From: an uncultured Desulfocapsa sp.
GTDB lineage: Bacteria; Desulfobacterota; Desulfobulbia; Desulfobulbales; Desulfocapsaceae
DNA: 64,000 nt
Assembly: GCA_947311435.1 (NCBI GenBank)
Contig: CAMZKT010000075.1
Coordinates: 1-64,000 of the forward strand
Direction of reading: 5' to 3'
Positions 1-64,000 of this stretch are shown here, piece after piece. Both the position numbers and the translations under genes were made by a program. The notes under the pieces were generated by a model. That model saw nothing but the letters and a program-made list of their open reading frames with translations. It did no database searches and was not told the DNA's origin. Position 1 is the stretch's first letter, and every line of letters starts with the position of its first letter.

Positions 1-89
1 AGGTACGTTGAAATTAAACAAAAAATGTAGCAACGAAGCAGATGAAGAGTTTTTACGACGCCATCATTTGATAGTCCCTAAAACCAGAG

Positions 90-125
90 AAGCCCATTCT
101 CCCCGAGGGGAAGAATGGGCTTTTA
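90..125 (-). terminator. Intrinsic terminator-like hairpin downstream of the ferredoxin gene
   Basis: AAGCCCATTCT / AGAATGGGCTT inverted repeat with loop CCCCGAGGGGA, 25 nt past the ferredoxin stop on the minus strand. Confidence 0.7.
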
Positions 126-146
126 ATCAACTGAATTCTGCTTAAA

Positions 147-335
147 TCAGCTTTCAGTTACAGTGATAGCACCTTCGGGACAGACCTCAACACAGGTCTC
201 ACAGCCGATACACTCATCCATTTCAACAGGATCAGCTTTCCCATCAACCATCTCAAACACCTGCGCGGGACATGCACCTACACATTCTTCATCACCGCTA
301 CATTTATCTGTGTCTACAACAACTTCATAAGCCAT
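147..335 (-). CDS. 4Fe-4S ferredoxin (2x[4Fe-4S])
   Basis: 62 aa with CSGDEECVGACP and CIGCETCVEVCP cysteine motifs. Confidence 0.9.
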   Translation of the reverse strand: MAYEVVVDTDKCSGDEECVGACPAQVFEMVDGKADPVEMDECIGCETCVEVCPEGAITVTES

Positions 336-668
336 AATAACCTCCTAGATTAAAAAAAGTGAAAACAGATACAAAATGTATCCGCTTCAGTCTCCATAAG
401 CATTAATGCATTGTGGATGTACTGTTTTATGAGTACAGCAATTAATTCACCACCTGGCGTTTGTCAAGAATAAAGTCCCGGCCAACTCTGGGTTCAAAAC
501 AAACACCACCTCCATTCATGTTAAGGATAATCACTATAAACTGAAAAACCATTGACCGCTGAGACATTCGCTTTATAATGCTGCCTCTGGTGACTTAACC
601 TCTTAAACAATGAGACATTGTACCTCACTTCGAATGCCGCTATGAATCTATTCCAAGCAAGGTGCACT

Positions 669-1052
669 ATGTCTAAACCAAAAAACCTCAACGGTGGACC
701 CAAAACCATGGCAAAAAAGAACAAAAACAACAATCTTGTGGCAGAAAAAAATGAAGAAGCCATGATAGAAGGAATCCTGGAAGGCAGTCCTGAAGGAATT
801 GGAGTTGTGATTGTCAGATTGGAATGTGGCTGTAAAAAAATGGCTGCTGTCGCAAAAGATGGCGAACCTGCATCAAAACTTATTATGTATCGTGATCAGG
901 CTGAAAGTATTTGTGACAAATGTAAAAAAGACAATGGAGACTTTATGCGTGTTACTGAAGCATTCATACACTGGAGCAAACCGGAGCCCAGTGATGCAGT
1001 CAAGGAGATAATCAATGCCAAAGTTCTGGGAAGTGCCCCTGTTGTAAACTGA
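669..1052 (+). CDS. Hypothetical protein with paired Cys motifs (possible zinc binding)
   Basis: CGCKK and CDKCKKD motifs; start chosen at an internal ATG, ORF track begins at 618. Confidence 0.5.
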   Translation: MSKPKNLNGGPKTMAKKNKNNNLVAEKNEEAMIEGILEGSPEGIGVVIVRLECGCKKMAAVAKDGEPASKLIMYRDQAESICDKCKKDNGDFMRVTEAFIHWSKPEPSDAVKEIINAKVLGSAPVVN

Positions 1053-1280
1053 TACCGCTCTTTTTCCCTCTGACAGATACGTACCTCATTTGCTCCCCCT
1101 GATAAAAGGATCTTAATGGCAACAGTCGCCTCTTTCAGCCTACTTATAGACAATTTCGCAACTTGCAATTATCAGTGCTAAAGGGTATGATCTTAGAATT
1201 TTAGATTTTTCTCAAAGAGCAGACCGCATTCATTGTTTTGCACAACAAAATGAACCACCACCCAGCCGAGGAACAGTGTT

Positions 1281-4200
1281 ATGAGTAAAAAGTTTAACAT
1301 TATCTACAGTGGCATAATTGCTTTATTAGTTCTCTTTATGTTCTTATTGTTCTCCATGCAAAAGAGCGCTCAACTCAAAATTGATCTTCAAAATGCTCAT
1401 GAAACACTGGCAAAGAAAGATCAGATCCTGCAAAAAACTATCGCTTCAGCTCAAAGCGACAGAAACAAAACCAAGCTTATTCCAGAACTCACTACTAATA
1501 TTTCAGAACTTGAAAACGAAGTAAAAACATACAAAAAGCAACTGGAACAGCTTGAAACTGTGTACCAACAACAAAAAGACTCCAGCAATGAGAAAACTAT
1601 AGAGTTGAAGGCACTTCAGAGTGACATCAAGGCGCAACAAGAATCTCTTTCAGAGTCTAAACAGTCCAAGAAAAGTTCAGAAGAAAAAACAGGCGAACTC
1701 TCCGCCGGTCTTTCAGTATCAAAAGAATTGCTTGCCAAAAAAGAACTGCAGCTTAACAAGCTCACAACCACACTTGAGGAAAAATCTGCTGCTATTGCCG
1801 CTCTCAATAAGAAACTTGCATCGACCGAAAAATCTCTACACCTTTTAGAATCCGCAAAAGCGACAAACGAAATGAACCTCTCGCTGGTTCTTGACGAATT
1901 ACAGAACAAAAATGCCAAATTCCATTCTGACAAATCTGAGTTAGACCCTACGAACCTGGCGGCTCCCAGTGCAAACAACGAATTAAACCTCAATCTGATC
2001 CTTGACGAACTCATCCAGAGAACCAAACTTGCTAACGAGCTACAGGAACGAATTAAGTTACTTGAATCACAAACTTCCAAACCAGCTGCCGGTCACAAGA
2101 ATCAGCAGACCATTCAAAAAACCAAAAAGCTTTTTCAGGAAGCAAACAGCGACATCTCACTAAACCTTTCCCTGATTCTTGACGAATTACTCAGCAAAAC
2201 CCAACAGGCCGACGAATTACAGGCCAGGATCAAGAGTCTTTCTGGAAATATAGTGCAGGGAACAAACGCTGCGAACAATGCTGTCGTACCAGAAGTTCAG
2301 AGTCTCATGAAACAAATGGACCAAGACACACTCTCTCTTTCTCTGGTCGAACAGAAACTCCTGGAAGCAAACAGCAGGATTCAGAATCTTGAGATAGCTC
2401 AATCTTCTCTACAATCCAAAATAGAAGAACAAAGTACGCGTATCCTTGCTCTTCTTGATGAATTACAAACAAAAGAAAGTCTTCTTTTGGCTGCTCATGA
2501 AGAGCTGCAGCAACAGCACTTGAACAGTCAGACAATCGCTAGCGAACTGGAAAATCTCCGTTTAGAATCAACAGAGGACAAGCAAAAACTTGCTAAATTA
2601 CAGATGACTCTTGACAAGAAAATCAGAGCATTTGAAGAGCAAGTCAAAGCGTCTTCATCCGTTACAACGCCATTACATGAGAAAATTGCATCTCTTGAGG
2701 CCCAACTGAAGAAATTACGCCAAAACAACTCTCTTGTTTCCAGCAAAAAAGACACCCTTGCGCAAGAACTTGTTACTACCAAAACCTCCCTCAAAGAAGC
2801 TCTGGCGCAAGTGACACTGCTCAGCACAGAAGTTCAATCTGCCCAGACTGCACTTCAACAAGTGGAAAACACTCGACTTACACTCACTTCTGAAACAGAG
2901 GGAAAAGAACGTGCCCTTGAACAAGTTCAAACCGAATATGCTGCATTGTCCAACACCTATGCTGATCTTGAAAAAAAACTTGCAGAGCAATCTTCATTAC
3001 ATGCCGAAAAAACTGCTGCCCTTGAACAGCAATTAGTCGATGCTGTTAGCAGCGAAGAAAAACTCGCTGAGGAAAACAAAGCAATTCTTTCTCAAGTTGC
3101 AGACTTGCAAAACGCTAACAATTCACTCACAGAAGAGCTGACGCAAACCAAGATAGCCCTTCAGGAAAAACTCAGCCAACTTGCACAGTTAACAAACGAA
3201 AAAAATGCATTAGCCTTGCAGATAGAAGGATTCACTAAAGAGCAACAGCCAAAAGACAATTCCCTTGAAAACTTCCAGACACAGATAGCACTGCTCAGTA
3301 CTCAAGTCGAGGCTACCAGTGCAGAAAAAAAGCAGGAACAAGAAGCACGTCTTACTTTGGCTGCTGAGCTTGGAACCACCAAAGCTGCTCTTAAGCAAAC
3401 AGAAGAAAAATATTCTTCCCTTAGTGACCAGTTCACCAGGCTTAAAGCTCAAAGACAAGATGCAACAAGTCAAGAGAAAGAAGAAATCTCTTCACTACAG
3501 AATCTATTAAAACAGCAGACTTCATCAATCGAGGAACTGCAAAAGGAGTTCGACGTTAAGCTTCTTGAGACACAGACGTCACTCGACAAAGCCCTGGGGG
3601 AATCCACAGCTTTGAAAGCAGAAGTGGAAAAGCTTATTGCAACCGTCTCAGAAAAAGAAGAAACTATCCAAAATCTTACAAACACAATTTCAGAAACAAA
3701 CAGTGACGAAGCTCAAAAAAACACATTGCTGAATCAGGAAATGACTGAAGCCAAATCAGTTCACGACAAACAACTCATCGAATATGAAGCTCGACTGAAA
3801 GAACAGGAAAACTCCATCCTCGAGCTCACCACAAAGCTTGCGGACAGTGCGGAAAAATTAAGCCAGGCTCAAGCAGGTCTCGATCAAAGAACCGCACAAT
3901 TACAAGAAAAAGAAGCGGCCATTACACAAAAACAACAGGCTATCCTAAGGCTGACTGAAAAAGCAAATATTGCGGAAACGACCAGCAGTCAGAACACTGA
4001 AACACTTCGTACATTTGAAGAAGAAATCAAATCTCTCCAGCAAACTGTCACGGCCTTGACAGAAGAACGGGATCGGCTTCTTCTTGTAAACAGTGATACC
4101 GATGAAGATGGAATCAATGACGCCGATGACACCTGTCCCGGGACGCCAAAAGGTGCGACCGTCAATTCAAATGGTTGTGAAGAAGATACAGACAACGATG

Positions 4201-4688
4201 GTCTTGCTGATCGTCTTGACCTTTGCCCTGACACAATTCCTGGCTCCCAGATTGACAGTGTCGGCTGTAGTGCAGATCAAAAGACTGTTATTCTAAAAGG
4301 AATCACTTTCCAGTTTGGTACTGCTGATCTTACAGAAGATGCTCACTCAGTACTTGATGAAGCCGCAGTAATCCTTCAAGGCAATCCTGATATCTATATG
4401 GAAGTTGCGGGACATACCGACTCAAGCGGAGACAGCGGAAGGAACTTGATTTTGTCCACCAAACGCGCAGAGGCTGTTGTCTCGTACCTTGTCTCAGCAG
4501 GTGTCTCCATTGATCGCCTTCAGGCAAAAGGATATGGTTCGGAGCAGCCTATAGCCGAGAACACAACCAGAGAAGGACGGGCAAAAAACCGACGAGTTGA
4601 GTTAAAAAGAATTGAAAAGACCACACTCCAGGAAAATGTTGAACCACCTCAAGATACAGTAGAAAACCTTAACAAAACTGAGGAGTAA
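1281..4688 (+). CDS. Large coiled-coil protein: N-terminal TM helix, TSP3-like Ca-binding repeats, C-terminal OmpA/MotB domain
   Basis: N-terminal hydrophobic segment; very long Glu/Gln/Lys/Leu-rich heptad region; DTDEDGINDADDTCPGTPKG and DTDNDGLADRLDLCPDT; C-terminal AGHTDSSGDSGRNLILSTKRAEAVVSYLVSAGV...GRAKNRRVELKR. Confidence 0.85.
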   Translation: MSKKFNIIYSGIIALLVLFMFLLFSMQKSAQLKIDLQNAHETLAKKDQILQKTIASAQSDRNKTKLIPELTTNISELENEVKTYKKQLEQLETVYQQQKDSSNEKTIELKALQSDIKAQQESLSESKQSKKSSEEKTGELSAGLSVSKELLAKKELQLNKLTTTLEEKSAAIAALNKKLASTEKSLHLLESAKATNEMNLSLVLDELQNKNAKFHSDKSELDPTNLAAPSANNELNLNLILDELIQRTKLANELQERIKLLESQTSKPAAGHKNQQTIQKTKKLFQEANSDISLNLSLILDELLSKTQQADELQARIKSLSGNIVQGTNAANNAVVPEVQSLMKQMDQDTLSLSLVEQKLLEANSRIQNLEIAQSSLQSKIEEQSTRILALLDELQTKESLLLAAHEELQQQHLNSQTIASELENLRLESTEDKQKLAKLQMTLDKKIRAFEEQVKASSSVTTPLHEKIASLEAQLKKLRQNNSLVSSKKDTLAQELVTTKTSLKEALAQVTLLSTEVQSAQTALQQVENTRLTLTSETEGKERALEQVQTEYAALSNTYADLEKKLAEQSSLHAEKTAALEQQLVDAVSSEEKLAEENKAILSQVADLQNANNSLTEELTQTKIALQEKLSQLAQLTNEKNALALQIEGFTKEQQPKDNSLENFQTQIALLSTQVEATSAEKKQEQEARLTLAAELGTTKAALKQTEEKYSSLSDQFTRLKAQRQDATSQEKEEISSLQNLLKQQTSSIEELQKEFDVKLLETQTSLDKALGESTALKAEVEKLIATVSEKEETIQNLTNTISETNSDEAQKNTLLNQEMTEAKSVHDKQLIEYEARLKEQENSILELTTKLADSAEKLSQAQAGLDQRTAQLQEKEAAITQKQQAILRLTEKANIAETTSSQNTETLRTFEEEIKSLQQTVTALTEERDRLLLVNSDTDEDGINDADDTCPGTPKGATVNSNGCEEDTDNDGLADRLDLCPDTIPGSQIDSVGCSADQKTVILKGITFQFGTADLTEDAHSVLDEAAVILQGNPDIYMEVAGHTDSSGDSGRNLILSTKRAEAVVSYLVSAGVSIDRLQAKGYGSEQPIAENTTREGRAKNRRVELKRIEKTTLQENVEPPQDTVENLNKTEE

Positions 4689-4707
4689 ATATAAGGATTG
4701 CATATCC

Positions 4708-4750
4708 AAACAGCCTTCATTTGTACTAATACCGCAGATGAAGGCTGTTT
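4708..4750 (+). terminator. Terminator-like hairpin
   Basis: AAACAGCCTTCAT ... ATGAAGGCTGTTT 13-bp perfect stem just after the OmpA-domain gene. Confidence 0.65.
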
Positions 4751-4951
4751 GCCAAACGCCCACCATTAGAATCCTTCTGATCTGGAAAAATCATTATATT
4801 GTATGTCACTGTCTGGATCTGCCTTATATATCTTCTTTTGGTATGCACCTCATGTATAGTGACATACAAACGGACGAAAATTAACGAAGATAATTGCTAT
4901 TGAGTAGTTACATTGACTCTCCCCTCAACTTGACTTCCAAACTGCCATGCA

Positions 4952-7417
4952 ATGACAAACCTGTTTAAATACTGGACATATAGAGTCTTCGCTCCCGGTG
5001 CCATCTTGCAAAGTACCTATAAGGCATTCCAGGAACTCCTGGCATGCGACGGACGATGCCATGAATTGATGGCCGAATTGGAAGAGCTCTATTATCAAGG
5101 GAAAAAAGAAGATTTTTGTAAAATCTCTCGTATGTATGCTGCCCTTGCTGAAAATGTTAAGGGCATGGTGACAAGCCTTGACAGGATGTCTCCTGGCAGC
5201 TACGTAGACCTTCAAGCCTATTTCCGTAAATTTGATTTCTATTCTCGTTTCTTTCTGGCTCCTCCAACCCTTTCTTTTGGTAAGCCCTTTGTTCTGACCC
5301 TATCTGACCCTGCAATGACAACAGCTCTTGCAGGGTCTAAGACCACAACCCTAGTCAAACTTTCCCGGGAATTGAATCTCACCATTCCTGAAGGGTTTGT
5401 CATTACAACTAACTGCTTTTCCTATCTTCTTGAGTACAACAATCTTCGTCCTGTTATTAACGAATTACTCGCCTCAACCAATATTCAACAGCCAAATGAA
5501 CTCAACAGGATATCGACGAAACTAAGAAAAATCATCGAGAATTCGGACATTCCCCGGGATATTGAGATAGCTGTCCTAAAGGCAGGGGCCACCATCGCCA
5601 AAAGCTGCGCCCCCAATCAACTTTTTGCTATTCGTAGCAGTGCACTCAACGAAGATGAGCACTGTTCTTTCGCTGGTCAATATGACACTTTTTTAAACAT
5701 TTCTATACATGAGCTGATGAAACACTACCTGAAGGTAGTAAGCAGTAAATATAGCCCCGAAGCGCTTGCATACCGCATCAACTCAGGCCTGAGCGACGAA
5801 GAAACCCCAATGGCTGTCATGGTTGTAACCATGATCGATCCTATCGCCGCAGGTGTTATATACACAGCAGATCCTTCCGGCATAAGAGAAGACTCTCTAT
5901 TTATTCACGCCACTGGGGGACTTGGAGATGGTGTTGTCAGCGGAACGGTTAACCCCGATGTGTTTACAATTTCAAGAACCAATGTTGGCCAGAAGAATTG
6001 TCGGCCTTGCAAAGGTGATCTCCTTTCAAGATCACAACTCAATCTACTAAAGAGTACTGCACTAAAGATAGAATCACATTTCAATGAAGCTCAGGACATC
6101 GAATGGGCCATTGACCAAAAAGGCACACTGATATTTCTTCAGTGTAGAGCCTTACGAATATATAAGAAAAAAATATCCTCTGTAGGTGGCAATACCCACA
6201 ATCTTCCCCCTCCCCTTTTTACTGCAGGTGTTATGGCAGCGTCGGGCATCTGTTCCGGGAATGCCTGGTGCCCGGATGGTGAATCTTTTGAAACAATGAT
6301 TCCAAATGGCGCAATTCTCATAATAGACGAACCGCTACCAAGTTATGTGAAGATGCTGAGTCAGGTGAGCGGAGTCATTGCCAGAAGTGGCCACAGCAGC
6401 GGTCATTTTGCCACCGTTTGCCGAGAATTTGGGATCCCTCTTCTCTTAGGAGTCGGAGATTCCATCCAACTTATCGCTCATGGGCAGGCCATAACCCTGT
6501 CGGCAAATGACACTGCCGCATACTCTGGTATTGTGCCCAATATCCCCCAGAAGACACCTGGATATATATGCCACAACCACCTGCCATTTTACAAAAAATT
6601 ACGATCCATTCTGGACTTTGTTACTCCTTTGAAATTAGTGGATCCCAATTCACAGAATTTTTCTCCAGAATCCTGTAGATCTTTCCACGATATTATCCGA
6701 TTTTCTCATGAAAAAGCTGTCCAGGCAATGTTTTCAATTGGTGAGCGTTGTAGTGGTATAAAAGGCAAAAAAAAGAAACTACAAGATTCACTCCCCTTTG
6801 ATGTATACCTTGTTGATGTGGATGGAGGTCTAGAAAAGAGTTCCACAGACATTGACACTATCCCCGTAACGGCAATATGTTCAACACCTTTTTTAGCATT
6901 ATGGCGGGGTTTAAATCACCCGGATATAACCTGGGAAAATCACAACTACTACAACTGGAAAAACTATGATCAGCTCGCCATGAGTGATGCCTTTGTTTTT
7001 CAATCAAAATCAGAATCTGCCAGCTACGCAGTACTTGGTAAGCATTATTTAAATATGAATATCCGTTTTGGCTATCACTTTACCGTCCTCGATACCCTTT
7101 GCGAACCTCATTCGACCAGCACTAATTATTTAAATATGCGTTTTGCCGGTGGTGGTGGTGAGTATGCAGGACGTGAGTTACGACTCACCTACCTCACAAA
7201 AATTCTCACTCGCCTGAACTTTAAAGTCAGTTGTAAAGGTGACCTTCTCGATGCAAAAATCAGTGGGGGGCCGGCATCTGTTCTTGAAGGACGTATAGAA
7301 ACACTTGGAAAATTACTGGGGCTGAGCAAACAGATGGATATACGTCTTAAAAATGCTGAAATGGTGAATCAGTTTGTGGACTCCTTTTTCATCGAAAATA
7401 ATTCGTCAACGAGTTGA
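4952..7417 (+). CDS. PEP synthase/PPDK-like protein (ATP-grasp plus phosphohistidine domain) with non-canonical C-terminus
   Basis: AIRSSALNEDEHCSFAGQYDTFLN and TADPSGIREDSLFIHATGGLGDGVVSGTVNPDVF; swivel-like VSGVIARSGHSSGHFATVCREFGIPLLLGVGD; no recognisable PEP/pyruvate TIM barrel after it. Confidence 0.75.
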   Translation: MTNLFKYWTYRVFAPGAILQSTYKAFQELLACDGRCHELMAELEELYYQGKKEDFCKISRMYAALAENVKGMVTSLDRMSPGSYVDLQAYFRKFDFYSRFFLAPPTLSFGKPFVLTLSDPAMTTALAGSKTTTLVKLSRELNLTIPEGFVITTNCFSYLLEYNNLRPVINELLASTNIQQPNELNRISTKLRKIIENSDIPRDIEIAVLKAGATIAKSCAPNQLFAIRSSALNEDEHCSFAGQYDTFLNISIHELMKHYLKVVSSKYSPEALAYRINSGLSDEETPMAVMVVTMIDPIAAGVIYTADPSGIREDSLFIHATGGLGDGVVSGTVNPDVFTISRTNVGQKNCRPCKGDLLSRSQLNLLKSTALKIESHFNEAQDIEWAIDQKGTLIFLQCRALRIYKKKISSVGGNTHNLPPPLFTAGVMAASGICSGNAWCPDGESFETMIPNGAILIIDEPLPSYVKMLSQVSGVIARSGHSSGHFATVCREFGIPLLLGVGDSIQLIAHGQAITLSANDTAAYSGIVPNIPQKTPGYICHNHLPFYKKLRSILDFVTPLKLVDPNSQNFSPESCRSFHDIIRFSHEKAVQAMFSIGERCSGIKGKKKKLQDSLPFDVYLVDVDGGLEKSSTDIDTIPVTAICSTPFLALWRGLNHPDITWENHNYYNWKNYDQLAMSDAFVFQSKSESASYAVLGKHYLNMNIRFGYHFTVLDTLCEPHSTSTNYLNMRFAGGGGEYAGRELRLTYLTKILTRLNFKVSCKGDLLDAKISGGPASVLEGRIETLGKLLGLSKQMDIRLKNAEMVNQFVDSFFIENNSSTS

Positions 7418-7431
7418 TACAACTGAATAAC

Positions 7432-7470
7432 GTAACTGTGAGAGGAGACTGCTCCCCGTAAGCAGTTATC
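7432..7470. repeat. Imperfect hairpin ending in GTAACTG/CAGTTAT
   Basis: gtaactgtgagaggag actg ctccccgtaagcagttat between the PEP-synthase-like gene and the phosphatase gene. Confidence 0.45.
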
Positions 7471-7499
7471 ATTTGATTTTATTTAACACCCAACACACT

Positions 7500-8480
7500 A
7501 TGTCTTATGAACTCACCTGGATCACGTCCCAGCTTGCAGTAGGCCATGCTCCCATGTCTTATGAGGAATTGGATTCTATAAAAGAACAGGGTATACGCAC
7601 CATTGTCAACCTCTGTGCAGAGTTCAGCGACCTTCATGAAATCGAAGAACAGGCAGGTTTTGAGGTCTACTACCTCCCCATACACGATGAATGCACACCT
7701 GAAATGGAGGATATGGAGAAAGCACTTCAATGGTTTGACGAAGCAATGTATCTCAACAAAAAGATATTGGTTCATTGCCGGCATGGAATTGGACGAACAG
7801 GTACTTTTGTTTCAGCCTATTTACTTCGTCGCGGCCTGGGACTGAAACTTGCCGAACGGACATTAAAACCAACACGAGCCACCCCCTCAAACTACAACCA
7901 GTGGAGATTATTAAAAAGATACTCAAAGCAACAAGGTAAATTGACACTTCGTGAGGCTTCAATCCATGATACCAACACCATTAATCTCAGCCCATTTTTT
8001 CGTGAATACGAGGCAATCACGAACGCTCATACAATCCATGAAAACGCAGGGTGTCCTGAATCTTTAGTTAATGGAAAATGTTGCCATGAATATTTTGAGT
8101 TGACCCTTGTAGAATCCGTTTACGTAAGCCACCATATGAACATCTTGCTCAGCAACAATAGACGTGAAGACTTAATCAGCAGTGCTGCTAATCGTTCTAA
8201 CCATCACGCCAAAAATCAGACTAATTTTGTTTGTCCACTTTTATGCGACAAGCACTGTCAAATCTTTTCCAAAAGACCAATTCACTGCCGAAGACTTACT
8301 AACGGCGTAAGAAAATCTTTTATCAATTCGACACTCGACAAACTCTCAAAAGATATCTTTTTCTCATTGACAAACTCCTTTCCTCCGGAGGATTCTTCCT
8401 ATTTTTCTATCCTTGACACCATCACCGGACGTTTTGTCCAGTACTATTTTCAATCCATGCTTCAGGTTTCTAACAAATAA
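7500..8480 (+). CDS. Dual-specificity phosphatase domain fused to a YkgJ-like cysteine cluster
   Basis: HCRHGIGRTGT matches the HCxxGxxRTGT signature; C-terminal CCHEY...CPLLCDKHCQIFSKRPIHCRRL resembles YkgJ (CxxCC...CPxL..C.IY..RP..CR). Confidence 0.75.
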   Translation: MSYELTWITSQLAVGHAPMSYEELDSIKEQGIRTIVNLCAEFSDLHEIEEQAGFEVYYLPIHDECTPEMEDMEKALQWFDEAMYLNKKILVHCRHGIGRTGTFVSAYLLRRGLGLKLAERTLKPTRATPSNYNQWRLLKRYSKQQGKLTLREASIHDTNTINLSPFFREYEAITNAHTIHENAGCPESLVNGKCCHEYFELTLVESVYVSHHMNILLSNNRREDLISSAANRSNHHAKNQTNFVCPLLCDKHCQIFSKRPIHCRRLTNGVRKSFINSTLDKLSKDIFFSLTNSFPPEDSSYFSILDTITGRFVQYYFQSMLQVSNK

Positions 8481-9902
8481 ATGATTAACAAAACCATCAG
8501 AAAAAACAGAAAGCTGCTGATTGTTGATGACGAACGGGATATACTTGTTCTTCTTAAAAAAGTACTCTCGAAAAAATGTGTCTGCAACGTTGCCATCACA
8601 GAATCAATAAAAGAGGCCCAAGAACTAATCAATACCTGGAAACCAGAGGTGGTACTTACCGATATCGTTCTCCCTGAGAGTGATGGACTACAACTTTTGG
8701 ACTATGTAACAAAAACAGATCCTACAATTTCTTGTATCGTAATGACTGGTTATGGAACTATTGAAATGGCTGTCAATGCACTCAAAATTGGAGCATATGA
8801 TTTTTTCGAGAAACCATTTGATAACGACAAAATAAGTAGAGTTGTAAAACGTGCGCTTGAACGAACAAGACTTTTAAGAGAAAACCATCACCTCCGACAA
8901 AAGATCCTAACTAACTGTAAGAAAACAACTTTTATCGGGGAGTCCCAAGCTCTCCAGCAGGCAATTGACCATCTTGTTCGTTTTGGCCAAAGTGATGCAA
9001 CTGTTCTTATTCGTGGACAATCAGGGACGGGAAAGGAAATCGCCGCCCAAACGATACATCTTGCCTCAAAGCGAGCAGACAGAAAAATGGTGACTGTTAA
9101 CTGCCCCGCACTCCCCGAACACATACTGGAAAGCGAACTATTTGGGTACTGTAAGGGTGCTTTTACCGGAGCAGACCTTGATAAGAACGGACTCTTTCTT
9201 GAAGCTGAAGGATCGACAATTCTCCTCGATGAAATTGGTGATATTCCCATTAGTCTACAAACAAAACTCCTAAGAGTATTACAAGAAAAGGAGATCCAAC
9301 CCCTGGGACAAACGAAAACATTGAAAATAGATGTCCGTGTTCTTGCCTCCACAAATCAAAATCTTGAAGAAAAAATTACGTGTGGTTCTTTTAGAGAAGA
9401 TTTATACTACCGACTTAACGTCATGAGCGTTGTTTTACCTTCTCTTTGCGAGATGAAGGAAGATATCCCTTTACTGGCCTACCATTTCCTAAAAAAATAC
9501 GAGGCCGAATATCAACGTAATAATATGTCGCTAAGCACAGAAACTATAAATTATCTGATAAATCGTCATTGGCCTGGGAATGTCAGAGAATTTCAGAACT
9601 GCCTTAACAGGGCGGTTCTATTAGCTCCCAATGACGTACTAACGCCAAAAAATTTCCTTGAAGACCCCACCCCTTACTCAACACACACACTTTCTACATA
9701 CAATTCTTCCTCCCTTCACAACCTTCCTTACAAGGACGCTAAACTCCAACTTTTGTCTGATTTCACTATTTCTTACTTAGGCACCCTCCTCCAAGAACAA
9801 AATGGTAATGTCTCCGCTGCAGCAAGAAAAAGTGGCATGGGGCGTCAGGCTTTCCAAAGGCTCATGAGAAAATATTATCTTCAATCCGAGTCATTCCGCT
9901 AA
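8481..9902 (+). CDS. Sigma-54-dependent response regulator (NtrC/AtoC type)
   Basis: REC domain LLIVDDERDI; AAA+ GQSGTGKEIAAQTIH, ELFGYCKGAFTGA; C-terminal Fis-like HTH. Confidence 0.92.
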   Translation: MINKTIRKNRKLLIVDDERDILVLLKKVLSKKCVCNVAITESIKEAQELINTWKPEVVLTDIVLPESDGLQLLDYVTKTDPTISCIVMTGYGTIEMAVNALKIGAYDFFEKPFDNDKISRVVKRALERTRLLRENHHLRQKILTNCKKTTFIGESQALQQAIDHLVRFGQSDATVLIRGQSGTGKEIAAQTIHLASKRADRKMVTVNCPALPEHILESELFGYCKGAFTGADLDKNGLFLEAEGSTILLDEIGDIPISLQTKLLRVLQEKEIQPLGQTKTLKIDVRVLASTNQNLEEKITCGSFREDLYYRLNVMSVVLPSLCEMKEDIPLLAYHFLKKYEAEYQRNNMSLSTETINYLINRHWPGNVREFQNCLNRAVLLAPNDVLTPKNFLEDPTPYSTHTLSTYNSSSLHNLPYKDAKLQLLSDFTISYLGTLLQEQNGNVSAAARKSGMGRQAFQRLMRKYYLQSESFR

Positions 9903-10135
9903 AAATCCAGAAACACAGTATAGCTTATTTTATGCAATATTTCTTTCTTGTCAACAATACAGTCTCTCCGCGCCATACTTGTTGCATGCATTCTTTTTGT
10001 TGCACATCAGACTAGGATTCAATACCACACAGTGGTTATATAAAAATGCACTCCCTCCTTAGTCCTTAAACAGAATACCCCCAACCAGCTATTAATACAT
10101 GACATACCGACTAAAACAGACGAGAGCAGTCAATA

Positions 10136-10151
10136 TGGCACAGTTTATGCT
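10136..10151 (+). promoter_or_regulatory. Candidate sigma-54 promoter (-24/-12)
   Basis: TGGCACagtttATGCT against TGGCACGnnnnTTGCW; correct GG-GC spacing, one mismatch in the -12 element. Confidence 0.4.
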
Positions 10152-10318
10152 AAGTATTTGCTGGTCACATTTCCTTTAAGTGACAATGCAAACATTTTCA
10201 CTTGAAAAGTTTGCTTATACGACGATTATGTATTGCTTCTTTCATCATCGTCCAAAAACTAGTGCATCATTTTTGCAGCACAGTATCTTGTGAGAATATT
10301 TGGCTGGAGCCATAAAAA

Positions 10319-10810
10319 ATGAGACGAAATGCTCTTTCCTTAATACTGCCATCTTTCACCTTTCTGACCGTGCTTGGCACGCTACTAGATCCTTCCCCAT
10401 CATGGGCTCTTCAGTCTCATGAAACTCCTGAAGGTTTATATGTGCATCAGATGGCTCATATTATTTTTATGGTATCCCTGGCATATCTCGCGTGGGGCAT
10501 CCATAGAATTGCCTTCAGCGGACGAGGCTGGAAACACCTCCAATTTTTCTGTTTTTTAATGTTTCTCTGGAACGGAATCGCTCTCATAGGACACAGCGTC
10601 TCAATCACCATTAACAAAAGCGATTTTTTCACTGAAAGCACTTATTGGTATACTGAACTATCCGGTCCCTTCACTCTATCAAAAGTCATATATTACATAG
10701 CAAAACTTGATCACATAGCTAGTGTTCCTGCCCTTTTATTTCTTTTTTTGGCATTGCGTTCTTTTTATATTTCTGCCTGTACAGAAAAACGACCGAGGGA
10801 GGATTCATGA
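10319..10810 (+). CDS. Hypothetical membrane protein upstream of histidine kinase
   Basis: 163 aa, signal peptide plus several TM segments; stop overlaps the next start. Confidence 0.65.
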   Translation: MRRNALSLILPSFTFLTVLGTLLDPSPSWALQSHETPEGLYVHQMAHIIFMVSLAYLAWGIHRIAFSGRGWKHLQFFCFLMFLWNGIALIGHSVSITINKSDFFTESTYWYTELSGPFTLSKVIYYIAKLDHIASVPALLFLFLALRSFYISACTEKRPREDS

Positions 10811-12372
10811 CAACCCTTTCTCTGTATCCGACCATCATTGCTGATGTCATTGGATCCTTCATCATTATTATATTGTCTTTCCTTTCTTTACGGTATGCCT
10901 TCCTTCTTACAAACCAGCATCCTGAAAACTTCATCTGGAATTTCCTCTATTATCTTTGTTTTGCCCTAGCCCTTTTTGCAATTTCCAGAGCAGTGGGGCA
11001 CATAGTCAAACAATTTCTTTTACTGACAAACAACAGAGCCACCTGGCAACTCCTCTCTCCATTTTCGGGCGGCTTTAACACTCTGATGATGATCTCTGTT
11101 TCCGCTGTTACTATTTATTATCGTAAGGGCGTTGAAGCATTCCGCCTGGTTGAAAGTAATGCTGAGAAACTCCGTATAGCCAATACGCAGCGAATCAATG
11201 CTGCCAATGAAATGATTCGCATGAACCTTCACCTTGAAGAAATAGTTAACGAACGTACAGCAGAGCTCTCTCAATCTGAAAAAAAATTCCGGCATTTTTT
11301 CGAAAACTCAAGAGATATGGTCTATTTCTGTGATAAAAACGGCTTCATTTCAGACATAAATAAAAGTGGTTTGCAGATGATGGGCTTCAAAAAACTCCCT
11401 AAATATAATCTCAATATTCATTCTTTCTTTAAAGAAGGAGAAACCCTTGAGGAGTACCTGCTTTCTCTTCACCATGTCGGGTTTGTAAGAGATTTCGAGA
11501 TAGAAATGAAACGACAGGACGGCACTATTTGCAATGTTCTTCTTACTGCCAATACCATTCTCAACAAGAGTGGGGAAATAACAGGATGTGAAGGAATTGC
11601 AAAGGACATGACCAAAATCAAAAGAATTACATCCACATTGGTCAGCCAGGAAAAGATGGCATCTATTGGCCAACTTGCCGCAGGAGTTGCCCATGAAATC
11701 AACACCCCACTGGGAATCATTCTGGGCTACAGTCAACTCATGCAGGACGATTTCCCTGCGGACAGTGAAGAAATGGAAAATCTAAAGGTCATAGAGAGGC
11801 AGACCAGAGCCTGTAGAAACATTGTTGCAGATTTATTGAAATTTTCCCGACAAACAGAAGGTATCAGAGAAGAACTGGACCTCAATGAAATTTTAACTGA
11901 AGTCCTGACAGTTACCGAACACACCCTTAATCTCGATTTCATCCAAATCGTCCAAAAACTCAACCACTCCTTACCTACTGTAGTATGCAACGCTGAAAAA
12001 ACTCGCCAGGTATTCTTCAATATCATTAACAACGCCCATCATGCTATGGAAAATGGAGGAGAATTAACAATCGTTACCAGGGTTGAAGAGCACACCAGAA
12101 TGGTTGTTGTTTCATTTCAGGATACAGGAAAAGGAATTCCTCAAAATATTCAGAAAAGAATTTTCGAACCATTTTTTACCACAAAGTCGGTTGGCAAAGG
12201 CACAGGACTTGGTCTGTCGGTGTCCTACGGCATCATGGAGGAATACGGAGGTTCCATTAGCGTTGAAAGTCCAGTGTGCAACAAAGATGAGAATTCAACA
12301 GTTCCTGGAACAGTTATCTGTCTTCGATTTCCAATGGTAAAAAAGAGTCGACCGCTGTTCACAATACCATAA
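10807..12372 (+). CDS. PAS-domain sensor histidine kinase
   Basis: N-terminal TM region, PAS domain, GVAHEINTPLGIILGYSQLM H-box, GTGLGLSVSYGIMEEYGGSISVES ATPase. Confidence 0.9.
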   Translation: MTTLSLYPTIIADVIGSFIIIILSFLSLRYAFLLTNQHPENFIWNFLYYLCFALALFAISRAVGHIVKQFLLLTNNRATWQLLSPFSGGFNTLMMISVSAVTIYYRKGVEAFRLVESNAEKLRIANTQRINAANEMIRMNLHLEEIVNERTAELSQSEKKFRHFFENSRDMVYFCDKNGFISDINKSGLQMMGFKKLPKYNLNIHSFFKEGETLEEYLLSLHHVGFVRDFEIEMKRQDGTICNVLLTANTILNKSGEITGCEGIAKDMTKIKRITSTLVSQEKMASIGQLAAGVAHEINTPLGIILGYSQLMQDDFPADSEEMENLKVIERQTRACRNIVADLLKFSRQTEGIREELDLNEILTEVLTVTEHTLNLDFIQIVQKLNHSLPTVVCNAEKTRQVFFNIINNAHHAMENGGELTIVTRVEEHTRMVVVSFQDTGKGIPQNIQKRIFEPFFTTKSVGKGTGLGLSVSYGIMEEYGGSISVESPVCNKDENSTVPGTVICLRFPMVKKSRPLFTIP

Positions 12373-12412
12373 ACAATACGCTAACCATGATTAAACCTCA
12401 AAAGGAACCCAA

Positions 12413-12787
12413 ATGGCTAGAATCATAATCCTTGACGATGTAAAAGATGCCTGCATGCTTGTAGGAAAAATCCTGACGAAGCAAGGTCACGACACAACTG
12501 CATTCACTGATGAAGAAGACGTCGTTGATTTTGTCAAAGATAATCCTGTTGACCTGGCAATACTGGATATTAAACTCAAAAAAATGAGTGGAATAGAGGT
12601 ACTGGCTATTCTCAAGCAGATTCAACCGACGATCCAGGTCATCATGCTCACTGGCTACCCAAGTATTGAAACTGCACGGGACGCTTTGAGTAAAGGTGCA
12701 AGTGACTACTGTGTAAAACCCATTGACCGTGATGAACTTATTGAGAAAGTAAGTCAGGTATTAATCAAGGTAAAGAAGAATGAGTAA
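12413..12787 (+). CDS. Single-domain response regulator
   Basis: REC fold: ILDDVKDA, DLAILDIKLKKMSG, VIMLTGYPSIETA, KPI. Confidence 0.88.
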   Translation: MARIIILDDVKDACMLVGKILTKQGHDTTAFTDEEDVVDFVKDNPVDLAILDIKLKKMSGIEVLAILKQIQPTIQVIMLTGYPSIETARDALSKGASDYCVKPIDRDELIEKVSQVLIKVKKNE

Positions 12788-13021
12788 TTTTAATACTACT
12801 TACATCCAACAAGGAACAGAAAACAGAAAAAATCATACTCACTCAAAGAATGCATATTTTATTCATTTTCTGAAGTTCAAGATTTAGATAAGAGGTTCAC
12901 AAACAAACATTGCTACTCATCAAGTACTGACAAGGAGGTGTCAAAAGAGCAGTCAAGCAGCGCATCGGCAGAATACGAAATTTCAAAACATACTATTTTT
13001 TACAAACACAGGGAGGAAATA

Positions 13022-14713
13022 ATGAAGAACTACTTATGGCCCTCAATGATTATCCAGTTGGCTATAATCATTTTTGGAATATCACCTGGCTTAGCCGAAG
13101 TGAACCTTTCAACAGCTGAATTGAAAGCAGGTGAAGTTATCACTTTTGAAGGCACCATTGCCCCTGGAGATGATCTCTATATTGCCGTAGCACAGCAAAA
13201 GATGTTTAGATCAACTGATTCCGATGGTAAATTTGAGAAAAAGAAACTACCAAAAAATGGCAAGAAATATGGATTTTCGCCAGATACAGCTATTCCACCT
13301 CTGTATTATTTGCTAACAACCAATAGAGAAGCATTCGGAAAAGATTCTGAAAAAAAATTTGGTGGCCCTTCCTTTATTTTCCAAAAAGGCCAGGGACTCT
13401 ATACCACAAGCATGTTCAAACTGAAAAAAAGTTTTGACGATGTCGGCCCGAAAGAAATGCTTGGTCCCATCAAAACAACTGAACAATGGAACATGCTCAA
13501 ATGGGGCAACGAAAACAAATACGGAATTAACACTGTTGTAAAGGAAGGCAACAAAAAGGGGAAAATCGTCATTTTTTCAAGAAGTGTTATCGGTGATGCC
13601 TCCAGTGGCAACTACTGGGACAAGGGTACAAGCATCAATCTCGACAAGAAAACCGGCAAGTACACAGCATCCTTTACGACATTTCGTCATACACCACCAG
13701 ACACGACGTTTGATGTTTATGTGAACGGCGCAAAGAGTTCATCATTTACTGTTGTAAAAAATGGTTTCTGGCTGGACAAAGGCTATCGCTACATGAATCC
13801 ACTATGGATCATCATAGGGGCGATTGCCGTGGGAACCTACTTCTCCATGATTGGTGCTGCTGGTGGTATGCTCATGGGAGCTTTTCAGGCACTTGTTGTT
13901 CAAACAGCAGGGCCAATCGGTATTAATGCTGCCAATGTTCTTCGGCCATCAAATATCGCCCTCACTCTCTTTTCACCACTTGGCTCGTTTTACCGCTTTG
14001 CAGTAGTTGAAAGACGAGTTGCCTGGCCGGTTGGCCTCTCCTTCGGTGCGGGTATCTTCATTGGCTCTGTCTGGCTTGGCGGGTACGTTACTCAGCATCT
14101 TTCCATGGTCGCTTATAAAGAATGGCTGGGGGTTCTTGTTGTCATCATGGGAATCAAAACCTTGATGGAAATGTCCCCATCGGCCATGAACAAGCGGAAA
14201 AATATTAAGGCCATGACTCAGAAATTTAATGCCGCAGTCAAGAAGGCCAAAGAAACCGGTGGTGCAGTAGAAATGGGTTCCATTGAACCAGTCAAAGCTG
14301 GTATATTTGACTATCGGTTTAAATTCTGGGGAGAAGAATTCAAAATCAATCCCCTTCTTTTTGCCTTTCTCGGCATAATCGTAGGTATTGCATCAAGAGC
14401 TTTTGGTATTGGCGGTGGATTCCTTCTGGTTCCTATGATGACAACCATTGCAGCACTGCCCATGTATGTCGCAGTACCTATTTCTTTAATCGGAACATGT
14501 TTTTCAAGTATCGGATCCTTTATAGGGTATGTAATAAATGGATATCTTCCTGACCTAATGCTGGCAATCGCCATTATTATTGGTGGTTTTGCCGGTGGTA
14601 TGCTTGGCAGCCGATTTCAAAAATTATTCAGTGAAAAGACGTTGAAAATTATTTTAGCCTGCACTCTCTTCTTTCTCTTTTTCCGCTTCCTGAAAATTGA
14701 GTACTGGATATAG
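13022..14713 (+). CDS. TauE/SafE-family (sulfite exporter-like) permease with large N-terminal extracytoplasmic domain
   Basis: Signal peptide, about 240-aa soluble domain, then TauE-like repeats (GAAGGMLMGAFQALV; RAFGIGGGFLLVPMM; GGFAGGMLGSRF). Confidence 0.8.
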   Translation: MKNYLWPSMIIQLAIIIFGISPGLAEVNLSTAELKAGEVITFEGTIAPGDDLYIAVAQQKMFRSTDSDGKFEKKKLPKNGKKYGFSPDTAIPPLYYLLTTNREAFGKDSEKKFGGPSFIFQKGQGLYTTSMFKLKKSFDDVGPKEMLGPIKTTEQWNMLKWGNENKYGINTVVKEGNKKGKIVIFSRSVIGDASSGNYWDKGTSINLDKKTGKYTASFTTFRHTPPDTTFDVYVNGAKSSSFTVVKNGFWLDKGYRYMNPLWIIIGAIAVGTYFSMIGAAGGMLMGAFQALVVQTAGPIGINAANVLRPSNIALTLFSPLGSFYRFAVVERRVAWPVGLSFGAGIFIGSVWLGGYVTQHLSMVAYKEWLGVLVVIMGIKTLMEMSPSAMNKRKNIKAMTQKFNAAVKKAKETGGAVEMGSIEPVKAGIFDYRFKFWGEEFKINPLLFAFLGIIVGIASRAFGIGGGFLLVPMMTTIAALPMYVAVPISLIGTCFSSIGSFIGYVINGYLPDLMLAIAIIIGGFAGGMLGSRFQKLFSEKTLKIILACTLFFLFFRFLKIEYWI

Positions 14714-14753
14714 CGAGGTAACCTGAAAACAAACTAAATCCTTGAACACTATT

Positions 14754-14783
14754 CCCGGCAAAATCAATAAGGATTTTGCCGGG
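14754..14783. other. Perfect hairpin between TauE-like gene and downstream membrane-protein gene
   Basis: CCCGGCAAAATC aataag GATTTTGCCGGG, no T-tract. Confidence 0.6.
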
Positions 14784-14800
14784 GCTTCAGGAGAAAAAGA

Positions 14801-15412
14801 ATGGATGAACATATGGATACGCTATGGATTTTCATCATGTCCGTATCACAAAGGACAGGTGATTTGCTAACCCAGGTACTCTCACCATTGCATGTCTTTG
14901 GACCTGTTTTTGTACTGATCTTCCTTGCCGTTTGCAGCGTTATCATCACAAAAGTTCTTAACAGAATTATTATAACCAGGCGTTACATTGAACTGGAGAA
15001 AAATTTCAACCATTGGTTCATGATTCGACAAGAGGCCATGAAAGAGCCAGATTCAGTAAAAGCCAAACGACTTGCAAGGAACATCGATCAGGCCAAACTC
15101 AATCGCGCATACTACGACTATTTTTTGGAAGGCTTTTTATTAGGCCTCATACGAAATGTACTGCCGATCATGTTGATGGTTACTTATATCAACGAATATT
15201 ATCGTGCTGAAGAATTAAACCGTCTCTTTGGAAAAGCATGTATTTTTAGTTTTACGATCTCAGGCCAGTCGATTCCTGTTGGGGCTGTATTCTTTTATTT
15301 AAGCGCCCTCCTGTTCATCTACCTTGCCTGGTTTGTCTGTGGGCGGATTTTTATTCATAAAACCCGTAATGCGTCTGTAACCACACCAACCACATTGGTT
15401 GAAAACAGATAA
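14801..15412 (+). CDS. Hypothetical membrane protein
   Basis: 203 aa, multiple hydrophobic segments, downstream of the TauE-like gene. Confidence 0.6.
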   Translation: MDEHMDTLWIFIMSVSQRTGDLLTQVLSPLHVFGPVFVLIFLAVCSVIITKVLNRIIITRRYIELEKNFNHWFMIRQEAMKEPDSVKAKRLARNIDQAKLNRAYYDYFLEGFLLGLIRNVLPIMLMVTYINEYYRAEELNRLFGKACIFSFTISGQSIPVGAVFFYLSALLFIYLAWFVCGRIFIHKTRNASVTTPTTLVENR

Positions 15413-15424
15413 ACATGAAAAGTT

Positions 15425-15489
15425 GGTTGAAGTTGAGGAACGAAACCCAGCACCTTTTTCTTGCAGAGTTTCGTTCCCCAACTCCAACC
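15425..15489 (+). terminator. Terminator-like inverted repeat
   Basis: 22-bp arms GGTTGAAGTTGAGGAACGAAAC / GTTTCGTTCCCCAACTCCAACC with two mismatches, just after the 203-aa gene. Confidence 0.45.
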
Positions 15490-15579
15490 CGCCACGAACA
15501 CAATTAAAAAGCTGACACTTCGCTGTTTCAGCTTTTAGGAAAAGATGAAAAACAAGTCATTAACCAGCTATACAACTCT

Positions 15580-17697
15580 ATGGAAGGAGAACGAATCATG
15601 AAAAATTCTGTGTACACCCTGTGTGGAATGTGTACAGTCCGATGCCCGATCCGTGTTGAATCCGACAACAACAGCATTACCTGGATCGAAGGGAACATGC
15701 ACCTCCTTAATGGTGCCTTGTGTGCAAGAGGTACCGCAGGTAGAGCTCTCATTAAAGACCAGCAAAGACCTCAACAGCCACTAATCCGTGAAGGTGAAAG
15801 AGGAGAAGGGAAATGGCGTACTGCCACCTGGGATGAAACTCTGGATTATGTCGGAAATAAGCTGAAAGAAATTCAAAAGAAATATGGCCGTGAGTCTGTG
15901 GTGGTGTCGTCAAGAGGAGGCCCTTGGCAAAATATGTATAAAACTTTCTGCCACGCGATAGGTTCACCAAATTATACCAACCATGATGACACATGTGGCA
16001 GGAACACTCACCACGCCAGTCTTTCAATCAATGGTGTCGGGAGAAAAGGTTTCCAGTATGATATTAAGAATTCAAAACATCTGGTACTCTTTGGTCGTAA
16101 TACTTTTGACGCTCTACGCATCCCGGAAAACCGTCAAATCCTGGACATGCTTGATAATGGTGGTCGAATGACCTATGTCGATGTCCGTCAAACAAAAACA
16201 AGCAACAAAGCGAGTCGATTTTTCCTCGTCAGGCCTGGAACTGACTATGCGCTTCTTCTGGGGATGCTGCACCAGATTATAAAAGATGGCGTGTATGATA
16301 ATGATTTTGTAGCAAAATGGGTAACAGGTTTCAGCGAATTGTGTGATTTTGTACAACAGTACACTCCTGCATGGGCAGCAAAAGAGTGTGGAGTTAAAGA
16401 AGAATCCATTAAAGAATTTATCCAAGAAATAAGCGAAGATCGCCCCAATGTCATTTTCCATCCCGGCTGGATGCTCTCACGCTATAGAGATTCATTTTAT
16501 GCAAGTCGTGCAATCCATATAATTAATGCTCTCATGGGTTCCATTGAGCAAAAAGGCGGGTTACTGATTCCTCGAGGCCCAGGAGACTGCGGGAAGAAAG
16601 GCCCACGATCACTTGATTGTCCCAAACCTGATATTGAACGTGCGGACGGTTGCGGAACAAGGCACAATCAGTACGACAAAGGTCCAGGCCTACAACACTT
16701 GACCCTTGAGGCGCTAAGAACAGGAAAACCATACCCTCTCAAAGCATGGATTGCCATGCGACATGATCTCTTCACATCCATGCCCGACCCGGAAAGACAA
16801 AAAGACTTACTCAAGCAATGTGAACTTCTGGTGTCCATAGATGTCCATTACAGCGAATTTGGCTGGTATTCCGACGTAATCCTTCCACATTCAACATTTC
16901 TGGAACGAGACAACCACATAGTTGTTCAAAAAGGACCTAAACCACGACTGGCCCGTCGTAAGAAGGTCATTGATCCTGTGTTTGACACAAAACCTGGCTG
17001 GGAAATTTTCAAAGAACTTGCAGAACGTCTTGGTGCGGGAGAGTACTTCCCCTACAATTCCATCGAAGATCTATGGAACTGGCAGCTTGAGCCAACAGGC
17101 TACACTGTAAACGATTTTGATAAAAAGGGTTTTATCTCCCTAACCGAGAATCCTATTCCGCCACAACCTGATAAGCTGGAAGGGAAGTTTAAAACACCCA
17201 CTGGAAAAATTGAGATAATCAGTAGTGTTCTGACAAAAGCCGGGCTGGAATCATTACAACCCTACGAGACACCGGATGCTCCACCAGAAGGAAAATTCCG
17301 CCTCGTTTTTGGTCGTTGCGCTGTACACACACACAGTCACACCCAGAACAACCCACTCCTCAACGACATGATGCCGTATAATTATGTCTCAATCAACACC
17401 ATTAAAGCTGACAGTATGGGAATTAAAGACGGAGACTGGGTAGATGTCACAGGAGACGACGGATATTCTGGGACACTTCCAGCTCACGTTACCGAGTATA
17501 TTCACCCCGAGGCTGTATTTATGATTCATGGATTTGGTCGGCAGGTACCAAAGCAGACACGAACGTATCAAAAAGGAGCAAGCGATCAGCGTCTTATGGC
17601 TGGTCTCCTTGATAAACGCGATGAGGCAGGCGGAGGACTCAACCTCTGTGAATCTTTTGTCTCTATCCGCCGTAGTGAAAATCCTCCTGAGCTATAA
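15580..17697 (+). CDS. Molybdopterin oxidoreductase (DMSO reductase family), no Tat signal visible
   Basis: N-terminal Fe-S motif CGMCTVRCPI...CARG; HDDTCGRNTHHAS (candidate Cys Mo ligand); molybdopterin-dinucleotide-binding C-terminus; likely start at MKNSVYTLCG (15598). Confidence 0.88.
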   Translation: MEGERIMKNSVYTLCGMCTVRCPIRVESDNNSITWIEGNMHLLNGALCARGTAGRALIKDQQRPQQPLIREGERGEGKWRTATWDETLDYVGNKLKEIQKKYGRESVVVSSRGGPWQNMYKTFCHAIGSPNYTNHDDTCGRNTHHASLSINGVGRKGFQYDIKNSKHLVLFGRNTFDALRIPENRQILDMLDNGGRMTYVDVRQTKTSNKASRFFLVRPGTDYALLLGMLHQIIKDGVYDNDFVAKWVTGFSELCDFVQQYTPAWAAKECGVKEESIKEFIQEISEDRPNVIFHPGWMLSRYRDSFYASRAIHIINALMGSIEQKGGLLIPRGPGDCGKKGPRSLDCPKPDIERADGCGTRHNQYDKGPGLQHLTLEALRTGKPYPLKAWIAMRHDLFTSMPDPERQKDLLKQCELLVSIDVHYSEFGWYSDVILPHSTFLERDNHIVVQKGPKPRLARRKKVIDPVFDTKPGWEIFKELAERLGAGEYFPYNSIEDLWNWQLEPTGYTVNDFDKKGFISLTENPIPPQPDKLEGKFKTPTGKIEIISSVLTKAGLESLQPYETPDAPPEGKFRLVFGRCAVHTHSHTQNNPLLNDMMPYNYVSINTIKADSMGIKDGDWVDVTGDDGYSGTLPAHVTEYIHPEAVFMIHGFGRQVPKQTRTYQKGASDQRLMAGLLDKRDEAGGGLNLCESFVSIRRSENPPEL

Positions 17698-17882
17698 TTT
17701 ATGGTATTCACATGATTTCAGACAAAGGAATAGATACTTGAGAGGACACAACATGGATTCAGATGTTACATCCTCGTGCCTTTTCACTCTTACAAATATG
17801 TTATTGCGTACCACCAGGAACGAATGTGCGAATAGAGGGAGTTAGCCTAAAGTTCACAAAAAAACAATGGAGAATTGAAACC

Positions 17883-18389
17883 ATGAGTAAATATTATGTG
17901 ACACAACGTGTGGAACGGTGTATTGGCTGCCGGGCCTGCGAAGCACATTGTAAAGATAAAAATAATTCTGCCAGGGATGCCTATTACTGTAAAATAATGG
18001 AAGTCGGTCCAAGAATCAAACATGGTATGCCTGTTTCTGATTTTGTGTATATGTCCTGTTTCCATTGCGAAAATCCCTGGTGCGTCGAGGCCTGTCCCAC
18101 CGGAGCCATGCAGCGAAGAGATAAAGACGGGATTGTTTTTGTTGCTGAGAAGCTCTGCGTTGGCTGCAAAGCCTGTATGACCGCCTGCCCGTGGGGTGTG
18201 CCACAATGGGACAGCAGAACAGGCAAGGTTGGAAAATGTGATCTTTGTATGGACAGAATCGATCAGGGACTCAAACCAGCCTGTGTAACAAAATGTCTTT
18301 CAGGTTGTCTCGAATTCACAACACCGGACAAATCATCGGACGCAAAACGGCAGAAATTCGCAGACCAACTCCTGCAAAACAAATCATGA
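17883..18389 (+). CDS. Polyferredoxin Fe-S subunit (DmsB/PhsB/NrfC-like)
   Basis: Four Cys clusters: CIGCRACEAHC, CFHCENPWCVEACP, CVGCKACMTACP, CDLCMDR...CVTKC. Confidence 0.9.
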   Translation: MSKYYVTQRVERCIGCRACEAHCKDKNNSARDAYYCKIMEVGPRIKHGMPVSDFVYMSCFHCENPWCVEACPTGAMQRRDKDGIVFVAEKLCVGCKACMTACPWGVPQWDSRTGKVGKCDLCMDRIDQGLKPACVTKCLSGCLEFTTPDKSSDAKRQKFADQLLQNKS

Positions 18390-18393
18390 GGAA

Positions 18394-18774
18394 ATGATCA
18401 TGCCCGGTTCCTATCTTCCTTCAGAATACCTGCCCATATTAATGTTACTGGTAACTGGTATTGCTTTTGGAGTGCTTGTTCTCTGGATTGGAAAACTCTT
18501 CAGAGTACAACGTCCATACTTTGAAAAACTAGTGGCCTACGAATCGGGCAACCCCCCCACGGAAGAACCACGCATGCGTTTTTCTGTGAAATTCTATACC
18601 ATTGCCATCCTGTTTATCGTTTTTGATGTGGAAGCGATTTTCCTTTATCCCTGGGCTCTTGTATTTAACAAACTGGGATTGTTCGCACTGCTGGAAATGT
18701 TCATCTTCATCATTTTATTACTTATTGGCTATGTTTATGCCTGGAAAAAAGGAAACCTGGAATGGGACAATTAA
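18394..18774 (+). CDS. nuoA: NADH-quinone oxidoreductase subunit A
   Basis: [48 protein letters not shown]. Confidence 0.95.
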
Positions 18775-19283
18775 ACGAGAATGATCTGGTAAAAATTAAG
18801 GATGGGGTCAGTTTCATTCCCGGAGCAAGTGCCCTTGTAGGTCCTCTTAACAGAATAATAAACTGGGGCCGAGCTGGTTCAATATGGCCTGTGACTTTCG
18901 GACTTGCCTGCTGTGCCATTGAAATGATGGTTGCAGGGTCCTCAACCAATGACCTTGATCGCTTTGGAATTATATTTCGAGCCAGTCCACGTCAGGCAGA
19001 CTGCCTGATACTGGCCGGCACAATTACCAAAAAGATGGCCCCTGTTATACGACGCGTTTACGACCAAATGCCGGAACCTCGTTATGTCTTAGCCATGGGT
19101 TCGTGTGCATGCAGTGGTGGCCTATTTGACACATATGCCGTTGTACAGGGAGGAGACAATTTTCTTCCGGTGGATGTGTACATCCCCGGGTGCCCTCCAC
19201 GGCCTGAAGCACTCATCGAAGGACTAATCACACTTCAGAAAAAAATTAACCAGGAGCAGGGAAGATGGAGTCAACTGGTATAA
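18762..19283 (+). CDS. nuoB: NADH-quinone oxidoreductase subunit B
   Basis: [29 protein letters not shown]. Confidence 0.96.
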
Positions 19284-19828
19284 TCCCCAGACTGGAAGTC
19301 TCTTACCCGGATGACGTACTGCACAGTTATCAGTATTGTGGACAGGATGTTGTGTTAACCAGGAAGAAACATATCCTCGATATATGCTCGTTTATTCGAG
19401 ACCAATGTGCCATGAATCACCTCATGTTTCTCTGTGCTGTTGACAACTCCCGAAGGAAGGAAGCTATTGGTAAAAACGAGTACGAGCGTTTCGAAGTCGT
19501 TTACCAGTTTTACTCCATGACTACAAAACATTCTATCCGCATCAGAGCACAGGTTCCTGATGATGATTGCTCTATCGAATCAATAACTTCATTATGGCCA
19601 GGTGCCGACTGCCTTGAAAGGGAATGTTTTGACCTCATGGGGATTCACTTCTCTTCCCACCCCGACCTGCGACGCATTCTCATGCCTGAAGACTGGAAAG
19701 GGCACCCACTACGTAAAGAGTACCCGTTACGCGGCATTGGTGAATGGGCTGGTTACGAGACACTGAAAGAGAAAAGCTTGGAATTAAGAACATTTGACTA
19801 CCGTTCCAGTCAAAAAGGGAATGAATAA
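19265..19828 (+). CDS. nuoC: NADH-quinone oxidoreductase subunit C
   Basis: [38 protein letters not shown]. Confidence 0.95.
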
Positions 19829-19829
19829 A

Positions 19830-21047
19830 ATGAGCAGAAAAATATCCTTCAATTGTCCTGTTCAAGCCGGTGATGAAGACCGTTACCGGATACAAATGGG
19901 ACCTCAACACCCCGCCACTCACGGGGTATTGCGAGTTGATCTTGACCTGGATGGGGAAATTATTCGAAAATGTAACCCACATGTCGGATATCTCCACAGA
20001 GGCTTTGAAAAACTTGCAGAGCACCGTACTTATGTCCAAAATCTCGTCCTCACAGACCGATTGGATTATATGGCCGCCATGGCCAATAATGTCGGTTATT
20101 GCGAAGCTGTCGAAAAACTGCTGGCCATTGAAGTACCTCAGCGTTCCAGATACCTCCGAACCATGGTTTGTGAAATGGCTAGACTTGCCAGCCATTTATT
20201 ATGGTTAGCCACTCACGCACTGGACATTGGAGCCATGACAGTTTTTCTTTATTGTTTCAGAGAGCGGGAAGAGCTGCTTGAAATCTTCGCAGAGCTTTGC
20301 GGATCCAGGTTGACCAATACGTACACTCGATTGGGTGGTGTACGTCAGGATGTCACCCACTCCATCATGATGAAACTGGAAAAATTTGTCGATTCCTTTC
20401 CTTCAAATCTTGAGGAATACGAAACCCTGATCGACACCAATCGCATCTGGTTAAAACGTACCATTGATGTCGGAACGGTCGGAGCTGACGAAGCTGTTGG
20501 CCTCTGTCTTACTGGCGCCAGCCTACGTGGTTCCGGAGTGGATTACGATATCCGAAAACATTTTCCTTATGCTGCTTATGATTTCATGGACTTTGAGGTT
20601 CCCCTTGGTGAGACCGGAGACACCTATGCCAGATATCGATGTCGCATAGAGGAAATGCTCCAATCCAATTCAATTCTTCGCCAATGTATAGAGCGTATGC
20701 CGCCAGGGCCAATTATTGGCGACGATGCTCCTGATCTCATCATGCCCAATAAACCTGGACGCAAAGTAGAAGTTGATGTCCCTGCGCAACAGAGTTTAAT
20801 CAAACTCGTCGAAGACCGGGAAACCTTCATGGAAGGTGATGTCTATGTCGCTACTGAAGTGCCAAAAGGAGAACTTGGTTTCTACTTTGTCAGCGACGGA
20901 AACGGCACCCCCTATCGGATGCATATTCGTTCTCCTTCTTTCCTTCATATCAGTGCACTCAAGACGATGGCAAAAGGAAGTATGCTTGCAGATTTGATTG
21001 CCATTATCGGTACTCTTGATGTCGTATTGGGAGAATGCGACAGATGA
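19830..21047 (+). CDS. nuoD: NADH-quinone oxidoreductase subunit D
   Basis: MGPQHPATHGVLRVDLDLDGEII...HVGYLHRGFEKLAEHRTY...LDVVLGECDR. Confidence 0.96.
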   Translation: MSRKISFNCPVQAGDEDRYRIQMGPQHPATHGVLRVDLDLDGEIIRKCNPHVGYLHRGFEKLAEHRTYVQNLVLTDRLDYMAAMANNVGYCEAVEKLLAIEVPQRSRYLRTMVCEMARLASHLLWLATHALDIGAMTVFLYCFREREELLEIFAELCGSRLTNTYTRLGGVRQDVTHSIMMKLEKFVDSFPSNLEEYETLIDTNRIWLKRTIDVGTVGADEAVGLCLTGASLRGSGVDYDIRKHFPYAAYDFMDFEVPLGETGDTYARYRCRIEEMLQSNSILRQCIERMPPGPIIGDDAPDLIMPNKPGRKVEVDVPAQQSLIKLVEDRETFMEGDVYVATEVPKGELGFYFVSDGNGTPYRMHIRSPSFLHISALKTMAKGSMLADLIAIIGTLDVVLGECDR

Positions 21048-21069
21048 TCCTTATTTAACAGGTAACAGA

Positions 21070-22038
21070 ATGCAGATTCTCATACTATTAATTCAAATTG
21101 CTATTCTCGTGGCTGTGGTATTGCTGCATGTTGCATACGCCACGTATTTTGAGAGAAAGATCATTGGTCACATGCAGGTACGAATGGGACCTATGCTGGT
21201 GGGTTGGCATGGCCTTCTTCAACCCATTGCCGATGGAATAAAAAGTTTTTTTAAAGAAGACATTATTCCAGATCAGGCTGACAAGTCTCTTTTTCTGGCT
21301 GCACCCATCATTTGCCTTGCTGCGATGATGGTTTCACTGTCAGTTCTTCCCTTCGCCAAAGGATGGGCGTTGGCTGACATTAATGTTGGATTGCTTTTCA
21401 TTTTTGCCATGAGTTCACTTGCCAGTTACGGAATAATTCTTGCTGGCTGGGCATCCAACTCGAAATACACCCTGCTTGGGGGGATTCGTTCAATGGCACA
21501 GGTAATCAGCTATGAGATCGCAATCGGCCTGAGCCTGGTTGGGGTCATGATGTTATCCGGCACCCTGAACCTTAGTCAGATCGTAGAAGCCCAGGGAAAC
21601 TCGTTTTTCGGCATGTTTATTATCAGCCAGCCCGTTGCCTTCTTTGTCTTTTTCATCGCCATGCTGGCAGAGACCAACCGGGTTCCCTTTGACCTGCCTG
21701 AAGCGGAGACAGAACTTGTCTCGGGCTATATCACTGAATACAGCGGTATGCGCTACGCCATGTTTTTCATGGCTGAGTACATTGGAATGTTTGTCATGGC
21801 ATCCATTGGGGTTGTCTGTTTTCTTGGGGGATGGTACGGCCCATTCGCAGTACCGTTGTTCCCGCCAATCTGGTTCATCCTCAAAGTATATTTTATAATG
21901 TTTCTTTTTATCTGGATTAGAGCCACACTACCACGCTATCGCTACGACCAACTCATGGCCATTGGCTGGAAACTCCTGATCCCGCTCAGCCTTGGCAATA
22001 TTTTTATTACGGGTCTCGCCATGACTCTTGCCCAATAA
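21070..22038 (+). CDS. nuoH: NADH-quinone oxidoreductase subunit H
   Basis: YFERKIIGHMQVRMGPM; ETNRVPFDLPEAETELVSGYITEYSGM. Confidence 0.96.
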   Translation: MQILILLIQIAILVAVVLLHVAYATYFERKIIGHMQVRMGPMLVGWHGLLQPIADGIKSFFKEDIIPDQADKSLFLAAPIICLAAMMVSLSVLPFAKGWALADINVGLLFIFAMSSLASYGIILAGWASNSKYTLLGGIRSMAQVISYEIAIGLSLVGVMMLSGTLNLSQIVEAQGNSFFGMFIISQPVAFFVFFIAMLAETNRVPFDLPEAETELVSGYITEYSGMRYAMFFMAEYIGMFVMASIGVVCFLGGWYGPFAVPLFPPIWFILKVYFIMFLFIWIRATLPRYRYDQLMAIGWKLLIPLSLGNIFITGLAMTLAQ

Positions 22039-22070
22039 GCACAGACAGTAACACATTCAGGATATAGAGT

Positions 22071-22754
22071 ATGAAAATACAATACAAGCCAAAAAGAGAC
22101 CTGCTGGAGACCATAATCCATTTGGAAATCCTTCAAGGCTTAGCCCTCACCTTGAAAAAGTTATTCTCCAAACCAATCACAAGGGAGTACCCCGGAGAAA
22201 TGCCTCCTGTGTATCCCGGTTTCCGTGGCCAGCACGCCCTGGTGCGCGATCCTGTCAGCGGCACATCCAAATGCATTGCCTGCCTGCGATGTTCCCAGGC
22301 CTGCCCCGCCCGTTGTATCAGAGTCAAATACCATATTGATGAAAGCAACGGTTCCAGAATAGTGGATAATTACGAGATAGAAGCCCTTCGCTGTGTGTAC
22401 TGTGGCTACTGTGTCGAAGTCTGTCCCGTTAACGCTGTAACCATGACGGATATATTTGAATACTCCTCAACGGATCGTCAATCGCTTCACTTTGACAAAG
22501 AGAGACTTTTGGAAAACTGGGATCATTTCACAAAAAGCGACAGCTACGAAAGACAAAGCTACGTAAATCCCCTCTGGCGCCCCCGAGGTTTCCCAAAATC
22601 CCGGCTCACTGCATCATCCAGAGAATCTGTCCCCAAAAACAGGAAAATTGAAAAACAATTTACAGGAACAAAGCTCGGCATCAAAAAGAATAATAAGGAG
22701 GCAGGTGGATACAACAATCTGTACCCGACTCATGGAGAAAAAAATGCTCATTAA
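22071..22754 (+). CDS. nuoI: NADH-quinone oxidoreductase subunit I
   Basis: CIACLRCSQACPARCI and CVYCGYCVEVCPVNAV. Confidence 0.94.
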   Translation: MKIQYKPKRDLLETIIHLEILQGLALTLKKLFSKPITREYPGEMPPVYPGFRGQHALVRDPVSGTSKCIACLRCSQACPARCIRVKYHIDESNGSRIVDNYEIEALRCVYCGYCVEVCPVNAVTMTDIFEYSSTDRQSLHFDKERLLENWDHFTKSDSYERQSYVNPLWRPRGFPKSRLTASSRESVPKNRKIEKQFTGTKLGIKKNNKEAGGYNNLYPTHGEKNAH

Positions 22755-23310
22755 AAGTATCTTCCTCTACTGTGCTCTAGTCATCATCACAACAGCCATC
22801 CTGACGGTGCGTTTTCGCAACCCTGTTCACAGTGTCCTTGCCGTGCTTGTACTTTTTTTTCATATGGCCGGACTGTACTTACTTTTAAACGCCGAATTTC
22901 TGGCTGCTGTCCAGGTTATCGTCTATGCCGGAGCGATACTCGTTCTCTATCTGTTCGTGGTGTTTCTTGTTAATGTCAAAAAGGAAATCAAAACAGATCG
23001 GTTCATTGCCAGTTACAAAATTGCAGCAATCTGCTCTTTCCTTGTTTTCGTGTTGCTCATTGCAGGCAGTCGCTCTTTTCTTATTGGTCCCTCTGGAAAA
23101 TGGACAATCGAAGCTGTCAATCGGATAACGCATACCAAAGCAATAGGGAGCGAAATCTTTAGCACCTACGTTCTGCCATTTGAAATAGTCGCCCTCATTC
23201 TTCTGGTGGCTGTTATAGGCGGTATCCTCTTGGCCAAACAGGATAAACAAGAAGATTTTTCCATCCATAAAAAACGCTTTCCTCAACTGAAGGAGGACAA
23301 CAGCGCATGA
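22732..23310 (+). CDS. nuoJ: NADH-quinone oxidoreductase subunit J
   Basis: [48 protein letters not shown]. Confidence 0.94.
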
Positions 23311-23609
23311 TCCCCGTGAGTTGGTATTTATCGTTGAGCGGCATACTGTTCTGCATAGGATTGTATGGATTTTTAACCAGGCGAAATGTCATTGTCATGT
23401 TTCTTTGTATTGAACTTATGTTAAATGCCGCAAACCTGAACTTTGTTGCATTTAGCCATTACCTCTCTGATCTCCGCGGGCAGGTCCTCACATTTTTTAT
23501 CATTGCTGTCGCCGCAGCAGAGGCAGCCATAGGTCTTGGCATTGTAATGGCACTATATCGCAACAAACAGACTGTCTATTCAGACGAAATAAATGAATTA
23601 AAAGGATAG
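23307..23609 (+). CDS. nuoK: NADH-quinone oxidoreductase subunit K
   Basis: [33 protein letters not shown]. Confidence 0.95.
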
Positions 23610-23617
23610 GGTAAACA

Positions 23618-25150
23618 ATGGATTTTCTACTATTTCGTGATGGCGGACCTCCAATTCTAAGCATGATTATGCTTCTCCCATTGATCGGTGCGTTCTGCTT
23701 GTTCTTCGTAAAAACGGAAGAGCATCAAAAATATTTAACATTGGGAGTCAGTATCCTCACTGCAGTGTGTTCCCTTCCTCTCTATTTCCTTTTTGACTCA
23801 AACACACATAAATACCAGTTTGCTGAGCATCATAGCTGGATTCCATCTCTTTCTGTTCACTACACCCTTGGAATAGATGGAATCAGCCTGCTGCTGGTAT
23901 TAATGACAACCTTCCTGATGCCCCTTTGCGTACTCTGCTCCTGGCGGTACATTACAAACAGAGTACGAACGTTTCTCTTCCTTCTACTCCTTATTGAGAC
24001 ATCCATGCTTGGAGTCTTTATGGCCCTGGATTTCATCTTTTTTTATATTGTATGGGAGGCGACCCTCATCCCCATGTTTCTTCTTATCGGTATATGGGGA
24101 GGTGACCGAAAAATCTATGCATCCATTAAATTTTTTCTCTACACTCTTGCCGGTTCGGTGCTCATGCTGGTGGCAATAATTGTCCTCTACTTTAATACAT
24201 CACCCCATACTTTCAGTATTCCGTTGTTAATGGGCCAGGCGTACTCGTTCTCATTTCAGCTCTGGGTATTTCTCGCGTTTTTCCTTGCATTTGCCATCAA
24301 GGTTCCCATGTTTCCATTCCACACATGGCTTCCGGCAGCCCATGTCCAGGCACCAACGGCAGGAAGCGTTATCCTTGCAAGCGTACTTCTTAAAATGGGT
24401 ACTTATGGGTTCTTGAGATTCTGTCTGCCCATCACTCCCGATGCCACTCTTGCTTTCACACCCTACATTCTGTGGTTATCCATTGCCGGTATCCTGTATG
24501 GCGGTTTAACCGCATTGGCACAAAACGATATGAAGAAACTCATTGCCTACTCAAGTGTCGGACACATGGGCTTTGTCACCCTTGGTATTTTTGTTCTCAA
24601 TCCAATGGGTATGGAAGGGGCAATATTGCAGATGATTAACCACGGCATTACCACCGGTGCCCTGTTTCTCTGTGTGGGAATGATTTACGAACGAACCCAC
24701 ACTCGTGAGCTTGCCCTAAACGCCGGAATAGGAAAGCATATGCCCGTATATGTTACTTTTCTGACATTTTTCTCACTCTCCTCACTAGCATTTCCCGGCA
24801 CAAACAGTTTTATCGGTGAATTTATGATTCTTGCCGGTGCTTTTACAGACACAAAGCTCATTGCTGCCTGTGCAATTCCGGGTGCCGTTTTAGCAGCAGC
24901 CTACATGTTACGCATGCTGCAAAAAGTAATTTGGGGAGGAACAGAGAACCCGGTGCACAATACTCTGTCAGACTTAAATGTACGAGAAATTATAACTTTG
25001 ACACCACTGTTATTTCTTGTTTTTTGGATTGGTTTTGGGCCACGCCCCTTTCTCAATATCATGCATGTTAGCGTAGCCCATCTTCTCGAACAGGTTTTGG
25101 GAACGCAGATGGGGACGTCTTCCCTGACAGCACATGTTTTACTGCCATAA
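23618..25150 (+). CDS. nuoM: NADH-quinone oxidoreductase subunit M
   Basis: YTLGIDGISLLLVLMTTFLMPL; WEATLIPMFLLIGIWGG; FHTWLPAAHVQAPTAGSVILASVLLKMGTYG. Confidence 0.93.
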   Translation: MDFLLFRDGGPPILSMIMLLPLIGAFCLFFVKTEEHQKYLTLGVSILTAVCSLPLYFLFDSNTHKYQFAEHHSWIPSLSVHYTLGIDGISLLLVLMTTFLMPLCVLCSWRYITNRVRTFLFLLLLIETSMLGVFMALDFIFFYIVWEATLIPMFLLIGIWGGDRKIYASIKFFLYTLAGSVLMLVAIIVLYFNTSPHTFSIPLLMGQAYSFSFQLWVFLAFFLAFAIKVPMFPFHTWLPAAHVQAPTAGSVILASVLLKMGTYGFLRFCLPITPDATLAFTPYILWLSIAGILYGGLTALAQNDMKKLIAYSSVGHMGFVTLGIFVLNPMGMEGAILQMINHGITTGALFLCVGMIYERTHTRELALNAGIGKHMPVYVTFLTFFSLSSLAFPGTNSFIGEFMILAGAFTDTKLIAACAIPGAVLAAAYMLRMLQKVIWGGTENPVHNTLSDLNVREIITLTPLLFLVFWIGFGPRPFLNIMHVSVAHLLEQVLGTQMGTSSLTAHVLLP

Positions 25151-25192
25151 ACAAAGCACACATTTAAAGGTAACTATAAGGGACAAAACAAT

Positions 25193-26674
25193 ATGGAAGT
25201 CATTATCTCAAGCAAACCTTTGATTGCAATGTTGTTTGCATTAACAGGTGCAATTCTTGTAAGCCTGTCCGGCAAAAACCCGAATATTCGCGAAGCTTGG
25301 TCCGTGGCAGCTGCAAGCTGTATGTTTGGTATCATTGTTTCGATGGTTCCTGCCATACTCGACGGTAACATATTGAAATATCAGGTATTCGACATTCTCC
25401 CAGGATTATCACTCACTTTCAGAGCCGATGCCTTTTCAATGATATTTGCATTAATCGCTTCATTTCTATGGATTTTTGCTGCGTTTTATTCAATGGGATA
25501 CATGCGAAGCCTTGAAGAGCATGCCCAGACACGATTTAATGCCTGTTTTGCTCTATCTCTCTTTGGAGCAATGGGAGTTGCCTTCGCAGACAATCTCTTT
25601 ACCTTGTATCTTTTCTATGAAGTTGTCTCCATCTGTACATATCCCCTGGTCGCCCATCACCAGGATAAAGAAGGCTATTCCGGAGCCAGAAAATATATTG
25701 TATACCTCACAACAACTGCCAAAGGCCTATTGCTCCCGGCCATGATTCTTATCTATGTGCTGACCGGAAGTCTTGATTTTACAGATAATATTCACACAGG
25801 TATATTCCCTGCTGACGTGAACAGTTCACTGATAATCATCCTTTATATCTGCTGTCTGCTGGGGTTTGCCAAAAATGGGATAATGCCAGTACACAACTGG
25901 CTCCCCGGAGCCATGGTTGCTCCCACACCTGTCAGTGCTCTGCTTCACGCTGTTGCTGTTGTGAAAGTTGGTGTCTTCGCAACCACCCGTATCATGTTGT
26001 ACATCTTTGGCAGTGATATGATGAGTTCTCTTGGTCTTGGAACGGCAACTGCCTATTTCGTTTCATTTACCATTATTATGGCATCGGTTATTGCACTTAC
26101 CAAAGATAACCTCAAAGCAAGACTTGCCTATTCCACTGTCAGCCAGCTTTCTTATATTATCCTTGGTGTTGCAATGCTCACCCCAAGTGGAATGAGCGGA
26201 GGACTGATTCATATTGCCAATCATGCTTTCTCAAAAATCACTCTCTTTTTCTGTGCCGGTGCTATTTTTGTTGCCAGCGGCAAAAAGACGATTTCAGAGA
26301 TGTCCGGCCTTGGCCGAACCATGCCCTTCACCTTTGGGGCTTTTGGTATTGCTTCACTTTCCATGATCGGTGTCCCTCCAGTGGCTGGCTTTGTTACGAA
26401 GTGGAAGTTATTGGTTGGAGCAATGGAAATGGATGCTCATGCCATCGTTTTTCTCCTTGTTCTCCTTTCCAGCACACTGCTTAATGCAGCCTACTTTGCC
26501 CCTGTAACTTACCAGGCCTTTATGGGTAAACATCCCGGGAATGAACAGTTTGACGGAATTAAAGAAGCCCCATTATCCATGCTCATCCCTCTGTTAACTG
26601 CTGCTGTCTTTTCTGTAATTATTGGTATATGGCCTGATTTCATGATGAATTTCGTTAATCTGGTGACAAAATGA
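25193..26674 (+). CDS. MrpD/NuoN-like proton-conducting antiporter subunit
   Basis: GIMPVHNWLPGAMVAPTPVSALLHAVAVVKVGVFATTR; DNLKARLAYSTVSQLSYIILG. Confidence 0.88.
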   Translation: MEVIISSKPLIAMLFALTGAILVSLSGKNPNIREAWSVAAASCMFGIIVSMVPAILDGNILKYQVFDILPGLSLTFRADAFSMIFALIASFLWIFAAFYSMGYMRSLEEHAQTRFNACFALSLFGAMGVAFADNLFTLYLFYEVVSICTYPLVAHHQDKEGYSGARKYIVYLTTTAKGLLLPAMILIYVLTGSLDFTDNIHTGIFPADVNSSLIIILYICCLLGFAKNGIMPVHNWLPGAMVAPTPVSALLHAVAVVKVGVFATTRIMLYIFGSDMMSSLGLGTATAYFVSFTIIMASVIALTKDNLKARLAYSTVSQLSYIILGVAMLTPSGMSGGLIHIANHAFSKITLFFCAGAIFVASGKKTISEMSGLGRTMPFTFGAFGIASLSMIGVPPVAGFVTKWKLLVGAMEMDAHAIVFLLVLLSSTLLNAAYFAPVTYQAFMGKHPGNEQFDGIKEAPLSMLIPLLTAAVFSVIIGIWPDFMMNFVNLVTK

Positions 26675-26934
26675 TAGTACAATTCATTGATTTTTTTAGA
26701 AACCGTATGAAAATGACCATCCGGCTTTGTTACGGAGTTCTCCTTTTCTGGGTGATATTCGATATACTGCTTGGATTTGCCGGAGAAAAAGAACATGCTC
26801 ATACATGGGTTGAAGTGTATTTTCCTGGTTGGTGGGCGCTGTTTGGCTTTGTTTCATGTACCTTAATTATTTACATTTCCAAGTGGTTCGGCCATCTTGG
26901 TATCATGACTCGTGAGGACTATTATGATGAATGA
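26671..26934 (+). CDS. Small two-TM membrane protein inside the complex I operon
   Basis: 87 aa, overlaps both neighbouring genes by a few nt. Confidence 0.7.
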   Translation: MIVQFIDFFRNRMKMTIRLCYGVLLFWVIFDILLGFAGEKEHAHTWVEVYFPGWWALFGFVSCTLIIYISKWFGHLGIMTREDYYDE

Positions 26935-28711
26935 TTTCTGGATTCATCCTGCTGCTATACTCATCATTGGTGCTCTTTTCCTGCCATTACTCCGCCAGGC
27001 AGGGCCGGCAAGGAACATCTACATACTCCTTGTTCCACTATTTGCCTTTGTTAATGTTTTAGCTATGGACAGGGGTACGTTCGCTGTTTTCCATTTTCTT
27101 GACTGGTCTCTGACTTTTGGACGAGTTGATGGGTTGAGTCACGTCTTTGGCTTTATCATGACACTGATGTGTCTGATTGGGACAATCTATGGCATGAACA
27201 CCAAAGGGGTAAAGGAAATATTTGCTGCATGGCTCTATGTTGCCGGTTCACTGGGAGTTATTTACTGTGGTGACTATCTTGTCCTTTTCCTTTTTTGGGA
27301 ATTGATGGCCTTTTCATCGGTTTTCCTGGTCTGGTTTCGTGGCAGGAAACGTTCATTGGCCACAGGTTTCCGCTACCTTCTTGTACACACTTTCGGAGGG
27401 CTTGTGCTCCTCGCAGGAATCATGCTGCGCTATCAGGCCACAGGAGGAGATATCAGCTTTGGTCCCATTGGAGTTGACTCTCCCTCACTTTACACCTATC
27501 TCATTATGATTGGCTTCATACTGAATGCTGCAGTACCGCCTTTACACGCCTGGCTGCCCGATGCATATGGCGAAGCGACTGTCTCCGGTGCTGTTTTTAT
27601 GTGTGCATTCACTACAAAAACAGCAATATATGCACTAGCTCGAGGATTTGCAGGAATGGATGTCCTGATTCCGCTGGGGGTTATCATGGCTCTTTATGGA
27701 GTTGTTTATGCCGTTCTTGAAAATGATGCGCGCCGCCTCCTTGCATATCATATTATCAGCCAGGTTGGATACATGGTTGCAGGAGTTGGCATTGGGACAG
27801 AACTTGCCATTAACGGTGCCTGCGCCCATGCTTTCGCTCACATTCTCTACAAAGGCCTGCTATTTATGGGCTGTGGTTCTGTACTCTTTATGACTGGAAC
27901 AAGTAAATTCAGTGAGCTTGGTGGGCTCTACAAAAAGATGCCAGTTACTTTTGTTTTCACACTCATAGGAGGGCTTTCGATATCCGCATTTCCTTTGTTT
28001 TCCGGCTTTGTCAGTAAATCCATGATAATTGCTTCCGGCTTTGAAGACCATCTTTTATGGGCAGCTTTTTTACTCACTTTGGCATCCGCCGGGACTTTTC
28101 TGCATACAGGTCTTAAAGTACCTTATTTTATCTGGTTTGGTAAAAATAACTGCAGTGATAACACTTGGGAAAAAGCACAAGACCCCCCTCTGAATATGCA
28201 AATAGCCATGGCTATAGCCGCATTTTTCTGCATTTTTATCGGTTGCTACACCCCTTTTCTCTATAATCTGCTTCCCTATCCAGTTCATTACCATCCATAT
28301 ACTCTTTATCATATTTCAGAATCAATGCAGATACTGCTCTTTACGGCACTTGGCTTCTTTCTTTTCATCAAAAAGCTTGCTCCTGAACAGGTTATCAGTC
28401 TGGATCTTGACTGGTTTTATCGCAAGGCCAGTCAACAATTCATGTGGTTTGCAAAGAATCCAGTTCAAAAATTTGATAATGCCTGTAGTGAAGTATATCG
28501 GGTTGCAGGAATGATTCCTCTGATGACCAGCGCCAGATTCTGGTCCTGGTTTGACTGGCATGGTATTGATGGTGTGGTGGACGGCCTAGCAAGAACTATT
28601 GGCTTTTTCAGCCAAAAACTCCGATTACTGCAAAACGGTCAAGTATCACGCTATTTATCCTTTATGGCCTGCGGACTTTTGGTGGTTTTACTCTGGATGT
28701 ACACGAGGTAA
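26912..28711 (+). CDS. Antiporter-like subunit (MrpD/NuoL type) with NuoL-like C-terminal extension
   Basis: VPPLHAWLPDAYGEATVSGAVFMCAFTTKTAIYALAR; C-term FDWHGIDGVVDGLARTIGFFSQKLRLLQNGQVSRYLSFMACG resembles the NuoL terminal region. Confidence 0.85.
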   Translation: MRTIMMNDFWIHPAAILIIGALFLPLLRQAGPARNIYILLVPLFAFVNVLAMDRGTFAVFHFLDWSLTFGRVDGLSHVFGFIMTLMCLIGTIYGMNTKGVKEIFAAWLYVAGSLGVIYCGDYLVLFLFWELMAFSSVFLVWFRGRKRSLATGFRYLLVHTFGGLVLLAGIMLRYQATGGDISFGPIGVDSPSLYTYLIMIGFILNAAVPPLHAWLPDAYGEATVSGAVFMCAFTTKTAIYALARGFAGMDVLIPLGVIMALYGVVYAVLENDARRLLAYHIISQVGYMVAGVGIGTELAINGACAHAFAHILYKGLLFMGCGSVLFMTGTSKFSELGGLYKKMPVTFVFTLIGGLSISAFPLFSGFVSKSMIIASGFEDHLLWAAFLLTLASAGTFLHTGLKVPYFIWFGKNNCSDNTWEKAQDPPLNMQIAMAIAAFFCIFIGCYTPFLYNLLPYPVHYHPYTLYHISESMQILLFTALGFFLFIKKLAPEQVISLDLDWFYRKASQQFMWFAKNPVQKFDNACSEVYRVAGMIPLMTSARFWSWFDWHGIDGVVDGLARTIGFFSQKLRLLQNGQVSRYLSFMACGLLVVLLWMYTR

Positions 28712-28715
28712 TTTT

Positions 28716-30164
28716 ATGAATATTGAACTTTTACCAATGTTTCCACTCTCTTCATTCTTCTCTATGGGAGCGGAACTGGTACTCCTGACCTTGGCAATTC
28801 TGGTAATTATGCTTGATCTGTTTTACAGAAAAAAACATCTTCTTCCCTGGTTGGTAATTGCCGGAACCCTGTGTTCAATGCTTGTCCTGCTTAACACTTC
28901 GCACGCAACTGTATTTGATAAGATGTTTATTGTTGATGGATACAGTATTTTTTTTAAACTCACCTGCCTTGTTGGAGTTCTCTTTACCGTCCTTCTGTCA
29001 GAGTCATACCTTAAAGTCGAGCAATTGCATCAAGGGGAATACTATGCCCTTCTTCTTTTTTCATCCATTGGAATGATGTTGATGATATCGGGCGGTGATT
29101 TAATCATTATTTATCTGGGCCTTGAACTTATGGCTCTTAGTATTTATTGTCTGGTGGGTCTCCTCAAACATGATATCCGCTCCAATGAAGCTGCTCTTAA
29201 ATATTTCCTGACAGGTGCTTTTTCATCAGCAATCCTGCTTTATGGAATTTCGCTGCTTTACGGACTCACGGGAAGCACTGAGTTGTCCACCCTGGCTCAA
29301 AAAAGCCTTTCCCTCAACCTCATTAATAATATTTCTTTCCTGCTGGCAATTGGCATGGTAGTTTCTGCATTCTGCTTTAAAATTGCAGCAGTACCTTTCC
29401 ACATGTGGACACCTGATGTTTACGAAGGTGCACCTTCTTCCATCACTGCCTTTATGTCTGTTGCTCCAAAAGCCGCCGCTTTTGCCGTGCTTGGACGCGT
29501 TCTTTTAGTTGGTTTTGCTGATTTGCATGTTCATTGGGGTGACCTTCTTGCCTGTATCGCCGTCCTCACCATGGGTATAGGGAACATTGCTGCCATTGCC
29601 CAGAAAAACATCAAACGAATGCTTGCCTACTCATCCATTGCCCATGCCGGATACGCTCTGCTTGGTATTCTTACGGGAAATAGCGAAGGGCTTTCTGCCA
29701 GCATGAACTACCTGTTTATATACACTTTCATGAGTATGGGGGCATTTGCTGTTCTTATCTGGCTCTGTGACGATGATCGTCGGGGAGAACAATTGAATGA
29801 TTACCGGGGTCTGTCCAAAACCAATCCACTGATCGCAGTTTTTATGCTTGTTTTTCTTTTTTCACTTGCCGGACTTCCACCAACCGCTGGCTTTATAGCC
29901 AAGTTCTATCTCCTTTTTGCAGCTGTTCACTCCGGTTATATTCTTCCAGTTATTGCAGCCGTTGTTTTCAGTGTTGTCTCAGCTTACTATTACCTACGGG
30001 TTGTTCGTTACATGTTTTTTGAAGAACCTCAGAATGAGACAATTCTTCCCATGTCTGTCGGAATGACAACTGCCCTGACGCTGGCCATGATTGCTATGAT
30101 TACTTTGGCCATCTTTCCTTCTTTCATACTAAATTATGCCCAAAAAACAATTATCGGCGGCTAG
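28716..30164 (+). CDS. nuoN: NADH-quinone oxidoreductase subunit N
   Basis: FKIAAVPFHMWTPDVYEGAPSSITAFMSVAPKAAAFAVLGR. Confidence 0.95.
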   Translation: MNIELLPMFPLSSFFSMGAELVLLTLAILVIMLDLFYRKKHLLPWLVIAGTLCSMLVLLNTSHATVFDKMFIVDGYSIFFKLTCLVGVLFTVLLSESYLKVEQLHQGEYYALLLFSSIGMMLMISGGDLIIIYLGLELMALSIYCLVGLLKHDIRSNEAALKYFLTGAFSSAILLYGISLLYGLTGSTELSTLAQKSLSLNLINNISFLLAIGMVVSAFCFKIAAVPFHMWTPDVYEGAPSSITAFMSVAPKAAAFAVLGRVLLVGFADLHVHWGDLLACIAVLTMGIGNIAAIAQKNIKRMLAYSSIAHAGYALLGILTGNSEGLSASMNYLFIYTFMSMGAFAVLIWLCDDDRRGEQLNDYRGLSKTNPLIAVFMLVFLFSLAGLPPTAGFIAKFYLLFAAVHSGYILPVIAAVVFSVVSAYYYLRVVRYMFFEEPQNETILPMSVGMTTALTLAMIAMITLAIFPSFILNYAQKTIIGG

Positions 30165-30257
30165 CAACTATTCGCAATATATTAAGATAACAGCATAAAA
30201 ATAGGTGCCGGAGACAGAACACAGTACTCAGTCAAAGCGGAGTGTAATACAAAAAAG

Positions 30258-30367
30258 GTAACTATTCAGGAGCACCCCATCTCTGCACGGTCAAGCCTGA
30301 TTCACATAGGAGTTACTATAGTTCACAGGCTTGACTGCACAGATATGGGGCACTCCTGAGCAGTTAC
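30258..30367. repeat. Long imperfect palindrome (42-bp arms, 34/42 matching)
   Basis: GTAACTATTCAGGAGCACCCCATCTCTGCACGGTCAAGCCTG against the reverse complement of CAGGCTTGACTGCACAGATATGGGGCACTCCTGAGCAGTTAC, 26-nt loop. Confidence 0.8.
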
Positions 30368-30426
30368 AGTCTGTGGTTGTGCGTAATTCGGGCACCCACT
30401 TGAACAGTTACTCTCGATTTATCACT

Positions 30427-31815
30427 TTATTGTATTGCACCCGTCGAGGCGAACTTCATCTTCCGGCAGCACTTTATAAACCCCGCCACCCATTCGGGAG
30501 AGCCCATGGCATGAACATGCGTATAAAGTGCTAAAACATTATTCATCGTCAGCCCTTCACGTCCCCTGGAAAACCCCACGCCTCGTTTCATCTTCAATAC
30601 CAGTTCCTCTGAGTTACCTGTCCACTCAAGAATGGTGGAATAACGAAATTCATGCCCTTTAATCTCCATTCCCTTTTCGTAAAATGGATTGTCTTTCTCT
30701 ACTTCAAATATCGAATACCCATGTGCCTGTGGTTTCGTAGACATACCGAAACGAATAGGGAAAACTCCAGCCAGAGGATAGACAACTCCATCAAGTTCTA
30801 CGGATTCGCCGAGGTAAATCAAGCCACCACATTCAGCATAAATTGGCAGTCCATTTTCCGCAGCTTTTTTGACTGAGTGACGAAAGGATGTATTGGCAGC
30901 AAGCTCTCTTGGGCTTGTTTCCGGAAACCCGCCACCAATATACAAGCCATCAAGTTCCGGGAGTTCTTCAGCCTCCATCGCGTCAATACCAATCAACTCT
31001 GCTCCGGCATTTTCCAGTGCCTCAAGATTATCGGAATAATAAAACTGAAAAGCTGCATCCATAAACACTCCGACACGAAGATTTTTTTTACTTTTTTCAG
31101 CCTGTCTTAACAGAGTATTTTTTTTAAGAACGATTGGAGCCATAATGTCCTGAATCCTTTCAAGGTCAAGATGTTCTGTTGCTGTTTCCACAAGCAGTTG
31201 CATGGCCTCCTCACTCCCTTCGTATTCCTGGATGGGAGTGACACCCAGATGACGCATGGGGAAAATATCCCGTTTCATCCGTGGTAGCGCACCAAGAACA
31301 GGAAGGCCTGTATATTTTTCAACGGCCTGGGTGACAAGTGCTTGATGCCGTTTCGTTCCTATCTGGTTCAAGACAACTCCACGAATATCTATTCGTTCAT
31401 CAAGTTTCATGCAACCAAGAACCATGGCGGCTACAGTTCTGGTGGTTTTTGTACAATTCACCACCAAGAGAACCGGAAGTTTCAGAGTAAGGGACAACTC
31501 TGCCGTTGAATAGCCACCTTCCACATTCACTCCGTCATATAAACCACGATTGCCTTCAAGAACGACAAGATCGGCACCTTCTGCATGGGAAAGAAAGGAA
31601 GCCTGCATACTCTCAGTACTCATTAAAAAAGGATCGAGATTATAACAATTACGCCCCGCAGCAAGTTTCATCCAACCGGCGTCAATATAATCAGGTCCCT
31701 TTTTAAATGGAACCACACTCTTCCCCTGACGAACCAGAGCAGCTGTCAAGCCCACAGCAACAACGCTCTTCCCGGAGCCTCCGGAAAGACCCGCCACAAT
31801 TATTCCCTTTGTCAT
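30427..31815 (-). CDS. cbiA: Cobyrinic acid a,c-diamide synthase
   Basis: GLSGGSGKSVVAVGLTAALVRQGKSVVPFKKGPDYIDAGWM; IYAECGGLIYLGE amidotransferase domain. Confidence 0.9.
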   Translation of the reverse strand: MTKGIIVAGLSGGSGKSVVAVGLTAALVRQGKSVVPFKKGPDYIDAGWMKLAAGRNCYNLDPFLMSTESMQASFLSHAEGADLVVLEGNRGLYDGVNVEGGYSTAELSLTLKLPVLLVVNCTKTTRTVAAMVLGCMKLDERIDIRGVVLNQIGTKRHQALVTQAVEKYTGLPVLGALPRMKRDIFPMRHLGVTPIQEYEGSEEAMQLLVETATEHLDLERIQDIMAPIVLKKNTLLRQAEKSKKNLRVGVFMDAAFQFYYSDNLEALENAGAELIGIDAMEAEELPELDGLYIGGGFPETSPRELAANTSFRHSVKKAAENGLPIYAECGGLIYLGESVELDGVVYPLAGVFPIRFGMSTKPQAHGYSIFEVEKDNPFYEKGMEIKGHEFRYSTILEWTGNSEELVLKMKRGVGFSRGREGLTMNNVLALYTHVHAMGSPEWVAGFIKCCRKMKFASTGAIQ

Positions 31816-31899
31816 ATTCCCTTTCTTCGTTTAATTATTCCTGTAAACATCACCATTCGGTCAGTACGCCAGAAGGCGTACTGAACCAAAGTGTATACA

Positions 31900-32571
31900 T
31901 CAATGTTCTTTCTTACTATATAGCCCCCAGGATTGAGTATAGAGCTCGTTTAAGCGATCTTCCAACAGCAGCCTATATTCCTCTATTTCTTCTGATTTAA
32001 TTTTAGATGGAACATCGAATGCTTCACCATAAAAAAAATCAATCCGGGAAAAAGGAAATGGCAATACAGTGCCATCCCAGGAAGCAAAACGCTTATAGCG
32101 GCTGCACGACCAGAGCATGGGAAGAACCGCAGCCGAAGTATGCGATGCAATGACAATTGACCCTGCCTGGGCCACACGCGCCGGGCCCTGAGAGCCATCG
32201 GCCACCAATGCAGCATTTCGCCCCTGCCTCACATGAGCTATCAAAGCTTTCATTGCCCGCATCCCGCCCCTGTTGCGAGATCCACGGACAGAGGCAAACC
32301 CAATTTTCTGTACGATTCTATTAACATACTCACCATCTCTACTGGTGCTGACCATGGCCACTCCACTCTCTTTACGCATATAATAGAGGACATATATAAT
32401 CGCATAATGCCAAGTACTGCCAACAATTGGCACGCCACGCTCCACCAGAGAATCCCGATGCTTACGACCATGAACTCTGACACGGCAGGTGAAAAACAGT
32501 ATCCTTGCCAAACAGACAAACATCGTTGGAATAATATACAATGATACTCTGTACAGGAAACCTTCCTTCAC
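31900..32571 (-). CDS. DUF374-type lysophospholipid acyltransferase-like protein
   Basis: [65 protein letters not shown]. Confidence 0.8.
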
Positions 32572-34589
32572 CCTATTTCTATCTCCAGTTTTCTCAGTGC
32601 TTTAATTCTATCTCGCAGAGCTGCTGCTTCTTCAAATGCAAGCTCCCGGGAGGCACTTTGCATTTCCTTTTCCAGTTTCTTAATTTCTCTCTCAAGCTCT
32701 GCCATACTGTAATACACAGGAAGTTCTTCCGCAGCCGCCAGCAGACCGTTTTGCTGTTCATCTGCCGACCCATATCCACTGGCCCTGAGGTGTTTCTGTA
32801 TGGTATCTTTTATAGATGATCGAATAGTCTGCGGGACAATCCCATGCTCCTCATTGTATGCTTTCTGTATTGCACGACGTCGTTCTGTCTCATCAATGGT
32901 TCGCTGCATGGAGCCGGTTCTTTCATCGGCATAGAGAATGACAAGCCCATCCGCATTTCTGGCGGCACGGCCACAGGTTTGAATAAGAGAACGCTCCGAA
33001 CGGAGAAATCCTTCCTTATCGGCATCGAGAATAGCAACTAAAGAAACTTCCGGGATATCCAATCCTTCCCTTAAAAGGTTTATTCCCACCAGGACATTAT
33101 AGTCACCTTTTCGCAAGTCTCGTATCAACTCTACCCGCTCAAGGGTTTTTATATCAGAATGAAGATAGCGAACCTGCACCCCCAGTTTTTCATAATAATC
33201 CGTGAGATCTTCAGCCATGCGTTTTGTCAGAGTGGTGATCAGAACAGCCTCGTTTTTTTCCGTACGCATCCTCACCTCCTCCAGGAGATCATCCACCTGA
33301 TTTGTTGCTGGCCGTACCTCAATTTTTGGATCAAGAAGCCCGGTGGGTCTGATAATTTGGTCAACCAGACGACCATCGGCTTCTTCAATCTCAAAAGCTC
33401 CTGGAGTTGCAGAAACATATACAATCTGATTGATTCGTTCCTGAAATTCCTCAAACCGTAACGGCCGGTTGTCCAGTGCGGAAGGCAAACGAAACCCATA
33501 GTGCACCAAGGTTTTCTTTCGAGATCTGTCACCATTATACATGCCATTCAGCTGAGGGACTCCGATATGAGATTCATCGATGATAAGAAGGTAATCCTTT
33601 TCAAAATAATCCAGCAGATTTGGTGGCGCAACTCCAGGTTCTTTTCCAGTGAGGTGCCTTGAATAATTTTCAATCCCGTTGCAATACCCAAGTTCCTGCA
33701 TCATTTCCAGATCAAACATGGTTTTCTGTTCGAGCCGTTGCAGCTCCACTAGCCTGTTTTCTTTATGGAAATAATCAAGACGATCCTTAAGTTCTATCTT
33801 AATACTTTCAATAGCTGTTTGTAGCCTTTCTTTGGATGTAACAAAGTGACTTCCAGGAAAAACGATATATTCCTCCAAGTTTTCAAGAACAACACCACGA
33901 AGAGGGTCAATAATTGTAATAGACTCAACGGTATCGCCAAAGAATTCCAGACGAACGGCTCGTTCTTCTTCATGCACCGGAAAGATATCAATCACATCCC
34001 CACGAACCCTGAAAGTGCCACGATGAAAAGAAACATCGTTTCGTTCATACAACATGAATACCAATCGCCTTTGTACCTGTTCCGGTGCGAACTCTTCATC
34101 TCTTCTCAGAAAAAGGTGCATATTTTTATATTCTTCCGGAGAGCCCAACCCGTAGATGCAGGACACTGAAGCCACGATTATCACATCCCGCCTGGTCAGC
34201 AGTGAGCGAGTGGCGGAATGACGCATTTTATCAATGGCATCATTTATAGCGGAATCTTTTTCTATGTAGGTATCAGAAGATGGAATATATGCTTCAGGCT
34301 GATAATAGTCATAATAGGATACAAAGTATTCCACACCATTATGGGGAAAGAGTTCTTTGAATTCTGAAAATAACTGTGCAGCAAGGGTTTTATTTGGTGC
34401 AATTATAAGAGTAGGACGTTGAACCCGTTGGATAACAGAGGCCATGGTAAAGGTTTTCCCGGAGCCGGTAACTCCCAGCAACACCTGACTTCTGGCACCG
34501 GATTCAATGCTGCGGGCAAGGCTGTCAATGGCGGCCGGCTGGTCTCCCGAAGGCGAAAAAGGAGCAATAAGTTCAAAGGGCTTTTCCAT
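32568..34589 (-). CDS. uvrB: Excinuclease ABC subunit B
   Basis: [46 protein letters not shown]-terminal UVR motif. Confidence 0.97.
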
Positions 34590-34736
34590 GTCTCTTCACT
34601 TACTCTATTTCAGAAAATCTGGCAAACAGAGACACTGACAAAAACTTTGACATTCAATCAGGTCTCCGATATGATCTACACATAGGTTGTAATATTAGTC
34701 TGTTAGGAACATCCACAAAAAAACACGAGAGAAGTA

Positions 34737-35375
34737 ATGGAAAAGATATCGATCGTTGTAGTTGATGACCACCCTGTTATCCGTCATGGAGTTACTTCTG
34801 TCATAAAAAAACAGGCTGACATGCACATGGTCGGCGAGTCTGATGCTGCAGCTACGGCTCTACCGTTAATCAAAAAAACAGATCCCGATGTGGTTATCCT
34901 TGATGTCACCATGGCCGGGATCAGTGGAATCGATCTTATCCCATACATCAAATCCCTGTCCGAAAACACTCGCATCATAATTTACTCCATGCACCAGAGC
35001 CCCGATGTCATCTACAGATCGTTAAAAGCTGGAGCCAAAGCGTATGTGTTAAAAGCCGATGAGATCCGCGATCTTCTGGAGGCCATTCGTACCGTGATGC
35101 AGGGGCAAATGTTTCTCAGCAGATCACTTCCGCAAGACATGGAAGAACAACTCTTGCGTGGCGAAGCTAAAAAAGGCCCCCTTTCAAACCTCACAGCACG
35201 GGAATATGAAATCGCCAACCTGCTGAGTCAGGGGATGCCCCCTGATGAAATTGGAGAAACACTTTTCATCAGTCCCAAAACCGTTCGTGTACATCGAACG
35301 AACATTATGCATAAACTGAACTGTGACCGGTCACATGAGTTGTTGCTTCTTTTGCGTGATTACTTCCCCCGATAA
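34737..35375 (+). CDS. NarL/FixJ-family response regulator
   Basis: VVDDHPVIRHGV; LTAREYEIANLLSQGMPPDEIGETLFISPKTVRVHRTNIMHKL. Confidence 0.92.
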   Translation: MEKISIVVVDDHPVIRHGVTSVIKKQADMHMVGESDAAATALPLIKKTDPDVVILDVTMAGISGIDLIPYIKSLSENTRIIIYSMHQSPDVIYRSLKAGAKAYVLKADEIRDLLEAIRTVMQGQMFLSRSLPQDMEEQLLRGEAKKGPLSNLTAREYEIANLLSQGMPPDEIGETLFISPKTVRVHRTNIMHKLNCDRSHELLLLLRDYFPR

Positions 35376-35400
35376 ATAGCTCACGAATGTCTCGTCAACA

Positions 35401-36996
35401 CTATTTTCGTATTTCTATCCCGTTTTCCTCCATGGCTTCCTTCACTGCCCTGATGGGCACTTCCCGGCGATGAAAAATTCCGGCAGCGAGGGCCGCCTCC
35501 GCATCAGTTTCCCTGAAAACATCGACAAAATGCGTGGTTGATCCAGCACCGGACGAGGCAATAACGGGTATACTCACTGCATTTTTTACATGATTAACAA
35601 GCTCAAAATCAAACCCACTGCTGGTTCCATCCTTATCGATACAATTCAACAGTATTTCCCCTGCGCCCAGAGCTTCACAGCTCGAAGCAAGCTGCACGGC
35701 ATCAAGGTCACGCCCTTCCCTTCCCCCCCTGACGGTACACTGATACCAGCAATATTCCTCACCACCAGGGCCCGGAAAAACTGTTTTAATAGTATTGTGT
35801 TCTGTGTCTTCAGGACTCTTCACATACACACGTCTTGGATCAACGGAAATAACCACGGCCTGTGCCCCGTAAACATTTGAAATCTGCTCAATGGAGCTTT
35901 TCCCGGTTTTCCGTCCTGTTTTCAGGTATTCTTCTGCCGCATAACACGCATCGGATCCAATGGAAATCTTGTCTGCTCCGGACCTGAAATACTCTGCGGC
36001 CACATCAAGAGAGGTGTATTCTTTTCCATTACTATCTGTAAATTCCCGAATTCCTCCCCCTATGGTCAGGGGAACAAACACATTTTCGGACGTTTTTCGT
36101 AAAACTTCGAGCATAGGTTGATCTTCCATTGGAAAATCCCTGAACCCAGTAATATTAAGGAAGGTTATTTCATCGGCACCTTCCTCGTAATACCTCCTGG
36201 CAAGCTCCACAGGCTTGCCAAGATTTCTCACCTCGCCATTATCACGAACATCATACTGATCCCCTTTGGTCACAACCAGGTCGCCAGTATCATTACTGCG
36301 TACATCAAGACAGGCTATGACACGTTTGGCCACCTTTGTCTCCCGAAAACCCCGGGACACCGTGTCCGTAGAGATCGTCAGGGAATTGCCTTTAGATTTT
36401 AGATAATTTCCCAAAAGGGTCAAACCGGCCTCGCCGCTTTTCTCTGGATGAAACTGGAATGCAGTCACATTTCCCCTCTGCACGCCACTCACAAATTCTT
36501 CACCATAATTGGTACTGCTCAACAACCAGTCCTGGTCTTCCAGGGAAAGTGTCGCCCTGTAGGAATGAACAAAATAATATTTTTCACCATTATACTTTGA
36601 AAACAATGCGGATTGCTTACGCAGATTCAAACCATTCCAACCGATTTGAGGTACCGAAAGCGTGGGATCAGAAAAACGTTTCACCTGTCCCTTTAAAATC
36701 CCCAGCCCGGCGACACCAGGAGATTCTTCACTGCCCTCAAACAAAGCCTGCAAGGCAACACAAATACCAAGCACGGGTTTATCGGATTGAATACGTTCAA
36801 TTAAGGGTTCGATGAACCCGTCACGCTGTAAACGCTCCATGACGGAACCATAACTCCCGACACCGGGGAAAACCAAACACTCGGCACGGAGTACGTCTTC
36901 TGGGGAAGTCACATCATGAACGGTAAAACCAAGTTTTCCAATAGCATTCCTGACGCTTCGAACATTGCCGGCGCCATAATCAAGTAATGTGATCAT
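35401..36996 (-). CDS. hisHF: Fused imidazole glycerol phosphate synthase HisH-HisF (HIS7-type)
   Basis: Single 531-aa ORF: N-term GICVALQALFEGSEESPGVAGLGI glutaminase, C-term KRVIACLDVRSNDTGDLVVTKGDQYDVRD...ASSGAGSTTHFVDVF cyclase. Confidence 0.93.
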   Translation of the reverse strand: MITLLDYGAGNVRSVRNAIGKLGFTVHDVTSPEDVLRAECLVFPGVGSYGSVMERLQRDGFIEPLIERIQSDKPVLGICVALQALFEGSEESPGVAGLGILKGQVKRFSDPTLSVPQIGWNGLNLRKQSALFSKYNGEKYYFVHSYRATLSLEDQDWLLSSTNYGEEFVSGVQRGNVTAFQFHPEKSGEAGLTLLGNYLKSKGNSLTISTDTVSRGFRETKVAKRVIACLDVRSNDTGDLVVTKGDQYDVRDNGEVRNLGKPVELARRYYEEGADEITFLNITGFRDFPMEDQPMLEVLRKTSENVFVPLTIGGGIREFTDSNGKEYTSLDVAAEYFRSGADKISIGSDACYAAEEYLKTGRKTGKSSIEQISNVYGAQAVVISVDPRRVYVKSPEDTEHNTIKTVFPGPGGEEYCWYQCTVRGGREGRDLDAVQLASSCEALGAGEILLNCIDKDGTSSGFDFELVNHVKNAVSIPVIASSGAGSTTHFVDVFRETDAEAALAAGIFHRREVPIRAVKEAMEENGIEIRK

Positions 36997-37024
36997 AAGT
37001 ATTTATATAAAAGGTATTTGTTGA

Positions 37025-37612
37025 TTAGTGCAGTGGCTGATAATACTTCCCATTGGCACAGCCTCGGCAAAGCCTTTGGCCATCTTTCACGACATCACGA
37101 CAATCCTGAACCCAATCGCCACAGGATTCACACTGCACTCTTTTTATTGGTCTTCCCGGCATGTCTTCTTTGGGGATAACGACCTTTACTTCTTCAAGGG
37201 TGAACAATTCCTCCTGCGGCATGATTTTATATGCCGCAAGTTGACGTGGATATTTTCCTTCAATTTCCGGGCAATATTTTTTTGAAAGTTCACGGGACTC
37301 TTCCCTGGCAACAATGCGTACAGCCTTCCCGCTTTCCAAATTAACAAAAGTTGCCGCCATAACGCCATAATCTATCCAGCGCATGGAGCGTTTTCCAAGG
37401 CTGCACCCGGTCACCGACTGAATAGCATCCGTTGCACAACGGTCAATTTCAACCAGAACATACAGCTTTTTTCTGTCAAGACCTCTCGGATCCTGAATGC
37501 CGATTGCTTCAAGACCAATCATGGATAAGCGAACACCAATAACCTGTCCGGCACGAATATGTCCATGTACCCTGGTTGAACGTTCCAACAATTCATCGAA
37601 TGATTCCATCAT
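37025..37612 (-). CDS. FmdE-like protein with C-terminal zinc ribbon
   Basis: HGHIRAGQVIGVRLSMIGLEAIG; ATDAIQSVTGCSLGKRSMRWIDYG; CESCGDW...CRGCANG. Confidence 0.8.
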   Translation of the reverse strand: MMESFDELLERSTRVHGHIRAGQVIGVRLSMIGLEAIGIQDPRGLDRKKLYVLVEIDRCATDAIQSVTGCSLGKRSMRWIDYGVMAATFVNLESGKAVRIVAREESRELSKKYCPEIEGKYPRQLAAYKIMPQEELFTLEEVKVVIPKEDMPGRPIKRVQCESCGDWVQDCRDVVKDGQRLCRGCANGKYYQPLH

Positions 37613-37724
37613 ATTCTCCGGATAGTAAAAAGAAATCTCCCGGCAATCCGAAAGATACTGGTGGTGCAGTTCGGTGGTTTTGTTAACTTTGCAGTCCCAC
37701 CTGAATAATTACGCAGGATCAACA

Positions 37725-38267
37725 CTAAAACTCGAAACCTTTTTGAGCCTTGACTCCTGATTTAAATGGATGTTTCACTTCAACCATCTCGGTTACAAGA
37801 TCAGCGAGTGCTATTAATTCATCAGACGCATAACGTCCTGTAACCACAATATGCTGTTCCTTTGGCCTGGCAGCAAAAACTGATAAAAGTTCCGCTTCGT
37901 CAAGTATCTTATAGTGTGGAAGATATGTCAGTTCATCAAGAATGACTAAAGAATAATTGTCTTCCCTGATTATCTTTTTTGCAAATTCCCAAGCCTCAAG
38001 AGCGACCTCTTTGTCACGCTCCAAGTCATCGGAATTCCAGGTAAAGCCACGCCCCATAACATGAAAGTCAAGGAGTGGTGAAAACACTTTGGCAGACTCC
38101 AGTTCTCCATATTTCCAACTTCCCTTAATAAACTGAATAATACAGACTTTTTGTCCATGACCAAGTGCCCTGAATGCCAGGCCCAGGGAACCTGTGGTTT
38201 TCCCTTTTCCATTACCTGTAAAAACAGCCAGCAGCCCCTTAGTCTTTTGCAGCTTGTCGTGTCCCAT
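37725..38267 (-). CDS. cobO: Cob(I)yrinic acid a,c-diamide adenosyltransferase
   Basis: FTGNGKGKTTGSLGLAFRALGHGQKVCIIQFIKG; VILDELTY. Confidence 0.9.
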   Translation of the reverse strand: MGHDKLQKTKGLLAVFTGNGKGKTTGSLGLAFRALGHGQKVCIIQFIKGSWKYGELESAKVFSPLLDFHVMGRGFTWNSDDLERDKEVALEAWEFAKKIIREDNYSLVILDELTYLPHYKILDEAELLSVFAARPKEQHIVVTGRYASDELIALADLVTEMVEVKHPFKSGVKAQKGFEF

Positions 38268-39027
38268 GACTGAAACTCCTGTCATACAATTTTGATACGG
38301 CCCGAAGTTCCGTACCTGCAAAAACTTTTCCGACACAAATGAGTGCAGTTTTTTGTATCCCTGCCTTCTTCACCTTTGAAACAATGGTATCGAGAGTAGC
38401 TACAAGGGTTTTTTCATCCTCCCACGTTGCCTTTTCGACCACTGCAACAGGGGTGTCTTTTGAATACCCCCCTTTTTGCAGTTCTGCAACCACAGTGTCT
38501 ATCATGGATACAGAGAGAAAGATTAACATGGTTGTCTGATGACTGGCAAGTAAGTGGAGTTTTTCAAGTGGTGGAACAGGAGTACGTCCCTCCTGGCGGG
38601 TAATTATCACAGTTTGCGCAATTTCCGGAAGGGTAAGCTCTGCATTCAGTGCTGCTGCAGCGCCAAACGCAGAACTGACCCCAGGAACGACATGATAGGG
38701 AATTCCCAAAGTGTCAAGTGCCTGCATCTGTTCCTTTATTGCTCCAAAAATAGAAGGATCGCCGGTGTGCAAGCGAACCACCTTTTTCCCGCTTTTCCAG
38801 GCAGTGGACAAAACATCCACAATTTCATCGAGATTCATCCCCTGAGAGTCATGGATTTCAGCCCTGCACCCTTCAAGAATATTTCTGTTCACAAGACTCC
38901 CTGCAAAGACAATGCACTCCGCTTCGTCGAGTAATCGTCTGCCTTTGACCGTAATAAGCTCAACATCGCCGGGACCTGCACCAACTATTGAGATCGCTTC
39001 TGTATTTTTCCGTTTTTCACTGCACAT
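38239..39027 (-). CDS. cobM: Precorrin-4/cobalt-precorrin-4 C11-methyltransferase
   Basis: IVGAGPGDVELITVKGRRLLDEAECIVFAGSLVN; LHTGDPSIFGAIKEQM. Confidence 0.9.
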   Translation of the reverse strand: MCSEKRKNTEAISIVGAGPGDVELITVKGRRLLDEAECIVFAGSLVNRNILEGCRAEIHDSQGMNLDEIVDVLSTAWKSGKKVVRLHTGDPSIFGAIKEQMQALDTLGIPYHVVPGVSSAFGAAAALNAELTLPEIAQTVIITRQEGRTPVPPLEKLHLLASHQTTMLIFLSVSMIDTVVAELQKGGYSKDTPVAVVEKATWEDEKTLVATLDTIVSKVKKAGIQKTALICVGKVFAGTELRAVSKLYDRSFSHGTRQAAKD

Positions 39028-39050
39028 TACCGAGCTCCTGTCAGTTCTCT

Positions 39051-40283
39051 TTATCTGCATCCAACGATAATCCTGATGACATTAAACTTTTGCTTCTTCC
39101 CTTCAGGGTAGCTATATCTCTTAACCGCAATCTCACTGATTGTAACATCAAATCCCATTTTCCATAAAATATCTGGAGCTATTTGAGCCGTCTTTTCAAT
39201 TACAGCATTCGCAACAATTATGCCATTAGGCAAGAGCCGGTTGGCGCAATATGTTAGGATCTCAGGAAGGTTCCCACCACTCCCCCCAACGAATATCCTG
39301 TCTGGCCGTGGGAGTTGCACCAGAGCGTCTGGTGCCTCACCTCGAATCAACTTCAAATTCCAGGCAGAATATTGAATGCGATTCTCCTCAATATTCTGCC
39401 ACTGTTCAACTTCCTTTTCTATGGCAAAAACATGACAATCGGGAAACAAGCGTGCAGCTTCCAAACCAATCGCCCCTGAGCCTGCTCCAATGTCCCAGAG
39501 AACACCGTTCCCCAGGAGACGTAAGGAATGAATCGCCGCGGAACGTACCTCATTCTTGGTAAGAAGTCCCCTGCTATGACAAATCTCTGACTCAGTAAGC
39601 CCAAAAACGGGATAGTGCTGCTGGTGTTTCTGCCGCTTTCGATTGAAAAGAATCATCACATTGGGCTCAACAAACGTCTGCTCTGCTATTTCAAGGAGAC
39701 TTCCAGTAACCAGTCTTTCTGATTGAAAGCCCAGGTGCTCGGCAACAGACACTTCAATGGAAGACAGTGAACGAACACCGCACTCGCGAATAAGCACCCT
39801 TGCTATGCTGTTCGGACTGTTTACAGGATCGGTAAAAACAAAGGTTTTTCCATGACGTAGAAGCCTGGTGGCAAGGTTCTCATCACTGCGTCCGTGGAGA
39901 CTGACAAAGACAGCATCATCCCAGGGAATATTGAATCTTGCAAAGGCTAGCTGCATCGAGGAAAGAGCAGGATGAACCCGCATCTCCTGCCGGGGAAAAT
40001 CCTGCCGAAGCCTACGCCCTATTCCATAAAATAACGGATCTCCCGATGCAATAACAGTAACATCCCCACTTTTAAGATAATCCCTTATGGCGTCAATACA
40101 TTCACCAAGAGGGGTAACAGGTACCAAGGGAGGAGCTTGGACAATACGAAGTTTTTTCAACTCTTGGTACAAACGTTTGGAAGCCACCACGGCGACGGAC
40201 TTGTCCAAAGCCCTGTGAAGCACCGAGTTGTCTTCCAACAAAGGATCAAAGCCAATAACGTGCAATATTGAACCGGTGCTCAT
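39051..40283 (-). CDS. cobL: Precorrin-6Y methylase (CbiE-CbiT fusion)
   Basis: N-term VIASGDPLFYGIGRRL; C-term GLLTKNEVRSAAIHSLRLLGNGVLWDIGAGSGAIGLEAA. Confidence 0.9.
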   Translation of the reverse strand: MSTGSILHVIGFDPLLEDNSVLHRALDKSVAVVASKRLYQELKKLRIVQAPPLVPVTPLGECIDAIRDYLKSGDVTVIASGDPLFYGIGRRLRQDFPRQEMRVHPALSSMQLAFARFNIPWDDAVFVSLHGRSDENLATRLLRHGKTFVFTDPVNSPNSIARVLIRECGVRSLSSIEVSVAEHLGFQSERLVTGSLLEIAEQTFVEPNVMILFNRKRQKHQQHYPVFGLTESEICHSRGLLTKNEVRSAAIHSLRLLGNGVLWDIGAGSGAIGLEAARLFPDCHVFAIEKEVEQWQNIEENRIQYSAWNLKLIRGEAPDALVQLPRPDRIFVGGSGGNLPEILTYCANRLLPNGIIVANAVIEKTAQIAPDILWKMGFDVTISEIAVKRYSYPEGKKQKFNVIRIIVGCR

Positions 40284-41380
40284 ATATCATCACCTGTCTT
40301 AAAAACAATGTTTCTCCTGGCATCGACGAGATAAACGACAACCGTAAGACCTGATACTTTCTCAGCATACTCCCGGGCAGCACCGCAAACTTTTTTCACA
40401 ACACGCTCTTCTCCGCACTCCAGCAAACGCTCATATATCTCCCTGGCAGTGTTTGATCCCTCAAGGGATTGCAGCAGTTCATCGTCACAGTGAAGCTTTT
40501 TGAGAAATTTAAGGGCATCCGGAATCTCCAGTGCCCCGTTTCTCACATGCGTTTGCGGGATTTCCATTCCACACTTCATAATTTTAGCCCACATCGCCGA
40601 AAGATGAATTTTGCAAAATTTATGTCGTGCAGCCTCAACAAGTGAAAAGTGGAGATAATCACCCATCATAACCTGAGCCTCTTCGGGAAGCCTGAGGTAT
40701 TCCTGCGCTGCTCTTTCTGATGTCCTCCCTGTTGCAAGAATGACCTCACTGAGCCCTGCTGCTTTTGCAACATCCATGGAAGTAGAGATTGTTTTCGTCC
40801 AGGCACTTGCAGAAACAGGCCGTACAATCCCCGTGGTACCCAGTACCGACAGACCACCAAGAATTCCCAGCCTGCGATTCAGAGTTTTTTCTGCAAGTAC
40901 CTCTCCCTCTGGAATTGAAATAGTTATTTCAAGTTGACAATGGAAATCGACACCGCTTTCCTGAACAGCTTCAGCAACCGCTGCATAAATCATTTTTCTT
41001 GGAACAGGATTGATTGCGGGTTCTCCCACGGGAACAGCGAGGCCCCTTTTTGTAACAATTCCTACGCCTTTCCCTCCAAAAATAATAATGTTCTCTTTTT
41101 CAAACTTTTCTCCCCTTCCAGAACAAACCGTGGCCTCAATAAGGGCACCATTCGTCACATCGGGATCATCGCCAGCATCTTTAACAACAGATGCCTTGGC
41201 AATACGCCCTGAGGAGTCAATTACTTTCTGAAATACCAACAGAAAACTCACCCGGGAACCATCGGGAAATGGAATCTCAACACTTTTCTGCCCATGACCT
41301 GTGAGAAGCAATGCCGTCGCTGCCTTAGCAGCCGCCGCCGCACAGGCACCAGTGGTATATCCAGATCGTAGTTTTTTCAT
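40280..41380 (-). CDS. cbiD: Cobalt-precorrin-5B C1-methyltransferase
   Basis: LRSGYTTGACAAAAAKAATALL; GAGDDPDVT-like KDAGDDPDVTNGALIEATV. Confidence 0.93.
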   Translation of the reverse strand: MKKLRSGYTTGACAAAAAKAATALLLTGHGQKSVEIPFPDGSRVSFLLVFQKVIDSSGRIAKASVVKDAGDDPDVTNGALIEATVCSGRGEKFEKENIIIFGGKGVGIVTKRGLAVPVGEPAINPVPRKMIYAAVAEAVQESGVDFHCQLEITISIPEGEVLAEKTLNRRLGILGGLSVLGTTGIVRPVSASAWTKTISTSMDVAKAAGLSEVILATGRTSERAAQEYLRLPEEAQVMMGDYLHFSLVEAARHKFCKIHLSAMWAKIMKCGMEIPQTHVRNGALEIPDALKFLKKLHCDDELLQSLEGSNTAREIYERLLECGEERVVKKVCGAAREYAEKVSGLTVVVYLVDARRNIVFKTGDDI

Positions 41381-41495
41381 GAGAAACCAAAAAGGCCATC
41401 CTGAATAACAGAATAGCCCTTAAAACAGAAAACCTGATGACTAGGTTTAGTATGCGTTTTCTGATAAATGAAGATTATTTACGATGCCATTAAAC

Positions 41496-41529
41496 AAAAA
41501 ATCCCGTGCCTTTTAAGGACGGGATTTTT
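41496..41529 (-). terminator. Intrinsic terminator-like hairpin
   Basis: AAAAATCCCGT gccttttaagg ACGGGATTTTT downstream of the HU gene. Confidence 0.75.
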
Positions 41530-41705
41530 CGAACCATACATCTCCGTTGTGCAAGCACAATAATAGATACATGCTCATCAGTATACCAATTCTAATCCCC
41601 TAACTATTAAAACTATACTACGCCCGGTAAACAGAACCACCCCAAATGACAGGAGGGAGGAAGGAGACATCTATCAATCTAACAATAGTCTTCCGACTAA
41701 TCGAC

Positions 41706-41978
41706 TTAATTGATCGCTTCAGAAAGTTTAGAGCCAGCTTTGAATTTAGCTACATTCTTCGCTGGGATATCGATGGATTTCCCGGTCTGAGGATTTCGCC
41801 CCTTGCGGGCTTCACGCCTGGTAACCGAAAACGTACCAAACCCTACCAGTGTAACTTTGTCGCCATTCTTCAAAGTTACAGCAATGGCTGCAAGTGTGCT
41901 GTTTAATGCCTTCTCTGCAGCGGCTTTGGAAATATCAGCGGCATCTGCAATATTTTCTACTAATTCCTTCTTGTTCAT
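41706..41978 (-). CDS. HU-family DNA-binding protein
   Basis: MNKKELVENIADAADISKAAAEKALN...GFGTFSVTRREARKGRNPQTGKSIDIPAKNVAKFKAG. Confidence 0.97.
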   Translation of the reverse strand: MNKKELVENIADAADISKAAAEKALNSTLAAIAVTLKNGDKVTLVGFGTFSVTRREARKGRNPQTGKSIDIPAKNVAKFKAGSKLSEAIN

Positions 41979-42318
41979 GAATCCCTCCCGAAAACTTCAT
42001 TTCTAATTAGACAAGGGGAAAAACTAATCATTGCCTCCCTGCCCTCTCCTTTATACTTTACATTTCTTTAATAAAAGGCTGGTTGATTGTCAAAAGAAAA
42101 AAAATCCCAACCGTTTTATTTCAATAGGCATTTTTGAATATCCCCCTTCGTTCCCGGAGTTTAAGCAAACGGATAAGATCCCTAAAAAAATAACAAATAT
42201 GACAATACATAGATTCTCTCACCCCATGGGAGAGATTTTAGGATGACTGATGAAGGGATGAACAAGATTGTGTCAGAAAACACGTTCTTGCAAGCAACCA
42301 CAATCAATCATTCTTCCT

Positions 42319-43083
42319 TCAGACCCGCAAGGACAAGTCGATAAGCACACGTACAAAACCCAGCCCTCTAAAATAATCTCTTATTTCAGTACGTAAATGC
42401 GGATCGAATACGCGATCGAAATCCCGTTGACAAAACTCCAGGACGACATCTTTTCCAATGGGTCTCACTCTGCATCCAGAAAATTCACGATCCAGTAAAA
42501 AGTACTCACCTTTTTCAATTATCGTTAAAGAACTCTTATCTATTAATGTTCCCTCAGGAAGACGAGTGGCGAGACAGGAATTGGAAGACTTAGCGTAGTT
42601 ACTTAAACGAAAGTCTTTGGCAAGAGCCCTGATTTCTTTTTTGTGCAATCCGGCATTAAGCAACGGAGTCTGTATGGAAAATTCATGAATCGCCCTGAAA
42701 CCCGGTCGATGGCTCCCGAGATCATCAACATTACTTCCATCCAGCAAAACGGTACAATCAAACGCTCCAAGTTCGTTCAAAAAAGTCTCATACATTCTCT
42801 TTTTGCAAAAATAGCAGCGACCGGGATCGTTCACTACAAACTCTGGCCAGGAAAACGGCGACAGAATAATTTTCAAAATCCGTCGGCTGTCGATTTCCAG
42901 CTCACTGAGCATTGCAGCAGCCTCCTTGTCCTCCTGGCTGGAAACAAGACCAGACACTCCACGGAGCACATAGACGTTCTCCCTGCCCAATGCCTCACAG
43001 GCTGCGAATAGCAAGAGCGTTGAATCCACCCCTCCGGAAAATGCTACAGCAACAGAAGAAAACTTCCTCAGCGATTTCAACAA
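42319..43083 (-). CDS. larE: LarE-like ATP-dependent sulfur transferase
   Basis: VAVAFSGGVDSTLLL; NDPGRCYFCKKRMYE; SNSCLATRLPEG. Confidence 0.9.
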   Translation of the reverse strand: MLKSLRKFSSVAVAFSGGVDSTLLLFAACEALGRENVYVLRGVSGLVSSQEDKEAAAMLSELEIDSRRILKIILSPFSWPEFVVNDPGRCYFCKKRMYETFLNELGAFDCTVLLDGSNVDDLGSHRPGFRAIHEFSIQTPLLNAGLHKKEIRALAKDFRLSNYAKSSNSCLATRLPEGTLIDKSSLTIIEKGEYFLLDREFSGCRVRPIGKDVVLEFCQRDFDRVFDPHLRTEIRDYFRGLGFVRVLIDLSLRV

Positions 43084-43113
43084 AAGCTGATATTTGCTTG
43101 TTCTTTTCAGCGC

Positions 43114-44304
43114 TCAACTCTTGAGAACATCGGCATCGGGAAGAAGCTCGGCCGGTTTATTCAGTAAAAATTTACCATCTTTCATCCAGGTCTTAAGGGT
43201 TTCTGCTATTTCTCTGGCCATTGGCAGGCTGGACAATGGGGCTGTAGGAACACTCTTCCCATTGACGACAATGGATCCTGATTTAAGTTCCGCATAGCTT
43301 ACCTCGCCATAGGTCTTGTTGATTCCATTGGAGTAATCATAGCCGTAATCAACAACCTGAGTATAAAGGTCATCGTCGGATACGCCAGTATAAGCAGCCA
43401 TCTCAGCATTCAGAACAGGAATTGGAATCCCCAGGCCAACAGCCATTGTGTTGCCGTATCCCAAGATAGAAATCCCCCGTATAAAGCGGGAAGACATTTG
43501 TTTCATATCTCCCTGAACCATTATCGTTCCGGCTGGTCTTACTGGTGTTCCATTCTCATGCCTTGGTGCATGAGGATTGTGCTGGGTGCCCTGTGATGTC
43601 ACATAGCCCACTCCACCCCCAAGAAAAATTCTGGTTCCCATACCGATGGTCTTATAATGAGGGTCGTTCAACAAGGGGCTTAAACTCCCGGCACTACAAT
43701 AATTCGCATTTTTACAGTTTGGTTTTAAGGTACCCATGTACGTATACACCGTCTTATCGGTTAGATTTACGGCACAGTTATAATTCTGATACCCATTCCT
43801 GGGATTACAGAGCAAAGCGTCGGGAAGCTCTTCCAGGGTAAATTCCTTTCGCATCTTTCGTCCAAGATAGCAATCCGTTCCATAAGCTTTAGCCTCCAGG
43901 AATACTTTTTTCCCAGCCAGCAGATCCTCAATCACATGCCCACCGCCATATCGAAACTCTCCGGGGTACAGTTTATTCAAAGGATCGTCCTCCGCTGGTT
44001 CCGTGGCACCAATATAACAATCAACAGCAGCCAGTCCTGCATAAGCAGAAACTTTATTAATCCACACCCTGGAAGCCTTAATCGTGGGTGTCGTCTGTCC
44101 AAAATTCAAGAATGCGCCGGAGGAACACATGGGAGAAAAAGTGCCTGTGGTAACTACATCCACTTCTCTTGCAGCACCTTCCGCCCCCTTTGCCTGTACA
44201 ATTTCGATCATCTCTTCAGCAGTGACAATAACAGCTTCACCGGCTTTGATACGTGCATTTATTTCCTCATAGGTCTTTTGTACTGGTTTGTCGCTCATGC
44301 TCAC
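43114..44304 (-). CDS. DUF39/COG1900 homocysteine biosynthesis protein
   Basis: MCSSGAFLNFGQTTPTIKASRVWINKVSAYAGLAAVDCYIGATE; GGGVGYVTSQGTQHNP. Confidence 0.88.
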   Translation of the reverse strand: MSMSDKPVQKTYEEINARIKAGEAVIVTAEEMIEIVQAKGAEGAAREVDVVTTGTFSPMCSSGAFLNFGQTTPTIKASRVWINKVSAYAGLAAVDCYIGATEPAEDDPLNKLYPGEFRYGGGHVIEDLLAGKKVFLEAKAYGTDCYLGRKMRKEFTLEELPDALLCNPRNGYQNYNCAVNLTDKTVYTYMGTLKPNCKNANYCSAGSLSPLLNDPHYKTIGMGTRIFLGGGVGYVTSQGTQHNPHAPRHENGTPVRPAGTIMVQGDMKQMSSRFIRGISILGYGNTMAVGLGIPIPVLNAEMAAYTGVSDDDLYTQVVDYGYDYSNGINKTYGEVSYAELKSGSIVVNGKSVPTAPLSSLPMAREIAETLKTWMKDGKFLLNKPAELLPDADVLKS

Positions 44305-44508
44305 AGCTCTCTTTTTTTTAATAGTTCCGACATCTTCATAGAAAAACGGTTAAAAATTACGAATAAACAGGAAATGTACCTGTTCGGCAATGCTTATTCC
44401 AGTTCTTTTTTACAACTTGACTTACTTTTTTCTTTGCCCTACATTCCGCAGTCACATATTCTACTAATGCAAAGCAACCTTCTTTTTTTACGACATAAAG
44501 GATTAGCA

Positions 44509-45597
44509 ATGGCAAAAGATCTGACTCCTGTCCGGGATGAAATTGACAAAATTGACAATACCATCCTCAATCTTCTAAAAGAACGACTCTCTCTCGCAAA
44601 ACAAATCGGCGAACTAAAAAATGATGGTAACCGTGCGAAATGGGACCCCCGACGTGAAAGGGAAATTTACGAACGCCTGAAAAAACTGAACAACGGTGAA
44701 TTCCCCAAAGATGCCCTTCATTCCATTTTCCATGAAATCATAACAACATGCCGGCTTTCTCAGCAAAAGATTGCCGTTTCTTACCTAGGGCCTGAAGCCA
44801 CATTCACTCACCTTGCTGGAGTCAAATATTTTGGTCATTCAGCAGCTTACAGCTCCATGGAATCCATCGCCGATGTGTTCTCTGAAGTTGAAAAAGGACG
44901 CACCCAGTACGGCATAGTACCCGTCGAAAACTCAATCGAAGGGGCTGTTTTTTCAACGCTTGACTCCTTTATGAAATTCAGAACCAAGATTTGCGGTGAA
45001 GTACGCATGGAAATCACCCACAATCTTGTCTGTAAATCGGGAAACATAGCTGATATTCAAACAGTGGCCTCACACACTCAACCACTGGCTCAGTGCAGGG
45101 AATGGCTTCGCAAGCACCTCCCATCCTGCCCGACCCTTCCTGTGTTCTCCACCGGTGCCGCTGCACAGATGGCTGCCAACAACCCGAATATCGGAGCCAT
45201 AGCTTCCTCTCTTGCGATAAAGACCTATGACTTACAAGTGGTGGTAAAAGGTATCGAAGACTATCGCGGGAACACCACACGTTTCCTGGTTATTGGCAAA
45301 GAATCACCAAGCCCAAGCGGAAGTGACAGGACTTCTCTCCTGCTGGGAATTAAAGAACGTCCGGGCGCATTAAATGAGATCCTAAGTGTAATTGCCAGGG
45401 CAGGAATCAACCTCGCGAAAATTGAATCAAGGCCGATTAAGGGAAAACAGTGGAAATATTTATTTTTCCTTGATCTCATGGGACACATAGAAGAACCACA
45501 CATTAAAGATTGCTGTACAACCTTAGGCGTACTTTGCTCTTATTTTGAATGGCTTGGCTCTTACCCTGTTGCCGACGAATCATCCTCCGATGCGTGA
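44509..45597 (+). CDS. pheA: Bifunctional chorismate mutase/prephenate dehydratase
   Basis: N-terminal chorismate mutase helices; VSYLGPEATFTHLAG; YGIVPVENSIEGAVFSTLDSF; ACT domain ERPGALNEILSVIARAGINLAKIESRPIKG. Confidence 0.95.
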   Translation: MAKDLTPVRDEIDKIDNTILNLLKERLSLAKQIGELKNDGNRAKWDPRREREIYERLKKLNNGEFPKDALHSIFHEIITTCRLSQQKIAVSYLGPEATFTHLAGVKYFGHSAAYSSMESIADVFSEVEKGRTQYGIVPVENSIEGAVFSTLDSFMKFRTKICGEVRMEITHNLVCKSGNIADIQTVASHTQPLAQCREWLRKHLPSCPTLPVFSTGAAAQMAANNPNIGAIASSLAIKTYDLQVVVKGIEDYRGNTTRFLVIGKESPSPSGSDRTSLLLGIKERPGALNEILSVIARAGINLAKIESRPIKGKQWKYLFFLDLMGHIEEPHIKDCCTTLGVLCSYFEWLGSYPVADESSSDA

Positions 45598-46635
45598 CAT
45601 CTGCCCAGAGCAATTCGTCTGAGCTTCAGTCAACGTATGCCCTTTGGGCTTATCAAGTATTGTTTGCCTGATAAGCCCTCTGATCTCATCATTTGTCGCT
45701 CCTCCACGGAGCATTTCCTTCAAGTTAACCTCGTTATCATGAAGCAAACATGCCCGAAGCCTCCCGGCAGAAGTCAACCGCAAACGATTGCAAGTCTCAC
45801 AAAAATGGTGGCTGATTGGACTGATAAATCCTATTGTACCCTGCAAACCATCATTTGAAACCAAAGAGTACACCCTCGCCGGTCCATCCATTCTCTGCCC
45901 TGGTAAAGCTTCCAATGTCCCTACGCTTTCCACTATTTTTTGAAGTTCTGAGGAGGTGATATAGGTAGTCGTCTTCCATGTTGAATCAGCACCAACCGGC
46001 ATAAACTCAATAAACCGAACCTGGTAAGGACTTTCCAATGCCAGTCGTGCAAAATCCACAAACTCATCATCATTCACTCCCTTCATTGCCACCACGTTCA
46101 GTTTCACATCAAAGCCTAATTCGCGGGCCGTTTCAATTCCCCTCCACACCTGAGCGTAAAGATCGGCTCCAGTTATTTCCTGGAACCGTTCGGGACGCAT
46201 GGTGTCGAGCGAAATATTGAGTTTACGAATCCCCGCAGCATACAAGCCTTCCGCCTTTTCGTGAAGCAACACACCATTCGTAGTCAACCGAATTTCATCA
46301 AGCCCATCGATTCTGGATAGAGAGGCAATAAACCCCATCACCCCTTTGCGTACCAAAGGTTCTCCACCAGTAAGACGAATCTTATTCATCCCCATCTCAA
46401 CAACCAACCCGATGATACGCAGTAATTCTTCGTAACTGAGCAATTCTCTTTGTTCGAGCATTTTCAAGCCACCACTCTGACCGGCGGGCATACAATACAC
46501 ACAGCGCAGATTACATCGATCGGTGAGAGAGAGACGAAGATAGGAGATCGTCCGTGCGAACGAATCTACTAACGAATCGGTTTTACTACTCTTTTCATGT
46601 TTTTCGTTCATAGTGTGATAATAGTCATTCTTCAA
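45580..46635 (-). CDS. moaA: GTP 3',8-cyclase MoaA
   Basis: YLRLSLTDRCNLRCVYCMP; KIRLTGGEPLVRKG; C-terminal CETCNRLRLTSAGRLRACL. Confidence 0.96.
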   Translation of the reverse strand: MKNDYYHTMNEKHEKSSKTDSLVDSFARTISYLRLSLTDRCNLRCVYCMPAGQSGGLKMLEQRELLSYEELLRIIGLVVEMGMNKIRLTGGEPLVRKGVMGFIASLSRIDGLDEIRLTTNGVLLHEKAEGLYAAGIRKLNISLDTMRPERFQEITGADLYAQVWRGIETARELGFDVKLNVVAMKGVNDDEFVDFARLALESPYQVRFIEFMPVGADSTWKTTTYITSSELQKIVESVGTLEALPGQRMDGPARVYSLVSNDGLQGTIGFISPISHHFCETCNRLRLTSAGRLRACLLHDNEVNLKEMLRGGATNDEIRGLIRQTILDKPKGHTLTEAQTNCSGQMSRIGG

Positions 46636-46768
46636 GGGTACCCTGCATCATTGACTTTGCTGACAAGGACTAATATATTGGCATCCTCTTACCCTGAATA
46701 TTGCTTTTCCGCCAGCAGTTATTTCTACTACCGGCACGGACAGCACAATAACAAACAGGTTAAAGCTG

Positions 46769-47770
46769 ATGCTTACACTAGGAATTGAAAGTTCCTGCGA
46801 CGATACTGCCGCTGCGGTATTACTGGATACGAGCACCATTCTTTCTTCAGTACTCACCAGCCAGGACAAAATACACACCCGCTTTGGTGGTGTGGTTCCA
46901 GAACTTGCATCGCGCTGTCACCTTGAGTCTATTGTCCCTGTTGTCAACGAAGCTTTGGTACGTGCTAATGTCACCTTGAGGGACATTGATCTGATATCCG
47001 TAACGCAGGGCCCTGGGCTTATCGGGTCACTCCTGGTTGGCTTTTCCTATGCCAAGGCACTCTCCTTTGTCAGCAATATCCCCTATGTTGGGGTGGATCA
47101 CATGGCAGGCCACATCCTCTCCGTTTTTCTTGAAGAAGACAAACCGGATTTCCCTTTTATTGCTCTTGTGGTTTCCGGTGGCACGAGCTCAATTTACCGG
47201 GCGGATAGTTTTACCCAGTTCACCCTCCTTGGCAGAACACGAGACGATGCTGCAGGGGAGGCATTCGACAAAGTCGCGAAACTCCTTGGCTTTTCCTATC
47301 CTGGCGGCCCTGCCATTTCCGGTGAAGCACAACAAGGGAACGCCAAAGCCATTAAATTTCCCCGTTCATGGCTGGAAGTGGATTCACTCGATTTCAGTTT
47401 TTCTGGCCTTAAAACATCAGTACTCAATCATTGCAATCGTGAAAAACAGAAAAACATTCCTCTTTGCATAGCGGACATCTGTGCCTCTTTTCAAGAAGCA
47501 GCCGTTGAAGTTCTCGTTGAAAAAACGCTTCTTGCAGCTTCACAACAAAGTGTTAACCGTGTAGTCTTAGGAGGTGGCGTTTCAGCGAACCCTCGTCTGA
47601 GAGAACTGATGAAAGACCGTTGTAAGGAAGAGCGGAGAGAACTCTTTGTTCCACGACCGGCATACTGTACCGACAACGGAGCGATGATCGCCATTGCAGG
47701 TGTTCATTCTCATCGTGAAAACTCCGATTGTACCTATAACCTGGACGTTTACACTCGCTCCACCTTATAA
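46769..47770 (+). CDS. tsaD: tRNA threonylcarbamoyladenosine transferase TsaD
   Basis: LGIESSCDDTAAAVL; VTQGPGLIGSLLVG; GGGVSANPRLR. Confidence 0.97.
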   Translation: MLTLGIESSCDDTAAAVLLDTSTILSSVLTSQDKIHTRFGGVVPELASRCHLESIVPVVNEALVRANVTLRDIDLISVTQGPGLIGSLLVGFSYAKALSFVSNIPYVGVDHMAGHILSVFLEEDKPDFPFIALVVSGGTSSIYRADSFTQFTLLGRTRDDAAGEAFDKVAKLLGFSYPGGPAISGEAQQGNAKAIKFPRSWLEVDSLDFSFSGLKTSVLNHCNREKQKNIPLCIADICASFQEAAVEVLVEKTLLAASQQSVNRVVLGGGVSANPRLRELMKDRCKEERRELFVPRPAYCTDNGAMIAIAGVHSHRENSDCTYNLDVYTRSTL

Positions 47771-47777
47771 TTATGCC

Positions 47778-48293
47778 ATGAACCCGAAACGAACAGTCAA
47801 ATACTTTTGTATTAAATTTACCCGACTTCAAGGGAATCCACATTCTCTTGCCATTGGCACAGCCATAGGCACCTTTTTAGGTATTGTCCCCATTACTCCT
47901 TTTCATACCATTGCCGTAATAGCCGCAACATTTGTGACCCGAACCTCCACAATCGCAGGCTACCTCGCGACTCTGCTCACCTGCAACCCACTCACTTATA
48001 TCCCGCAATATTATTTATCCATTGTTATAGGTAACATCCTTACTCCCTACAATTTCACATGGGAAAAAATGCAGGAGGTTCTGGATCTTTTATTTGCCAA
48101 ACCAAGTTTCAAGGAATCTGTACAGGCCCTTAGTGGAATAGGTTCTGAAGCTGTTATTGTATTACTCGTTGGTGGGGCAGCTCTGGCATTTCCATTTACC
48201 ATTGCCAGTTATTTTTTGTCGCTGCGATTGTTCATCAGAATAAAACGGAAAAGAAGAGAAAAACATATTTTAGCACCGGGAAAGGTACTGTAA
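47778..48293 (+). CDS. DUF2062 membrane protein (copy 1)
   Basis: GNPHSLAIGTAIGTFLGIVPITPFHT; CNPLTYIPQYYLSIVIGN. Confidence 0.85.
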   Translation: MNPKRTVKYFCIKFTRLQGNPHSLAIGTAIGTFLGIVPITPFHTIAVIAATFVTRTSTIAGYLATLLTCNPLTYIPQYYLSIVIGNILTPYNFTWEKMQEVLDLLFAKPSFKESVQALSGIGSEAVIVLLVGGAALAFPFTIASYFLSLRLFIRIKRKRREKHILAPGKVL

Positions 48294-48364
48294 GAACCTT
48301 CCCTCTCGAGTAGGTACATGGAACGACTATTGCCCCAGATACTGCATGGCACACGGCAGACAGA

Positions 48365-48886
48365 ATGAAATTTACACGGATTAGACAATATTACTATCTC
48401 AAATTTTTGAGGATTAAAGGCGACCCGAGAGATATTGCCTGGGGAGCCTGTATTGGCGCAATCATAGGTACCATGCCGGTCATGCCGTTTCACACTGTTG
48501 GTATCATTACAGTCTGTTTCCTGACAAGGACGTCAGCAATGGCCGGCCTTTTTGCAAGTCTTGTTATCAGTAACCCTTTTACTTATATTCCCATCTACTA
48601 TGCCAGCATGGTCATTGGTAACTGCATTACCCCTTACGAGGTAAACTGGACTCAAATTCATAATATCCTGAATATAATCGTCTCAGGAAATGGATTCAAA
48701 GAGACTGTCCATTTACTCTTTAATCAGGGCGCCGAGTTAATTATCGTAATGCTCAGCGGTGGCTTGATTCTCGCCATCCCCACTGCTATCGTTTGGTATG
48801 TTTTCACCCTGCGACTTTTTCTTAAAATTCGTGAAAAACGAAGACAAAAACATATCCTTCGCGAACAGAAGAAAAAGCTTAACTAA
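48365..48886 (+). CDS. DUF2062 membrane protein (copy 2)
   Basis: GDPRDIAWGACIGAIIGTMPVMPFHT; SNPFTYIPIYYASMVIGN; parallels copy 1. Confidence 0.85.
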   Translation: MKFTRIRQYYYLKFLRIKGDPRDIAWGACIGAIIGTMPVMPFHTVGIITVCFLTRTSAMAGLFASLVISNPFTYIPIYYASMVIGNCITPYEVNWTQIHNILNIIVSGNGFKETVHLLFNQGAELIIVMLSGGLILAIPTAIVWYVFTLRLFLKIREKRRQKHILREQKKKLN

Positions 48887-48927
48887 TTTCATCTACGCTG
48901 ATTTCAATTACAAAAGGACAACAATGT

Positions 48928-49824
48928 ATGACCCGTTACGGTAACACCAGAAAATCCCTGCATGAAGAGAACCTCGCCCCCAAAAAACAACTTGGCCAGA
49001 ATTTTCTGATTCACAAGGCAACAGCGGCTGCTGTTGCAGACTGTGGAAAGATACAGCCCGACGACATAATCGTAGAAGTAGGGGTCGGTCTTGGGGCACT
49101 CACCCAGCCCATTGCAGAGAAAGCAGCACATGTTTATGGCTTGGAAGTGGACAGCGGCATAGTTCGATTTCATGAAAAAAAGAATGATCTGCCCCCGAAT
49201 GTCACACTCCTGCATCAGGATATATTAAAGGCTGATTTTGATGAGCTGTATCGACTTAGCAAGGGGCCTTTGAAAATCATGGCAAACCTCCCCTACTCCA
49301 TCTCCAACCCCTTTTTGTTTAAACTGATAGAACACCAGGAAAAAGTTTCCTGGGCCACCGTCATGCTGCAAAAGGAAGTTGCAGATCGCCTGACAGCCGC
49401 TCCCTCAACAAAACAATATGGAATCCCCACGGTTCTCTTAAAAGGCTGTGCCACGGTTGAATCCTTGCTCATACTGCATCCGGCCGAATTCCACCCTCGC
49501 CCCAAGATTGATTCTGTGGTAGTTCGTATTGTGTTTTCTGATCCTGAGAAAATTGCAGGAAGAGCTTACGACAGAGCCCTTTTTCAGAAAATAGTGCGCG
49601 CCGCATTCAGTCAACGCCGAAAGACACTTTTGAATACTCTTACTTCAGGAGGTTTTTTCAGAAACCTGAGTGGGGACGACAAAAAACATTCAAAACACCT
49701 TACTGAAGAGGCCATTATCGAAGCTGGAATTTTACCTGGCACACGAGCGGAAGTTCTCGATCTCCAGGATTTCATTACTCTCAGCCTCTCCTTTTCCCGA
49801 AAGCTTTCACAAAATCCGTCGTAG
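48928..49824 (+). CDS. rsmA: 16S rRNA dimethyladenosine transferase
   Basis: KKQLGQNFLIHKATAAAVAD; VEVGVGLGALTQPIAEKA; NLPYSISNPFLFKLIE. Confidence 0.95.
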   Translation: MTRYGNTRKSLHEENLAPKKQLGQNFLIHKATAAAVADCGKIQPDDIIVEVGVGLGALTQPIAEKAAHVYGLEVDSGIVRFHEKKNDLPPNVTLLHQDILKADFDELYRLSKGPLKIMANLPYSISNPFLFKLIEHQEKVSWATVMLQKEVADRLTAAPSTKQYGIPTVLLKGCATVESLLILHPAEFHPRPKIDSVVVRIVFSDPEKIAGRAYDRALFQKIVRAAFSQRRKTLLNTLTSGGFFRNLSGDDKKHSKHLTEEAIIEAGILPGTRAEVLDLQDFITLSLSFSRKLSQNPS

Positions 49825-49835
49825 AGAATCAAACC

Positions 49836-50999
49836 ATGCAAAACTTCGTATTTCACAATCCATGTAAAATTCTCTTTGGGAAGAACACGGTTCCGGCCAT
49901 TGGAACAGAGACACTCCTTCTCGGCAAAAGAGTCCTGCTAGTTTATGGCTCAGGATCCATAAAAAAAAACACTATTTACGAGCAGGTCATGCAGTCGCTT
50001 CTCGCCGCAGGAGCGATAATTACCGAACACGATGGCGTCCAGTCCAATCCAATTCTTTCCCATGTGCATAAAGGAATAGTGCTTGCGCGAACAAACCGCT
50101 GTGACGTTGTCTGCGCCGTTGGAGGCGGTTCTGTAATCGATGAAGCAAAAGCTATTTGCGCAGGAACAGTGGTTCAACATGATGTGTGGAAGTTTTTTAC
50201 CGGCAAAAAGAGTATAAAAAATCCTTTGCCACTCACCACAGTGCTTACCCTTGCAGCATCCGGCTCAGAAATGAATTCCGGCATGGTCATCACAAACGAT
50301 TCAACAGCACAAAAGTTTGGGTTTGCCAATAAACACCTCTATCCGAAAACATCCATTCTTGATCCCACCTGCACCTTTTCTGTCCCTCAAAACCACACTG
50401 CCTACGGTGCGATTGATGCTGTTTCTCACGTGCTTGAATGTTATTTTACCACCACAGATCCCCATACCCCTGTGCAGGACAGGCTGATGGAAGGCCTTGT
50501 GATCAACGCCATGGAAAGCTGTAATAGGGTATTGGAAAAAACAAACGACTACCATGCACGGGCAGACCTTATGTGGACTGCAAGCCTCGCCTTGAACGGC
50601 TTGACAAGTTCGGGGCTGGGAAAACTTGGTTTCCCCATGCATATGATAGAACATAGCCTCTCGGCCTTATATAATGTTCCACATGGGGCAGGCCTTTCTG
50701 CAATAATCCCGGGATGGATGCGATACAATATGAACAAACAGCCCCATCGATTCGCCCAATTCGCAGAACGTGTTTTTGACAAACGGACAGGGACCCTTGA
50801 AGAAAGAGCGACCCAGGGAGTAAGCTCACTCACTGACTGGTTTTCTAAAATTCAATCCCCGATAAGCATTACAGCACTGAATATCCCCCATACAGCAATA
50901 CCAGAGCTTGCTGAAAATGCGACTGCACTTGCCAAAATCTGGAGAATGCGAGATTATTCTGTGGAAAAGATAGTAGAAATACTGCATGCCTGTTTATAG
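49836..50999 (+). CDS. Iron-containing alcohol dehydrogenase
   Basis: VGGGSVIDEAKAICAG; AIDAVSHVLE; HMIEHSLSALYNVPHGAGLSAIIPG. Confidence 0.92.
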   Translation: MQNFVFHNPCKILFGKNTVPAIGTETLLLGKRVLLVYGSGSIKKNTIYEQVMQSLLAAGAIITEHDGVQSNPILSHVHKGIVLARTNRCDVVCAVGGGSVIDEAKAICAGTVVQHDVWKFFTGKKSIKNPLPLTTVLTLAASGSEMNSGMVITNDSTAQKFGFANKHLYPKTSILDPTCTFSVPQNHTAYGAIDAVSHVLECYFTTTDPHTPVQDRLMEGLVINAMESCNRVLEKTNDYHARADLMWTASLALNGLTSSGLGKLGFPMHMIEHSLSALYNVPHGAGLSAIIPGWMRYNMNKQPHRFAQFAERVFDKRTGTLEERATQGVSSLTDWFSKIQSPISITALNIPHTAIPELAENATALAKIWRMRDYSVEKIVEILHACL

Positions 51000-51140
51000 A
51001 TAAAAGATAACTACTCACGGGAGTACGCGAATTACTTTCACAAACCACCGATTTTGTAACTGCTTACAGAGTGCCGCAGTTTTTCGCAGGCAGGTTGGCG
51101 CAGCGTATATGTCAGACGTAAGCTATCCAGGAGAAACACA

Positions 51141-51413
51141 ATGATCAAAAAATATGACTACCAGGAGGGCTATTGCAAAAAACTTGGCCATTTCCTAACT
51201 TTTGCCTACTGCCGACACGCACAGCACAATCTCCCCTGTGACAAAGTATTAGATTGCTGGTTCCAATGTTTTCCTGTTGAGAAATTCATCACAGAAAATT
51301 ATTCAAGCGATGAGCAAAAGAGAATCTTTGCTCCACCCAAAGCAAAGGTCTTGAGCTTAACGGAAATATTGGAACAGGCACAACAACGAATCAGAGAAAA
51401 CAAAAATAAATAG
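51141..51413 (+). CDS. Small Cys-containing hypothetical protein
   Basis: 90 aa, GYCKKLGHFLTFAYCRHAQHNLPCDKVLDCWFQCFPV; RBS-like AGGAGA upstream. Confidence 0.55.
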   Translation: MIKKYDYQEGYCKKLGHFLTFAYCRHAQHNLPCDKVLDCWFQCFPVEKFITENYSSDEQKRIFAPPKAKVLSLTEILEQAQQRIRENKNK

Positions 51414-51419
51414 TGGGGC

Positions 51420-51764
51420 TCACCTCTTTCTGATATCCAGTAATACCCGATCGTTCAACGTTATATACACAATATCACCACTTCTTCTGTCAACCTGGCA
51501 TGTTCCAGCATACCTGATTTTACGGCCATTTGAATTTTTAATGAAAATTGACTGTGGTTTGCTCCAGTAATAATAGAAAAATTCATCATCCCAAAGCCGT
51601 TTCCTGCAATTAGAAACTTTGACAACTCCCGGTGGCCTCTGTGATTTATATTTGTCTTTGCACTTTTCTGCTGCGGACGCCCAGGAAATCGTATCTGTTT
51701 CCAGCACATGCACGGCTGGCTCCCTGAGAAAGACAAAAGCCAAGACAACAAGCAGTAACAGCAC
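51420..51764 (-). CDS. Hypothetical membrane-anchored protein
   Basis: 114 aa, N-terminal hydrophobic segment LLLLVVLAFVFL. Confidence 0.45.
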   Translation of the reverse strand: MLLLLVVLAFVFLREPAVHVLETDTISWASAAEKCKDKYKSQRPPGVVKVSNCRKRLWDDEFFYYYWSKPQSIFIKNSNGRKIRYAGTCQVDRRSGDIVYITLNDRVLLDIRKR

Positions 51765-51878
51765 AATTCCAGCAATGGTCGACCCAGTATGGGTATTTTT
51801 TTTAATCTTTCTCCTCCTTTTTACCGTTACACATCTAATCAGTTTCTGTTTTGATAGGTTGGGAGAGAGTGGGAGAGA

Positions 51879-51904
51879 GGGACGTTCATGATTTCATGCT
51901 TTTC
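51879..51904. repeat. Left 26-bp inverted repeat of transposase element
   Basis: GGGACGTTCATGATTTCATGCTTTTC; exact reverse complement at 52940-52965. Confidence 0.9.
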
Positions 51905-52916
51905 CGAGGATATTCAAAGAATAATCATGCTCTTGAGCTATTCGCTCGCCCCTTTGCACCGCCCGGCTGACTGCCGGTTGCCCGAAACCCAGCCTGGCTG
52001 CTACAGAAGTGGCGCTGTAACCTAATTCTCGTACAGCCCAATAGCATAAAAGACTGCGGGCCTGTACCCGTAAAGGCTGCTTGCCGGCAGCCATAATCTC
52101 TTGTGTCTCCAGTTCGAATATCTGGGAAACCAATTGCAAAACCTCATCAAATCCAATTCCGGCCACACGGTATTGATCTTTCCGGTCCAAGGCCTCCTGT
52201 GCCCTTTTGAGAACAGTATCAACAAAATCACTGTCCCCCAAGATACGTTCATCACTTTGTTGCCTGCCCCCTGACTTGCGCATGGCTAAAAGCTTTGTCC
52301 AGCCTCCGACGCTTCTTATCAAACCACCGCCTATCAATTCATCTTTTTTTCCTTGCAAGATGCCCTCCTCAACAAATACTGCATATTTTTTTCTGGCTGA
52401 GGATACACGCTTGCCAAAATGATGCAAAATAAATTCTGTATCCTGCCAATCATCTTCTGCACCCCCCATAAGTCTGCTATGCCCACAGTAACGGTACTTG
52501 TTTAGCTTTTCAAAATTTGGAACCAGCCCGGCGCGAAGTGGGTTGAGGTGAATGTATCGTACCAGTTCCAACAGATAGGGTTCCTCCTGGCAAAGAATGG
52601 ACTTATAGCGATTCTGAAACAGATGGCCGTGACGACGGTAACGACGATTAAAGGAAATGGCATGCCCCGTTAACAACCGACGCATCACAATGGAAATCGG
52701 TACATGTCCGGTTTTGAGCAATAAATGGAAGTGATTAGGAATTAATGCCCAGGCGTAACAATGTGTTGAGGTTTGAACCAGAATATTTCCCAACCGCTCA
52801 ACAAAGTTGTCACGGTCTCTATTATCTCGGAAAATCCTTTTGCGCTCAATGCCTCGGCAAATAATGTGGTGCAGGGCACCAGGTACATCTACTCGTGATT
52901 TTCTTGGCATAATCAC
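51894..52916 (-). CDS. Y1 (HUH) transposase, REP-associated (RAYT-like), with C-terminal DnaA-like HTH region
   Basis: PGALHHIICRGIERKRIFRD; HCYAWALIPNHFHLLL (HUH); RYIHLNPLRAGLV. Confidence 0.92.
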   Translation of the reverse strand: MIMPRKSRVDVPGALHHIICRGIERKRIFRDNRDRDNFVERLGNILVQTSTHCYAWALIPNHFHLLLKTGHVPISIVMRRLLTGHAISFNRRYRRHGHLFQNRYKSILCQEEPYLLELVRYIHLNPLRAGLVPNFEKLNKYRYCGHSRLMGGAEDDWQDTEFILHHFGKRVSSARKKYAVFVEEGILQGKKDELIGGGLIRSVGGWTKLLAMRKSGGRQQSDERILGDSDFVDTVLKRAQEALDRKDQYRVAGIGFDEVLQLVSQIFELETQEIMAAGKQPLRVQARSLLCYWAVRELGYSATSVAARLGFGQPAVSRAVQRGERIAQEHDYSLNILGKA

Positions 52917-52939
52917 TCATACCATACCACCAATAAAAA

Positions 52940-52965
52940 GAAAAGCATGAAATCATGAACGTCCC
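52940..52965. repeat. Right 26-bp inverted repeat of transposase element
   Basis: GAAAAGCATGAAATCATGAACGTCCC; exact reverse complement of 51879-51904. Confidence 0.9.
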
Positions 52966-53066
52966 CCCCCTGTTCAATTTCTTGATATGAGGAGGCCGAG
53001 GGATAATCTTTGGCAAAGGCTTTCGCCCCCAGGAATTCCCTGCGGCAAACCTTTGCGCTCGTTTTA

Positions 53067-53101
53067 CCTGTATGGCAAGAATACCTGTTTCGCCATACAG
53101 G
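53067..53101. other. Hairpin in the intergenic region between the transposase and thioredoxin-like genes
   Basis: CCTGTATGGC ... GCCATACAGG, 10-bp perfect stem. Confidence 0.55.
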
Positions 53102-53211
53102 ACAAAATTTCCCTTTTTTATTCCACCACCCCCGGATATGATATGAACAGATTGCAAAAGTAACTGCCACCCGCATAAATACATTTTCATAATAAAGGCT
53201 ATTTACCACAC

Positions 53212-53700
53212 ATGGAAACTCCCACCCAGCGAATGCTTAAAATTGGAAGAACAAGCATCGGCCTGATTGGTCTTGATATTGCTTTAAATAGGGCACTTGC
53301 CCAAAACATTCCAGTTGAGGACATATCCGAACATCTGTACCAGGAAATCCGTGACAAAAACTATATTCCACCGGGGATGACAGACAAATACAAAACGGCA
53401 CTTGAACGGGAATACAGAATACTCCTTGGCTTGGAAATTGAGGAAAACAAGGATTTAACTATTCGTATTTTTGGTACAGGATGTATCACCTGTAATGGTC
53501 TGCGAGATGCTGTTATTGATGCCATGATGAAGATGGGCATTGCCGCCGACATCGACATGGTTCACGAGCCGGATGAAATTGGCCGGTATGGCATCACGAC
53601 AACACCTGCACTGATGATTAACGGTGAAATAAAGTCAGCTGGGATCCACCCCACACCATTCCAACTCGAAGAATGGTTTCGTGAGGCCGTGGATAACTGA
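53212..53700 (+). CDS. Thioredoxin-like small redox protein with N-terminal extension
   Basis: TIRIFGTGCITCNGLRDAVIDAMMKMGIAADIDMVHEPDEIGRYGITTTPALMINGEIKSAG. Confidence 0.8.
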   Translation: METPTQRMLKIGRTSIGLIGLDIALNRALAQNIPVEDISEHLYQEIRDKNYIPPGMTDKYKTALEREYRILLGLEIEENKDLTIRIFGTGCITCNGLRDAVIDAMMKMGIAADIDMVHEPDEIGRYGITTTPALMINGEIKSAGIHPTPFQLEEWFREAVDN

Positions 53701-54649
53701 CATGACCAGGCAGCAAACTCAACTTATCCTTGCACCTATCCGCGGAATTACCGATTGCCATTTTCGTACCCTCTTCCAAAAGCATTTCCCCGGATTCGAT
53801 TCGGCCATCGCTCCCTTTATTACCCCTCAACGGTATTCCTCATATAAGCCGAAACAACTCAAGGATCTCTTGCCCGATGTCAATCAAAATCTCCCCATCA
53901 TCCCCCAACTTCTCAACACCGATACGGAGGATTTTCTTTTTCTGGCTCATCGTCTTGCAGAACTGGGCTATAAAGAAATAAACTGGAACCTTGGCTGCCC
54001 AGCTCCCATGGTAACACATAAACATCGGGGTTCCGGCTTGCTCCCCTTCCCAGAGAAGATCCTGGATTTTCTTGACCAGGTGCTCCCCACACTCCCCGTC
54101 AAGCTTTCCATCAAAACACGACTGGGCTATGCAAACAAACAGGAATTGCTCAGGCTCCTCCCCCGCCTTGACGACTACCCCATAACTGAAATCATAATCC
54201 ATGGCCGGCTAGGCAAACAGCTTTACAGAGGAAATTCAGACCCAAGGGCTTTTGCCCGATGTCTCGAACAGAGCAGACATAGCATCGTGTACAATGGCGA
54301 CATTAATTCTGTGGAAAAACTGCTCAATTTGCAGGAACAATTCCCGCAACTGGAAAAATGGATGATAGGGAGAGCTGCTCTTGCAAATCCATTTCTTGTC
54401 GGAGACATTAAAGGCTTACCCGACAACAGCAGATCTGAACGGATTCAATGCTTCCACTATGAATTATTTCACTGCTATAAGGAATTGTTGTCCGGTCCCT
54501 CACACCTCCTGGGGCGCATGAAACAACTCTGGCTGTACCTCAGCTTTTCCTTTCCACCCCAGGCCAAAAGCTGGAAAAAAATAAAAAAGTGTAACACGGA
54601 AACACATTATTGGACGACTGTTGATGATCTGTTCAAAAAAAATCACTGA
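53681..54649 (+). CDS. dus: tRNA-dihydrouridine synthase
   Basis: LAPIRGITDCHFR; NWNLGCPAPMVTHKHRGSGLL; SIKTRLGY; IIHGRLGKQLYRG. Confidence 0.9.
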   Translation: MRPWITDMTRQQTQLILAPIRGITDCHFRTLFQKHFPGFDSAIAPFITPQRYSSYKPKQLKDLLPDVNQNLPIIPQLLNTDTEDFLFLAHRLAELGYKEINWNLGCPAPMVTHKHRGSGLLPFPEKILDFLDQVLPTLPVKLSIKTRLGYANKQELLRLLPRLDDYPITEIIIHGRLGKQLYRGNSDPRAFARCLEQSRHSIVYNGDINSVEKLLNLQEQFPQLEKWMIGRAALANPFLVGDIKGLPDNSRSERIQCFHYELFHCYKELLSGPSHLLGRMKQLWLYLSFSFPPQAKSWKKIKKCNTETHYWTTVDDLFKKNH

Positions 54650-54859
54650 GCAGCACCAACTCGTTCTTTCATAGCGGTATCAATGGACTGCAAATCAGTT
54701 GTCCCGATTCACGATAACAGCTTGACAGTACGCCTGGCCGACATTACCGTGAGATATGTCAGGTAACATGTATAGACAAAAGGGGTCTGTGAGTTTAAAG
54801 GGAGTTGTTCCCTGCATGCTTACACCGCCCAATCCATTCTGTTTTTTCCGGAGGAAAAG

Positions 54860-55360
54860 ATGATTTACAATCTCATACAAGCTTTAGACAGGAAGTTCGG
54901 GTTTGACGTAGCAAAGGCTCACTGCGATGTCCCTTGTGGTGTTTACGATCCGATTATTGCACAGATCAATGCCTTGTCAGTGGTAAGAATGATGGACTTG
55001 ATGGCAGCGCAGAGTGATGCCAGCGAGAAAAATGACATCGCTTTCCACAACACTGTCACACGTTGCATTGCCGTCAAAGAAGAACATGCAGAACGTGCAA
55101 AACATGAGATCCGAGTAATCTTTGGAGATTACATAAAGGACAATCACATCGAAGATCATCCCGAATTGCCCACTCTCTGCCATAAAATATTGCAGATTGG
55201 TTCCAAATGCCGGCAGACTGCCGACCGCGAAGCAGGTCTCGCATTTGTTGAGGCCATCAATCAGTTCTCTGAAATTTTCTGGAAAACAAAGGGTATCGCA
55301 ACAAAAAGAGTTACCGCCCCCTATGCGCCCGCATTGGAAATGGTCTACCCCGACTTATAA
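54860..55360 (+). CDS. sodN: Nickel superoxide dismutase
   Basis: AKA/HCDVPCGVYDP nickel-hook motif after a short leader. Confidence 0.93.
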   Translation: MIYNLIQALDRKFGFDVAKAHCDVPCGVYDPIIAQINALSVVRMMDLMAAQSDASEKNDIAFHNTVTRCIAVKEEHAERAKHEIRVIFGDYIKDNHIEDHPELPTLCHKILQIGSKCRQTADREAGLAFVEAINQFSEIFWKTKGIATKRVTAPYAPALEMVYPDL

Positions 55361-55672
55361 GTGTTTACATTCATCAAGGTGACGGGCAACAGTCTGTCAC
55401 CGGAATACCAGGCGGGAGATTATGTGCTGATAAGCACTATTCCCGCCTTTTTTAATCCCCTCCGGAAAGGCGACACCGTTGTTTTTCTCCATCCACAACA
55501 TGGAACCTTAATCAAAAAGGTGGACAGAGCCTCCTCGCAGGAAGACACCATCCGCGTGATCGGCACTCACCCCTCAAGCATAGACAGCCGCCATTTTGGG
55601 GATATATCAACGAGCATGCTTATCGGAAAAGTTATCTGGCACATACCAAACAGGCGCAAAAAACAAAGATAA
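55361..55672 (+). CDS. sodX: NiSOD maturation protease (S26 family)
   Basis: VTGNSLSPEYQAGDYVLIS and GDTVVFLHPQHGTLIKKV; GTG start abuts the sodN stop. Confidence 0.85.
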   Translation: MFTFIKVTGNSLSPEYQAGDYVLISTIPAFFNPLRKGDTVVFLHPQHGTLIKKVDRASSQEDTIRVIGTHPSSIDSRHFGDISTSMLIGKVIWHIPNRRKKQR

Positions 55673-55683
55673 GCCCTCCGCCA

Positions 55684-58600
55684 TTACCGTCGCAAAGAAA
55701 TCCTGACGATTTCACTATTCCCCTTGCGGATGGAAGCACAAAGCAGACTTTTCCCGTCCCTGCTCCACCGGGGATATGTTTCAGCCCCTCTGGTTGTGGT
55801 TTGCTCCACGCTGTCACTGCCGACATCATACAACCAGATAGTGGCATCGCCTTTTTTATCCCAGGCCCAGAAGACAATCTTTTTGCCATCAGCAGAAAAA
55901 AGCGGGCCACGATCACCCAATGTCTGGTTCCGAGAAAGAACTCTGCTGTTTTCGGCAACTGCCCTGCCATCCTTGAGGGTCAAATCTGATACCAATGCAG
56001 CGTAGGTAACTCGATCCTGGCCAGAGCTGTCACTGATAATCTCTGCCGTGTATGTTATTTTTTTTCCGTCCGGACTCCACCCGTTCATCTGTACTGATTC
56101 CGGGCCGTCCCAGATATGAATAGTTGGTTTTTCATATCCATTTTCAAAGGTCATAAAATCTTCGGTGGTAAGGCCATACTCCCCACCTGCGGCGACTTTA
56201 AAGGCCAAAACCCTACCATCCGGGCTCCACAATGGATTCGTCTCCATCCGTTTATCCCTGGTCAACTGAATCTTTTTCCCGCTGTCTGCCTTTACCAGCC
56301 AGACATCCCAGTTCCCTGCTTCTTCAGAGGCATAGGCGATGCTATTCCCATCCGGGTGAAAGCTCGGTCGATCGAGAGGTCTGTTGCTACTGACGAGGAT
56401 CTTCCTGCTTTTATCCTTCAAGCCAAGTATTTCGATCTTATACCGATGCTCAACGGGGCTGAACGACCAGAAAACAATATGCTGTCCATCCGGGCTCCAT
56501 TGTGGCCAGGCGGCCGTGGCATCCCCAGTGCTGAGTTGCTCTTTATTACTGCCATCGCTGTTCATCAGCCAGATCTGGTCTGTTCCGGTACGATTGGAAA
56601 CAAAAACAATCCGTTGGTTGTCCGGGCTCCAGCGAGCATCCAAATCTCTGGATGGTGAATGTGTTAACGGCTGAATAAAATCCGGCAGCTCGCGCTCAAT
56701 GTCCCTGGGCACGATAATCTCTGAAAGACTTTTTACTCCGGGGATAGAAGGATATTCAACCCGGTGACACCGATAGCAGGTTTTATTCTTTCCCAGGGGA
56801 ACAAGAAATCTCGTGGGAAGAGTGAGCCTTTTGGGAAATGTGAAGTGCAGTCCTGGAATATCAAGCCCATACCGACTTTTATGGATAATTCCCTGCCAGT
56901 CAACTTCATATTTTTTCCCATCCGGGCCGCCCATCCCTCTACCAAACAGGGTATGGAGCTTTTCGCTGTTGTTTTCCAGAACTGATCCCTGGCTTTCAAC
57001 CACTGGAACTGTACGAATGGGTTCGGAATCTCCATCGAGAATACCAAAACGGGCCGCGAAACCGTCAAGGGATGTCGACTTTTTCACTCCAGTGGAAAGA
57101 TCCTGCTCCACTTCTTTGTATACCGTAGCAACCGGAGTCACATTTGCATCACGCCCCTCAACAAAATCCTGATCTTCCACGATTGTGCGATAGGCTTTGT
57201 TCAGTGTCATGGCACGTTTGCGGGAAGGACTGAGCAGAACGGAAATGTCATCGTGCAGTGCATCCAACATTGCATACCTGATACTTCCATCGGAGTTGAA
57301 AAACCTCTCAATCACCTCTTTGTTGTTCCGAAATTCATTTCCGGAATTGTTGTACATAAGATAGTAGGTATATTCGTAGTAAACGCCAGCATTCCGTACT
57401 TTTACTTTAGGCTCATTCAAACCGGAAATACCTTTCTGACTCCAGTGGAACCAGCCATTACGGTACTCGGTGCTGTCCAGCTTTCGAGGGAAAGCGTAAA
57501 CAGTGTCGGTTGTGACGCCGGTACCGCCATGACACCCTATACAGAAGGCCGTTTCCTCAAAACTCTGTGGTCTCAGCTCGCCTTCCCGGTCTTCAATAAA
57601 TCCCTGGAGAATCCAGCCCCGATCATTATTGACCCCCTGTTCCGGATTTCCGATTAACTGTCGGGTACGATCTGGAAAGTCGTTCCTTTCTTTTATCTCG
57701 TTAACTCCTGCAGCTTCCAGGAACCCATAATCTTTCCAGTTCCGCTTCTTCATATACCGCAATTCTTTCATTCGGGAGGAAAGAACTGTCTCATTGTTCT
57801 CGTTAAAATCAACATAGCGGACAGAATGAAGAAACTCTGTTCCTTCAGGAAAGAGTCCTGCAGCAAGATGAATTTTCCCATTCTCCAGTGCTTTTCCGGC
57901 CTGCCCCACATACGCCATATTTTTCCCTTTAACCGGGTCCCAGGAAAAAGCCACCTGCCCGGCCATATCCAGTTCACCGTTGCGGTTCAGATCCACACCA
58001 AATTCTTTTTCATTTACAGGGTCAATAGCAATGTTCTGCCGTTTGATGAGAGCCTCGACAATGGCCAGGTTTATCTGATAAATGTTCAGGTCAAATATAC
58101 CCTCTGCGGTGGTCTGAAAAACCTTCGGCAACCGGATGAGCACATCATTGGTGGAGCCGTTGGTGGGCCAGAATGTTCCTGGAAAGTTATAATACGCAAA
58201 TGCCCGCCAACCAGAATAGATGCCATCCGGATCACGATCAAAGCCCATGTCATCGAAATTGAAATAACAGTCAGGAAGATACCCGTCCCAACTCCCATTA
58301 TCGTTATAATCCCATTCGTTCGGGATAGTAGCCAGTTTTTTCCTGAGGATTATCTCACCCCGCTCATCGATATAATTACTGCTCTTTATGTAGTGGTCCA
58401 TTTCCAGATCAGCAATATCCCTGATTCTTTCGCTTCGGTCTTCAAACAGATTTTTCCATGGATTTTCCAATGCCGGTTCCGGAAAAGAATAGTTGAGCTG
58501 TAAATCGTGATCATTCACATGATTCGGCTCAACGGAACGGGTGTGACACACGTAACATGGATTAAAAACCCTGCCTGCTACCACCTTGTCCTGTGTTTTC

Positions 58601-58770
58601 GTATAACACTGGGAAGGGATATATGCCGTTTCGTTATTCACGGTGACTGTTTTCAGATTCACTGCCTGTTTCTTATTATCCGGTTCGCCATACACCTGCG
58701 AGACAGAAAACAGACAGGAAGTGATTATCAGTAAGGATATTTTCTTTTTCATCTCAGGCCTCCGGGCCAA
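55684..58770 (-). CDS. Exported triheme c-type cytochrome with TolB/PD40 beta-propeller
   Basis: Signal peptide; CYVCH, CIGCH, CYRCH heme motifs; repeated WSPDGQHIVFWS-type units. Confidence 0.85.
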   Translation of the reverse strand: MARRPEMKKKISLLIITSCLFSVSQVYGEPDNKKQAVNLKTVTVNNETAYIPSQCYTKTQDKVVAGRVFNPCYVCHTRSVEPNHVNDHDLQLNYSFPEPALENPWKNLFEDRSERIRDIADLEMDHYIKSSNYIDERGEIILRKKLATIPNEWDYNDNGSWDGYLPDCYFNFDDMGFDRDPDGIYSGWRAFAYYNFPGTFWPTNGSTNDVLIRLPKVFQTTAEGIFDLNIYQINLAIVEALIKRQNIAIDPVNEKEFGVDLNRNGELDMAGQVAFSWDPVKGKNMAYVGQAGKALENGKIHLAAGLFPEGTEFLHSVRYVDFNENNETVLSSRMKELRYMKKRNWKDYGFLEAAGVNEIKERNDFPDRTRQLIGNPEQGVNNDRGWILQGFIEDREGELRPQSFEETAFCIGCHGGTGVTTDTVYAFPRKLDSTEYRNGWFHWSQKGISGLNEPKVKVRNAGVYYEYTYYLMYNNSGNEFRNNKEVIERFFNSDGSIRYAMLDALHDDISVLLSPSRKRAMTLNKAYRTIVEDQDFVEGRDANVTPVATVYKEVEQDLSTGVKKSTSLDGFAARFGILDGDSEPIRTVPVVESQGSVLENNSEKLHTLFGRGMGGPDGKKYEVDWQGIIHKSRYGLDIPGLHFTFPKRLTLPTRFLVPLGKNKTCYRCHRVEYPSIPGVKSLSEIIVPRDIERELPDFIQPLTHSPSRDLDARWSPDNQRIVFVSNRTGTDQIWLMNSDGSNKEQLSTGDATAAWPQWSPDGQHIVFWSFSPVEHRYKIEILGLKDKSRKILVSSNRPLDRPSFHPDGNSIAYASEEAGNWDVWLVKADSGKKIQLTRDKRMETNPLWSPDGRVLAFKVAAGGEYGLTTEDFMTFENGYEKPTIHIWDGPESVQMNGWSPDGKKITYTAEIISDSSGQDRVTYAALVSDLTLKDGRAVAENSRVLSRNQTLGDRGPLFSADGKKIVFWAWDKKGDATIWLYDVGSDSVEQTTTRGAETYPRWSRDGKSLLCASIRKGNSEIVRISLRR

Positions 58771-58792
58771 TGGGAATCACATATACAGGATT

Positions 58793-58832
58793 TGGAAAAA
58801 AAGGATGTGATGCCGCAGAGCTGCGGCATCAC
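58793..58832 (-). terminator. Terminator after phoX, within the phoX-cytochrome gap
   Basis: GTGATGCCGCAG ag CTGCGGCATCAC followed on the minus strand by ATCCTTTTTTT. Confidence 0.75.
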
Positions 58833-58851
58833 GGTCAGGCAGGTATGCTTA

Positions 58852-60651
58852 TTAGTCCATGGCAGGCATTGGCCCGACATATCCGGTATACGCTCTTGCA
58901 GCGGCAGAATCACTAAGTTTATCCTCATCGGACTCACCGTATGGATGCTGAACAACGCTCATCAAGTAGGCGAACCCATTAATATTAGGATAGAAGTAGG
59001 GCGAGGTGGTTTCAGAACCGTAGGGTGTGGTTTGAATTCTGGTAAGTTTAGCATTTGTCAGGTTATAGGCCCAAATGGCATCGTTCTGATGCCCGGAACC
59101 GGTGTCCTCTCCAATAATTAAGGTGTGACGACCAGGCATATAAGTGACGTTATCAGGATTAGCTATTCCATTAATATCACAGCTATTATTCGCATAATCG
59201 CTATCTTTTGGATACTTGGTCATGATACCTGAAACCATACCAATCATATTAGTGGCAACATAGTCACTGCCGATGGAAGAGTTAGGACGAATGTCCAAAG
59301 CATAAACAGTGCCACATTTATTTTTTGGTAGACGGATATGATTAGCACCACCTTTGTCGTACTTTCCTCCATCCAACATCCCCTTGGCAACCTGGCTCAT
59401 CCCCACGTACAGTCTCTTACTGTCGGCATCATAGGTGATCCCTTCTTCCTTACGAAACTCCGTGGTTGCCCCCTTGATGGCAGCATATCTTCTGGTCTCC
59501 AGGCGAGAAGCAAGGGTATCCATGCCCTGTTTCACCTGTAGACATTCGTTACCAAAGGTTGTGTTGACAGAACTAAAACCGTCATCACAGCTACCATCTT
59601 CTTTTGGCTCTGCCGTTACGAAAAGAACTGAAAATTGAATCCCGTCTTCTACAGCTTTTTGAATGGTATCATCATCGGCATGCCCGAGGCTTACCCAGTC
59701 AAGATTTGCATATCCACCGTTAATTGAATGCACCTGATTCCATTTAGCGGCGTAAAGAGTACCGCTGGAAAGAGTTTCCGGCTGATCGGCCACAAACATA
59801 AAAAATCCGACATTGGTGCCGTCATCGGAAATGTATGTAGTTTTTCTGTCGGGCATAACATAGGCTAGTTCAACAGCTACCCGTCCCATGGAAAAATGTT
59901 TTTGAGGTATAGCTTTACCGTCATCTGTAATGGTTATTTCGACTGGATAGCCATAGCGATACGATTTAAAAGCCTTACGAAAGTCATCTACACTGGTGTT
60001 TTTGTCGTAGGGGTTGAGACCAAAGTAACGAACCATAGGTTTATCGTAATCTTCGATATCATCCATGGATTTTGCCTCTTCAGTGGCACGGGCATTGTTT
60101 GGATACTCTTCACTTCCAAGGTGACTGTTCCATGGAGTAACGCTACCGGCACAGGGAACCCAAAGTCCACCATACTCGGAGAAGTCTATACTTTTAGTAC
60201 TTACCGCACTCAACTTACCCGTTGTTTTGTCCTGTTTCAATTCACTGAGGTACATGGCGGCGGGACGTGTTTCAAAATGAGACACCATGTATAACTTATC
60301 TCCCTTGGGAATGAGAGAACTAAAATCATTGTCCACGGAAATATGCTCGGAACCATCTTTATTAAGAACCGGCTTGCCTGACTGGTCCAATACAAGGCCA
60401 AAAACACCATCTCCGACTTTATCACCACTTCGCATAATCGTGTTGTACCCAATTGGATAGGTTTTACCATCAACAGTAATTTCTTCACTGGCGACAATTT
60501 TCCTTTTGTCCTCATCAGTTACGGGAACTGCGACTTCCTTGAATACTGGAACGACAGAAGCTTCGGCTTTTTTGTCGCCAGCTTCCGCCTGCCCTGCAAC
60601 CATACCAACTGCCAACAGGCAAAACAGCGAACGGCTTAATACCTTTTTCAT
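58852..60651 (-). CDS. phoX: PhoX-family phosphatase (DUF839)
   Basis: N-terminal signal peptide; LWVPCAGSVTPWNSHLGSEEYPNN; NPDNVTYMPGRHTLIIGEDTGSGHQNDAIWAYNL. Confidence 0.88.
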   Translation of the reverse strand: MKKVLSRSLFCLLAVGMVAGQAEAGDKKAEASVVPVFKEVAVPVTDEDKRKIVASEEITVDGKTYPIGYNTIMRSGDKVGDGVFGLVLDQSGKPVLNKDGSEHISVDNDFSSLIPKGDKLYMVSHFETRPAAMYLSELKQDKTTGKLSAVSTKSIDFSEYGGLWVPCAGSVTPWNSHLGSEEYPNNARATEEAKSMDDIEDYDKPMVRYFGLNPYDKNTSVDDFRKAFKSYRYGYPVEITITDDGKAIPQKHFSMGRVAVELAYVMPDRKTTYISDDGTNVGFFMFVADQPETLSSGTLYAAKWNQVHSINGGYANLDWVSLGHADDDTIQKAVEDGIQFSVLFVTAEPKEDGSCDDGFSSVNTTFGNECLQVKQGMDTLASRLETRRYAAIKGATTEFRKEEGITYDADSKRLYVGMSQVAKGMLDGGKYDKGGANHIRLPKNKCGTVYALDIRPNSSIGSDYVATNMIGMVSGIMTKYPKDSDYANNSCDINGIANPDNVTYMPGRHTLIIGEDTGSGHQNDAIWAYNLTNAKLTRIQTTPYGSETTSPYFYPNINGFAYLMSVVQHPYGESDEDKLSDSAAARAYTGYVGPMPAMD

Positions 60652-61002
60652 TTCAATTCTCCTTTTCTCTTATGTTTTGGTTCGTTACGCGTCTGACAAA
60701 CACATTTGCGACACATTACTTAACCTTTGTTCAAATTTGGTTAGGAGATGATTTGGAAATGATTAATTGCATACAAGTCATAACTCAATACAGCGGCATA
60801 ACACTTTACTATTCCAATTCTTACCTGAACCGAATAATAACAGTTTATTTTCTCAATCCTGCACCTCAGAAAATGAAAAAAAATCGTTCTTTGTGCTGAT
60901 GTGTCATGTATTATTCGTTCAGATGACCTATTCACCTTACAAGTGAATATAGGTTGTAACCAATGAAGAATTTTTAAAATTTTACATCATGGAGAAAAGA
61001 AA

Positions 61003-61647
61003 ATGACTGAAGAAAAACAATATATCAGGGTGTGGGATCTGTTTGTTCGTGCATCCCACTGGTCTTTTGTTCTGTTGATTCTGATCGCATTTCTTACAGG
61101 AGATGCCCATAATTCCATCCACTTTATCTGTGGCTATACAATACTTGGAATTGTGACCTTACGTGTTATCTGGGGATTTATCGGTGGACAGTATGCACGT
61201 TTTGAAAATTTCATTTATTCGCCAGCCAAGGCAGCTGAGTACGTGAAAGGAATAATCCAGGGAAGCCCGAAACATTATGTCGGGCATAATCCGGCAGCGG
61301 GCTGGATGGTAGTGTTTTTATTAATGACAATGATACTTGTAGCAGCAACTGGACATTTAGCGCGAACATCCTCCCAGGGAAACCAGAATGCAGTTTTCTT
61401 CGCCATTGTCACAAGTGCCCATGCAGACGATGATGAAAACGAAGACGACGAGTATTACGATGAACACGATATAAAAGAATCGGAAGCAGGAGGGTTGTGG
61501 GGGGATATTCATGAAGGGGCAACATCTTTTCTCTTGTTTCTTCTCGTTTTTCATGTGGCGGGTGCACTGGCTTCAAGCAAACTCCACAATGAAAACCTTG
61601 TGCTGTCCATGATCACCGGAAACAAAAAGAAGAGAAGAAGCCAATAA
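61003..61647 (+). CDS. b-type cytochrome (cytochrome b561 / Ni-Fe hydrogenase cyt b type) with acidic insert
   Basis: VWDLFVRASHWSFVLLILIAFLTG; HFICGYTILGIVTLRVIWGFIGG; acidic DDDENEDDEYYDEHD segment. Confidence 0.85.
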   Translation: MTEEKQYIRVWDLFVRASHWSFVLLILIAFLTGDAHNSIHFICGYTILGIVTLRVIWGFIGGQYARFENFIYSPAKAAEYVKGIIQGSPKHYVGHNPAAGWMVVFLLMTMILVAATGHLARTSSQGNQNAVFFAIVTSAHADDDENEDDEYYDEHDIKESEAGGLWGDIHEGATSFLLFLLVFHVAGALASSKLHNENLVLSMITGNKKKRRSQ

Positions 61648-61749
61648 TATAAAGTACGTTGCTATACAGTATAATTTCTTTTCTGAAGTGCAGGATTCAT
61701 GTGGTAAGCAGTCCGTACGCAGCAGCTACAAAAACAGCATGGTATAAAT

Positions 61750-63150
61750 ATGTTTGGTAAAAAAAATACACCCTCGGAAAGTATTTTGATTCTCGGGCTG
61801 GGAGGAATTGGACTCTATCTGGCCAAACGTCTGGTTCACGAAGGCTACGCCGTGACGATCATCGAAGCGGAGAGTCAACTGATTAATAGAGCAGATGAAA
61901 AGCTTGACGCACGACTTATCACCGGTTCTGCCATGTCCATACGGTGCTGGGAAGAAGCGGGTGCAAGAGACATGGACTTCATGATAGCTGTCACTGATAA
62001 TGATGCTGTGAACATGCTTTCTGCCCTTATAGCCAACAGCTTCGGAATTAAACAAAAAATCGCCAGGGTACGTTCACTTGAATATGGCCATAAAGATTCT
62101 CTTTTACAGACTGACGACCTTAAGATAGACCTCTTTATCCATCCAGAAGAGTTGGCAGCCCAGGAAATTGTTCGTCTTATCAAACGCACTTCTGGAGATG
62201 AAATTATCGATATTGCCCTTGGGAAAATGCAGGCAATGGCCGTAAAAATTGATGACGATTCCCGACTTGCACATAAAACACTCATTGAAATTGCCAGAGA
62301 ATATAGCGACATTTCCTTTCGAGTCGTTGCCATAGCAAGGGGGATTAGCACCATTATCCCCACCGGAAAGACCGAGATTCTCCCCCATGATCAGATAATG
62401 ATTATGGCGGGCACAGAAGAATTACCGAAGCTAATGACGCTTACAGGGATGAAAAAACAGCGTCGTCTACGAGTAATGATTGTAGGCGGTGGTCTGGTGG
62501 GAAGTCGCATCGCCGAGTTGCTGGGAAAAACAGTGCGGGTCAAGCTGCTTGAAAAGGATGCCAAAAGAGCAACAGAGTTATCATCCATGCTGCCGGACAC
62601 CGAAGTGCTTCTTGGCGATGGTTCAGACAAAGAGGTTCTAAGCGCAGCGGGCCTTTCCGATACAGACACATTTATTTCAGCAACGGGTGAAAACGAAACA
62701 AATATCATGACCTGTATGCTAGTCAAACACATTGTCGGAACAGAGGGGGAAACTCAGCACAAAACAAAGACCATTTCTCTTGTTAACAAAGAAGAATATG
62801 TGGTTCTTGCATCGACCAGCGGCTCAGATATTGCGATCAACAAGAAGATTCTTGCCGGCAATGAGATTTTCACCTTTATCCGCAAAAGCGAAATGCTATC
62901 GGTTTCCAACATGCATGGTTTCAATGCCGAAGTAGTAGACCTGATAGCGTCCCCAAACTCCTTGATTACCAAAAAACCCCTTGCAAAACTTGACCGTGAG
63001 CTGGCTGAACACATCATTGTCGGTTCGGTTTTTCGAGATGGAAAGTGGGAAACCGCCGTGGGAGAAACTCAGGTCAATGCCGGAGACCGGGCCATAGTAA
63101 TTTGTGATTCTCCGTATCTCAAAGAAGTGCGAGAACTGTTTCTGGCCTGA
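61750..63150 (+). CDS. trkA: Trk potassium uptake regulatory subunit TrkA
   Basis: Two NAD-binding RCK modules: ILGLGGIGLYLAKRLVHEG and IVGGGLVGSRIAELLG. Confidence 0.94.
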   Translation: MFGKKNTPSESILILGLGGIGLYLAKRLVHEGYAVTIIEAESQLINRADEKLDARLITGSAMSIRCWEEAGARDMDFMIAVTDNDAVNMLSALIANSFGIKQKIARVRSLEYGHKDSLLQTDDLKIDLFIHPEELAAQEIVRLIKRTSGDEIIDIALGKMQAMAVKIDDDSRLAHKTLIEIAREYSDISFRVVAIARGISTIIPTGKTEILPHDQIMIMAGTEELPKLMTLTGMKKQRRLRVMIVGGGLVGSRIAELLGKTVRVKLLEKDAKRATELSSMLPDTEVLLGDGSDKEVLSAAGLSDTDTFISATGENETNIMTCMLVKHIVGTEGETQHKTKTISLVNKEEYVVLASTSGSDIAINKKILAGNEIFTFIRKSEMLSVSNMHGFNAEVVDLIASPNSLITKKPLAKLDRELAEHIIVGSVFRDGKWETAVGETQVNAGDRAIVICDSPYLKEVRELFLA

Positions 63151-63214
63151 TTCACATGCCAAGCAACGTGACCGCAGAAAGCGGAGGTGTCCTGTTAAAG
63201 AAGTTACGGCCTGA

Positions 63215-64000
63215 TCATCTTTTCCAAAACATTGGGGAAAACACCACCAAGGCCGAAAACATTTCCAGTCGTCCCACAAGCATGTTCCAGGAAAGAAACC
63301 ATTTTCCGGCCACTGATATGAAGGCGAAGCTGTGCGTGGGGCCCACATCGCCAAAGCCGGGGCCTATATTCATCAATGCCGCAATAACGGAACTCATGGC
63401 TGATGAATAGTCCATATTGTCAGTGAGTGTCATAACGAAGCCGCCCACCAGTACCATGAAAATATTAATGATAAAATAGCAAAGTGCCAAGCTTATAATA
63501 TCATCATCAATGGTGCGTCCGTTGAGCCTCAAGGAAACAACAGCCATGGGCTGGAAGAAAATTTTTCGTACCGAGGAATACATATATTTACAGATAATGG
63601 CATAATGAACAATTTTTATTCCAGAGGCCGTAGAGCCGGCACATGCACCGACAAAACAGGTCAGATACAACAACATCTGGGCAGAATGTGGCCAGAGCTC
63701 ATAGTCGGCGGTTCCAAATCCTGTGGTTGTAAGGATAGATATAACCTGAAATGTTCCATACCTGAGGGCATCAACGATGCTTGCATAAGTCCCCTTTGTC
63801 CATAAAATAAGTGTGATGGCTCCACAGAAAAACAGCAGAAAACCAACATACCATCTGATTTCCGTATTTACTCGCAAAGCGTTAAAATCTCCCTTCAACA
63901 CCTGATACAGCAAAACGAAACTTACTCCCCCCAAAAACATAAACACAGTAATGACCCAATCGAAATAGGCACTGTCGTAAGCACCGATACTGGCATTCTT
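63215..64000 (-). CDS. trkH: TrkH potassium transporter, 5' end outside window
   Basis: VDALRYGTFQVISILTTTGFGTADYELWP; GACAGSTASGIKIVH; frame stays open to base 64000. Confidence 0.92.
   Translation of the reverse strand, partial: KNASIGAYDSAYFDWVITVFMFLGGVSFVLLYQVLKGDFNALRVNTEIRWYVGFLLFFCGAITLILWTKGTYASIVDALRYGTFQVISILTTTGFGTADYELWPHSAQMLLYLTCFVGACAGSTASGIKIVHYAIICKYMYSSVRKIFFQPMAVVSLRLNGRTIDDDIISLALCYFIINIFMVLVGGFVMTLTDNMDYSSAMSSVIAALMNIGPGFGDVGPTHSFAFISVAGKWFLSWNMLVGRLEMFSALVVFSPMFWKR

Follow-up and report, generated by a model that had tools for sequence, protein, structure and literature searches.

A palindromic, non-coding MITE family of the Desulfobulbales with terminal repeats shared by IS66-family elements

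The repeat studied here, located about 51 kb into the window, i.e. the whole stretch of 64,000 nucleotides that was analysed, is flanked upstream by a gene for an iron-containing alcohol dehydrogenase and downstream by a small ORF on the same strand (Table 1). It had been predicted as an intergenic repeat at 51008–51095, homologous to an element at 30258–30411. Comparing the plus strand at 51007–51123 with the minus strand at 30411–30258 we found the shared blocks with the sequences quoted and in identical order, and BLASTN and a covariance model each link the two copies. Within the window BLASTN pairs 50999–51092 (+) with the reverse complement of 30240–30430 at ~70% identity (E ~1.5e-6 to 3e-6). 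The covariance model, trained on related copies from the order with the 51007 window copy left out, matches 51007–51176 (+) with E = 4.3e-12 and 30258–30411 (−) with E = 5.6e-15. Past ~51123 the former match contains non-standard pairs, and 51007–51123 matches positions 2–117 of the 159-position query (94%). The repeat is thus present at 51008–51095, as predicted, but these limits are too short, the homologous part being 51007–51123. The end motif GTAACTGYTCANGNGNGYNCC occurs four times in the window against 0.28 expected, and none of the 100 shuffled sequences, a control proposed together with the prediction, reached four occurrences. No target duplication is present at either window copy. 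The 51-kb copy, whose right arm is lost, is best read as a dead relic, and the 30-kb copy is a full-length relative from a second subfamily (family B).

Table 1: Features of the two repeat copies in the window and of the genes next to the 51-kb copy.
Feature	Position	Strand	Remark
Iron-containing alcohol dehydrogenase gene upstream of the 51-kb copy	49836..50999	+	Fe-ADH E 6e-43
Family-A MITE, right-truncated copy	51007..51123	+	model positions ~1-117 of 158
Outer left terminal repeat ATAACTACTCACGGGA (consensus GTAACTACTCACGGGG)	51007..51022	+	
Head, separating the outer from the second terminal repeat	51023..51055	+	
Second, direct terminal repeat GTAACTGCTTACAGAG; palindrome left arm begins	51056..51071	+	
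Left palindrome arm with the central loop; this copy lacks the right arm and right terminal repeat	51072..51123	+	
Small ORF downstream of the 51-kb copy, same strand, 90 aa	51141..51413	+	no Pfam match
Full-length family-B copy, 154 bp; head (5' end) at 30411	30258..30411	-	
Family-B copy, outer terminal repeat GTAACTGTTCAAGTGGGTGCC	30391..30411	-	
Family-B copy, inner direct terminal repeat GTAACTGCTCAGGAGTGCCCC	30347..30367	-	
Family-B copy, closing inverted terminal repeat GTAACTATTCAGGAGCACCCC	30258..30278	+	
Family-B copy palindrome	30258..30367	.	42-nt arms 30258-30299 and 30326-30367, 81% complementary

In the aligned copies the full-length element measures ~158 bp and has no coding capacity. 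It begins with an outer end repeat (GTAACTACTCACGGGG), followed by a head of ~48 nt, a direct second end repeat (GTAACTGCTTACAGGG) and a long imperfect palindrome, at whose far end the end repeat stands inverted (CCCTGTGAGCAGTTAC), giving three end repeats per element, two direct and one inverted. The terminal inverted repeats at the element ends (GTAACTACTCAC... / ...GTGAGCAGTTAC) are of the GTAAC...GTTAC type. Family B, represented by the 30-kb copy, has the identical layout with the ends GTAACTGTTCAGG. This three-repeat layout, conserved across genera, is unusual. A few copies in the genome from which the window derives (own genome) (L057, L068) consist of the palindrome alone and are flanked by an 8-bp duplication of their own, complete or nearly so, which faintly hints that the inner repeat is able to act as an end too.

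Queried with the 51-kb copy, the own genome gave 48 matches, the best of them at 86–93% identity, and the covariance model found 79 matches on many contigs at E <= 0.001, a number in which one palindrome may at times be counted on both strands, as at window 30224–30367. The proposed profile search thereby found further copies, and a dispersed non-coding repeat family, as originally predicted, is indeed present. The family-A consensus was matched in 47 of 258 genomes and in 23 of the 69 genera of the sulfur-cycling Desulfobulbales, with full-length matches near 80% identity to this consensus in other families and at least ~150 model matches in some genomes. Named records from a second collection are mostly MAGs of Desulfobulbaceae, Desulfocapsaceae and Desulfurivibrionaceae. 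One family-A copy (L197) comes from a contig of 5 kb that carries the label uncultured Sulfurovum (CAMZLC010000126.1), which may reflect a transfer outside the order or misbinning.

To take up the question of mobility, we compared the sequences flanking 107 full-length copies (nonredundant set). In 51 of them the flanks carry an exactly duplicated 8-bp target, and in 72 at least 7 of the 8 positions agree; with the right flanks shuffled, the average was 0.96 and the highest count 5. Duplications of other lengths (4–7 and 9–12) are exact in 0–2 copies each. The duplications fit the outer ends; taking the inner repeat as left boundary leaves mostly none. In the congener G015 the same gene pair is adjacent and the element absent, which is consistent with insertion, even if the ~70% identity is too low to demonstrate a clean empty site. 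The target duplications identify the element as a MITE moved by a DDE transposase. They also bear on another origin that might be thought of for a hairpin-rich, intergenic, high-copy repeat, namely a REP/BIME-type element mobilised by a HUH (Y1) transposase, such as a RAYT, that uses hairpins at the ends. HUH transposition of the REP/RAYT type makes no target duplications, contrary to what is seen at 72 of 107 copies, and the ends are true terminal inverted repeats that match IS66 ends (see below), so that we consider this origin extremely improbable.

As GTAAC ends together with 8-bp duplications suggested IS66, we searched for a partner within this family. The congener G004 contains a 1728-bp single-ORF IS66 element in three copies of identical length, with the ends GTAACTATTCAGC, the duplication ATTGCTTC at one of the three copies and a 470-aa transposase assigned to IS66 by Pfam PF03050 and NCBIfam NF033517. 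The ends of further IS66 elements from the genus and the order were located by searching for inverted GTAA ends, and most elements with such ends show duplications identical in 8 of 8 positions. Four of them (L142, L144–L146) have ends matching those of the MITE, L150 has family-B-like ends (GTAACTGTTCAGGTCA), L151, L154 and L155 have the ends GTAACTACTCAGCC, and L158 and L162 have family-A-like ends (GTAACTACTCACCCC), all 15 bases of which are found in several MITE copies. The IS66 end variants GTAACTATTCAGC, GTAACTGTTCAGGT and GTAACTACTCACCCC thus mirror end variants of the MITE, the terminal inverted repeats being common to both, and the MITE has the GTAA-starting ends and the 8-bp duplication by which an IS66-mobilised element can be recognised. 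The agreement covers only the first ~11–16 bases; a short end match to the autonomous partner is usual for MITEs. An IS66 element bearing exactly the family-A end GTAACTACTCACGGGG was not found in the genus and order. The classical multi-gene IS66 elements of relatives were also considered as partner and rejected, their GTAAGCG ends not matching those of the repeat.

Neither PF03050 nor a full-length IS66 transposase query gave a match in the own assembly, and among the pattern matches listed for this genome, inspected by eye, there were no family-A end pairs 1–4 kb apart that would indicate an autonomous element. As the assembly is 88.8% complete and fragmented, loss of the IS66 gene and non-assembly are indistinguishable. 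No IS66 transposase was found either in the congener G016, which has 50 model matches, and thus mobilisation in this lineage is either not current or depends on a transposase that was not assembled. Judging from the shared ends, single-gene IS66-family elements of the genus and order are the likely mobilisers of the MITE. A single-gene, ISBst12-like IS66-family transposase supplied by another element in the same cell would recognise the MITE ends and insert the MITE by DDE transposition; in the lineage of the window this transposase would since have been lost, or have escaped assembly. The terminal inverted repeats, the 8-bp target duplications, the filled versus unoccupied locus and the IS66 elements with the same ends together sharpen what had been called possibly MITE-like: the element is shorter than ~200 bp, non-coding, multicopy and dispersed, with fixed-length duplications and terminal inverted repeats in common with an autonomous element. 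We are highly confident that the repeat is a ~158-bp non-coding MITE, most likely inserted in trans by a single-gene (ISBst12-like) IS66-family transposase.

Across a set of 44 diverse copies, 92% of the palindrome is paired. In 18 of its 47 pairs both sides have changed, with a covariation score of 0.201 against 0.040–0.066 for slid controls, and RNAalifold agrees with compensatory changes in 16 of 40 pairs. This covariation check, like the profile search, had been proposed with the original prediction, and it shows pairing kept by compensatory changes across the order. From the RNAalifold counts of G.T versus A.C pairs (325 vs 33) the strand polarity at first seemed strong. When the structure is strand-neutral, the counts fall to 303 vs 103 cells and 26 vs 13 columns, and on the tree to 123 G.T vs 81 A.C events on one strand (p = 0.004; columns 23 vs 10, p = 0.035), with no stronger G.T excess on internal branches (p = 0.87). 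The polarity, G.T being tolerated above A.C, is modest and suggestive only. Changes that preserve a pair are, in relative terms, more frequent on internal branches (p = 0.035; rough test).

Such pairing either aids propagation or reflects template switching between the arms, and the data do not separate the two; selection or template-switch correction would maintain the pairing of the long palindrome in propagating lineages. Upkeep by replication template switching (quasipalindrome correction) with the pairing itself unselected is compatible with a MITE, and we regard it as a real possibility, since it accounts for compensatory changes without function and for copies without host-gene association, even if the one-strand G.T excess is unexpected under symmetric correction and the internal-branch excess of pair-keeping changes in this rough test fits selection in propagating lineages. 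It seems improbable that, in an order-wide MITE lineage with a conserved layout of three end repeats, propagation itself depends on a single-strand fold of defined polarity (RNA or ssDNA), in which case the substrate of an IS66-type DDE transposase would be folded or a cruciform, or the inner end repeat would control the choice of ends.

A structured regulatory element had been named as the other possible identity of the repeat, together with a check of its position relative to genes. Simple ORF calling places only five of 112 copies within called ORFs. The neighbouring genes of the copies are co-directional in 52, divergent in 17 and convergent in 14 cases (background 133, 41 and 31), so gene arrangements around the intergenic copies are in proportion to the background, and the copies are oriented antisense to genes in 33 and sense in 19 cases, i.e. 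with no sense bias. Over the 112 copies there was no enrichment for any gene context, with no preference in gene type, side or orientation. Rfam gave no match at the gathering score, and with a relaxed E-value only weak matches to microRNA families, far below that score. The long hairpin with its compensatory changes and the modest one-strand G.T excess are what one might expect of a structured regulatory RNA that happens to be repeated (a riboswitch-like leader, attenuator, terminator or mRNA-processing hairpin), transcribed and folding from the strand that starts with the head. Against it stand the background-like gene context, the orientation without sense bias, the target duplications at most copies, a G.T excess that does not grow on internal branches and the Rfam result, and we judge it very unlikely. 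A regulatory element is therefore not supported despite the conserved palindrome, and no host function or regulatory role is indicated for the MITE.

Several further repeats were observed, some of them in or beside copies of the MITE. The 30-kb copy is enclosed by an inverted repeat (GTGTAATACAAAAAAG / CTTTATTGTATTGCAC) at window 30242–30257 and 30425–30440, whose TCTCGATTTATCACTTTAT recurs exactly in L013 and L014; this copy looks like a small mobile element that entered a member of a different repeat family and retains no target duplication. At window 7432–7469 a mini-palindrome of 38 bp, its termini similar to the end repeat (GTAACTGTGAGAGGAG...CCCCGTAAGCAGTTAT), lies between two ORFs and is perhaps a further relic of the MITE family. 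At window 4801–4911 (−) the model gives a weak match (E 0.2) that starts with GTAACTACTCAA and adjoins a hairpin (TGTATGTCACT...AGTGACATACA); this may reflect chance or a copy that has decayed. In L057, at ~300–470, a palindrome-only copy of 110 bp has CCTTTTTT on both flanks, and right next to it lies an element of ~54 bp whose ends (GTAACTGTTCAGTGG...CGCTTGAATAGTTAC) resemble those of family B. Finally, a motif of 23–25 nt (GGTAAGCGA...GAGACTCCG, also in a longer form, GGTAAGCACCCTTAAAAACAGGGCATAAACTCCG) sits inside MITE copies and elsewhere (L172, L193, L210, L218, L219, L220, L235, L251 and L073), mostly in two related MAGs (JANTFJ, JANTGB) and once inside a MITE copy of the own genome. 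The motif has the look of a second mobile hairpin, far smaller than the MITEs in which it is nested.

In genomes of the Desulfobulbales, much of the intergenic repeat content is explained by this MITE family, and the covariance model lets annotators mask or name its copies. Some copies are located at or near contig ends, and such repeats may break assemblies. IS66 is a widespread, poorly studied transposase family; it is tied here to MITEs, whose natural end variants can be used to define what its transposase recognises.

Compared with the single-ORF (ISBst12-like) IS66 elements, the MITE has in common the GTAAC-starting terminal repeats, the 8-bp duplications and ~11–16 bp of end sequence, and it differs in its length of ~158 bp, the lack of a gene and the third (inner, direct) end repeat; its internal palindrome is absent from the IS66 ends examined. 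Among the bacterial MITEs that have been reviewed are Correia, ERIC, RUP, QMITE and Chunjie (PMC10969869, PMC2229807). Like these, the Desulfobulbales repeat is shorter than ~200 bp, non-coding and intergenic, with terminal inverted repeats, target duplications and a stable stem-loop, and mobilisation in trans by an IS, as described for them, is also our reading for it. Chunjie from Geobacter uraniireducens (PMC10969869) is likewise a MITE with direct repeats and dozens of mostly intergenic copies, but with 178–235 bp and from another genus; we set it beside the Desulfobulbales MITE by description. The two reviews (PMC10969869, PMC2229807) do not mention IS66, and in the open-access literature we found no published description of an IS66-linked or a Desulfobulbales MITE. 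Unlike the reviewed MITEs, the Desulfobulbales repeat is linked to IS66, has an asymmetric layout of head plus palindrome and is spread over a whole order. It apparently represents a new, so far undescribed MITE family of a familiar general kind with an unusual arrangement of three end repeats.
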